A stretch of DNA of 40,617 bases, taken from Verrucomicrobiota bacterium. GTDB lineage: Bacteria > Verrucomicrobiota > Verrucomicrobiia > Chthoniobacterales > JAFAMB01. The position numbers and the translations under genes are program-made. Under the pieces are notes generated by a model, which ran no database searches, was not told where the DNA came from, and saw only the letters and a program-made list of their open reading frames with translations. The DNA lies in NCBI GenBank assembly GCA_019247695.1, contig JAFBAP010000159.1, forward strand, positions 77,265 through 117,881, written 5' to 3'. Positions 1 to 40,617 of this stretch are shown piece after piece. The stretch's first letter is position 1; each line of letters starts with the position of its first letter.

Positions 1-29
1 CCGCCGGGATACCAAGGGACGGTACCGGT

Positions 30-58
30 GCCGTGTGAACCCTGTCGCTGCGCCCGCC
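30..58 (+). repeat. Composite GC-rich repeat, copy 1
   Basis: This stretch reads GCCGTGTGAA followed by CCTGTCGCTGCGCCCGCC. It is a diverged copy of a block found again near 1531-1571 (reverse complement), 1768-1850, 8067-8160 and 12803-12876 (reverse complement). It lies downstream of the permease stop codon. No gene is visible in the first 80 bases. Confidence 0.6.
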
Positions 59-80
59 ACCCCCCCTTTGCCGTCTCGGA

Positions 81-1403
81 TCACCGTCCAAACAGGAAAT
101 GCAACAGAAACAGGCCGGCCAGCACGTAGGTGACCACGCCAATCTGCCTTGCCTGGCCGGTCCCCAGCTTGATAATCACGTAGGTTAGAATACCCATCGC
201 CAAGCCTTCGCTGATGCTGAACGCGAGCGGCATCACGAGCACGGTAATAAAGGCCGGCACGGTGGTCTCAAAATTCCGGAGATCAAGTTCGGCGAGACCC
301 TGCATCATGAAGGCACCGACAATCACCAGCGCCGGGGCCGTCGCCACCGGGGGAATGATGAGAATAACGGGGGCCAGCAGCAGTGCCGCGACGAAACAGA
401 GGGCCGTGACAATTACGCTCAGCCCGGTACGGCCACCGGCTTCCACCCCGGCAGCGCTCTCAATGTAGCTGGTGACCGTAGAGGTTCCGAGCACGGAACC
501 GAACATCGCGGCGCACGCGTCGGCCATGAAGGCCTGGCCTACCTTGGGAAGATGCCCATGGGCATCGAGCAGGCCGGCACGTTTGGCGACACCGATAAGG
601 GTGCCCATGTTGTCGAAAAGGTCGACGAACAACAGTGCCAGCACCAACGGAAACGCGAGGTCGAGGTTGCGCCAGAAGTATCCCAGATCCAATTTCAACA
701 GCGTCGGGGAGAGTGAAGCGGGTAAACTGACAATGCCGTTCGGCCGGGCGGTGATCATCGAGTCGGCAGTCCCGCTCGGTATAAAAAGGCCGAGCACCGT
801 CAGGAGCAGCACCACCAGCACGATTGCGCCCGGCACCCGCCGGATGACAAGAACCGCCGTCAGGATGATCCCGAGAATGACCAGTACCGGGCCGGGACGG
901 GACAGGTCCCCGAGAGAAACGAACGTGGCCGGGTTCGCGACGATGACCCCGCCGTTCTTTAACCCGATAAACGCGATGAAGAAACCGATCCCGGCGCTGA
1001 TGGCCAGCTTCAGCTCGAACGGGATGGCGGCGACGATCCGACGGCGCAAACCGCTGAGGGACAGCAACAAAAATATCAAGCCGCCGTAAAACACCAGGCC
1101 GAGGGCAGCCTGCCAGGGCACGTGCTTGGCCCCGCAGATGGTGAAGGCGAAAAACGCGTTCAAGCCCATGCCGGGCGCGAGTGCGATCGGGTAATTGGTT
1201 GCCAGCGCCATGATGATGGTCATCACGGCCGACGCGATTCCTGTCGCCGTGATTAATGCCCCTTTATCCATGCCGGTCGTCGAGAGAATCAGCGGATTAA
1301 CCGCAAGGATGTACGCCATCGCCGCGAACGTTGTCAGGCCGGCAACAACCTCGCGGGAAACCGTCGTGCCGTGTTCAGAAAGGGTGAAGTACCGTTGGAG
1401 CAT
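81..1403 (-). CDS. NCS2 family purine permease, AzgA-like
   Basis: A polytopic inner-membrane transporter of about 440 residues, predicted to import a nucleobase such as hypoxanthine, guanine or adenine by proton symport. The family hallmark APGMGLNAFF lies near residues 76-85 and the GTSTVTSYIES stretch is typical of the AzgA (COG2252) branch of xanthine/uracil permeases; most of the chain is hydrophobic helices. I chose the ATG at 1403 rather than an in-frame TTG at 1418, because AGAGG sits about 6 bases upstream of this ATG. That is one of the few good Shine-Dalgarno sites in the window. No purine-salvage gene is adjacent and the exact substrate cannot be read from sequence. Start and family are well supported. 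Confidence 0.93.
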   Translation of the reverse strand: MLQRYFTLSEHGTTVSREVVAGLTTFAAMAYILAVNPLILSTTGMDKGALITATGIASAVMTIIMALATNYPIALAPGMGLNAFFAFTICGAKHVPWQAALGLVFYGGLIFLLLSLSGLRRRIVAAIPFELKLAISAGIGFFIAFIGLKNGGVIVANPATFVSLGDLSRPGPVLVILGIILTAVLVIRRVPGAIVLVVLLLTVLGLFIPSGTADSMITARPNGIVSLPASLSPTLLKLDLGYFWRNLDLAFPLVLALLFVDLFDNMGTLIGVAKRAGLLDAHGHLPKVGQAFMADACAAMFGSVLGTSTVTSYIESAAGVEAGGRTGLSVIVTALCFVAALLLAPVILIIPPVATAPALVIVGAFMMQGLAELDLRNFETTVPAFITVLVMPLAFSISEGLAMGILTYVIIKLGTGQARQIGVVTYVLAGLFLLHFLFGR

Positions 1404-1445
1404 AGGGACCTCTAGCAATTTTCATGGCCATCGGACAACGGTAAG

Positions 1446-1473
1446 AGTTCGGAGTTCGGGGTTCGGGGTTCGG
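1446..1473 (+). repeat. Heptamer tandem array, 4 units of (A/G)GTTCGG
   Basis: Four consecutive 7-bp units AGTTCGG, AGTTCGG, GGTTCGG, GGTTCGG. The same heptamer occurs at 12898-12925, and its reverse complement at 8033-8060, each time next to the 9-bp-period block. Confidence 0.9.
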
Positions 1474-1530
1474 AGCCGTCCTGTAACCGGGTCCATTCTT
1501 TCGGCGGAACATGGCGGCCGCAGCGGGTGT

Positions 1531-1571
1531 GGCGGGCACAACGTAAGAGTTCACACGGCGACCACGGCGGG
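1531..1571 (-). repeat. Composite GC-rich repeat, copy 2
   Basis: Reverse-complement copy of the block: GGCGGGCACAACG, then AGAGTTCACACGGCG and ACCACGGCGGG. The match to 12803-12876 and, inverted, to 1768-1815 and 8067-8135 is near identical over about 30 bases. It is followed directly by AATGCCACAAATG, which recurs inverted at 8010-8022 and 8201-8213. Confidence 0.85.
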
Positions 1572-1622
1572 AAGGCAAATGCCACAAATGAGGGCCGCTG
1601 GTTAGGCACGCCGGGAACCTAT

Positions 1623-1710
1623 GCCGTCTTTGGCCCCGGGGCGGCGGTTGGCGGTAACCGGGGACTTTAGTGACCACTAATCCCGCCGCCGCCCCCGGGC
1701 CAAAGACGGC
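1623..1710. repeat. Long hairpin, 24-bp stem with two single-base bulges
   Basis: Bases 1623-1647 pair with 1686-1710. The stem begins GCCGTCTTTGGCCC / GGGCCAAAGACGGC, then skips one C on each side (1637 and 1692), and continues through GGGG and CGGCGG. The loop is about 38 bases. There is no T-run on either side, so it is not a classical terminator. It lies 220-310 bases upstream of the permease start and could be a REP-like element or a leader structure. Confidence 0.7.
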
Positions 1711-1767
1711 GTAATCCTTGCCAGGGAATCAAGGGTCGAGCATCGGGTGCCGGGTAATTTTGTCTTC

Positions 1768-1850
1768 CCGCCGTGGTCGCCGTGTTCGCCGTGTGAACTC
1801 TGTCGTTGTGCCCGCTTTCTCCCGCTATGCCCGCCGTGTGACCGTGTGAC
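1768..1850 (+). repeat. Composite GC-rich repeat, copy 3
   Basis: Period-9 units around CGCCGTGGT and CGCCGTGTT lead into GTGTGAACTCTGTCGTTGTG and CCCGC, then degenerate CCCGC and CCGTGTGAC units. A short heptamer run (CATCGGG TGCCGGG) precedes it at 1741-1754. It ends within 15 bases of the stop codon of the FtsX-type permease. Confidence 0.8.
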
Positions 1851-1862
1851 CGAACTCCACCT

Positions 1863-4379
1863 CTATCCGCGTATGGCGCTGATGATCGGGGCGTTGGCGG
1901 CGCGCCACGCGGGCCAGAGCCCGCCCAGCGCCGACACGGGTACAAGCGATATGGGGATCAGCGCCAATTGATCCCAGGGGAGTTGCAGGGGGATGGTCCA
2001 GCCGAAAAAAGCTTTGTTGATTACCTCGGTCAGGACCACCGCCAGCGCGCACCCTGTTCCGAGGCCGAGCATGACCGCAACCAGGCCGAGCAGGGCGGCT
2101 TCTGCCAGCACCATGCCCAGGACTTGCCGGCGCCGCGCCCCCAGCGACCGGATGACGGCCAGTTCACGGCCGCGTTCCTTCACCAGGACCGTCAGGTTCA
2201 ACACGATGCCGATAACGGCCACCAGCACCGCGACCAGCCGCAGAGCGTAAGTAACGGCAAACGTCTGCTCGAAAATCTTGTTCACCAACTGCCGCAGGCT
2301 CGCGTTCGACCGCAGGGAATAAAAGCGGGCGCTGGGATCTCCTTGCCGGACCCGGTCTATCACCGCTGGGGCGGTGGCGCCCGGCTGCAGATAAAGCGCG
2401 ACCGAATGAACGCCTTCCCGGTGCCAGTAGCGCAAAAAATTATCCCGCTGCATAAGAATCACGCCGGCATCTTTGGTGTAATCATAATAAATGCCGGCGA
2501 CGCGGAAGGGGCGTTCACCATCGGGAGACACGATGCCCAACGGGTCGCCGTCCCGCAAGTGCAACCGGCGGGCGAGCGGCTCGGAAATGATCACGGTGTC
2601 GCGGCCGAGGAAATCGGCGAACTTCTCCCGGTCATGTCCCCCGACAAACTCCGGCACGCTGCGGGCTGACCCGATCACGACTCCGAGCGACACGCGCTTC
2701 CCTGCCGCCGTCACGGTCTCATCGCGGTAAGTGTCGATCGACGCCACCTCCGGCAGACGCCGCAGACGTTCGAGGAAATCCGGCGCGACGTTGGTCTGGA
2801 ACCTGGTGATCTCGTTCTGGGCCGGCGTGACGAAAAGATCGGCAACCAGCCGCCGCTGAACCCACCGATTAACCGTTACGCGGAACGAGAAAATCATGAC
2901 TGAGACGCTCGCGAGCATGGCCACTGCGGAAGCCAGGGCGGCGACGGTAACCGCGTGGTGGTGAACGGAGCGTACGAGGTTTTGGGCTGCCAGCCGCCAG
3001 ACGTGGGATGAACGCAGCCACCGGCTCAGCCGGCGGCCGCTGGTGTAAGTCACCAGAGGCGAGAGCGCGCAAAAACCGGCCAGGGTAAAAAAGGCGGCGC
3101 CAAAGCCGGCGAGATGGTTATAGGCAAACGCCAGCCAGCTGCTCAGGATCCCCAGGCTGAATAACAGCGCGCTGACCGCAAGCCATGCGAGGCGCGGGCG
3201 CGGTTGGTCGTCAGCCACGACCTGCAGGTTAAGGGCCTTGAGCGGGGGCAACCCCGCGGCGGCCCGCGCCGGCACCCACGCTCCCACCAGGGCCGAACCG
3301 ATTCCCAGGCTCAGCACCAGCGGGATCTCCCAAACAGGAAGATAAAGGCGCTCGATCGAGGTCAGCACGTACAGGTTCGAGATGGTCTGGGCGACCGTAC
3401 GCACGAGGCCCCGGGCCAGGAGCACGCCGAGAAAACATCCCAGAGCAGACCCGGCGGTTCCATACAGGGCCGCTTCTCCCAGAAAAAGCCAGCGGACAAG
3501 GGACCGGGAACCTCCCACGGACCGCAGGATTCCGATCTCGGCACGCCGGCGCACGGCGGATGCGGTGATGGTGTTGTAGATCAGGAAAACGCCGACCAGC
3601 AGCGAGACCAGGCTTAAGGCCGTCAGGTTAAGTTGAAACCCGGCCAGCAGGTAAGCCACCTGAGCGCTGCGCTCTTCCGGCGAACGTATCACCACATCTT
3701 TCGGCAAAAGGCGGCGGAGCGTCGCGACGACGCTTTCAGGGTGTTGAGGCGTCTGGAGGCGGAAAAGCACAGCGGTAAGGTGGCCAGGCCGGGCGAGCAA
3801 CTCCTGAGCCCAGCCGATGTCCATGACGGCAAAACGGGGGTCGGCGTCCCCGGTCTCGAGATAAAATGAAACCCGCAAAGTAACCTCGCGCTCGCCGGCC
3901 TGGACGCGCAGCGGATCGCCTAACCGAAGATGGTGCCGGTCAGCAAACTGCCGGCTGATCGCCACCGCCGCGGGATCACCGAACCAGGCGTCAGCGTCAA
4001 AGCCCTTATCCGGGGCGCGTTGCAGCTTGAAAGCCTGAAACGGACCATTAGTCAGCGGATCCACGCCCAGCAGGTGCAGGTATTCGCGATCATAATCCGG
4101 TAAGGCCAGCATACCTTCCACGAGCGGGGTTGCCGCCGTGCAACCGGGAACATTCCTTAACCGGGGCCAGAGCTGAACGGGGATCGCGCCGCGAGCCTCC
4201 AGATGGGCGCGTCCTGCCACCACGTCAATGCCGGCCTCGAACGCCCGGGTCGCGCTATGATTGACAATCTGCACCGCCAGAAAGACCGCGGCGCCCAACG
4301 CCACGCTGAGGATGTTCACGGCCGCGAGCAATTTATGCTGCAGCGCATACCGGATGACGTGCTGGTAAAATAATCTCAC
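1863..4379 (-). CDS. ABC transporter permease with two FtsX domains (YbbP/MacB-like)
   Basis: An 838-residue inner-membrane protein with duplicated architecture. Each half has an N-terminal transmembrane helix, a large extracytoplasmic domain and a three-helix FtsX core. The cores lie near residues 250-345 (RRRAEIGILRSVGGSR motif) and 715-815 (RGRELAVIRSLGARRRQV motif). Size and layout resemble YbbP/COG3127-type permeases, which work with a separate ATPase in lipid, lipoprotein or efflux processes. No ATPase gene lies nearby, so the partner must be encoded elsewhere. The start is GTG at 4379, only two bases after a perfect inverted repeat that fills the gap to glnD; no normally placed Shine-Dalgarno is visible. 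The substrate is unknown. Confidence 0.9.
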   Translation of the reverse strand: MRLFYQHVIRYALQHKLLAAVNILSVALGAAVFLAVQIVNHSATRAFEAGIDVVAGRAHLEARGAIPVQLWPRLRNVPGCTAATPLVEGMLALPDYDREYLHLLGVDPLTNGPFQAFKLQRAPDKGFDADAWFGDPAAVAISRQFADRHHLRLGDPLRVQAGEREVTLRVSFYLETGDADPRFAVMDIGWAQELLARPGHLTAVLFRLQTPQHPESVVATLRRLLPKDVVIRSPEERSAQVAYLLAGFQLNLTALSLVSLLVGVFLIYNTITASAVRRRAEIGILRSVGGSRSLVRWLFLGEAALYGTAGSALGCFLGVLLARGLVRTVAQTISNLYVLTSIERLYLPVWEIPLVLSLGIGSALVGAWVPARAAAGLPPLKALNLQVVADDQPRPRLAWLAVSALLFSLGILSSWLAFAYNHLAGFGAAFFTLAGFCALSPLVTYTSGRRLSRWLRSSHVWRLAAQNLVRSVHHHAVTVAALASAVAMLASVSVMIFSFRVTVNRWVQRRLVADLFVTPAQNEITRFQTNVAPDFLERLRRLPEVASIDTYRDETVTAAGKRVSLGVVIGSARSVPEFVGGHDREKFADFLGRDTVIISEPLARRLHLRDGDPLGIVSPDGERPFRVAGIYYDYTKDAGVILMQRDNFLRYWHREGVHSVALYLQPGATAPAVIDRVRQGDPSARFYSLRSNASLRQLVNKIFEQTFAVTYALRLVAVLVAVIGIVLNLTVLVKERGRELAVIRSLGARRRQVLGMVLAEAALLGLVAVMLGLGTGCALAVVLTEVINKAFFGWTIPLQLPWDQLALIPISLVPVSALGGLWPAWRAANAPIISAIRG

Positions 4380-4381
4380 TG

Positions 4382-4469
4382 GAAGGCGTGTGGGAAGGAG
4401 GTGTGTGAGGATGCCGGTGGTTCCACGGGATCGTTCCTGCCCTCACACACCTCCTTCCCACACGCCTTC
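4382..4469 (-). repeat. Perfect 29-bp inverted repeat filling the glnD-permease gap
   Basis: Bases 4382-4410 and 4441-4469 are exact reverse complements (29/29) around a 30-base loop. On the coding (minus) strand it begins one base after the glnD stop and ends two bases before the permease GTG. The first arm contains AAGGAGGTG, a perfect Shine-Dalgarno core, and the second its complement CACCTCCTT. As RNA this would be a very stable stem limiting read-through or translation of the permease. No U-tract follows, so an intrinsic terminator is not obvious. Confidence 0.9.
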
Positions 4470-7232
4470 TCAATCGTAATACTTCCGAGAGCTGTCTCCG
4501 GTTGCAGCCGACAGCAGCGCACCTTGCAGGTGTGAACCGATCAGATCCTCGCTTAACTTCCGGCCCTCAAGGTCGGTCGCGTAAAACGTGTCAAAGGCCG
4601 CCCCCTTCTCCGTCGCGATCCGGGAATGGACGATGTTAACTCCCGGTTCGGACAGGCATTTGAGCACATCGTAAAGCAAACCGAGCCGGTCCGGCGTTTG
4701 CAGGTCGATGACGGTGTAGCTCGGATGGATCTGGTTTGAGATGATGAGCTTGGTCGGAAATTCCAATTCCGGCGGAGCATGAAACCCGAACCGGCGGCGG
4801 ACCCGTTCCAGCAACGGGGTGAAATCAAAATCCTGGACCTGCAGCGCCGCCCTCAGCACCGATTCCACCTGCTGCTGTTCGCGCGGCTCGGTCACGGATT
4901 GGAAGTTGGTATCGCACACCCGGAAAATGCCGAGCATCAGACTATCGACCCGGGTGTAGGCGTCAGCGCTCAAAATGTTAATCCACGCAGTGGCAAACGA
5001 GCCCGCGATCTTGGCCATCAAGGCGGCCCGGTCCCAGGTACAAATCCAGACCTCGCTATGGCCCTGGTCAGGTTTGCTGTGCCAGCGGATCACCGCGCTC
5101 AGCGCCTGGTCCGGCTCCCGGAACCTCGTTTCCAGAAAGGACCGGAAGAGCCGCAGGTGCCCGATGATCTCGTTCACGTTATGGCTCTGGAAATAGCGGT
5201 CGGGCATCGAGTTGAAATGCACCTCGATCTCCTCTCCGAAATCGCGCGCCATGCGCTTGGCAATCGACTGCCGCAAATCCTCGCGCTCGATGCGGCGCTG
5301 CCTGAAAAATTGTTCCGCATCCTGCAGATAGCTCTGCGCGCCGCGGTAAAGCTGCCAGACCAGTGACTCTTTCCAATCGGACCAATTGTGCCCGCTGGTC
5401 CCCTGCCCGTCGGCCAGCGTCAGCAACATGAGCGCGTCGAGGTTTTCCTGGGTCCGGACAATCTCCGCAAACTCCGCCACCGTCGTCGGATCCTCCACGT
5501 TACGGCGCTGCGCGATTTCCGACAGGCTCAGGTGATGGTCGACCAGCATGATCAACCGCCGGCGGCGCTCGGGAGACAACTGGAGGCGGGCCGCGACCTT
5601 CTGGGCGTTGAGGGCGCTCGCCTCCGCATGGTGCCTGGCCCCGGAGGCCTTGCCGGTGTCGTGCAGCAGCAGGGCCAGGTAGAGCACGTACGCGTCTTCG
5701 AATTTGAGAAAGAGTTCCTGGTATTCCTGCAGCTTCGGATTCTTCGTGCCGACGGTCTCATCCAGCTTTTCGATGCAAACCAGGGTGTGTTCGTCGGCCG
5801 TGTACTGGTGAAAGAACTCGTGTTGCACCAGACACGTCAGTTCACCGAACTCGGGCATGTAGCGCCCGAGAAAGTCCACCTCGTGCATCATCCGCAGGAT
5901 GCGCCCCACCTGCCCTTTTCGCGAAAGGATGGCCTGAAAGGTTTCACGGGCGGCGCGCGCGTATTGGAACGTGCGGTTCACCAGCCGCGTCCGGCGCCGG
6001 ATCAGCTGCTGCAATTCCGGGCTGAGTTCGAGCTCCCGATGCTGCGCGTGTAAAAAGACGCGCATCAGGCGAAACGGATCCTCGTGAAACACTTCCCGGG
6101 TTTCAGCGTAAATCAGGCCGCCATGGCTGTAAAAGCCGTCAAAATGCTCGGTCTTGAGTTTCCTTTTCGCCAGAAAACCGAAGATGGGCCGCTCTTCCTT
6201 TTCGACGGTGAGCGGAAGCAGAAAACGTTCGGTCACACCTTTGGCGGTGAGATAAATCGCGCGGGCGTGCTGGTAATAATCCCGCATAAACGCTTCGCTG
6301 CGCCGCAAGATGTTCTTTTGCGGGTAATTAAACTTGTTGGCGATCTGGCCCTGGAAAAACAGGGTCAGAACGTCGGCCGGCCGCTTTGAAAGGTAATGCA
6401 GTTCGGTCCGGACCCGGAGGAGAAAGTCGTAGGCCCGGTCGATGGTACGGCGATCGCTCTCGTTGATGTATTTGCGTTCGACGAGCTTGGCGGTGCTCAT
6501 CACCCCGTCGCGGAAATAGCAGATCCACTGCATGTTCTGGTAGTCACGCAGGCCCCCGCACCCGTTCTTGATGTTGGGCTCCTGCATGAACACCGAGCCG
6601 CCGTACTTGCGGTGGCGTTCCTCCTGGTTTTCCAGGCGCCATTTGAGGTAGGTGTCGACCTGACCGCGCACGCAATGTTCGAAAAAATCGCGCCGGAACT
6701 TGGAGTGCAGCCGCCGGTCTCCGGCCAGGTAGCGCGATTCCAGTAACGAAGTCTTGGTCAGGGTATCGGCGTTGGCCAGGCGGATCGCTTCACCGATGGA
6801 CCGCGTGGCGTGGCCGACCTTGAATCCGACATCCCAAAGCATGTAGAGAATCTGTTCGACGATCGACGCCCCTTCCGGGCTGACCCGGCCGGAATCGTGC
6901 ACAAACAGGATATCGACGTCGCTGTACGGGTTCAGTTCACCCCGGCCGTACCCGCCGATCGCCAGCAGGGTAAAAGGCGGCGTCGCACCCGCATACTGGG
7001 ACCCTTGCACGGCGCCCTCGAACAAATGACGGAGAACCACGTCGAGCAGGCCGGCCCGGTCCCGCGCAATCTCCAGGCCGCCGCCGCCGGAGTAGTGCTT
7101 CAGGCGCAGGCGGTGTTCCTCGATCTTCAGGAACTTCTTGTACAGATCCAGCCGGTCACGAAGTTGACCTTTGCCTTGGGAAACCAATTGCCGCTCGGCG
7201 TGGGCGAGGATCTTTTCAAGGTGCTGGGACAT
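4470..7232 (-). CDS. glnD: [Protein-PII] uridylyltransferase/uridylyl-removing enzyme
   Basis: GlnD senses glutamine and adds or removes UMP on PII proteins, controlling nitrogen assimilation. At 920 residues it has the usual full length and domain order: nucleotidyltransferase with GGYGRGELNPYSDVDILF at about 93-110, a GlnE-like helical region, an HD domain with LLHDTGKASGARHH near 522-535, and two C-terminal ACT domains (about 725-790 and 835-895, the latter with DRLGLLYDV). All catalytic signatures are present, so both activities are likely. No glnB, glnK or amtB is adjacent. The ATG at 7232 starts MSQHLEK without a clear ribosome-binding site. The downstream gene is an ABC permease across a perfect inverted repeat. 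Confidence 0.97.
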   Translation of the reverse strand: MSQHLEKILAHAERQLVSQGKGQLRDRLDLYKKFLKIEEHRLRLKHYSGGGGLEIARDRAGLLDVVLRHLFEGAVQGSQYAGATPPFTLLAIGGYGRGELNPYSDVDILFVHDSGRVSPEGASIVEQILYMLWDVGFKVGHATRSIGEAIRLANADTLTKTSLLESRYLAGDRRLHSKFRRDFFEHCVRGQVDTYLKWRLENQEERHRKYGGSVFMQEPNIKNGCGGLRDYQNMQWICYFRDGVMSTAKLVERKYINESDRRTIDRAYDFLLRVRTELHYLSKRPADVLTLFFQGQIANKFNYPQKNILRRSEAFMRDYYQHARAIYLTAKGVTERFLLPLTVEKEERPIFGFLAKRKLKTEHFDGFYSHGGLIYAETREVFHEDPFRLMRVFLHAQHRELELSPELQQLIRRRTRLVNRTFQYARAARETFQAILSRKGQVGRILRMMHEVDFLGRYMPEFGELTCLVQHEFFHQYTADEHTLVCIEKLDETVGTKNPKLQEYQELFLKFEDAYVLYLALLLHDTGKASGARHHAEASALNAQKVAARLQLSPERRRRLIMLVDHHLSLSEIAQRRNVEDPTTVAEFAEIVRTQENLDALMLLTLADGQGTSGHNWSDWKESLVWQLYRGAQSYLQDAEQFFRQRRIEREDLRQSIAKRMARDFGEEIEVHFNSMPDRYFQSHNVNEIIGHLRLFRSFLETRFREPDQALSAVIRWHSKPDQGHSEVWICTWDRAALMAKIAGSFATAWINILSADAYTRVDSLMLGIFRVCDTNFQSVTEPREQQQVESVLRAALQVQDFDFTPLLERVRRRFGFHAPPELEFPTKLIISNQIHPSYTVIDLQTPDRLGLLYDVLKCLSEPGVNIVHSRIATEKGAAFDTFYATDLEGRKLSEDLIGSHLQGALLSAATGDSSRKYYD

Positions 7233-7427
7233 CGAAGGTACTGAAACCGGAGTCGATCACCATACCGCAGGCTTGAACGGCCGCCTAGGGAAACTTACGG
7301 GTCCCGGGCGTCGCCGCGCCGGCACCCGGCCCGATTTGCGCCGCACCGAACGCCGGCCGGTCACCGGTCGCGAGCCCACGGCCGATGTCCGTCATTGATC
7401 CTGCTGCAGCTGCCATTAGAATGTGGA

Positions 7428-7922
7428 ATGGCGACTCCCAGCTTTGCCCTCGTTCAGATCTTGCGCGAGACCGCGAACCGCCTGGCCGGCGGTGCCGAGT
7501 ACCAATGGAGCCACTTCGGCAAATGCAATTGCGGGCACCTCGCCCAAACCGCAACCCGCATTTCCGCCCGGGACATCCACCGCACCGCGCACCGCAAACT
7601 GAGCGAGTGGAGCGAAATTCCCGACGATTTCTGTCCGCAGACCGGCGTCCTGATTGATCGGGTGATCGATGCCTTGTTTGAACTGGGGCTGACCAACACC
7701 GACCTGCGGCATCTGGAGGATCTGACGGACCCGGAAATCCTGGCCCGGTTGCCGGGCGGCCGGCGTTACCTGCAGCGCAACCAGCGGGATGACGTGGTGG
7801 CGTACCTGCGCACCTGGGCGGGCCTACTTGCGGACAAGGTGCCGAGTGGCGAGCGTCGAGTGTCGGGTGTCGAGTGCAGCTCGCCGTTCGCAGCCGATAC
7901 GCTCGCCATCGAGGTTCCATAA
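7428..7922 (+). CDS. Conserved-looking protein of unknown function with CNC motif
   Basis: A 164-residue soluble protein with no signal peptide or membrane segment. I do not recognise a named family. Residues 1-138 look well folded: HFGKCNCGHLAQT near 29-41 (Cys33, Cys35), another Cys near 69, and an acidic/helical region LTDPEILARLPGGRRYL. The cysteines could bind a metal, but that is speculation. The ATG at 7428 is preferred over an upstream in-frame TTG at 7395. From about residue 139 the frame runs into a heptamer array (7844-7878), so the last 25 residues are repeat-encoded and probably non-functional. It is divergent from glnD; the gap has no obvious operator. Confidence 0.7.
   Translation: MATPSFALVQILRETANRLAGGAEYQWSHFGKCNCGHLAQTATRISARDIHRTAHRKLSEWSEIPDDFCPQTGVLIDRVIDALFELGLTNTDLRHLEDLTDPEILARLPGGRRYLQRNQRDDVVAYLRTWAGLLADKVPSGERRVSGVECSSPFAADTLAIEVP
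7844..7878 (+). repeat. Heptamer array inside the 3' end of a coding region
   Basis: Five 7-bp units: GAGTGGC, GAGCGTC, GAGTGTC, GGGTGTC, GAGTGCA. It belongs to the same period-7 class as the other arrays in the window but is translated as the C-terminal tail of the upstream gene. Confidence 0.75.
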
Positions 7923-8032
7923 CGGGCAAATGCGGCGAGAAGATCAATTGCAAACTCCGAAGCTTGACATTCGCGAACTCTCCCCACGATCACACCCGGC
8001 ACCCGGTATCATTTGTGGCATTCTCTGCCGCT

Positions 8033-8060
8033 CCGAACCCCGAACCCCGAACTCCGAACC
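8033..8060 (-). repeat. Heptamer array, 4 units of CCGAAC(C/T)
   Basis: Units CCGAACC, CCGAACC, CCGAACT, CCGAACC. This is the reverse complement of the GGTTCGG arrays at 1446-1473 and 12898-12925. Confidence 0.9.
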
Positions 8061-8066
8061 CTTTCC

Positions 8067-8160
8067 CCGCCGTGGTCGCCGTGGTCGCCGTGGCCCGCCG
8101 TGTTCGCCGTGTGAACTCTGTCGTTGTGCCCGCCAGACCCGCTGTGCCCGCTGTGTGACC
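8067..8160 (+). repeat. Composite GC-rich repeat, copy 4 (longest)
   Basis: Period-9 units CGCCGTGGT (twice), CGCCGTGGC and CGCCGTGTT are followed by GTGTGAACTCTGTCGTTGTG and CCCGCC, then CCCGCTGTG units. It is nearly identical to 1768-1815 over the central 30 bases. Confidence 0.85.
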
Positions 8161-8195
8161 GGCACCCGTCACCCGTTACCCGTTACCCGCCACCC
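8161..8195 (-). repeat. Heptamer array, 5 units related to GTTACCC
   Basis: Units GGCACCC, GTCACCC, GTTACCC, GTTACCC, GCCACCC. On the other strand these are GGGTAAC/GGGTGGC, the same sequences that make up the array at 15263-15325. Confidence 0.9.
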
Positions 8196-8238
8196 TCTTC
8201 CATTTGTGGCATTCTCCGCCTCGGGGCATTTTCCGCCG

Positions 8239-9201
8239 TTACCGAATTCCCAGCGTGGTCAGGTCCACCACCCGCCCGGCGTCTTCCTGCGTCACGAAAA
8301 TCGGCCCGGTCAGAACCAGGTCGTCCTGCACCAGCAAGCCGTACTTCACGTAATTTGCCAGGAACACAACCGGGAGATACCCTTGGAGCCATTGTTGCTG
8401 GTCGACGGCGAAATCGATCCGTTTGCTCACAAGCGCATCGACGACGGTAGGTGAGATGTCGAAGGTGCAAAGCTTGATCTTGCCGGTTCTGCCGACTTCA
8501 TCGAGTGACTGCATCGCGGGTTCGGCCGCCACCGGTCCGAGGGCCAGAATCCCGTCGACCTCATCGTGGTCGTGCAGGTAGGCGGTGACCGCTTCCTCGC
8601 ATTCCATGTAATCCAGCGGCACCGCGAGCATGCTCACGTGGTGGAATGGGCCTTCGAAACCGTCTTTGAAGCCTTTGATCCGCTGTTCCAAAGCTGCGTT
8701 GCCCGCTTCCTGGTTAAGGATGAGGACCTTCTTCATCCCCATGTCCTTCATGCGTTCCCCGGCTTTTTTCCCGGCGTTCTCCTCTTGTTGCCCGATGTAC
8801 ATGAGGCACCCGACCTTTTTGTACGAGTCCCAACCCGAGTTGATCGCGATCACCGGAATTTTTGCCGCCGCTGCTGCCCGGATCGATTTAGCCAAGGCGG
8901 CGGCGTCCGGAATCGCCACGATCAGACCGTCCGGCTTGGACGCCACGGCCGCATCGATCATCTGCGCCATTGCCGCCATGTCGAACGTCTCGGGTGCACG
9001 ATAATCGAGGTCGCTGCCGGTCTCCTTGGCGGCGGCTTCCAAGCCGTTTCTTACGACGAGCCAGAACGAATCGGCTGCCTGGCCGTGGGTGACGGCGACG
9101 ATCCTCGGCCTGACCTGCGCAACGCCTGAGAACGGGATGAGCAAGCTCACCGCACAGGCGAGCCGGAAAACGATTTTAGATTTTATCATACGCGCGGTCA
9201 T
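8239..9201 (-). CDS. ABC transporter substrate-binding protein, sugar type (Peripla_BP_4)
   Basis: A secreted periplasmic-binding protein of about 320 residues resembling ribose/autoinducer-type solute receptors. A signal peptide follows MIKSK (hydrophobic VFRLACAVSLLIPFSG, cleavage near VAQ). The mature domain starts RPRIVAVTHG and includes KPDGLIVAIPD, AAKIPVIAINSG and, near the C-terminus, FAVDQQQWLQGYLPV, all family features. Two in-frame ATGs, at 9201 and 9189, are both possible starts; the reading frame stays open to 9681, but that extension is antisense to the ClC gene and is not part of the protein. No permease or ATPase gene is adjacent, so it is an orphan receptor or serves a distant transporter. 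The ligand is unknown. Confidence 0.88.
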   Translation of the reverse strand: MTARMIKSKIVFRLACAVSLLIPFSGVAQVRPRIVAVTHGQAADSFWLVVRNGLEAAAKETGSDLDYRAPETFDMAAMAQMIDAAVASKPDGLIVAIPDAAALAKSIRAAAAAKIPVIAINSGWDSYKKVGCLMYIGQQEENAGKKAGERMKDMGMKKVLILNQEAGNAALEQRIKGFKDGFEGPFHHVSMLAVPLDYMECEEAVTAYLHDHDEVDGILALGPVAAEPAMQSLDEVGRTGKIKLCTFDISPTVVDALVSKRIDFAVDQQQWLQGYLPVVFLANYVKYGLLVQDDLVLTGPIFVTQEDAGRVVDLTTLGIR

Positions 9202-9379
9202 GGAACGTGGTTTTAGGTCTGGTCCGGGTACAATTTTCCCGCGGTGCGCGAACCATTCCACAGCGATTCCTTCGAAAAGATCTGGCCCGGAACCTGAGAA
9301 GCGGTCAGGATAACAGATTGGCTCGTCGGGCCCCGATCTGTCGAGTCTTGCCGACGCGTTCGTTCCCCTGAGCAAGCGT

Positions 9380-11191
9380 ATGGACACCAGCCGAGAACAG
9401 AGCGACCCAAGGCGCGTCTCCGCGTCGACGCTTTCACTGCTGAAGCTGAAGGTTTGGCTGGTCGAACACCTGCGGATCCGGGAGCGGCAGGCGATGCTCA
9501 TCTGGGCTGTGGTGATCGGCGTTCTGGGCTGCACCGCCGACGAGAGTTTTCGGAGGGTCAGCGACTTCGTGCATTTCCTGGCGACCGACAGCAATCTGGA
9601 AATCATTTCGTCTTTTTCCCGGCTGTCGTGGTGGCAAAGACTCGCCGTACCCACGATCGGTGGACTGCTGGCGGGGTCCACCCTCTGGCTCGGGAACCGT
9701 CTTCTCGCGGGCGTCCGCCAAAAATCGACGACTGATTACCTGGAGGCGATCGTGGTCGGAAACGGTATACTTTCGCTTCCGGCCAGCTTCGTAAAGACGT
9801 TGTCGGCGTTGTTTTCCATCAGCACCGGGGCATCCATCGGCCGGGAAGGACCGCTGGTGCAGATCTCCTCCCTGGTCGCTTCATTAATCGGCCAGGCCCG
9901 GAATTTTCCGGTGCCGCAGCGGCGCCAACTGGTCGCGTGCGGCGCGGCCGCCGGCCTGGCCAGCGCTTACAACGCGCCGATCGCCGCTTCGTTTTTTGTC
10001 GCTGAGATTATTCTGGGGACGGTGGTGGTCGAGGCGCTGGGACCGTTGATCCTGGCGGCGGTGGTCTCGACTTTCACTTCTCAGCTCCTGCACGGCGGCG
10101 GACCCATCTACAAGTCGCCGGGCCTGACCCTGCACAGCCAGTGGGAACTCATCCCGTTGTCGGTCGTCGGCGTCGTCTCGGGCTTCCTGGCGCCGGCTTA
10201 CCTGAAGTTTTTGCGAATTACCGAGCGGATGTTCTCCAAGGTTCACGTCCCGGTACCGGCGAAAGTTGCGCTCGGCGGTCTGATCGTGGGCGCCCTGTCA
10301 ATTCTCAGTCCCGAAGTGTGCGGGAACGGCCAGGGGCTGCTGGTTTCCCTCTTTCACCAGAATTGGTTCTGGGACGAGATTCTCGCCATCCTTTTGCTTA
10401 AGCTGATCGCGACCGCCGCCATCTTCGGTTCAGGGGCCGTGGGCGGTGTTTTTACGCCGACGCTGTTCATCGGCGCGTCGATCGGCATGGTGTACGGCCG
10501 GGCCGTTCTTCACCTCGCGCCGTTTTTGCAACCGGACCCGTTGGCGTACGGCATCGTCGGCATGGGCTCCTTCATTTCCGCAGCGACCGGGGCGCCGTTG
10601 ATGTCCATTCTACTGGGATTCGAGCTCACCCTGGATTACCAGATTGCACCGCTGCTCATGGTGAATTGCGTCGTCGCCTACTACTGCAGCAGCCTCTTCG
10701 AGCGGCGATTCATGTACGGGGAATCCCTCGAGCGCAAAGGCGCCGCCTTCTTCAACCAGCAACTGGCCGAGGCAAACCTGGGCGACCTGATCCGGCGCAA
10801 CCCCCTGACGCTCCCCAAGAACGCAACCCTGGCGGAGATCGCGCGCGCGTTCGTGAACAACCAGTTCCAGCATATCTACGTGGTCGATAAGGATGACCGG
10901 TTCCTCGGCGCGATTTCACTCCACACCATCAAAGAATTCCTCAACCAGCCTGAACTCGAGACCGTGATCGTTGCGACCGATATCATAGACGACAATTTCC
11001 CGCGCATCTCGCAGCCGGAGGGAATCGGCGAGGCCCTGGAGAAGTTTTCAGCCACACACGCCGAGCGCTTACCGGTAGTCGATAATCTCCTCTCGCAGCG
11101 GCTCATCGGCAGCATTTCGAAGACGGACCTGATCATTCATCTCGCCGGTAAACAAAGTGCAAGCCGGGAAGGAGCCCTTTCGTCGGCATGA
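9380..11191 (+). CDS. ClC family chloride channel/antiporter with CBS domains
   Basis: A 603-residue inner-membrane ClC protein. It keeps the selectivity signatures GREGP (about 154-158, with the gating glutamate at 156) and GGVFTPTLF (about 355-365), plus AYNAPIAAS downstream of the first motif. After the transmembrane domain, a soluble tail from about residue 465 carries a CBS pair (motifs FQHIYVVDKDDRFLGAISL and RLPVVDNLLSQRLIGSISKTDL), which usually binds adenine nucleotides. Whether it is a channel or a Cl-/H+ antiporter cannot be settled here. The ATG at 9380 lacks a clear Shine-Dalgarno. Its stop overlaps the start of the next gene by four bases (ATGA), implying translational coupling. 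Confidence 0.95.
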   Translation: MDTSREQSDPRRVSASTLSLLKLKVWLVEHLRIRERQAMLIWAVVIGVLGCTADESFRRVSDFVHFLATDSNLEIISSFSRLSWWQRLAVPTIGGLLAGSTLWLGNRLLAGVRQKSTTDYLEAIVVGNGILSLPASFVKTLSALFSISTGASIGREGPLVQISSLVASLIGQARNFPVPQRRQLVACGAAAGLASAYNAPIAASFFVAEIILGTVVVEALGPLILAAVVSTFTSQLLHGGGPIYKSPGLTLHSQWELIPLSVVGVVSGFLAPAYLKFLRITERMFSKVHVPVPAKVALGGLIVGALSILSPEVCGNGQGLLVSLFHQNWFWDEILAILLLKLIATAAIFGSGAVGGVFTPTLFIGASIGMVYGRAVLHLAPFLQPDPLAYGIVGMGSFISAATGAPLMSILLGFELTLDYQIAPLLMVNCVVAYYCSSLFERRFMYGESLERKGAAFFNQQLAEANLGDLIRRNPLTLPKNATLAEIARAFVNNQFQHIYVVDKDDRFLGAISLHTIKEFLNQPELETVIVATDIIDDNFPRISQPEGIGEALEKFSATHAERLPVVDNLLSQRLIGSISKTDLIIHLAGKQSASREGALSSA

Positions 11192-12480
11192 GGCGCGTCC
11201 TGGCATGCATGGCTTGCTGGGCAGCACTCGTCCCGGTCGCCGTACCGGCTGAAACGGTTTGTTTGATCCATGTGAACGGCGTGATTGGCCCGGCCACGGC
11301 GGGTTACGTTTCGCGAAGCATTGACGCCGCGCGGGCCCGCCGCGCGCAATGCCTGGTCATTCAGCTTAACACCCCGGGCGGTTTGCTGGATTCCACCCAG
11401 AAGATCGTGCAAACATTTCTGGCGTCACCGGTGCCTGTGGTGGTTTACGTGGCGCCCCTGGGGGCAACTGCCACCAGCGCGGGCTGCTTCATCACCATGG
11501 CGGCAAACGTCGCCGCCATGGCTCCGGCCACGACCATCGGTGCGGCGCATCCCGTCGTCCTGGGAGGCGCACCTGGTGGCGGGGAACAGCAACTTGACCC
11601 GACGATGAAGCAAAAGCTCGAGAACTTCTCGGTCAGCTACATCGAAGCCATCGCCGGCCGGCGTCACCATAATGCCGAGTGGGCCAAATCCGCCGTGCGG
11701 GACAGTGCGTCGGTCACCTCGGAAAAGGCGCTCGAACTGAAGGTCATCGACCTGATCGCCGCCGATCTGGCGGACTTGTTGAACCAGCTGAACGGACGCG
11801 AAATCGACGGCAGAACGCTCAAAACCGCCGGCGCGACCGTGGCAAAGATCAAGATGTCGGTCGGCGAACGCGTTTCCCAGGTGATTTTCCGGCCCGAGGT
11901 AATGTTCATCCTGATGCTGATCGCCGTCTATGGAATCATCGGTGAGCTAACCGCACCCGGTGCGATCCTTCCGGGCGTCGCCGGCGCAATCGCGTTGATT
12001 CTGGCGCTCTACCTGGCGGCCGTTTTACCCGTCAACGTCACCGGCTTCGCGCTGGTCATCCTGGCGGTGGGATTATTTGCCATCGACGCCTTCGCGCCCA
12101 CCCACGGTGTGCTGACGGCCGGCGGCATCATCTCCTTTGTGCTCGGCTCGCTCATGCTCTTCAATCGTTCCGATCCGCTGTTTCGCTTGTCCCTCAGCTA
12201 TATCATCGCGGCAACCCTGGTGACGGCGGCGTTCTTTATGTTTGTCGTCGGCAAGGGTTTGCGTGCCCAGCGGTTGCCGCCGAAGACCGGGGTCGGAACG
12301 ATGGTGGGCAAAACGGCGACTGCCTTGACCCCGATCGACGCAGAGGGCGGCCAGGTTTTTATTGAGGGCGAGTATTGGCGGGCCGTGAGCGATGCACCGA
12401 TCGAAACGGGCCGGCTCGCCGAGGTTACGGCCGTGCACGGTCTCACGTTGACCGTAAAACCGAAAGCGGGGGCCGAATAA
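11188..12480 (+). CDS. NfeD-type membrane serine protease (ClpP-class)
   Basis: A 430-residue membrane protein of the long NfeD family. A signal peptide (residues 1-21) precedes a ClpP/SppA-like protease domain (about 22-210). The nucleophile Ser97 sits in TATSAGC, the same position as in the archaeal PH1510 protease, with a likely general-base lysine at 141 or 143 and the MAPATTIGAAHPV segment typical of the family. Four to five membrane helices follow (about 230-370), then a small C-terminal NfeD OB-like domain. Such proteases act on membrane substrates, often stomatin/SPFH proteins; no SPFH gene is adjacent here. The start overlaps the ClC stop, so the pair is probably co-transcribed and coupled. 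Confidence 0.93.
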   Translation: MRRVLACMACWAALVPVAVPAETVCLIHVNGVIGPATAGYVSRSIDAARARRAQCLVIQLNTPGGLLDSTQKIVQTFLASPVPVVVYVAPLGATATSAGCFITMAANVAAMAPATTIGAAHPVVLGGAPGGGEQQLDPTMKQKLENFSVSYIEAIAGRRHHNAEWAKSAVRDSASVTSEKALELKVIDLIAADLADLLNQLNGREIDGRTLKTAGATVAKIKMSVGERVSQVIFRPEVMFILMLIAVYGIIGELTAPGAILPGVAGAIALILALYLAAVLPVNVTGFALVILAVGLFAIDAFAPTHGVLTAGGIISFVLGSLMLFNRSDPLFRLSLSYIIAATLVTAAFFMFVVGKGLRAQRLPPKTGVGTMVGKTATALTPIDAEGGQVFIEGEYWRAVSDAPIETGRLAEVTAVHGLTLTVKPKAGAE

Positions 12481-12508
12481 TTCAGGTTGGTTGCGCGTCT
12501 GAGCTGGC

Positions 12509-12727
12509 GTGAAGAACGCACTTCTTACTCTCTTAGTCCTCAGTTCCGTTTTCAGTACCTCGCTGATTGCAAGGGCCGACGAAGATCGCCGGGATCGTGA
12601 TTGGAACGACCCGTACTGGCATCATAGCCACTACGGCTACTGGCACGGTGAGCGGGGGTATTGGCGGAGTCATCACCACCATCATGAGTTCATCAAGGTT
12701 GGCCCGGTGACCGTCGAAAAGCATTAA
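12509..12727 (+). CDS. Small secreted His/Tyr-rich protein
   Basis: A 72-residue protein with a signal peptide (hydrophobic ALLTLLVLSSVFSTSLI, predicted cleavage near ARA-DED) and a mature part rich in His, Tyr, Trp and Arg, including a run of five histidines near residues 55-59 and several WH/YWH pairs. This composition suggests metal binding or an envelope role, but I know of no assigned function. The start is GTG at 12509, 28 bases after the NfeD stop, and an intrinsic terminator follows about 40 bases downstream, so it is likely the last gene of the ClC-NfeD unit. Confidence 0.7.
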   Translation: MKNALLTLLVLSSVFSTSLIARADEDRRDRDWNDPYWHHSHYGYWHGERGYWRSHHHHHEFIKVGPVTVEKH

Positions 12728-12765
12728 GGACTTTTCCTGCCTTTAACTGGCGTTGGCCATCGCGC

Positions 12766-12798
12766 AAAGCGCTCCGGAAGATCTCCGGAGCGCTTTTC
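12766..12798 (+). terminator. Intrinsic terminator after the ClC-NfeD-small protein unit
   Basis: A perfect 13-bp stem AAAGCGCTCCGGA / TCCGGAGCGCTTT with a five-base loop, ending in TTTT on the plus strand. The A-rich foot on the other side could also allow function on the minus strand. Confidence 0.85.
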
Positions 12799-12802
12799 GT
12801 TA

Positions 12803-12876
12803 CACGGCGGGCACGGCGGGTCTGGCGGGCACGGCGTCAGAGTTCACACGGCGAACACGGCGGACCACGGCGGGAA
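12803..12876 (-). repeat. Composite GC-rich repeat, copy 5
   Basis: Reverse-complement copy: CACGGCGGG units, then GGCGGGCACGGCG, AGAGTTCACACGGCG, AACACGGCGG and ACCACGGCGGG. It directly follows the terminator and precedes a GGTTCGG array. The region 12728-13065 otherwise holds no gene; near 12969-12993 there are short TCTGCG-type repeats. Confidence 0.85.
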
Positions 12877-12897
12877 GAGGGGGAAGGGGTTCGGGGT

Positions 12898-12925
12898 TCG
12901 GGGTTCGGGGTTCGGGGCGGCATCA
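12898..12925 (+). repeat. Heptamer array, 4 units of GGTTCGG
   Basis: Four exact consecutive GGTTCGG units. Same unit and copy number as the array at 1446-1473, and inverted relative to 8033-8060. Confidence 0.92.
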
Positions 12926-13065
12926 TGGGTGCCGGCTGCCGGTGTCAAGCCCGGGGTTTCGGGATCCGTTTCTGCGTTGTCTGCGTGTTCTGCGGATGTT
13001 CCATGGAATTTCTTGAAAAATTCGCTTCGCAAACGTGAAAATTGCTTTAGAGCTTGCTGGGGCGA

Positions 13066-13644
13066 ATGGTGAACTTTCTTCTGCCGGACTTTCAGGATTG
13101 GCCTGTCTCACTGTTTCCGGACCGTGTGGTGCTGGTTAATAAGATCCTGCCCGGACTCGCTGAGCCGGGGGTTACCATGCTCTGGGTGGGCTGCCGGCCT
13201 TACACTCGCCGCTATCCGGGCATGATTGAAAGGCGGGGTGCCCTTTGTTACACCCTTGAGATCGACCCGGCCGCCCGACGCTGGGGCCACCCCAAGAGGC
13301 ACACGGTGGGAGATTTGCAAAAGGTTGCAGCCCTGTACCTGCCGGAACAGTTCGACGTCGCTCTGGTTAACGGGGTGTTCGGCTGGGGCGTTAACTCCGT
13401 TGAGGGACAAAATGAAGCGGTTGAGGGACTTGCCCGCGTGCTGAAGCCGGGGGGCTTGCTGATGCTGGGCTGGAACACCAACCGCTCCTGCGACCCATGC
13501 AAACTGCCCGCCGTAACCCGGTTTTTTACGCCGTCTCAACGCCCGGGGTTTGAACGGCGTATTGCGTTTGGCGCCGTTACTCACGTCTATGATTTTCTCA
13601 GCCGCCGGGCCAACCCGCTTGAACGGCCGGCCTGCGGCGGGTAA
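13066..13644 (+). CDS. SAM-dependent methyltransferase-like protein
   Basis: A 192-residue protein with a class I methyltransferase-like order: TMLWVGCRPYTRRY (glycine-poor motif I), YTLEIDPAARRWG (acidic strand-2 motif), FDVALVNGVFGWGV (motif IV region) and LARVLKPGGLLMLGW (motif post-I, the clearest signature). Motif I is WVGCR rather than the usual GxGxG, so activity is uncertain. The ATG at 13066 follows GGGG about six bases upstream; an in-frame TTG at 13054 is less likely. The substrate is unknown and neighbours give no clue; the next gene is convergent. Confidence 0.72.
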   Translation: MVNFLLPDFQDWPVSLFPDRVVLVNKILPGLAEPGVTMLWVGCRPYTRRYPGMIERRGALCYTLEIDPAARRWGHPKRHTVGDLQKVAALYLPEQFDVALVNGVFGWGVNSVEGQNEAVEGLARVLKPGGLLMLGWNTNRSCDPCKLPAVTRFFTPSQRPGFERRIAFGAVTHVYDFLSRRANPLERPACGG

Positions 13645-13684
13645 GACCATTCAGGCAGTGATCTCGGCGTCGGTTGCGATTGCC

Positions 13685-14290
13685 TCAACCTTGGCTGCTC
13701 AAGTCAAGCGGCACCAGAAAATGTTTCCAATCGGTGATGTTGTGAGCGTTGCGGATGAAACACGTGGTGGGCAATTCCCGGGGTGCTTCCGGCCTCTTGC
13801 GCAGCTCTAAACCAACTTCTTCAGGCAGGCGGCTGCCCTTCAGGCTGTTCACGCGACGGTCGGCCAGCACACAATTTTCCCAGGTGGTTTGTCCCCCGCG
13901 GGAACGCGGCACGACGTGGTCGATGTTGCCTTCGTGCGGCGCCAGCTTGCGCCCGGTGTATTGGCAGAGTCCCCCGTCCCGTTCCCAAATCCCTTTGGGC
14001 GACAACTTCGGCCGGCGCCTCGGAACGCGGCCATAACGGGTCAGAACCAAAACCGTGGGGACCCGAACCAGACCGCGGATCGTGCTGACCGCGTTGTCCT
14101 CTCCACGAACCGGTAATTCCAGCCATTCGGACCATTTTACCGGTCGCATATCCCCGGCCTCCTGAATGTCGAGGGCGGTCGCGTTGCCGTTAGCCATCAT
14201 GCAAAAGGCTTGTGCCGGCGACCTTACGTTGATCGCCTGCCAGTTCCGATTCAGAACCAGAACCGTGCATTTATGCAGGACATCGTTCAT
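13685..14290 (-). CDS. HNH endonuclease family protein
   Basis: A 201-residue protein with an HNH nuclease core: CQYTGRKL, then NIDHVVPRSRGG and TTWENCVLADRRVNSLKG. DHV...R...G plus WENC is the HNH pattern often seen in small stand-alone bacterial HNH proteins (McrA-like). The N-terminal part (CTVLVLNRNWQAINV) is typical of the widespread housekeeping version. I start it at the ATG at 14290 because the upstream open extension to 14470 has no family character. It could cut DNA or be a repair accessory factor; no restriction methylase lies next to it. It converges with the methyltransferase-like gene and diverges from the PHP gene. Confidence 0.88.
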   Translation of the reverse strand: MNDVLHKCTVLVLNRNWQAINVRSPAQAFCMMANGNATALDIQEAGDMRPVKWSEWLELPVRGEDNAVSTIRGLVRVPTVLVLTRYGRVPRRRPKLSPKGIWERDGGLCQYTGRKLAPHEGNIDHVVPRSRGGQTTWENCVLADRRVNSLKGSRLPEEVGLELRKRPEAPRELPTTCFIRNAHNITDWKHFLVPLDLSSQG

Positions 14291-14488
14291 GGCATCGAAC
14301 TGGGAGCCGCAGCCGTGCGCGAAAGACCGCACAGTAATGCCCCAACGCGGCGAGGTTGTCCAGCCTTGTCGCCGGTCAATCACACCAGCACTGGTATCAC
14401 GGATGCGCCTCGGGGCTTTCGGCCACAACTGCTGGCAGAGGTAAACAAACGGTGATGGGTCTGCCTGCATTTGCTATCTTCCGTCGCC

Positions 14489-15265
14489 ATGCCGTTGCCG
14501 TGCGATTACCACAACCATCCGCAAGCTCATCTGCTGCAGCCATACACCCTCGATTTGCTTCTACCCTGGATTTCCCGGGCACGCCAAACCGGCATCCGGA
14601 GCCTGGCGTTTACCGACCACGACCGCTACCATGAAGGAGTCGATTTCGACGTCGTCGATCGCCTCAGGGAGCAGCACCCGGACGTAGAGATCCTGATCGG
14701 AATCGAACTCGACAATGACCCGGTAACCTCCGAGCGCGGTACGCGTTGGGTGGAACAACACTGGGACGAACTCGACTTCGTGCTCGGATCGGTCCATTAC
14801 CTCCCCGGCGCGACGGAGATGTTCGATCGTGCCGACCAGAGCGGGCAGTTAACGGACCGGTACGGGCTGGAAAAGGCTTTTGATCTATATCGTGCGGAAC
14901 TGGAGAAAATCGTGCGGCGCGGGTTCGTTGACTGTCTTGCGCACCTTGACCTGATTAAGATCCATCACCTTTACCCGGACGGCTACGAACCGGGCACCTG
15001 GTTCAGGCCGGTCCTTGAAATGATCCAGGCGGCCGGATTGGCCATCGAAGCGAGTACGGCCGGTTGGCGCAAAACGGTGGGCGAACAATACCCGCACACC
15101 GCCATTCTCGAACTGGCGCGCGACCGCAATCTGCCGGTCACCACCGCCTCCGACGCGCACGCGCCGGCTCAACTGGCCGCGGGCTTCAACCGGCTTGAAA
15201 AGGTTTTGAACCAAGCCGGCGTGACCAACCTCGTCCGGTTCACGCGCCACCGGAGAATGGCATAA
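14489..15265 (+). CDS. PHP-domain phosphoesterase, histidinol-phosphatase-like
   Basis: A 258-residue PHP-superfamily metal-dependent phosphoesterase. It starts CDYHNHPQAH, giving the first metal motif HxH (His8, His10), followed by FTDHDRYHEG, GIELDN, GSVHYLPG, CLAHLDLIKIHH and TTASDAHAP near the C-terminus, as in HisK-type histidinol phosphatases (final step before histidinol dehydrogenase). No other his gene is nearby, so a different phosphoester substrate is possible. The ATG at 14489 is preferred to TTG at 14471, since the metal motif starts at residue 8. The TAA stop (15263-15265) is the first three bases of a heptamer array. Confidence 0.86.
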   Translation: MPLPCDYHNHPQAHLLQPYTLDLLLPWISRARQTGIRSLAFTDHDRYHEGVDFDVVDRLREQHPDVEILIGIELDNDPVTSERGTRWVEQHWDELDFVLGSVHYLPGATEMFDRADQSGQLTDRYGLEKAFDLYRAELEKIVRRGFVDCLAHLDLIKIHHLYPDGYEPGTWFRPVLEMIQAAGLAIEASTAGWRKTVGEQYPHTAILELARDRNLPVTTASDAHAPAQLAAGFNRLEKVLNQAGVTNLVRFTRHRRMA

Positions 15266-15325
15266 CGGGTAACGGGTAACGGGTAACGGGTAACGGGTAA
15301 CGGGTAACGGGTGGCGGGTGGCGGG
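15263..15325 (+). repeat. Heptamer array spanning the whole PHP-GH5 gap
   Basis: Nine uninterrupted 7-bp units: seven TAACGGG then two TGGCGGG. The TAA of the first unit is the stop codon of the PHP gene, and the last unit ends four bases before the ATG of the GH5 gene. Every TAACGGG unit carries a TAA, so together the units give stops in all three forward frames. Confidence 0.97.
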
Positions 15326-15329
15326 TAAA

Positions 15330-16637
15330 ATGCAGAGTTCGTTATTCGATGGCGCGGCGGTAATCGATCTGGCCCGGAAAATAGGCCTGCTGCTTGCGGC
15401 GTTGCCGTTGCTCGGCTCGTCACGCGCCGCAACGGCTCCAGTCACGTCTCCGGCGATGCTGCATGCGGCCGGTGGCGCAGTGCTCGATCAAACCGGCCAG
15501 CCGGTGCTGCTGCGCTCCGTCAACCTCAGTCCCTGGCTCGTGCCGGAGGGGTATTTGATGGCGCAAGGCAGCTTTGCCGCCCTCGCGACGTCTCCGTCCG
15601 AGATCAGGCAACGGCTCGTGGATGTCGTCGGCCCGGAAAAGGCGGCGGCGTTCTGGCGGGATTGGACGGCCGCATTCGTTGACGCAAACGACTTCCGGAA
15701 CCTGCGCGCTGACGGGTTCAACTGCGTCCGCCTTCCCTTGAACGCGAGGTTCATCACGAGCCGGATCGAGCCCGGCGGCGTTGTCTTCGACGCAGCGGGG
15801 ATTGCGCCGGTCGATCAGGCTGTCTCCTGGGGTGCCGAAACCGGCGTTTACGTCATCCTCGACCTGCATGATGCCCCTGGCGGTCAGGGACCGTTCTCAA
15901 CCGTGTCCGACGTGCCCTCGTTCGATCATACGCCCCGGCTGTGGCAAGGGCCGACTGCGGCGGAAAACCGGAGGAAGACGATTGCACTCTGGCGCGCGCT
16001 CGCATCGCGCTATGCCGGGGCGCGCTCTGTAGGCGGCTACGATCTGCTCAACGAGCCGGCCCTGCCGCCCGGCGTGGCTCCGGCCGAGCTGGCGGCACTC
16101 TACAACGCAGTTATCGAGGCCATAAGGTCGGTCGATCGCGACCACATGATCGTGCTCGAAGGCGACAAATACGCGCGCGATTTCTCGATGATCCGATCCG
16201 TCGCCGATCCGAACGTCATGTACGAGTTCCACGAGTACCGGATGTTCAATCCCCAATGGCGCTCGCCGACTGTTGCCTCGCTGGCACAACTGCTCCAGCT
16301 GCGTGAAGCGACGGGAAAGCCGGTATGGCTGGGCGAGTTTGGGGAAAGCTCCTTCGCTTGGCAGGCTCAAGTCGTCAGCCTGCTTAAGGCCAACGGCATC
16401 GGCTGGGCAGTCTGGCCCTGGAAGCGCATCGATTTCGGGGACGCTCTTCCTGTGATCGAGGCGATCGAGCCGCCGGAGCCTTGGAAGCGGATCTCCGGAT
16501 ACCTGGCCGGCCGGCGTTTTTCGAGAAAGCCGTCGCCGGCTGAAGCCGAGCAGGCGACGTCTGAAATGCTCGTGGCGATCCGCACTTCGAACTGTCGCAA
16601 GAACCAGGCGCTGGCGAGCACGCTCGCGGGTCACTGA
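15330..16637 (+). CDS. Glycoside hydrolase family 5 (cellulase-like)
   Basis: A secreted retaining glycosidase of about 435 residues. An N-terminal hydrophobic segment (KIGLLLAALPLLGSSRA) looks like a signal peptide. The (beta/alpha)8 domain shows RSVNLSPW near its start, FNCVRLPLN, VILDLHDAPG, the acid/base in LLNEP (Glu242), YEFHEYRMF and the nucleophile in WLGEFG (Glu336), then WAVWPWKR. These are GH5 hallmarks; the substrate could be a beta-glucan or mannan. The ATG at 15330 lies just after the heptamer array, so the array's GGCGGG is the only G-rich stretch upstream. An upstream in-frame GTG (15318) lies within the array. No other polysaccharide genes flank it. Confidence 0.93.
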   Translation: MQSSLFDGAAVIDLARKIGLLLAALPLLGSSRAATAPVTSPAMLHAAGGAVLDQTGQPVLLRSVNLSPWLVPEGYLMAQGSFAALATSPSEIRQRLVDVVGPEKAAAFWRDWTAAFVDANDFRNLRADGFNCVRLPLNARFITSRIEPGGVVFDAAGIAPVDQAVSWGAETGVYVILDLHDAPGGQGPFSTVSDVPSFDHTPRLWQGPTAAENRRKTIALWRALASRYAGARSVGGYDLLNEPALPPGVAPAELAALYNAVIEAIRSVDRDHMIVLEGDKYARDFSMIRSVADPNVMYEFHEYRMFNPQWRSPTVASLAQLLQLREATGKPVWLGEFGESSFAWQAQVVSLLKANGIGWAVWPWKRIDFGDALPVIEAIEPPEPWKRISGYLAGRRFSRKPSPAEAEQATSEMLVAIRTSNCRKNQALASTLAGH

Positions 16638-17176
16638 GACGATTCAAACAGTTATTCCGGTAGACGGTAGAATATCGGCTCTACACCTATCAGACCGTAT
16701 AAACGGTCCAGGCCCAACGGGCCGGGAGACCTTAGCCCAGGGTTCCACCCCACTGCCATTTCGTTAAGGGCGAGGGGGATGCTTTCGTCCCGGAGGGACG
16801 GCTGAGGTTAGCCAGGGACTTCAGTCCCTGGACGGGGCATTTAAGCGGGAGCGCGTCCCGTCGGGACGCCTGAAACGCTGCCCCGCAGGGTGCCGGCTCC
16901 CAAGCGGCCGGCCAAACCCGGCGCGGCCCTCGGCGCCAAAAACCCGGACGTCCCCCCAACCGTTGACGCCCGCTTGGCTTGGCGCACGCCTTCAGGCGTC
17001 CCGACGGGACGCAACCCCTGGGGAACGCCCGCACAGCACAGGCACTAAAGCTACCTGCCTAACCTCAGCCGTCCCTCCGGGACCAAAGCAGTACCCGGCC
17101 TTGTATCCTTAACTAAATGGCAGTCCGGCAGCGTCCTCTCCGCCGGAATTCCACCCGGATAATTGTCTACACGGTA
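16638..17176. other. Long intergenic region with nested inverted repeats
   Basis: About 540 bases between the convergent GH5 and murI genes, with no credible gene. The left part (16640-16745) is unremarkable apart from GGCCCAACGGGCC at 16709-16722. The right part is a structured element at 16787-17083 with outer and inner perfect inverted repeats, described separately. No intrinsic terminator with a T-run is seen for either gene. Confidence 0.7.
16787..17083. repeat. Nested inverted-repeat element
   Basis: The outer arms 16787-16811 and 17059-17083 are a perfect 25-bp inverted repeat (starting GTCCCGGAGGGACGGCTGAG). The inner arms 16853-16874 and 16991-17012 are a perfect 22-bp inverted repeat (GCGTCCCGTCGGGACGCCTG followed by AA). 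Each arm is itself partly palindromic, and 16812-16831 is a small hairpin (CCAGGGACT/AGTCCCTGG). The central 116 bases between the inner arms encode nothing recognisable. It looks like a REP/BIME-like or small non-autonomous element; no target-site duplication could be confirmed. Confidence 0.85.
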
Positions 17177-18043
17177 TTATACCGTGACCGATAGCGGTGG
17201 CAGAATCGTGACGCCCTGAACCACCCGGCGCTCGAGTTGATCGATCCGGAGGCGCAGCACGGCCTCGACGGTCTTCAAAAAGGGGTTGAAGCTGTCGGTC
17301 AGGGCGACCTGAAGATTGCCGGGGGTAGCACGGGTGTTGCGCAACCCTTTCTCTTCGAGCACCTGGCGCACCGCGGCAGCGCAGTTGAACGCCGAATCGA
17401 TCAGGGCAACGTCCGGGCCGGCGACCTCCGCAATTAACGGTTCCAATAAGGGGTAGTGGGTACAACCGAGGACCAGCGTATCGACACCGGCTGCGAGCAA
17501 CGGGTTCAAATAACGTTCCAGCACTTCCCGCGTCACGGGGTCTTCAAGCCAGGCTTCTTCGATCAATGGTACCAGCAAAGGGCAAGCCTGGCTTATGACC
17601 TCGACCCCTGCGGCAGCGGCATCGATCGCCTGGTCGTAAGCCGCGCTCGCCACGGTGGCGCGGGTCGCCAAAACGCCGATTTTGCCGTTCCGGGTCTGCT
17701 GGACGGCGGCGCGGGCGCCTGGGACGATCACCCCCGAGACCGGGGTGCGCAGGGTCTGCTGCAGGCGCGGTAAAGCCAGGGCGGAGGCGGTGTTGCACGC
17801 CACCACGATCATCTTGGCATTTTCGGCCAGGAGCAGCCCGGCAATTTCCAGGCTGTAACGCTCGATCGTGGCCCGGTCTTTGCCCCCATACGGCAACCGG
17901 GCGGTGTCGCCGAGGTAGAAAATATCTTCCTCCGGCAGCAGTTCGCGAAGGGCGCGAACCACCGTGAGGCCGCCGATGCCGGAATCAAAGACCCCGATCG
18001 GCTGACTGGCCGGATCACTATTTTGCGGCTTCGGGAAGTGCAT
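17177..18043 (-). CDS. murI: Glutamate racemase
   Basis: MurI interconverts L- and D-glutamate, supplying D-Glu for peptidoglycan. The 288-residue protein has FDSGIGGLTVV (Asp20, Ser21), GDTARLPYG, the first catalytic cysteine in VACNTAS (Cys83) and the second in LGCTHYPLLEP (Cys194 with His196), so both halves of the two-base mechanism are present. Its start overlaps the 3' end of the upstream amidase gene by 26 bases, and both products serve the cell wall, so they are almost certainly in one operon. The ATG at 18043 gives a short extra N-terminus (QNSDPASQPIG) before the conserved core. Confidence 0.97.
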   Translation of the reverse strand: MHFPKPQNSDPASQPIGVFDSGIGGLTVVRALRELLPEEDIFYLGDTARLPYGGKDRATIERYSLEIAGLLLAENAKMIVVACNTASALALPRLQQTLRTPVSGVIVPGARAAVQQTRNGKIGVLATRATVASAAYDQAIDAAAAGVEVISQACPLLVPLIEEAWLEDPVTREVLERYLNPLLAAGVDTLVLGCTHYPLLEPLIAEVAGPDVALIDSAFNCAAAVRQVLEEKGLRNTRATPGNLQVALTDSFNPFLKTVEAVLRLRIDQLERRVVQGVTILPPLSVTV

Positions 18044-19190
18044 AAACGTCGTTGGAAAACGGCGTCCAAATACTGCCGGGCGTGGCGGCGGCGGCGCTGT
18101 TGGTGTTGATGCTGCTGCTCAGCGGGGGGGCAGTGTTGCCCTTGGCGATGGCGCCGGCCGAACCGGCGGTGCCGCGTTCGACGGCACGGTTGTAAGCCTC
18201 GATTCCCTGAACGATGGCCTGAGCCATGTTCTGCCGGAAAGCGGGATTCGCGACGCGCATATCGTCGACGGCATTGGTAAGGAACCCGCCTTCGATCAGA
18301 ACTCCCGGCACCGTATTATCGCGAAGCACGACGAACCGCGCGCGCTTTATGCCGCGGTCGCCAACGCCCAGCCGCGTGATCAGGGCGGTATGGATGGCGG
18401 TCGCCAGGGCGATGTTTTCCGGATCGCGCACGTTGCCGAGACAAGGCCGAAAGTCCGAAAAGGTCAGGGTGATGTCATTGGACGACGGCACCCCGCGCGG
18501 CGCCAGGCAGTAGGTTTCAATTCCTTCAGCGTCCGCGCGCATTCCGGAATTGAAATGCACGCTGATGAACAATGCGTTGCTCTGGTAACTGGCGAATGCG
18601 GCCCGCAGTTCGAGCGGGATGAAAACGTCAGCCGACCGGGTGAGGCGCACGTTGTACCCGGCGGCTTGCAACAGGTCGCGGGCACGCAGCACTACATCCA
18701 GGGTGAAATCCTTCTCGTTGCCGCGAACGCTGCGTGCGCCCTGATCGAACCCGCCATGGCCGGCATCCAGGACGATGGTTCGAGCCGGAGCGGTCTGGAT
18801 CCGGGCGGGCCTCAGCACCGGTTCGACCAGCTTACTCAGGTCGATCCGCGAAATGGCCGGCCGATTATCTATACCGATAATGGGAAAGCTCAGGATGAAC
18901 TTGAGCCCGTTCAGGTAAAGCTCGCGAGAGTTGACGCTTCCCTGCATCCGCAACACGGTGTTCGACAGTTGCAGGTGGTCATACGAGTAGTCGGCCTGGA
19001 TAAAATTGTAAAAACGGGCAACGTCCTGCAACGGCACATAATCGCGCCCCTCGAATTTTATCACCGTCCAGTCGAAGGCGCCGACGTGCGAAGCCGCCAG
19101 AAAAACCGCGGCGAGAATTGCCGACCACCCTCGCATAAATAAAGTGCGCACAGGTTGCGCCGGGCACATGGAAGAAGCAAGCAGATTCAA
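18018..19190 (-). CDS. N-acetylmuramoyl-L-alanine amidase (Amidase_3)
   Basis: A secreted zinc amidase that cleaves the bond between MurNAc and the stem peptide. The Amidase_3 domain shows VLDAGHGGFDQG (zinc His), GNEKDFTLDV (zinc Glu), FISVHFNSG (zinc His) and LIEGGFLTN (catalytic Glu). Before it lies a domain with PLQDVARFYNF and RIDLSKLVEPVLRP, resembling the copper-amine-oxidase-N-like beta domains often paired with such amidases. The frame opens at 19190, but the ATG at 19136 (MRGWSAILAAV...) begins a clean signal peptide with cleavage near VGA and may be the real start. It precedes and overlaps murI, and follows rsmE by 16 bases. Confidence 0.93.
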   Translation of the reverse strand: MNLLASSMCPAQPVRTLFMRGWSAILAAVFLAASHVGAFDWTVIKFEGRDYVPLQDVARFYNFIQADYSYDHLQLSNTVLRMQGSVNSRELYLNGLKFILSFPIIGIDNRPAISRIDLSKLVEPVLRPARIQTAPARTIVLDAGHGGFDQGARSVRGNEKDFTLDVVLRARDLLQAAGYNVRLTRSADVFIPLELRAAFASYQSNALFISVHFNSGMRADAEGIETYCLAPRGVPSSNDITLTFSDFRPCLGNVRDPENIALATAIHTALITRLGVGDRGIKRARFVVLRDNTVPGVLIEGGFLTNAVDDMRVANPAFRQNMAQAIVQGIEAYNRAVERGTAGSAGAIAKGNTAPPLSSSINTNSAAAATPGSIWTPFSNDVYALPEAAK

Positions 19191-19206
19191 CGGCCCCTGC
19201 AGCTAC

Positions 19207-19971
19207 CTATCGGCCGTCTTCGCCCTGCAGTTCGTAGGCCAGCACGCTCAGGCTGTAGAGCGCAGCCGTTTCCGTACGTAACACGATCGGGCCGAGCGTC
19301 ACCGGGGCGCAACCGGCGCTTTTCGCCGCAGCCGCCTCCGCCGGAGTGAAATCCCCTTCCGGCCCGATGAGCATGAGGGCCGTTTCCGGCCGGCGGCCAT
19401 GCTGGTCACGGAACTCGCGCAGCACTTGTTTGAAGCCGCGCGCATCGCGTTGCAGCGAGGCGATCAGCGGGGCCTCGTACCGGTCGAATTCCGAAAAAAA
19501 CTGTTTAGGCGTAACCGGGACCGCAATTTCAGGCAGCCAGTTCTGGCCGCATTGTTTGGCGGCCTCGATGATGACCGTACGCCATCTCTCGGTGCGCTTC
19601 TGGGTGTCGCCGCCTTCGAGGTTCACCACGGTGCGTTCGGAGAGCAAAGGCACGATTTTCGCCACCCCCAACTCCGTTGCCTTCTGAATGATCAGATCCA
19701 TGTTCTTCCCTTTCGGGATGGCTTGCGCCAGCGTGATCGCGCAACGCAGTTGGGGGCTGGATCCGAAAAGGAGCGGTTTGAGCCGCACCTGGTCCTTAGC
19801 CCCGCCGGCAATTTCGCAGGTCATCTCGGATCCCTGGCCGTTGAAGACCGTTACTCGGGAGCCGGGCCTGAGCCGCAGCACGTCGCTGCAATGGTGGGCT
19901 TCGCCTCCTTCCAGGACAGGGTCCGTGGTCGACCAGGCGGCCGGTGGAATGTAAAAGCGGTGATTACTCAC
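19207..19971 (-). CDS. rsmE: 16S rRNA (uracil1498-N3)-methyltransferase
   Basis: RsmE uses SAM to methylate U1498 at the ribosomal decoding site. The 254-residue protein has the PUA-like N-terminal domain (GGEAHHCSDVLRLRPG) and the SPOUT knot with AQAIPKGKNMDLIIQKATELGV, MLIGPEGDFTPAE and LGPIVLRTETAAL, all diagnostic. It begins with GTG at 19971, six bases after the dnaJ stop. The order dnaJ-rsmE is common in bacteria, so the placement supports both calls. Confidence 0.97.
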   Translation of the reverse strand: MSNHRFYIPPAAWSTTDPVLEGGEAHHCSDVLRLRPGSRVTVFNGQGSEMTCEIAGGAKDQVRLKPLLFGSSPQLRCAITLAQAIPKGKNMDLIIQKATELGVAKIVPLLSERTVVNLEGGDTQKRTERWRTVIIEAAKQCGQNWLPEIAVPVTPKQFFSEFDRYEAPLIASLQRDARGFKQVLREFRDQHGRRPETALMLIGPEGDFTPAEAAAAKSAGCAPVTLGPIVLRTETAALYSLSVLAYELQGEDGR

Positions 19972-19977
19972 ATCCGC

Positions 19978-21150
19978 TTAACGGAAAAAATCTTTTGCCT
20001 TGTCGAAAAAGCTCCGGTGAAGGGGACTATTCTCCTCGCCGCACGATTCGGCGAACTCCTCCAGCTTGCGACGTTGCTCGGAGTTCAGCCGCGTGGGCAC
20101 CTCCACCATCACGCGAACCCGCAGGTCGCCCCGCGCTTTCGTTTCGATGTTGGCGATCCCGTGGCCCCGCAAACGAAATTGCGTTCCGCTTTGGGTGCCG
20201 GCCGGAACTTTCAGGACCGCCTGACCCTGGAGGGTCGGCACTTTAACCTCGCCCCCCAGCGCCGCCGTCGCGAAAGAAATCGGCACTTCGCAGTAGAGAT
20301 CGTCGTCCTCGCGCGCAAAAACTTCGTGCTCGCGGACGTGGATCACCACGTAAAGGTCACCCGGAGGCCCCCCCCGCAAACCGGCTTCGCCGTTCCGCGA
20401 GGAACGCAGACGTGAGCCATCGTCAATCCCGGCGGGAATCTTGATCTTGATCCGAGAACGCTTTTCGATCCGGCCCTCGCCGTTGCAATCGCGGCAGGGA
20501 CGTTCGATCACCTGCCCGGTGCCACGACAGCGCGGGCACGTCTGAGAGACCTGGAAAAATCCACGGGATGAGATCACCTGCCCCCGGCCGTGGCACGTCG
20601 GGCAAGTCGTTGCACGCGATCCGGCCTCGGCCCCTGAGCCGTGGCAGCGGTTGCAGACATCGTGCTTGAGAAGCTCAATCTCCTTTTCGGAACCAAAAGC
20701 CGCTTCTTCAAGGGTGATCTGCAGGTCGTAGCGCAAATCGGCACCCCGTTGCCGGCCGCTGCGGTCACGCGTCCCCGCACCCGTTCCGAAAATCTGATCA
20801 AAAATGCCGCCTCCGCCACCTTCCGTGGCGGCGCCGAACACTTCGCGGAAAATGTCGAACGGATCGTGAAATCCGCCGCCAAAATCACCCGGCCCCCGGC
20901 CGCCGGGTGCACCCGCCCCGGCCGCGAACGCCGCGTGCCCGTACCGGTCGTAGGCCGCCCGCTTTTGTTCATCGATAAGGACCTCGTACGCTTCGCCCAG
21001 TTCCTTGAATTTCTCCTCGGCAACAGCGTCCCCCGGGTTTTTGTCCGGATGATACCTCACGGCCAGCTTACGATAGGCCTTTTTGATATCATCCGTTGAG
21101 GCGCCGCGCTCGACGCCCAGCACCTCGTAATAATCTCGCTTCGTGGCCAT
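19978..21150 (-). CDS. dnaJ: Chaperone protein DnaJ
   Basis: The Hsp40 co-chaperone that stimulates DnaK ATPase and delivers unfolded clients. The 390-residue protein has the full type I layout: J domain with HPD at 34-36, Gly/Phe-rich linker (about 75-130), four zinc-binding CxxCxGxG repeats ([32 protein letters not shown]) and the C-terminal substrate-binding barrels. Two bases separate it from the grpE stop, so the two are coupled. No CIRCE-type inverted repeat or hrcA gene is seen, and dnaK is not adjacent. Expression is probably driven from upstream of the STAS gene or from inside the operon. Confidence 0.98.
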
Positions 21151-21152
21151 GC

Positions 21153-21851
21153 CTAGCTCTGCTCCGTACCCGCTCTTGCTTCGGAGACCGGCGCAGCGGA
21201 AACGGCTTTGGCAACCACGACGTTAGCCGGACGCAGGAGTCGATCCCGCAGACGGAAGCCTCTGCGAACCTGGCGCAACACGGTGCCTTCCTCTGCTTCC
21301 GGGGTTTCCTCTTGAGCGATGGCTTCATGCAGGTTCGGATCGAATTTCTGCCCTTTCGCCTCGATGGTTTCCACCCCGCAACCGGCCAGAAAATCCTGCA
21401 ACTGTTTGTGGACCATGCTCATGCCTTCAAGCACCGCCGAGCCGCCGCCGCCTGCTTTGGCCGCCTGTAACCCAAGCTCGAAGTTGTCGAGCACGGGAAT
21501 CAGCCGCTCCAGGAACCCTGCATTGGCATAGCGGATGGCATCCTCCTTTTCCCGGGCCACGCGTTTGCGGTAGTTATCCAGGTCGGCAACCGCCCGGAGC
21601 GCCATATCCTTGTATTTATCAAGCTCGGTCCGGAGATCTTCCACCAGCTTGCGCAATTGGGCTCGCTCCGCTTCGGCTTCCCCTTCGACCTCAGCCGTTG
21701 CAGGGTCAAAATGGTTGTTTTCGAAGCCCGGTTCCATCACCGGCGGCGCGTCCTCGTCACTGGCGGACGCGGGCTGGCTGGCAAATTCCGAAGCCGTGGC
21801 CGCATGCTCGGTTTGGCTTGCCTTGATAGAATCCTCTTCTGAAGTACTCAT
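21153..21851 (-). CDS. grpE: Nucleotide exchange factor GrpE
   Basis: GrpE releases ADP from DnaK. The 232-residue protein has a long acidic, low-complexity N-terminus (about 1-60), a helical coiled coil ([19 protein letters not shown]) and the family core [27 protein letters not shown] and [14 protein letters not shown]. The C-terminus is slightly longer than usual. Its ATG (21851) overlaps the stop of the upstream PP2C phosphatase as ATGA, which ties chaperone translation to that of the signalling phosphatase. Confidence 0.96.
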
Positions 21852-23284
21852 AATTTCCGTAGGGCGATCAGCGTGATGTCGTCGGTCTGCGGAAACGTGC
21901 CCACAAATTCTTTGACCGCTGCAGTCACCCGATCAACCACGGCCGACGCACCGGCCGCAGCACTGGCCTGCACCACGTCCATTAATCGTTTAATCCCAAA
22001 CTCTATGCCGTTAACATCCAACGCTTCCGTCACGCCATCAGTGTAAAAGACGAAGCAATCGCCTTTCTCCAGGCGGATGCGGAGATCGCCCGTCACCCTA
22101 TCGAAAACGCTTCCACTGTCAATTCCCAGGGCCATACCCGGCGGGTTGATCCTTGAAATGGACTGATCCGCTGCCCGGCACAGCAAGGGCGCATCGTGAC
22201 CGGCCCGAGCCAGAACGACCTCATCGGTGCCCTGCTCGACGATCAGGTAAGCCATACTGATAAACATGTCCTCCCTGATATCCGGGTAGAGCTGGCGGTT
22301 GACCTTGCGCAACACGGCTGCGGCGGAATCGCAATTTTGGGCCAGCGACCGCAAGACGCTGCGGCACATGGCCATGATCAGAGAGGCCGGCACCCCCTTG
22401 CCGGAAACGTCGGCGATCACGATGCCGAGACGCCGGTCGTCAACCGTAACGTAATCGTAGTAGTCCCCGCTTACGTGGCTGGCCGGGATGTTGATCCCGG
22501 CAATCTCGTAACCTTCGATCGCGGGCGAACCGTTCGGCAGCAGGATGCGTTGGATGTCCCGTGCCACGTCCAGGTCGCGATCAATGCGCCGCTTCTCGCT
22601 GGCCTCCGAATAGACGCTGGCGCTGTACAGGGCAAAGGCCGATTGTTCGACGATTGACTGGAACACCACGAAATCCGACGGCGAAAACGGCGTGCTCATC
22701 GGCCCGTTGGCGACCGCCAGCACCCCCAGGGGCTGTGCGCGGTAAATCAAAGGCGCGATCATGACCGAATCCAGGTGCAGCACCGCTTCCTTCAAGCTCT
22801 CCAGGTGCGGATCGGAATCCCGGCTTGACAGGAAAAGGGGTTCACGCTTCTCCCAGACCTTGCCGAGGAGGCCCTCGCCGCTCTTCACGGTGTGCAGGTG
22901 CAGAAAGCTGTCCAGTGCCGCGATGGAGGCCTGGCTTTGCTGCAGGAGGTGGCGCGGAATCTCCACCAGCGGCGGGCAGTTCTTCGACAAGTAGCTCGGC
23001 ATGAGGAGCTTGCCCCCGCGATCAGCCAGGTAGAGCGCGCCCCCGTGCGCGTCCAGGATGCGCATCGCCCCTTCCACGATCAACCGGTGAAGGTCCGACG
23101 AGCGCAGGTCTCCGGAGAACGCTTCCCCCAAGCCGTGCAGGAAGTCGAATACCCGGTTCTCTTCGACCTGAAGTTCTTCGCGGGACCTCTTGAGGTTCTC
23201 GATGCTGCGACGTTGCCGCCTCAAGAGGAACAAAAAGACTAAAGTTGCAGCAACGAGTAGTCCTAAGAAGAAAAAGGACCGCAT
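21848..23284 (-). CDS. SpoIIE/RsbU-type PP2C phosphatase with GAF domain
   Basis: A 478-residue membrane-anchored serine phosphatase. One N-terminal transmembrane helix (FFFLGLLVAATLVFLFLL) is followed by a short coiled coil, a GAF domain (about 62-220, including SGEGLLGKVWEKREPLF) and a SpoIIE/RsbU PP2C domain (about 240-478) with RDIQRILLP, VSGDYYDYV, IVIADVSGKGVPASLIMA, RAGHDAPLL, FVFYTDGVTEA and QTDDITLIAL. The metal-binding aspartates are present. Such enzymes dephosphorylate STAS antagonists to release sigma factors. Here the STAS partner is encoded nine bases upstream, and grpE overlaps its 3' end. No anti-sigma kinase or sigma gene is in the window. Confidence 0.94.
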   Translation of the reverse strand: MRSFFFLGLLVAATLVFLFLLRRQRRSIENLKRSREELQVEENRVFDFLHGLGEAFSGDLRSSDLHRLIVEGAMRILDAHGGALYLADRGGKLLMPSYLSKNCPPLVEIPRHLLQQSQASIAALDSFLHLHTVKSGEGLLGKVWEKREPLFLSSRDSDPHLESLKEAVLHLDSVMIAPLIYRAQPLGVLAVANGPMSTPFSPSDFVVFQSIVEQSAFALYSASVYSEASEKRRIDRDLDVARDIQRILLPNGSPAIEGYEIAGINIPASHVSGDYYDYVTVDDRRLGIVIADVSGKGVPASLIMAMCRSVLRSLAQNCDSAAAVLRKVNRQLYPDIREDMFISMAYLIVEQGTDEVVLARAGHDAPLLCRAADQSISRINPPGMALGIDSGSVFDRVTGDLRIRLEKGDCFVFYTDGVTEALDVNGIEFGIKRLMDVVQASAAAGASAVVDRVTAAVKEFVGTFPQTDDITLIALRKL

Positions 23285-23293
23285 CGAGGACGG

Positions 23294-23803
23294 CTATTTC
23301 GTAGCTCCAGTGCGAAGATCGTGCCGCAGGTACTCAAGGACGTCTTTGAAACGGGCGAGATTTTCCGGATCCGCATCCACCAAGGCTTCGTGCGCTTCAA
23401 TCATGCATTCAGCATGTTCGCTCTTCGACAGGGCCGGCCGGTTTGGAAGCATGGCCGGCGCCGAAACGGTCTCCCGGTCCTCATTCGCCTCGATCTGGAA
23501 CAGGTTGTCGAGGCCAAGGTTCCGGAGCAGATCGTGGTTGCGCTCATTTACGTTCCGGACCCGCAACAACCCTCCTTCGGCTTCGCGCAGGCGCAAGGCG
23601 ATCCCGGCCAGGGTCCCCATAAAAGTCGAATCCATCACCGGACAATCCGCCAGATCAATGATGAACACCCGGTAACCCCGATCCAGCATCTGCCGAGAGA
23701 ACTCCTTCAGAGCCGGGCTATTCTGAAAAGAACCCTTTCCCTGAACCTTGACGTGGACGGTTTTCCCGGCGACCCCGACCAGTATGGATGCTGGTGAACT
23801 CAC
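23294..23803 (-). CDS. STAS-domain anti-sigma-factor antagonist-like protein
   Basis: A 169-residue protein whose first ~115 residues form a STAS domain: KVQGKGSFQNSPALKEF, then VFIIDLADCPVMDSTFMGTL, where Ser59 (or Thr60) is the expected phosphorylation site, and NLGLDNLFQI. The last ~50 residues (HAECMIEAHEALVDADPENLARFKDV) are helical and not part of STAS; their role is unknown. It presumably is the substrate of the PP2C phosphatase encoded next, in a partner-switching module. The start is GTG at 23803. It opens the seven-gene minus-strand run that continues to murI. Confidence 0.88.
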   Translation of the reverse strand: MSSPASILVGVAGKTVHVKVQGKGSFQNSPALKEFSRQMLDRGYRVFIIDLADCPVMDSTFMGTLAGIALRLREAEGGLLRVRNVNERNHDLLRNLGLDNLFQIEANEDRETVSAPAMLPNRPALSKSEHAECMIEAHEALVDADPENLARFKDVLEYLRHDLRTGATK

Positions 23804-23815
23804 TCTAAACGTAGC

Positions 23816-23843
23816 AATATCGTGTCGGCCTTTTGGGTGTCAA
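23816..23843 (-). promoter_or_regulatory. Candidate sigma70-like promoter for the STAS-PP2C-grpE-dnaJ run
   Basis: On the minus strand, a perfect TTGACA (23843-23838) is followed after 16 bases by GATATT (23821-23816), a 4/6 match to TATAAT. Transcription would start roughly 0-8 bases from the GTG start, giving a nearly leaderless mRNA. The box lies inside a possible hairpin (GTGTCGGC/GCCGACAC, 23822-23868). Spacing and the weak -10 keep confidence low. Confidence 0.35.
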
Positions 23844-23874
23844 ATAAAGCCAGCCTTCAAGCCGACACCCTAAC

Positions 23875-24405
23875 TTACTCCCAGGTACGCGACTGAAGCA
23901 AGGCAACAATCCGTTGGTTCTCGATTAGGATCGCACGCCACATCGTGATCGGTCCGTCCATGGAATATTCCGAACCGACCACGGCGAACTCCGAGGTGTA
24001 ACTACCCCGGGCGCGGGGATAGTAAATTTCGCGCGCTTCGACGTAGTTTTTGAGGTTGGCCTGGCGATATTCGAGCCGCAAGGTCAGATCCGCGGGCCGC
24101 TTGGCGCGCCAGAAAAAGGTAAAATACTGGCCGGTGCGCGCCTGCACGTCAGCGTAAGTGGTGGCGCCCCAGACGTGCCGGTTTCTCTCCATCGTGATCA
24201 TCAGTTCACGCGTGGGGAGCGGCGTGGCCCCCGGCTTGACCAGGGCGTTGCGGAAGATCGTAAACTTGCGAAACTGGAAGTCGTCGCTGAGCGCCAGCGG
24301 CAGCACATTTGCTTTCGGGATGGGCAAAGGATCATCGGCCCGGACGATCCACACGGTGGCGCCAACCGCCAGAAGGACGGCCAACCCGCACATCAAACGC
24401 TTCAT
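23875..24405 (-). CDS. Exported protein of unknown function
   Basis: A 176-residue protein beginning MKRLMCGLAVLLAVGATVWIVRA, a signal peptide or single membrane anchor. The mature part is rich in beta-type sequence and contains FTIFRNALVKPGATP, YFTFFWRAKRPADLTLRLEYRQANL and a C-terminal ILIENQRIVALLQSRTWE. I do not recognise the family. I chose the ATG at 24405 because the open frame upstream to 24462 has no signal-peptide logic. It lies just upstream of the STAS gene on the same strand, but the 71-base gap holds a candidate promoter and hairpin, so it is probably a separate unit. Confidence 0.65.
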   Translation of the reverse strand: MKRLMCGLAVLLAVGATVWIVRADDPLPIPKANVLPLALSDDFQFRKFTIFRNALVKPGATPLPTRELMITMERNRHVWGATTYADVQARTGQYFTFFWRAKRPADLTLRLEYRQANLKNYVEAREIYYPRARGSYTSEFAVVGSEYSMDGPITMWRAILIENQRIVALLQSRTWE

Positions 24406-24991
24406 GGGCGCATGAAAAAGGCGGCAGCCGACTATGTCAATCCGATTGCTCGCTGCGCGCAAACGGGCGGCCGAGCTCGTCTGCGCGGTCCGGGCGTGCG
24501 TGCGTTTCCTTTAGCACGTCGCGTGAGGCCGGACGCGCGCACGCGACTCAGCCGGGGCCGGGTGGGCCTGCTATCCATAGGCTAATCTGACGCGATCAAA
24601 GGGGCCGGGTGTGCACCCGGCCCGGAGGCTGCGGCGCCGGCGGCCAAGCCTCCCGGACCCGGCATTTGCGGGATCCGACGCCTTCCGAGCACAGCCTGCT
24701 GAAAGAATGTCAAAAACAGCGGCCGGCTCCCGCAACGCAGGCGCCTGCACGGCGTGGCCAGGCAGGATGTTAAAAAAGGGATGCCCCTGCCGGCGCGTTG
24801 CGTCGGGGAGTTGCCGGAACGACCGGCCCCAGACCCTTAACGCGCCTGGCTAGATGCGGCCGGGTGCCGTTCTATGCCGTACTATTTATGATGCACGTTC
24901 CAAACGTGCGTTCCGAAATCGGCGGGGCTTACCCCGGGGAGTACAACCCTCTATTTCGGAACCCACTTTTCGCCAAACGGATAAACTGACG
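24406..24991. other. GC-rich intergenic region with several hairpins
   Basis: About 590 bases between divergent genes, with no credible coding frame. It holds a GC hairpin GGGCCGGGTG/CACCCGGCCC (24602-24623) and, just upstream of the exonuclease-ligase gene, GCACGTT/AACGTGC (24893-24909) and GTTCCGAAAT/ATTTCGGAAC (24910-24919 and 24953-24962). The last two could form the operator or leader of the repair gene. Confidence 0.6.
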
Positions 24992-27658
24992 ATGCTACAG
25001 GTTCACTACGAACGAGGGATTTACCTGCCGCAGCTTGACCTCTGGTTAGATCCTTGGGATCAACGTGAAACCGCGTTTGTCTCCCATGCCCATAGCGATC
25101 ACGTGGGGAATCACCGGCAAGTTATCCTTTCCGAAACCACCGCCCGGCTCATGGCTGCGCGCCTGCCTGGCAGCCGCCGCGAGCATCGTCAACCTTTCCG
25201 CGTTCCGTTCAGGTTCCGCAACGCGCAACTTACCCTCTATCCGGCCGGTCACATTCTTGGTTCGGCCCAGTTGCACGTGCAATTGGACAGTTCCTCCCTG
25301 TTGTACACCGGCGATTTCAAGCTCAGGCCCGGCCGGTCCGCTGAAGGAATCGAATGGACGCCGGCCGAATCGCTCATTATGGAAACCACGTACGGCTTGC
25401 CGCAGTACGTATTTCCGCCGACGGCACAGGTTATTGAGGAGTTGCTGCGCTTCTGCCTGGAAAGCCTGGAGGATGACATGGTCCCGGTCCTCTTTGGTTA
25501 TTCTCTCGGTAAAGCGCAAGAGATTCTCGCATCTCTGCATGGCTCCGGTTTACGGGTAAAGCTACACCCGGCGGTTTACCGGATGACCGCGCTGTATGAA
25601 GAACTAAACCATCGTCTGCCGGAATTCGTTTTGTACTCGGAAAGCGATTCGCAGCCCGGGGTCGTTATCTGCCCACCCGGCGCAAACCGAACCCGCCTGG
25701 TTCAGAAAATCAGGAATCGCCGTACGGCGGTACTGACTGGGTGGGCACTGAATCCCGGAGCCGTTCATCGCTACCAATGCGATGCTGCTTTCCCGCTCTC
25801 CGACCACGCCGACTACCCGGAGTTGCTGCGTTACGTGGAACTGGTGCAACCCAAACGCGTCCTTACCGTCCACGGGTTTGCCCGCGAGTTTGCCGCCGAC
25901 TTGCGGCGGCGGGGTGTGGAAGCATGGGCGCTGGGCGAAGACAACCAACTCGAACTGCTCATCCCGGAAACGGTCATTGTGGAGGAGGCGGTTCCAGCCG
26001 GCGGCAATGAAGATGCTGAATCATCCTTCGGACGGTTCACTTCCGTGTGTGAAGAAATCGGCCGGACTACCGGTAAGCTGAAGAAAGTCGACCTGCTGTC
26101 CGACTATCTATCCACTCTCCCGCTGGAAGATCTGCCCGAAATCGCCGTTTACCTGACCGGGCACGCGTTCTCCCGGCCGGAAGGTCAGGCCCTGCAGGTC
26201 GGTTGGGCGGTGATCAAGCGCGCGCTGATGCAGGCAACGCATTTGCAGGAAGCTGATTTCCGGCGGGCGGCAGGCAACTTCGGGGACGCGGGGCGCGCCG
26301 CTTACCAGGCGTTAATCGGTCGCACGTCGCCGCAGGGGTTCTCCATCGGGCAGATCCGCGAAAATTTTGTGCGCGTACAGAACGCGGCGGGGCCCATCGC
26401 TAAAGCGGAGGCGCTGGCCGGATGGCTAAGCAACTGCTCGGCGCAAACGGGCAGTTACGTGGTCAGGATTCTGACGGGCGACCTGCGGATCGGGCTGCGG
26501 GAAGGGTTGGTCGAGGAAGCCATCGCGGCAGCATTTGGGATGGACGTCGACGCAGTTAGGGAAGCGCACATGCTTACCGGCGACCCCGGCCAGACCGCCG
26601 TGCTGGCCAGGCAGGGACAACTTGAACGCGCGAGCATCACCGTGTTCCGGCCGGTGAAATCGATGCTGGCCATTTCCGAACCGGACGGCGACTCCGTGGC
26701 GGACCGGATCAGACGCACCTTTCCCTCGCAGTATGCCCTGGCTGAACAAAAGTACGATGGAATCCGGGTCCAACTCCATTTTGCCGGTGGCAAGGTAGCC
26801 CTTTACAGTCGTGACTTGCGCCCCATCACCCCTGAGTTCCCGGAACTTCAACGCCTTCAGTTTACCGCTCCCCTGATCCTGGATGGCGAAATCCTGGCCC
26901 ACGCTGAAGACCGGCGGCTAACCTTTTTCGACCTGCAAAAGCGCCTCGGGCGCAAACGCACGGATGACCTGTTTACGAGCGAGGATGTACCGGTCATGCT
27001 CATGGCGTTTGATCTGCTGTGGCTGGACGGCCGGAGCCTGCTGAAGGTGCCGCTGACGGAACGTCGACGGATCCTCGAGAGCCTGGCCTTCCCTGAGGGC
27101 GTGCAGGTCTCGCCGCTTCGCCTGATCAGAACCGGACCGGAAATAGAGGAGGCCTTCCTTGCGGCCCGGCGTGCAAACCACGAAGGCCTGATCCTGAAAG
27201 ATCCGGAGAGCTTTTACACCCCGGGACGGCGCGGCGGCAGTTGGATCAAGCTCAAAAAGGAGTTCGCTACCCTGGATGTCGTGGTGGTGGCCGCCGAACA
27301 AGGGCATGGTAAGCGAAACCATGTATTGAGTGATTACACCTTCGCCGTCCGTGACGAAGAGTCCGAACGTTTGCTTACCATCGGCAAAGCCTATTCCGGC
27401 CTCACGGACGGCGAAATTGAGGAGCTAACCGAGCATTTTCTCAAGACCACAATAAAAGCTCACGGGCGAATGCGCGAAGTGATTCCTGAGGTCGTTCTGG
27501 AGGTCGCCTTCGATGCCATCCAGCCAAGCGAGCGGCACACCAGCGGGCTGGCATTGAGGTTTCCACGGATCAAGGCGATCCGGACTGATAAGACCATCCG
27601 CGAAATCGACACCGTCCAACACGCCCGACGACTGGCCGGGTTAGCCCCTCACTTCTGA
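24992..27658 (+). CDS. Fused MBL/beta-CASP DNA exonuclease and ATP-dependent DNA ligase
   Basis: An 888-residue bifunctional DNA repair protein. Residues 1 to ~345 are a metallo-beta-lactamase/beta-CASP nuclease like the ligase-associated exonuclease: HAHSDH at 32-37, PAGHILGSAQ, YTGDFKLR, METTYG, LFGYSLGKAQEIL and SDHADYPEL. After a linker come a ligase N-terminal DNA-binding domain (about 370-545), the adenylation domain with motif I QKYDGIR (Lys587), ILDGEIL, MAFDLLWLDG, EGLILK and WIKLKKE, and an OB domain. In other bacteria the two enzymes are separate proteins encoded together with Lhr helicase and the PdeM phosphoesterase; here they form one chain and those partners are absent. The ATG at 24992 starts just before the nuclease core. 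Confidence 0.95.
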   Translation: MLQVHYERGIYLPQLDLWLDPWDQRETAFVSHAHSDHVGNHRQVILSETTARLMAARLPGSRREHRQPFRVPFRFRNAQLTLYPAGHILGSAQLHVQLDSSSLLYTGDFKLRPGRSAEGIEWTPAESLIMETTYGLPQYVFPPTAQVIEELLRFCLESLEDDMVPVLFGYSLGKAQEILASLHGSGLRVKLHPAVYRMTALYEELNHRLPEFVLYSESDSQPGVVICPPGANRTRLVQKIRNRRTAVLTGWALNPGAVHRYQCDAAFPLSDHADYPELLRYVELVQPKRVLTVHGFAREFAADLRRRGVEAWALGEDNQLELLIPETVIVEEAVPAGGNEDAESSFGRFTSVCEEIGRTTGKLKKVDLLSDYLSTLPLEDLPEIAVYLTGHAFSRPEGQALQVGWAVIKRALMQATHLQEADFRRAAGNFGDAGRAAYQALIGRTSPQGFSIGQIRENFVRVQNAAGPIAKAEALAGWLSNCSAQTGSYVVRILTGDLRIGLREGLVEEAIAAAFGMDVDAVREAHMLTGDPGQTAVLARQGQLERASITVFRPVKSMLAISEPDGDSVADRIRRTFPSQYALAEQKYDGIRVQLHFAGGKVALYSRDLRPITPEFPELQRLQFTAPLILDGEILAHAEDRRLTFFDLQKRLGRKRTDDLFTSEDVPVMLMAFDLLWLDGRSLLKVPLTERRRILESLAFPEGVQVSPLRLIRTGPEIEEAFLAARRANHEGLILKDPESFYTPGRRGGSWIKLKKEFATLDVVVVAAEQGHGKRNHVLSDYTFAVRDEESERLLTIGKAYSGLTDGEIEELTEHFLKTTIKAHGRMREVIPEVVLEVAFDAIQPSERHTSGLALRFPRIKAIRTDKTIREIDTVQHARRLAGLAPHF

Positions 27659-27719
27659 GAAAACCCCGTCAGGCGGTTACAGGCGCGGTAAAACCGTTCC
27701 AGCCCCCTGGATCAGATTT

Positions 27720-28184
27720 CTATTCGGCGGTGAATCTGCCAGGACCGACCTGACGGACGCCTTTCAGACGATAAATCCGGGCAAAAAGATTCTTTTTCGG
27801 TTCGGGAGACGTGAATTTATAACCGCTCGCGTTCAAACCATCGAGGATTTCGGCCACGCTCATCGGGTTGCTTTTGGCCCTCAAAACCTTAACCACCGCG
27901 GGAGCGAGGGGACCGCTGGGAGAAGTGGAACGCCGGCCGCGACTACGCCCGTTGGCCGAAGCGGTCCCAGCGGCGGCGACAGGTGCAGGACGGCCCGCAC
28001 GGCGGCTCCGCGCGCCCGACTGCTCGCCTTCCTTCGAACCCCGGTCTTGCGCCGCAGATCCTGCCGGCGAACCCGAGTCCGTGGAATTACCCGTTTCTAA
28101 CAGGCCGTGCAGTTCCGACTCGAGTTGCTCGATCTGTTCCTGAACCTCAGCGGCTTTCCTTAATACGGAAGAAGATAGTTTCAC
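27720..28184 (-). CDS. HARE-HTH-like DNA-binding protein with coiled coil
   Basis: A 154-residue protein in three parts: an N-terminal coiled coil (about 8-32, VQEQIEQLESELHGLLE), a disordered basic middle rich in Ser, Gly, Ala and Arg with AT-hook-like GRP/SRGRRS pieces (33-90), and a C-terminal winged-helix-like domain (about 91-154). The last (VVKVLRAKSNPMSVAEIL, then KKNLFARIYRLKGVRQVGPGRF) fits the HARE-HTH pattern known from restriction enzymes, ASXL proteins and RNA polymerase delta. A nucleoid- or chromatin-like or regulatory role is plausible, not shown. It converges with the exonuclease-ligase gene. Confidence 0.75.
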   Translation of the reverse strand: MKLSSSVLRKAAEVQEQIEQLESELHGLLETGNSTDSGSPAGSAAQDRGSKEGEQSGARSRRAGRPAPVAAAGTASANGRSRGRRSTSPSGPLAPAVVKVLRAKSNPMSVAEILDGLNASGYKFTSPEPKKNLFARIYRLKGVRQVGPGRFTAE

Positions 28185-28902
28185 GAGCGCAAACTATGCC
28201 TGGATTTGCACATTTCAAGGTGATTAGTTATAGGTTAGTTGCACTCGCCCCCGGGCCCTGGGTCCGTCAGGCGGCTGCCGTGCCGGCTCACCGGTGCGGA
28301 GGCTCTTGCAAGACCTGCGTTTCCGTCAGGTGGATATCCGTTCCTCACACGACGTCTCCAGGCGAACCTGAAACACTTTTTGCACCGGGCCTTTCCGAAG
28401 AAGACAAGAAGACGCCCTCACCCGCCAGGTGGTTCTGCCTCTGCTGAGACTTACCCGCCGGGCTTATCATGATCATGATAAGGCTAACAAATTTGGGCGA
28501 TCGCGGGGCCGCTTCGTCGCACCTGCGGCGGCGCCCGCCTGCGGCACCGCCGGAGAAAGGTAAACTTTCTCGACTTTGCAACATTCGCAGTCCAACTAAC
28601 CTTTCTCGTCAGTCAGCCTTCCCCGAGACGCCGTTTCCTGCCGGATGCCGGGCCGGGTACCCGCGCCGAATTGCCGGCCCTCCGGCAACATCCGGCGACC
28701 CCTCCCATGGTGAGCGGGGCGGCCGCTGATCATCAGCGCGTCGATCACACCATCATCAGTAGGATTCAGGACTTTTCTCCGGCGCGCCCCCGGGGTCTCG
28801 CGGCATGCGGGCGCATCAGGCGCGCTCCCGCGTGGACGGCGGGCGATCGATCATCTTGCTGGAACGCCGCGGCGTCTTGCTTTATTGTCGCCGGTCCTGG
28901 TT
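28185..28902. other. Long intergenic region with a 20-bp palindrome
   Basis: About 720 bases between divergent genes. I find no gene here. It contains a perfect 20-bp palindrome CTTATCATGATCATGATAAG (28463-28482), the hairpin GAGAAAG/CTTTCTC (28554-28572 region) and GCTGAT/ATCAGC (28727-28739). One or more of these may be operators for cysE or for the HARE-HTH gene. Confidence 0.55.
28463..28482. promoter_or_regulatory. Perfect 20-bp AT-rich palindrome, possible operator
   Basis: CTTATCATGATCATGATAAG is fully self-complementary and AT-rich in a GC-rich region. It lies about 420 bases upstream of the serine acetyltransferase and 280 bases upstream of the HARE-HTH gene. It could bind a dimeric regulator; no regulator is named by the sequence. 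Confidence 0.4.
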
Positions 28903-29859
28903 ATGGAGAGAAACTTGATTCCGTCCGTGATGGCTGTCCTCGAATCCTACCGTGACGACGGCGGGATCAATAACATTGATGGTTCGAACCTCCCCTCAAA
29001 GCGAGCGGTGGCCGAAATCTGCGAGGATCTGCTGGAAGTACTGTTTCCCGGCTTCCACGACGAGGGACCGATCGCCAAGGCGCATGTGAGCGAGTTAACC
29101 TCTACGCGGCTGGCGGAGGTCTCTGAGCGGCTGCGCGAAGAAATTTTCAAGAGCCTGCGGACGAGGAAGCCAACCTGCCCGGCGCAGCTGGCCGGTTTGA
29201 TCACGCAGACTTTTATGGAAGATGTGCCGCGCATCCGGGCATTACTGCGCACCGACGTCGAGGCGGCGTACGAAGGCGACCCGGCCAGCACGAGTTTCGA
29301 GGAAATTATCGTCAGTTACCCGTCCGTCGAAGCCGTCTCCATCCAGCGGCTCGCCCATACTTTGTACCGCCAGGAAGTTCCGTTGCTGCCGCGCATCATG
29401 ACCGAATGGGCGCATAGCCGGACTGGAATCGACATCCATCCCGGCGCTGAGGTGGGCGCCTATTTCTTTATTGACCACGGCACCGGCGTGGTCATCGGCG
29501 AAACTTGCCGGATCGGCAGCCACGTCAAGCTTTACCACGGCGTTACCCTGGGCGCGCGCAGCTTCCAAAAGGATGAACATGGGAAGATCAAGAAGGGCGG
29601 CAAGCGGCACCCCGACGTGGAAGATTGGGTGACCATTTACCCGAACTCCACCATTCTCGGCGGAGAAACCGTAATCGGCGCCCGCTCAACGATCGGCGGC
29701 AACGTGTTCCTGATGGAAAGCGTCCCGCCGGATTCCCTGGTGACCAACGAGCGGTCCCAGGTAAAAATCGTGTCAAAAAAGAACCGTCCGTCACGCCCCG
29801 AAAGGGGCTCAGGACCGAACGGGAGCACCTCGCCGGGATACTTCGATTACGAGATCTGA
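28903..29859 (+). CDS. cysE: Serine O-acetyltransferase
   Basis: Transfers acetyl from acetyl-CoA to L-serine, giving O-acetylserine for cysteine synthesis. The ~318-residue protein has a helical N-terminal domain (1-150) and a left-handed beta-helix (about 160-265) with TGIDIHPGAEVG, FFIDHGTGVVIGE, LYHGVTLGA and IGARSTIGGN. The catalytic His pair lies in IDIHPG and IDHGTG. It is longer than E. coli CysE and resembles the EpsC-type branch. The ATG at 28903 (MERNLIPS) is preferred to TTG at 28885. No cysK is adjacent. The C-terminal 40 residues are a Pro/Gly/Ser-rich tail. Confidence 0.93.
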   Translation: MERNLIPSVMAVLESYRDDGGINNIDGSNLPSKRAVAEICEDLLEVLFPGFHDEGPIAKAHVSELTSTRLAEVSERLREEIFKSLRTRKPTCPAQLAGLITQTFMEDVPRIRALLRTDVEAAYEGDPASTSFEEIIVSYPSVEAVSIQRLAHTLYRQEVPLLPRIMTEWAHSRTGIDIHPGAEVGAYFFIDHGTGVVIGETCRIGSHVKLYHGVTLGARSFQKDEHGKIKKGGKRHPDVEDWVTIYPNSTILGGETVIGARSTIGGNVFLMESVPPDSLVTNERSQVKIVSKKNRPSRPERGSGPNGSTSPGYFDYEI

Positions 29860-29874
29860 AGCGGGCTGCCCCCC

Positions 29875-30174
29875 TTAAAAGACTTCATCGTCGACGTGCC
29901 ACCCGGCCCCTTCGCGGATCGAACGCAGCCGGCGGCGTACGCCCAGGCGCGACCGGGGCCCGCTCACCAGGTTCGTCAACAGGCCTGCACCTGCCGTGAT
30001 CGTCGCCCCCAAGGCCAGGGATAACAGGCCGATCGCAGCGACGTTGCGCTTGCGTTCATTGATTTTTCCGGCCAACAGCAGTCCGAGCCCGCAGCCGACG
30101 GCTCCTTGTGACACCGTCAGCAGCGCAGCCGAAGTGATCGACAGCGCGACCGGTTTTTGAGAGTCAGACGTCAT
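29875..30174 (-). CDS. Small membrane protein of unknown function
   Basis: A 99-residue protein with two predicted transmembrane helices (SITSAALLTVSQGAVGCGLGLLLAG at about 13-37 split by Gly, and VAAIGLLSLALGATITAGAGLL at about 45-66) joined by a short charged loop KINERKRN. A basic/acidic cytoplasmic tail follows (RSRLGVRRRLRSIREG). I recognise no family. It ends 15 bases from the convergent cysE stop. Start ATG at 30174; codon use looks like that of its neighbours. Confidence 0.65.
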   Translation of the reverse strand: MTSDSQKPVALSITSAALLTVSQGAVGCGLGLLLAGKINERKRNVAAIGLLSLALGATITAGAGLLTNLVSGPRSRLGVRRRLRSIREGAGWHVDDEVF

Positions 30175-30379
30175 AATTGATTGTAGCAGCCCCGGAATAT
30201 TGTCTCAGCCCTCCTTCAGTCCGTCAATCCTTGGTGAGAGTGCGCTTGATTTGTCGCGTTTGTGACCGGCGAGGATCGCGAGGCGTTTTGCGCAATGCCC
30301 CGTGACTTGTCGACCGAGTACGCGATAGTAAACCGAAACCTGCTCTATTCGATCCATTCGTTTAACTCGGATTCAGAAC

Positions 30380-31441
30380 ATGTCGAACACCTTGCATGCT
30401 CTCGTGCTCGCCGGCGGCAGCGGAATGCGTTTTTGGCCCTTAAGCCGTCGCGCCACCCCAAAACAGCTGCTGCGTCTCTTCGGCGGACAAACGCTTCTGG
30501 AGGAAACCGTCAGGCGTCTCGAGGGATTGATCCCGGCGGAAAACATCCTGGTTCTGACCAATGATGAACAGGTCGCCTCGGTCCGGGCGGCACTTCCGGG
30601 CCATCCCGCCGAAAACATTTTCAGCGAGCCGGAGAAGCGGGATACCGCCGCAGCCATCGCCCTGGGGGTAGGGCTCGTTGCCGCGCGGAATCCGGATGCC
30701 ACGATGGTGGTTTTACCGGCCGACGCCAGGATCGGCGACCGGACGGCCTTTCAGTCAGACTTACAGGCAGCCGCCGACGCTGCCGAGCAAAGCGGGCAGT
30801 TGGTCACAATCGGCGTCACCCCGACCTGGGCCTGCCCGGGGTTCGGTTACATCGAACGCGGTGAACGGTTCGCAGGCAAAGTTCCCGACACTTACGAGGT
30901 GGTGAGATTCCGTGAAAAACCCAACCCCGATCTTGCCGAAAGTTTCTTCCGCAGCGGCAACTTCTTTTGGAACGCCGGAATTTTTGTGTGGACCGTGCGG
31001 AGCATCCTGTCGGAGTTCAACCGGCACGCCCCCGACCTGGGCGAGTTTGTCTCGGTGGTTCGCAACACGCCGGACCTGCGAAAGGAGATCAGCGAACGGT
31101 TCCCTACCCTGCGTAAGTTGTCGATCGATTACGCCATTCTGGAAAAAACCAACCGGGTGCTCGTGAAGGCGGCGACCTTCGACTGGGACGACGTCGGCAG
31201 CTGGACCGCCCTCGGCAAATACCTCAACCAGCTCCGCCACCACAACGCCGCGAACTGCCCGTTGTCAGTAGAAAATTCGTCTCACAACATTGTCTTTTCC
31301 AACGACGGAGTGCACGTTGCCCTGCTTGGGGTGAACGATCTGGTGGTGGTCCAGACGCGTGATGCGTTGCTGATCTGCAATCGTCACGAAGCTGAAGGCA
31401 TAAAACATCTGGTCGCTAACCTTCCGAAAGAACTTCAATAG
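30380..31441 (+). CDS. manC: Mannose-1-phosphate guanylyltransferase
   Basis: Makes GDP-mannose from mannose-1-phosphate and GTP, for glycans and GDP-sugars. The 353-residue protein begins HALVLAGGSGMRFWPLSRRATPKQLL, the nucleotidyltransferase signature, and has VLPADARIGD, GFGYIERGE, FREKPN and FFWNAGIFVW; the last ~60 residues include FDWDDVGSW. It lacks the cupin isomerase domain of bifunctional ManC/AlgA, so it is the single-function form. Its TAG stop shares one base with the GTG start of ruvX. No sugar operon is evident, so the GDP-mannose may feed several pathways. Confidence 0.93.
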   Translation: MSNTLHALVLAGGSGMRFWPLSRRATPKQLLRLFGGQTLLEETVRRLEGLIPAENILVLTNDEQVASVRAALPGHPAENIFSEPEKRDTAAAIALGVGLVAARNPDATMVVLPADARIGDRTAFQSDLQAAADAAEQSGQLVTIGVTPTWACPGFGYIERGERFAGKVPDTYEVVRFREKPNPDLAESFFRSGNFFWNAGIFVWTVRSILSEFNRHAPDLGEFVSVVRNTPDLRKEISERFPTLRKLSIDYAILEKTNRVLVKAATFDWDDVGSWTALGKYLNQLRHHNAANCPLSVENSSHNIVFSNDGVHVALLGVNDLVVVQTRDALLICNRHEAEGIKHLVANLPKELQ

Positions 31442-31866
31442 TGAAACGCTGGCTCGGCATTGACTTGGGTGAGGCCCGGATCGGGTTGGCGATTTCCGAT
31501 CAACTTGGCGCGATGGCTCATCCGTTACGGACGCTGACGAATTCGCCACAGGTGCTTGATGAGATTTGTGCAGTGGTGACGGCCGAGGGCGTGGGCGGCG
31601 TCGTGCTGGGGTTGCCCAAGAACATGGACGGCAGCCTCGGCCCGGCTGCCGCGAAAGCCACCGCGTTTGCGGACCGGTTGCGGGCAAAGCTTCCGGCCTT
31701 GCAGGTCGTGCTCTGGGACGAACGGCTGACCACGATGGAGGCGCAACGGGTACTGCACGCCGCAGGCCGGAACACCAAACGGAGCCGGAAGGTAATCGAC
31801 CAGGTGGCGGCGCAGATCCTGCTGCAGAATTACCTGGATGCGCAGACCCTGTCCGGGAATCTCTAG
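31441..31866 (+). CDS. ruvX: Putative pre-16S rRNA nuclease / Holliday junction resolvase
   Basis: YqgF/RuvX family, RNase H-like fold; matures the 5' end of 16S rRNA and has also been linked to Holliday junctions. The 141-residue protein has GIDLGEARIGLAISD (catalytic Asp7 within WLGIDLG), VVLGLPKNMDGS, VVLWDERLTTMEAQRVL and DQVAAQILLQNYLD, all family motifs. It starts with GTG overlapping the manC stop by one base, so the two genes are translationally coupled. Confidence 0.95.
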   Translation: MKRWLGIDLGEARIGLAISDQLGAMAHPLRTLTNSPQVLDEICAVVTAEGVGGVVLGLPKNMDGSLGPAAAKATAFADRLRAKLPALQVVLWDERLTTMEAQRVLHAAGRNTKRSRKVIDQVAAQILLQNYLDAQTLSGNL

Positions 31867-31911
31867 GTGCAAATGTAAACGGCTCTCCTTTGGCCCGGAT
31901 CGCCGCGCCTT

Positions 31912-32700
31912 GTGAATCCGCCACCGCAGCGACTCAAGCTCGTGCTCGCGTACGACGGCCGGCCTTTCAGCGGTTGGCAAAGCCAGCCCAATGGCAACGG
32001 CGTGCAGGACCACTTGAAGGCGGCCTTGCGAGCCGTTTCCAGCCTCGACCTGACCGTGGTCGGTTCGGGGCGCACGGACGCCGGGGTCCATGCCCTCGGA
32101 CAGGTGGCGCACGTCGATGTCCCACCCGGACGATATCCCCCTGAGACCTGGCGGCGCGCGCTCAATGCCCATCTACCGGCGACTATCCGCATTTTGGGCT
32201 GCCGGCTTGTTCCGGCCACCTTTCATGCGCAGCATGCGGTGAAACGCAAAAGCTACTTCTACCGGGTCTGGTCGGGAGACACGCTGCACCCGCTCGAAAT
32301 CGGGCGCGCCTGGCTTTTTCCCTGGCCCATCACGCTGGCGACGCTCATGGCCGGCGCTGAAAAACTGGCCGGCACCCACGATTTTGCCGCGTTCGCCGCG
32401 AACCGCGGCCAACCCGAAAGCAGCACCGTCCGAACCCTCTACCGCGTGCGGGTCCGGCGCGCGGGTTCGCTGCTCACCCTCCACTTTGAGGGAAACGGTT
32501 TTCTCTATCGCATGGTCCGCCTGTTAACCGGCAGCCTGCTGCAGGTGGCAGCCGGTCGCAAAGATTTGCCGTGGTTGCAATGGTTGTTGACGGCGCCGTC
32601 CGGCCGAAAAACTAACCACTGCGCGCCGCCGGATGGCTTATACCTGGAGGCGGTGAAGTACCGGATCTATATTCGTGATTCCGGAGGGCAATCTCGCTAA
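31912..32700 (+). CDS. truA: tRNA pseudouridine(38-40) synthase
   Basis: TruA converts uridines 38-40 of the tRNA anticodon arm to pseudouridine. The 262-residue protein shows LVLAYDGRPFSGWQ, the catalytic Asp in GSGRTDAGVHALGQ, FHAQHAVKRKSYFYR, GTHDFAAFAANRG and FEGNGFLYRMVRLLTGSLL. It begins with GTG at 31912, 45 bases after ruvX. The extended reading frame of the next gene overlaps its end by 26 bases, but the likely astA start is 64 bases further on. Confidence 0.96.
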   Translation: MNPPPQRLKLVLAYDGRPFSGWQSQPNGNGVQDHLKAALRAVSSLDLTVVGSGRTDAGVHALGQVAHVDVPPGRYPPETWRRALNAHLPATIRILGCRLVPATFHAQHAVKRKSYFYRVWSGDTLHPLEIGRAWLFPWPITLATLMAGAEKLAGTHDFAAFAANRGQPESSTVRTLYRVRVRRAGSLLTLHFEGNGFLYRMVRLLTGSLLQVAAGRKDLPWLQWLLTAPSGRKTNHCAPPDGLYLEAVKYRIYIRDSGGQSR

Positions 32701-32764
32701 AACCTTTAAAACCCCTGAAGCTTTTGCCTCCTATGGCGTTTTACTTCATGATCCTGGCCGTTTT

Positions 32765-33853
32765 ATGTTTCCAGACTTCATTTTGCGTCCCATTGAGGAA
32801 TCGGACCTGCCCAGCCTGAAGCGGCTGGCGGAGTCGATCAAGGGCGGGATGACTTCGCTGCCGCCGCAGGCCGATGCGCTGGAGGAACGGATTTATCAGT
32901 CGCAACGCTCTTTCGATCACCGCATCAGGACCGCAGGCGGTGACCATTACCTGTTTGTGCTCGAAGACCGGCGGAACGGCGAGATTGTAGGTACGGCCGG
33001 CATCATCGCGCGCGTGGGTGGCTTTGACCCTTTCTACACCTACGAAGTGCGACGGGAACGATTTATCCATTCCCCTCTCAAGATCGATAAGGAAATGGAA
33101 GTGCTCCACTTGAAGCTGGACCACAAGGGTCCCTCCGAGGTATGCAGCTTGTGCCTCCGGCCCGAATACCGCAAAGCCGGCCTCGGCCAGCTACTTTCCT
33201 TAAGCCGTTTTCTTTTTATGGCGTCTTTCCCGCAGAGATTCGATGAGCGGGTCATTGCCGAACTGCGCGGCTTTACCAACGAGGCGGGATTATCCCCCTT
33301 TTGGGAGGCACTCGGACGCCATTTCTTTCATCAAACGTTCGCGGAAGCGGATTTTTTAAGCGGCATCGGCCAGAAAGAATTCATTCGCGACCTCATTCCC
33401 AGGTACCCGATCTATAAGGCCATGCTGCCCCCGGATGCTCAAGCCGTGATCGGGCGCGTGCATCGGGATGCGGAACCGGCCCTGCGCATCCTGCTGAATC
33501 AGGGGTTCCAGCTTTCGCACGAGGTGGATATCTTCGATGCGGGGCCGCTGCTGCGGGCCGAGCGTCCGGACATTAAAGCCGTCAGGAATGCGCACGTCGC
33601 GATCGTTTCAGAAATCCGCCGGCTACCGTCGGCCGAACCGCACCTGATCGCCCACGTGTCACTCTCGTTTCGTGCCTGCCTCGGCGCGGTGGAACTGATG
33701 GACGACGGAACGCTGGCCATCACGGCCGAGACCGCCGCCCGCCTGCGCGCGCAGCCCGGCAGCCGCCTCATTTACCTGCAACTCCATAAATCCGGTCAAC
33801 GGGAACAAACGGAAGTACCCGCCGCCGCCTCTTCTAACCCGTCGGAGCATTAG
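32765..33853 (+). CDS. astA: Arginine N-succinyltransferase
   Basis: AstA transfers succinyl from succinyl-CoA to the alpha-amino group of arginine, the first step of the AST route. The ~362-residue GNAT-fold protein aligns with E. coli AstA along its length: LRPIEESDLPSLKRLAES, GGMTSLPPQ, SSEVCSLCLRPEYRK-type core (here PSEVCSLCLRPEYRKAG), FMASFPQRFDERVIAELRG, SPFWEALGRHFF, GQKEFIRDLIPRYPIY and VDIFDAGP. I start it at the ATG at 32765, which matches the family N-terminus; an upstream in-frame ATG at 32675 would add 30 unrelated residues. Three bases separate it from astB. Confidence 0.95.
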   Translation: MFPDFILRPIEESDLPSLKRLAESIKGGMTSLPPQADALEERIYQSQRSFDHRIRTAGGDHYLFVLEDRRNGEIVGTAGIIARVGGFDPFYTYEVRRERFIHSPLKIDKEMEVLHLKLDHKGPSEVCSLCLRPEYRKAGLGQLLSLSRFLFMASFPQRFDERVIAELRGFTNEAGLSPFWEALGRHFFHQTFAEADFLSGIGQKEFIRDLIPRYPIYKAMLPPDAQAVIGRVHRDAEPALRILLNQGFQLSHEVDIFDAGPLLRAERPDIKAVRNAHVAIVSEIRRLPSAEPHLIAHVSLSFRACLGAVELMDDGTLAITAETAARLRAQPGSRLIYLQLHKSGQREQTEVPAAASSNPSEH

Positions 33854-33856
33854 CAA

Positions 33857-35206
33857 GTGTATCAGGAAACCAACTTTGACGGCCTCGTCGGGCCCACCCA
33901 CAATTATGCCGGGCTCTCCTTCGGCAACTACGCATCGATGCGCAGCCGTGCCGCGGTTTCCAACCCCCAGGCGGCGGCCCTGCAGGGACTGGCGAAAATG
34001 CGCGTCGTGGCGGGATTCGGCGTTTGCCAGGCCGTTCTGCCGCCACTGGCGCGGCCGGCGCTCGGAACCTTGCGCCGTTTGGGCTTTACCGGCACACGAG
34101 CTCAGGTGATCGAAAAAGCCTGCCGCGTTGCCCCTGAATTACTGATCGCTTGTTACTCGGCCTCGAGCATGTGGAGCGCCAATGCGGCCACGACCACACC
34201 GAGCCTCGACGCTGAAGACGGCCGGGTTCACTTTACGCCCGCCAACCTCGTAACCAACTTCCATCGCTCACTCGAGGCCGCCGAGACCGCCGCGCTCTGG
34301 CAAGCCATCTTTGCTAACCCGGAGCATTTTACGCATCATCCCCCGCTCCCGGCCAACCTGGTCCTGAGCGATGAGGGAGCCGCCAATCACACCCGGCTGG
34401 CGTCACGGCACGGGCTGCCCGGGATCCACCTGTTCGTGCATGGACGCACAGGGTTCGCGCCGCTGACCGAGGGGCATTTCCCCCGGCGCCAGACGCTGGA
34501 AGCGGGTGAAGTCGTCGCGCGCATGCACGCCCTCTCCCTGGAACGCGTCGTCCATGCCCGGCAAAATCCGGCTGCCATCGAGGCCGGCGCCTTCCACAAT
34601 GACGTGATCGCCACGGGCAATGAACGCGTTTTTCTTTACCACCAGCTCGCTTTCGCAGATCCGTCCCAGGTAAGTAAACGGCTTGCCCAGGCTTATGCCG
34701 GCGTGAGCGAGGACGCCTTCTGCCTGCGCGAGATCACCGGGTTCAGCCTGGGTGACGCCGTGCGTTCCTATTTCTTCAACTCCCAGCTCCTGACCCTGCC
34801 TGATGGCGCGATGCTGCTGCTGGCGCCGGAAGAGTGCCGGGCCGTTCCGCCGGTCGCAGAGGTCATCGGGGCGTTGATCGCCGACCCGGAATGCCCGATC
34901 AACCAGGTGCAATTCGTTAACTTGCGAGAGAGTATGCGAAACGGCGGTGGGCCCGCTTGCCTGCGGAATCGTGTGGTGCTGTCCGACGTTGAACGGGCCG
35001 GCCTGTCAGGGCGGGTCTTGTTCGACCAGGGATTGGATGCGGCTCTAACGTCATGGATTAAAAAACGTTATCGGATCGCGTTATCCTGGGACGACCTGCG
35101 CGACCCGCAATTCCCGGGCGAAATTGAGACGGCCCTGGACGAACTTACGCAGATCCTCCAATTAGGGTCGATTTACCCGTTTCAACAAACGGGGGAATGG
35201 GCATGA
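33857..35206 (+). CDS. astB: N-succinylarginine dihydrolase
   Basis: AstB hydrolyses N2-succinylarginine to N2-succinylornithine, two ammonia and CO2. The 449-residue protein has NFDGLVGPTHNYAGLS at its start, NLVLSDEGAANHTRLAS (conserved acid), GAFHNDVIATGNE (His) and RNGGGPACLRNRV with the nucleophile Cys368, so the active site is complete. The start is GTG at 33857. Its TGA stop overlaps the ATG of the following M20 hydrolase (ATGA), so all three genes form one operon. The last 30 residues (DELTQILQLGSIYPFQ) match the family. Confidence 0.96.
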   Translation: MYQETNFDGLVGPTHNYAGLSFGNYASMRSRAAVSNPQAAALQGLAKMRVVAGFGVCQAVLPPLARPALGTLRRLGFTGTRAQVIEKACRVAPELLIACYSASSMWSANAATTTPSLDAEDGRVHFTPANLVTNFHRSLEAAETAALWQAIFANPEHFTHHPPLPANLVLSDEGAANHTRLASRHGLPGIHLFVHGRTGFAPLTEGHFPRRQTLEAGEVVARMHALSLERVVHARQNPAAIEAGAFHNDVIATGNERVFLYHQLAFADPSQVSKRLAQAYAGVSEDAFCLREITGFSLGDAVRSYFFNSQLLTLPDGAMLLLAPEECRAVPPVAEVIGALIADPECPINQVQFVNLRESMRNGGGPACLRNRVVLSDVERAGLSGRVLFDQGLDAALTSWIKKRYRIALSWDDLRDPQFPGEIETALDELTQILQLGSIYPFQQTGEWA

Positions 35207-36387
35207 CCGCACTCGCTTACCTCCAGAGCCAGCGTGAACGGATGATTGAATGCGCCTGCCGATGGTCAAGTCAGAACTCGGGCAGCCGGAACCTGGCGGG
35301 TTTGACCGTTCTCAGTGAGATGATCCTGGACGCCTTTGCCGAATTACTCAAACCCGCTTTCTCCGGGAAACGGTGGCTGGCGGCAACCGGCGAAACCCGC
35401 ACGCCGATGCTCGTCCTGCAAAAACGCCCGGAAGCACCCCGGCAGGTCTTCCTGTTCGGCCACCTCGACACGGTCTTCGGGCCGGAACACCCGTTTCAGA
35501 CGGTTACCCCGCTGGGGGAAGACCGGATTCAGGGACCGGGTTTATGCGATATGAAAGGCGGTCTGGTCGTCATGCTGCATGGCCTCGCGGCGTATGAACG
35601 TTTCGTCGAACCGAAACGGATCGGGTGGACGGTAGCCATCAACGCGGATGAAGAGCTCGGCTCACCTGCTTCTTCCGGCGAACTGCTGGAAGCCGCCCGT
35701 AACCACCATTTCGCGTTCGGCTTCGAACCGGCGCTTGCCTCCGGCGCGCTGGCTTCTCAACGCCGCGGTTCGGGGACCTTCCTTCTCCGGTTCCGCGGGC
35801 GCGCCGCCCATAGCGGCCGCAACCCGCGGGATGGCCGGAATGCCCTGGTGCCGCTGGCCCGTTTCGTGTTGCACTGCGAAGAGTTGAACGCGAAACGCGA
35901 CACCATTTTTCTCAACCCTGCGGAAGTTACCGGGGGAATCGCCACCAACATGGTGCCCGATCTGGCAACGTGCCGCATCAATGTGCGGACGTCATCGGCC
36001 GACGATGAGCGCTGGGTGCATGACGCGCTTCACGCTTTTATCGCCTCCATCCACAACGCGTCCGATTACCGGGTAGAACTTGAAGGACGGTTTACCGCCC
36101 CGCCGAAAGCCTTGACTCCCGAGACCCTGAACCTAATCGAGCTCGCCCGGCAGGCCGGCCATGAACTCGGGATCGAGATCAGCGCGGAGCCGACGGGAGG
36201 CACTTGTGACGGTAACCGCCTGGCCGCCGCAGGCGTTCCTAACCTCGACAACCTGGGTGTGCGCGGCGGTAACCTGCACAGCGCCGAAGAGTTTATCTAT
36301 GCCGCCAGCCTGCCGGAAAGAGCGCAACTCCTTTTTATCATGTTGCGCCGGATCAACGATACCGGAGGTACAGCGATCCACCAATAA
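35203..36387 (+). CDS. M20 family metallohydrolase (ArgE/DapE/CPG2-like)
   Basis: A ~395-residue zinc amidohydrolase of the M20 family. Metal and catalytic residues are visible: LFGHLDTVFG (His87, Asp89), GLCDMKGG (Asp116), INADEELGSP (Glu150, Glu151), FGFEPAL (Glu) and GNLHSAEEF (His), with the dimerisation-domain motif GRAAHSGRNP. The overall style is nearest carboxypeptidase G2/ArgE/DapE. The ATG at 35203 overlaps the astB stop, implying a linked role. I infer that it may desuccinylate succinylornithine or another N-succinyl amino acid, replacing AstC-AstD-AstE. AstE itself is an M14 enzyme and is absent. The substrate is not provable from sequence. Confidence 0.9.
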   Translation: MTALAYLQSQRERMIECACRWSSQNSGSRNLAGLTVLSEMILDAFAELLKPAFSGKRWLAATGETRTPMLVLQKRPEAPRQVFLFGHLDTVFGPEHPFQTVTPLGEDRIQGPGLCDMKGGLVVMLHGLAAYERFVEPKRIGWTVAINADEELGSPASSGELLEAARNHHFAFGFEPALASGALASQRRGSGTFLLRFRGRAAHSGRNPRDGRNALVPLARFVLHCEELNAKRDTIFLNPAEVTGGIATNMVPDLATCRINVRTSSADDERWVHDALHAFIASIHNASDYRVELEGRFTAPPKALTPETLNLIELARQAGHELGIEISAEPTGGTCDGNRLAAAGVPNLDNLGVRGGNLHSAEEFIYAASLPERAQLLFIMLRRINDTGGTAIHQ

Positions 36388-36549
36388 GATGATAATCCGC
36401 CGCGCGGGCTCAAAGAATGCCCGCACCCTACCCGGCAGTTCTTCACTTGCGGGATTTATTCTACGCCGGCCACGGCGGGCAGATGATACTCGTTTTTAAG
36501 CTGGTTCAGCAGCATTGAGGGTCCGAGGGTCAGATGGTACTTTACCGGC

Positions 36550-37176
36550 ATGCCCTCCGCGGACCTGGAACGCATCGCCGAGGAACTTAACGGGATGTTG
36601 CGCGCCGAGTCCGAGCGGCGGCAACGCTTCCGCGAGTCCCTGCAACCGGAGGACAAAGCCGAGTTCATCAACGGCGTGGCCGTATTCCATTCCCCCGCGA
36701 CGCTGCGCCATACCATCGGCCGCCAAAACCTCACGGTTATTCTGAGAAGCTGGATTATTCCCCGGCGGCTTGGAACCGTGCTCGATGAGAAGGCGCTTTG
36801 CGCTTTCCAGCGAAACGACTACGAACCCGACATCGCCTGCTTCAGCGCCGAGCAATCCGCGCAGTTCAGCCCGGACCAAAGACTTTTTCCGGTGCCGGCT
36901 CTCATTGTGGAGGTGCTCTCGCCCTCGACGGAGGCCAACGACCGGGGCGTCAAATTTGATGATTACGCCCGCAGCGGCGTGCGCGAGTACTGGTTGGTGG
37001 ACCCGCGTGCCGAAACCGTCGAAATCCATGCGGGAGCCAACGGCGCGTTCGAACGGGTGGAATCGGGCGAGACCGGGCGATTGCGGTCACGCTTCCTGGA
37101 AGGTTTAGGGGTTGACCTTCGTGCAGCCTTCAACCCCGAATCCGCGTTACGGGAGGCCGCCCGCTTTTCTTTATAG
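36550..37176 (+). CDS. Uma2 family (DUF820) putative endonuclease
   Basis: A 208-residue PD-(D/E)XK-like protein of the Uma2/DUF820 family, whose function is mostly unknown; many copies occur in cyanobacteria and related phyla. It shows EFINGVAVFHSPAT, YEPDIACF (catalytic Asp), LIVEVLSPSTEANDRGVKFDDYA (Glu-x-Leu and Lys) and GVREYWLVDP. No partner gene is present. The ATG at 36550 follows a 162-base gap after the M20 gene. Its last codons overlap the remnant of hsdR on the other strand (37171-37176), so its 3' end marks a recombination junction. Confidence 0.9.
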   Translation: MPSADLERIAEELNGMLRAESERRQRFRESLQPEDKAEFINGVAVFHSPATLRHTIGRQNLTVILRSWIIPRRLGTVLDEKALCAFQRNDYEPDIACFSAEQSAQFSPDQRLFPVPALIVEVLSPSTEANDRGVKFDDYARSGVREYWLVDPRAETVEIHAGANGAFERVESGETGRLRSRFLEGLGVDLRAAFNPESALREAARFSL

Positions 37177-37317
37177 GAAAGCGCGCAGCCAGCTTGTCAT
37201 CACGACCTCGCGGAGTTCGCGCTCGATCTGGTCGCCATACTCATAGCGATAGGGGAGCGCAAGCAGTCGCTCGATCGTCGTTTGCTCAAATTGCGACTCG
37301 ATTCCTTGGTTTGGCAT
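37171..37317 (-). pseudogene. hsdR: hsdR 5' fragment (Type I restriction R subunit, truncated)
   Basis: A 48-codon reading frame from ATG at 37317 to TAA at 37171. Its translation starts MPNQGIESQFEQTTIERLL and continues YRYEYGDQI, then ELREVVMTSWLRAFL. The arrangement (N-terminal helix, tyrosine-rich turn, VV...LRAFL) resembles the first ~50 residues of HsdR proteins, and it sits where hsdR is expected in the minus-strand order hsdM, hsdS, accessory genes. Everything after residue 48 (nuclease and helicase domains) is gone; the frame runs into the Uma2 gene's 3' end and stops. The fragment is short, so family assignment rests on position as much as on sequence. Confidence 0.6.
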
Positions 37318-37361
37318 CGCGCGATGGCTTGGGTTGTCCCTTCGGCGCCCGCTTGCATTCG

Positions 37362-38502
37362 CTAATGCGGCAGGATTTTTTCAAAGTGCACCACGTCCAT
37401 TAGCGAACGTGGCTGTCGCCCCGGGTGAACTTTTCCCGTTACCTTTACATAAGCCCCCTCAGTCATATGGACATCGTCTGCAGCGGCGTATTGATCCGCC
37501 GTAAGGCTGGTTCGCGCCTGCACCGGTTCCCCATCGCTGAGCAGCAGTGCCAAAATCACCTCGCCCGCCCGACGGGCCGTCCGGCTGCATTGCGCCGTCG
37601 AGACGCTCTACCGTACCAATAAAAGTATCTTCCTGGTGCTGCTCGGGGGAACGCAACGCTCGGCGGACCTCCTCGATGCGCGAGAAGTAATCCCACTGAA
37701 TGCGGATCCGTGCCGGCATTACCTCACCCGCCGGCAGGGGCGTTGAGATGGCCCAGGAAATGTCCACCTCCAGCGAATTCTTCAAGGCATCATCCTCGAA
37801 GCGGGTCAACGCCTCGCACAAATTAGAGGAAATGACGGGAGTGGCCATTTTCTGCACATTTTCGATAAGTTGCGACAGCGTGTCGGCTTCAATGGCCGTC
37901 ACCAACTCGTGCAATGCCCGCTTCACTGTGAGCATCGTTCGACGCACGAACGGTGCGTCCACCTCTCCCGGAAAAAGCGCCGCCTGCACGTCAAGCGCGC
38001 GGACTGGACACGAGACCTTCACAACAAAGCTTCCCGGCTCTGTATGGCGAAATTGCGATGCTTCGATGAGCTGTTGCGCTTCGCTTCGGCTGAGCCGAGG
38101 GTGATGGCTCTGCGGTTTCAGCACCGTGCAGGATGCCGCCAGCAGGAGCTGCTGGGCACCGCTGACAACACTGCCGACGAACGCCAGTGGCAATGCCCCT
38201 CCGACGTCGCACGAGGTATCAATACGAAAGCGAAGTGTGTCATCGTTCACCTCCTGTAAAGCGCTCAAAACGTCGGGAAGAGGGCGCCCTTCCAGCAGCG
38301 CGAGCTTTTCCGCCGCCAGCATCACGGCTTCGGTGTAGTCCGGCGCCGTCGTATCGATCGGGAAGACCAATTGCCGTCGGTCGAATTTGGGATGACTTAG
38401 CACAAAGAGCCGGTCCCTCAGCCCGTCAGGGACCAGTACCCAGCCGCGCGATTTTGCATAATCACGCAGATCGGTAGGGGCCACGAGGAAAGCGTTGGTC
38501 AT
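37362..38502 (-). pseudogene. Unknown accessory protein of Type I R-M operon, frameshifted near C-terminus
   Basis: From ATG 38502 the frame encodes about 313 plausible residues (start MTNAFLVAPTDLRDY; YAKSRGWVLVPDGL; FIGTVERLDG at the end), then turns into Arg/Gly-rich junk. The other frame picks up at about 37585 and continues RAGEVILALLLSDGE, YAAADDVHMTEGAYVKVTG, MDVVHFEKILPH to a stop at 37362. Joining them restores a ~380-residue protein whose tail (FIGTVERL...VTGKVHPGRQ...VVHFEKI) looks like an OB-fold-type beta barrel. I know of no family name. The one-base slip is in a GC-rich stretch near 37565-37590. The gene overlaps the upstream DUF4365 frame by ATGA. Confidence 0.7.
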
Positions 38503-39039
38503 GGCGCAACGTAGGTCGGAAGATCGCGCCGCGACAGCCGCGACGCCAGCGCCCTCAGCTCGGTCGGGCTAAAAGGCTTGCGCTTTCGGTATATACACTG
38601 TAGCGCCGCTCCGATTGCTTGTGGCTGCCGCTCCACGCAGGCTCACCCAATAGCCGCAGCGCCTCAGCGCGAGTTCGTCTTCTGTGTGCGAGATCCATTC
38701 TGCAGCATCTGGCGGAAGAAAGAGGACGACAAGAATACGAGCCACGTCTACGGTCGCTGCTCGGAGGTCGTCGTATCGGTTGACTCCGGCAAGAAAATAA
38801 GAACGATGCATTCCGTTGTCCCCGGGTGGCTGGATCGTCGCCTTCAACTGGATTTTGAGGTCTACCTCCGTAAGGTAACCGCCGTTATCGAACGGCGCCC
38901 ACGCTGTTACCCGCGCGTCCACTCCATTGTTATCCTCGTGGCGGCCGCTCACGGAGCATGCCATGCCAGCTTTCGCCGCAATCGCGTGAACGTAAGCGTA
39001 ACTGAGTTCCGACTCAATATCCGGAAGAGAGAGCGTGCA
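38499..39039 (-). pseudogene. DUF4365 protein, frameshifted
   Basis: DUF4365 (PF14280) proteins are nuclease-like accessory proteins of unknown role, often found in defence loci. The translation reads PDIESELSYAYVHAIAAKAG, then DNNGVDARV, VDLKIQLKAT, SYFLAGVNRYDDLR, RILVVLFLPPDAAEWI and CGYWVSLRGA, then TVYIPKAQAF, which fits the family order. Two lesions: no start codon in frame, because the frame opens after a TAG just upstream and an ATG about 15 codons before the core is out of frame; and TTTT near 38571-38576 creates a TAG after QAF. Removing one T gives FSPTELRALASRLSRRDL and a stop overlapping the next ATG. An internal ATG at 38964 would lack the conserved N-terminus. Confidence 0.8.
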
Positions 39040-39105
39040 TCGTTCAGCGTCGCCTGTAGGCTACAGACTTCACGCGTTGTTGACCAACTTAAACTCAGAC
39101 CATTG

Positions 39106-39250
39106 TCATGCCTTAGCCTCAATCATCTGCTCCGCGTTGCGCACCCGCAGATCGCCCGACAGCAGTTTCGGCAGCAGCATGCTACGTAGGGCGGCGAGGG
39201 TGTGGGATTCAGCTTGATTACAGATAATCTGCTGGTACCATGGCGATATC
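39106..39250 (-). pseudogene. hsdS: hsdS C-terminal remnant (Type I specificity subunit)
   Basis: In-frame translation from about 39250 to the TGA at 39106 gives EALAVFTELISPWYQQI, then AESHTLAALRSMLLPKLLSG and DLRVRNAEQMIEAKA. ES.TLAALR..LLPKLLSG is the diagnostic C-terminus of HsdS proteins. Both target-recognition domains and the first conserved region are missing; the fragment is joined directly to the decayed hsdM. The specificity of the original system cannot be recovered. Confidence 0.85.
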
Positions 39251-40103
39251 AGTTCGGTGAATACCGCGAGCGCCTCAGCAGAAGGACAAACGCACGTGAA
39301 GCGATCGTGTTCGCAAAGAGCTGGCCGGTAAGTGTAACGACGCGATCGACGAAGTCATCTTCCACAGCGCCTTTTGGACGACGAGCTGCGCCGTCTCGGA
39401 GTTCGACAGCTCGCCTGTCGCCACGGCGACGCCCGCTGTGCCACCCGGCTCGCGCGCGCCCGGCGCTTTTAGATACGCGAGGAAGTGGAGCATCTGCATC
39501 GTGTTCGCATTGCGTGGTGCGAGCGGGAGAGGGTGATAGAGGACGGGGTGAAGTATTCGCCGCCACGCTTCCCCTCTGACGAGGCAAACCGCCAGCCTCG
39601 AAACGAAAGATGTCCTTTGAGAAAAGGTCCACCAGACCGGCAATATTTTGCTAATCTAGATTTGACCCTGCGTAGATCACCGGAAGCAGGCATCTGAGTT
39701 TCGGAAAGCTGGCCTCGAGCAGATCGAGAATGTTGTCAAGGCGAACCTTTACGTCGTCCGTGCGGGCGATCTTCACTATGTTTTCCCAGCGCGCCTCCTC
39801 TGGGACGAGGAAAACCTGTTTGCTCAGGTAAAGATCAGCGTCCTCGCGGAGGGAGAGCATGAGCTGCTTGTCAGTGGTGTGCAGGTCGCTTGGCGGATCG
39901 ACGATCTCGGCGTCGATCTCCGAGCGACGCTCCTCGTAACGTAGCGAGTGGAAGCGTAGGAAGATGAACGGCAGCACGTCGCGTTTGTAATCGGCCGGCG
40001 TAATGTTGCAGCGCAATGCAATTGCCGCATTCCACAACTCCTTGAGCAGGTCGGCGTGGACGTTGCTGCCGTTCTTCTTATAGGTCGTCTTGCCTTTCTT
40101 CAT
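39249..40103 (-). pseudogene. hsdM: hsdM pseudogene (Type I R-M adenine methyltransferase)
   Basis: The first 150 codons (40103-39651) are intact and match the HsdM N-terminal domain: ELWNAAIALRCNITPADYK, FLVPEEARWENIV, FPKLRCLLPVIYAGSNLD. A TAG at 39651-39653 interrupts just after this; the frame then goes on QNIAGLVDLFSKD. A one-base loss in a T-run shifts the next part, FASSEGKRGGEYFTPSSI. Then about 100 residues are missing, including the SAM-binding DPCCGSGG and catalytic NPPF motifs. The frame resumes at NANTMQMLHFLAYLKAPGA and GGTAGVAVATGELSNSETAQL, shifts again near 39365, and ends VEDDFVDRVVTLTGQLFANT. No active methyltransferase can be made. Confidence 0.9.
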
Positions 40104-40617
40104 CAGTCCATTGGAGAGATTGGACGAAACCAGTGCGGCTGAGGTGGCACGGTGCCGACAAAAATATTGCTGTCCGATGTAAAAGCTCGGCGCTTCTCAT
40201 TCACACGGAAGCGCCCGCCCCCTGGGAGCCACTGCCGGAGTGAAGGCAAGAAAGCGGCCAACGCTCCGGAAACGGGTGGATAAGGCGATATGCCTGCGTG
40301 CTGTGAGAGCTGGACCAGGGCTCCATTCACCTCCATCCGGATCTCTTCGAGATTGTGTGATGGCGAGCGCGGCGCATTGGGCGCGGCAAACGTGTAGGAT
40401 GAACCGCAGAGCGGTCCTGTCCACTGCGAACCAGGATGCGGCGTGGCGCTTGGATCGAGTGTTCCACGCAGGACCTTGATCTACTCCCACCAAACGTTCC
40501 AATGGTGGGTGGAGGCTTTTAGAAAGGAGCCACGCGGCATTAGCAACGCTGCTGGACTCAGCTAGCGGCTCCGAACCCAACACCCAACCCCTCCGACCTC
40601 TGAGCTAAGAGGCAGCG
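40104..40617. other. Non-coding or decayed flank upstream of hsdM
   Basis: About 510 bases with no recognisable gene on either strand; open frames here have no protein-like features. An AT-richer patch at 40155-40180 could hold the old hsdM promoter. A hairpin CCCACCA/TGGTGGG with a 10-base loop lies at 40486-40509. The last ~25 bases resemble a tRNA D-arm in reverse, but no complete tRNA can be folded. Confidence 0.5.

Follow-up and report, generated by a model that had tools for sequence, protein, structure and literature searches.

The minus strand at the right end of the window, the 40,617-nucleotide stretch of a Verrucomicrobiota genome analysed here, carries a non-functional remnant of a Type I restriction-modification (R-M) operon of the order hsdM-hsdS-[PDC-M02A-PDC-M02B]-hsdR, a reading of both its identity and its dead state to which we assign a probability of about 0.85. 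In a Type I enzyme, HsdM and HsdS carry out methylation, and HsdR cuts DNA that is unmethylated. From position 40103 down to 37171, the locus presents pieces of hsdM, the C-terminus of hsdS, a DUF4365 gene, a 347-codon open reading frame (ORF) and the start of hsdR, all of which are backed by profile search, tblastn and frame-by-frame reading. All five genes are damaged, by a nonsense change, frameshifts, multi-codon deletions and, in hsdR, a cut after 48 codons; nine separate lesions lie within 3 kb, and the remainder of the window reads as long ORFs. Since every gene is damaged, neither defence layer, the Type I enzyme nor the PDC-M02 pair, should work here.

An earlier note on this DNA had described these pieces, their order and their strand, and Pfam, PADLOC, tblastn and three-frame reading bear it out in each respect. 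The frame-aware search that it had proposed gave tblastn matches with intact HsdMs down to 3e-27, an hsdS match at 3e-12 and a Pfam DUF4365 match at 4.2e-11, and the former hsdM-hsdS-hsdR operon that it envisaged was indeed destroyed, the lesions including the nonsense change, frameshifts and large deletions. Its reading of the locus as a five-gene R-M system is right for three of the five genes; the third and fourth are an embedded, separately mobile two-gene phage-defence candidate, PDC-M02A/B, recognised by PADLOC matches and found elsewhere mostly without R-M genes beside the pair. The description of the wreck as readable only across frames overstates the state of two members, the DUF4365 ORF and the 347-residue ORF, each of which occupies one frame for most of its length.

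Remnants of the Type I genes

The locus begins with the N-terminal domain of hsdM, 150 codons at 39654-40103 on the minus strand, as are all operon features described below (Pfam HsdM_N, 9.3e-17), closed by an in-frame TAG at 39651-39653. Homology to HsdM runs in frame through this TAG to 39618 (tblastn with intact HsdMs, E down to 3e-27), so that the first piece including the part beyond the TAG (40103-39618) corresponds to residues ~1-155. The second piece, at 39532-39591 in a second frame, comprises 20 residues (FASSEGKRGGEYFTP / RFASSEGKRGGEYFTPSSIT) and was detected as a second tblastn HSP of 45-75% identity and by the PADLOC MTase model (9.6e-5); before it, ~24 hsdM codons' worth of sequence is represented by 26 bases. 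A third piece, at 39365-39511 in a third frame (NANTMQMLHF...GELSNSETAQ; NANTMQMLHFLAYLK..GELSNSE), is recognised by tblastn (E 0.003-0.006) and by three-frame reading, with no HMM match to 39365-39511, and ahead of it, in the gap between 39532 and 39511, ~115 codons are missing, including the SAM-binding motif and NPPF. The parts of hsdM between the first and second and between the second and third pieces have been deleted, and the complete N6-adenine methyltransferase core is absent, PF02384 finding no match in the window. After a further frame change, the last piece, at 39306-39365 (VEDDFVDRVVTLTGQLFANT), was recognised by eye in the three-frame reading from the HsdM motif PGQLFANT, unscored, and it fuses directly to hsdS at 39306, the remaining hsdM and most of hsdS being deleted. 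What is left of hsdS, the C-terminal ~62 codons at 39109-39306 (PADLOC Specificity_I, 1e-17; tblastn, 3e-12), aligns with the final stretch of the Specificity_I profile (positions 383-442 of 446); both target-recognition domains are gone, and these ~62 residues are the sole remainder.

At the other end of the operon, the first 48 codons of hsdR lie at 37174-37317 and are followed by a stop at 37171-37173; the HsdR nuclease and motor domains are missing at the locus. The piece gives a weak match when taken alone (PADLOC REase_I, 0.0034) and is collinear with the N-terminus of that profile (positions 7-47 of 1029). The assignment, which rests on 48 residues, is made convincing by genomic context: in a search of 387 genomes of the phylum, matches at E<=0.05 were obtained in 11 other genomes, in six of which an hsdM match is present on the same contig at a distance of 3.7-13.4 kb, and the match to the hsdR piece begins a long ORF in all four loci that were read. 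With the same 48 residues, a tblastn search of plasmids yielded no credible match, and a phmmer search of the PDB yielded chance-level matches only.

The plausible starts of the HsdM_N piece and of the 347-residue ORF could suggest a functional minimal or split enzyme, whose fragments are expressed separately and reassembled, or the use of the HsdM_N piece by PDC-M02. We give such an enzyme next to no credence, the SAM-binding and NPPF motifs, both HsdS target-recognition domains and the HsdR motor being absent here, and the genes of intact relatives being full-length.

The PDC-M02 genes at the locus

Between hsdS and hsdR, PDC-M02A and PDC-M02B stand adjacent and in the gene order of the PDC-M02 family. 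The PDC-M02A pseudogene (DUF4365, DREN-type nuclease) has its main frame at 38572-39036 (PADLOC PDC-M02A, 6.6e-63, profile positions 4-154 of 172), with the Pfam DUF4365 match at 38569-38964 (4.2e-11) and a probable ATG just upstream, out of frame. Its C-terminal 24 codons follow in another frame at 38502-38573 (tblastn with the M02A of relative L006, 62.5% identity, 4.9e-7). The catalytic D and QxK are retained, as is the ATGA overlap with PDC-M02B that couples both genes in relatives. The protein that the earlier note had left as unknown is PDC-M02B: residues 1-313 occupy one frame at 37564-38502 (PADLOC PDC-M02B, 4.2e-122; 60% identity to relative L005), and the frame then shifts, at a repeated GGGC, to continue with the C-terminal OB-fold part at 37374-37574 (profile positions 306-374 of 377, 1.9e-23). 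Both genes are thus matched by the models of their own PADLOC families, in family order, but their reading frames are interrupted, by frameshifts at both ends of M02A and within M02B. Programmed frameshifting in M02A was considered and rejected, since M02A is broken at different places in the window and in L005.

Across 1.4 kb of main frame, these two genes are free of stop codons; the catalytic D/QxK and the ATGA overlap survive, and three small indels are all that sets the pair apart from intact relatives, whereas most of the length of hsdM, hsdS and hsdR is gone. It could therefore be argued that the R-M genes alone are dead and that PDC-M02A/B are functional, the three indels being errors of assembly or sequencing close to the end of a contig, or being bypassed by frameshifting; the position of the locus at the contig end of a fragmented assembly would in principle allow such errors, with PDC-M02 then alive. 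We consider this unlikely. Three independent indels fall within 1.7 kb, one at the repeated GGGC, one in a CT run and none in a long homopolymer, and the adjoining 36 kb reads as long ORFs. The per-base lesion rate, moreover, does not differ clearly between the two parts: the hsdM-hsdS part carries five lesions in ~1.0 kb and the M02 part three in ~1.7 kb, a difference that is suggestive and not significant, and we accordingly make no claim that PDC-M02 outlived the R-M genes. Loss of all five genes is the reading that we retain.

Genomic setting

The window occupies the right-hand end of contig C159, its right edge coinciding with the contig end, in an assembly of 5.19 Mb in 191 contigs that is 96.7% complete. 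Nucleotide homology to a sister species (G001, contig C83; blastn) stops at 36359 and resumes ~13 bases past the window end, in contig C89, the last 147 bases of C159 being identical to the end of C89. The intervening segment, of ~4.3 kb (36360-40617 and the ~13 bases beyond), lies between an M20-type peptidase gene and a SufE-like gene and comprises the wreck together with an intact plus-strand gene of the Uma2 family at 36550-37176 (Pfam Uma2, 4.6e-31), which is outside the operon and absent at the sister-species site. C89 continues with the SufE-like gene and a sulfurtransferase gene, names that were read from the translations. In the sister species, the SufE-like and M20 peptidase genes are ~180 bases apart and encode proteins 92% and 87% identical to those of the host; with the segment missing there and its flanking genes being neighbours, the segment is a species-specific island. 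It may have been gained here or lost in the sister species, the comparison being one of two genomes. No direct repeats of at least 8 bases were found between the two segment junctions in the short stretches compared.

This setting also bears on whether the whole wreck might be an artefact of assembly, a chimera or a low-quality contig end, with an intact operon in the living genome. The window does stop at a contig end whose last 147 bases are common to the end of another contig, and the second hsdM of the same assembly is also broken. However, the gene into which C89 leads is the one next to the M20 peptidase gene in the sister species, which shows the join to be right. Errors of the indel type do not take the form of multi-codon deletions or of an hsdM-hsdS fusion, and the other genes of the window are long ORFs; we regard an artefact as very improbable, and a genuine wreck as the explanation of the lesions.

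The earlier note had also proposed that a Type I system was formerly present in the host and then lost. This stands for the wreck described here, but a second Type I locus persists on contig C63, with a full-length hsdR (the HSDR_N match being on this contig only) and an hsdM divided over two frames. The 96.7%-complete assembly yielded no intact HsdM methyltransferase domain, the split copy on C63 being the sole other one.

Relatives of the PDC-M02 pair

The comparison with an intact operon that the earlier note had called for is provided by Verrucomicrobia bacterium UBA1319 (L007), where hsdM (563 aa), hsdS (430 aa), M02A (180 aa), M02B (378 aa) and hsdR (1101 aa) stand intact and in the same order. 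The PADLOC models that its HsdS and HsdR match best are those matched by the fragments in the window, and its M02A and M02B are 69% and 54% identical to those of the window over the compared parts. In the window, by contrast, all five genes are broken and three are reduced to short pieces, and its HsdM is just 33% identical to that of L007, which indicates that the R-M part of the window comes from a different lineage. In L006, the pair adjoins a Type IIG enzyme gene. Most other relatives carry the pair with no R-M genes seen beside it, on plasmids of Phaeobacter, Gluconobacter and Entomospira, on viral or prophage contigs and on chromosomes; being mostly found alone, PDC-M02 is a unit in its own right, which in some cases has become embedded.

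Nearly all relatives preserve the M02A-M02B order, and the two genes typically overlap by 4 bases. At four of ~28 distinct loci, an intact M02B is accompanied by a broken M02A or by none (a frameshift in L005 and in L011, an IS1-like insertion, read from ORFs, in L057, and absence in L024), and the converse was never seen in this sample, which is biased in consisting mostly of loci found with M02B queries. Within that biased sample, the pattern is suggestive of a tendency for the nuclease half to go first.

PDCs have been defined by “guilt by embedding” (PMC12255303, PMC12988326), and a literature search for PDC-M02 by name found no experiment. Searches of PDB sequences with M02A and M02B profiles returned no relative, and a search of phage records for M02B returned no match. 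A counterpart in position is DarTG2, a two-gene defence unit that lies between hsdS and hsdR in the RRDM island of E. coli and has been shown to work (PMC12255303); it is unrelated to PDC-M02, being a toxin-antitoxin of another family.

Predicted folds of M02A and M02B

The AlphaFold model of the L007 M02A (pLDDT 85) finds its best matches among the DREN chains of SPARDA (Z 12.2, 140 aligned residues, rmsd 3.8), followed by Holliday-junction resolvases. Residues D42, Q65 and K67 of M02A are invariant in 14 sequences and correspond, by order, spacing and fold, to D41, Q60 and K62, the catalytic residues of the NbaSPARDA DREN, a collateral nuclease that becomes active on tetramerisation (PMC12205087); non-specific DNA degradation is known from a related DUF4365-APAZ complex (PMC10810196). 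The predicted fold and these residues support the identification of M02A as a stand-alone DREN-type PD-(D/E)XK nuclease. SPARDA, which consists of a short Argonaute and DREN-APAZ, thus has its DREN fold and its D/Q/K catalytic residues in common with M02A, but M02A is devoid of APAZ, its ~180 residues being all taken up by DREN, and its partner M02B carries an OB-fold. M02B gave no sequence match to Argonaute, and its fold search was dominated by the OB-fold.

The M02B model, from an intact relative (pLDDT 86), has a C-terminal OB-fold at residues ~287-378, with Z scores of 7-10 to SSB, PriB, RPA and SilF, the best match being SilF, a protein that binds metal. A Foldseek search of the model against the PDB gave no match at E<=0.001, the list being filled by OB-folds and the N-terminal ~285 residues having no match there. 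Over its full length, M02B matches a phage DUF6575 protein in structure (Foldseek, E 2.4e-7), but with a TM-score of just 0.31 and no sequence match; one DUF6575 protein confers phage defence in E. coli (PMC9519451).

Proposed mechanism and implications

In intact relatives, the operon would provide two defence layers, the Type I enzyme and, between hsdS and hsdR, PDC-M02. Within the latter, the M02A nuclease would be translationally coupled to M02B, whose OB-fold and N-terminal domain may sense an infection signal, probably nucleic acid, and which may either hold M02A off or assemble it. From the predicted folds, a gated nuclease is the likeliest mechanism for PDC-M02, a reading in which the gating by M02B is deduced and which we hold with a little less than even confidence. 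That M02B senses nucleic acid is put forward as a proposal, since OB-folds also bind proteins, metals or sugars. More tentatively still, PDC-M02 might be a non-Argonaute counterpart of SPARDA, in which a free DREN nuclease is gated by a new type of sensor (M02B, with an alpha/beta domain and an OB-fold), and which travels alone on mobile elements and serves as a back-up inside Type I operons. An early loss of M02A would be expected if this protein is costly to the cell.

Defence islands undergo frequent gain and loss, and the wreck as such is ordinary. Annotation that proceeds ORF by ORF would overlook several of the related remnants of genes, as well as the empty sister-species site. For PDC-M02, an uncharacterised pair, the locus provides a concrete hypothesis, with M02A as a DREN-type nuclease and M02B as a candidate OB-fold sensor, and the existence of intact pairs on plasmids and prophages makes this hypothesis directly testable.

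The species-specific segment that holds the operon remnant also carries an intact Uma2-family gene (window positions 36550-37176), and this gene and the hsdR remnant are convergent. The final 147 bases of the contig (40471-40617) are identical, in reverse complement, to the end of contig C89 of the same genome. That both contigs are joined at this stretch is shown by the gene order of the sister species.

A second Type I locus is located on contig C63, where hsdM is read in two overlapping frames (C63:24206-26552, equivalent to L004:9207-11553), its neighbours being a gene of AlbA-like appearance, a short hsdS, and a full-length hsdR. Because this hsdM is also split, an intact HsdM was not found in the genome.

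Disruption of M02A, the DUF4365 gene of the PDC-M02 pair that encodes a predicted nuclease, next to an intact M02B, its partner with a predicted OB-fold, was observed at other loci. In L057, an insertion of approximately 0.75 kb with IS1-like transposase ORFs (4929-5682) splits M02A, which is uninterrupted in the close relative L053, while L005:9466-9974 and L011:1758-2243 carry M02A frameshifts at sites that differ from those of the window.

PDC-M02 pairs are present on viral or prophage contigs (L045, L046, and L047), and in L045 the pair directly follows an integrase-like gene. In Reyranella (L006:5179-8676), a gene for a Type IIG restriction enzyme-methyltransferase is found a short distance upstream of the pair, and a single unassigned 217-aa ORF separates the two.
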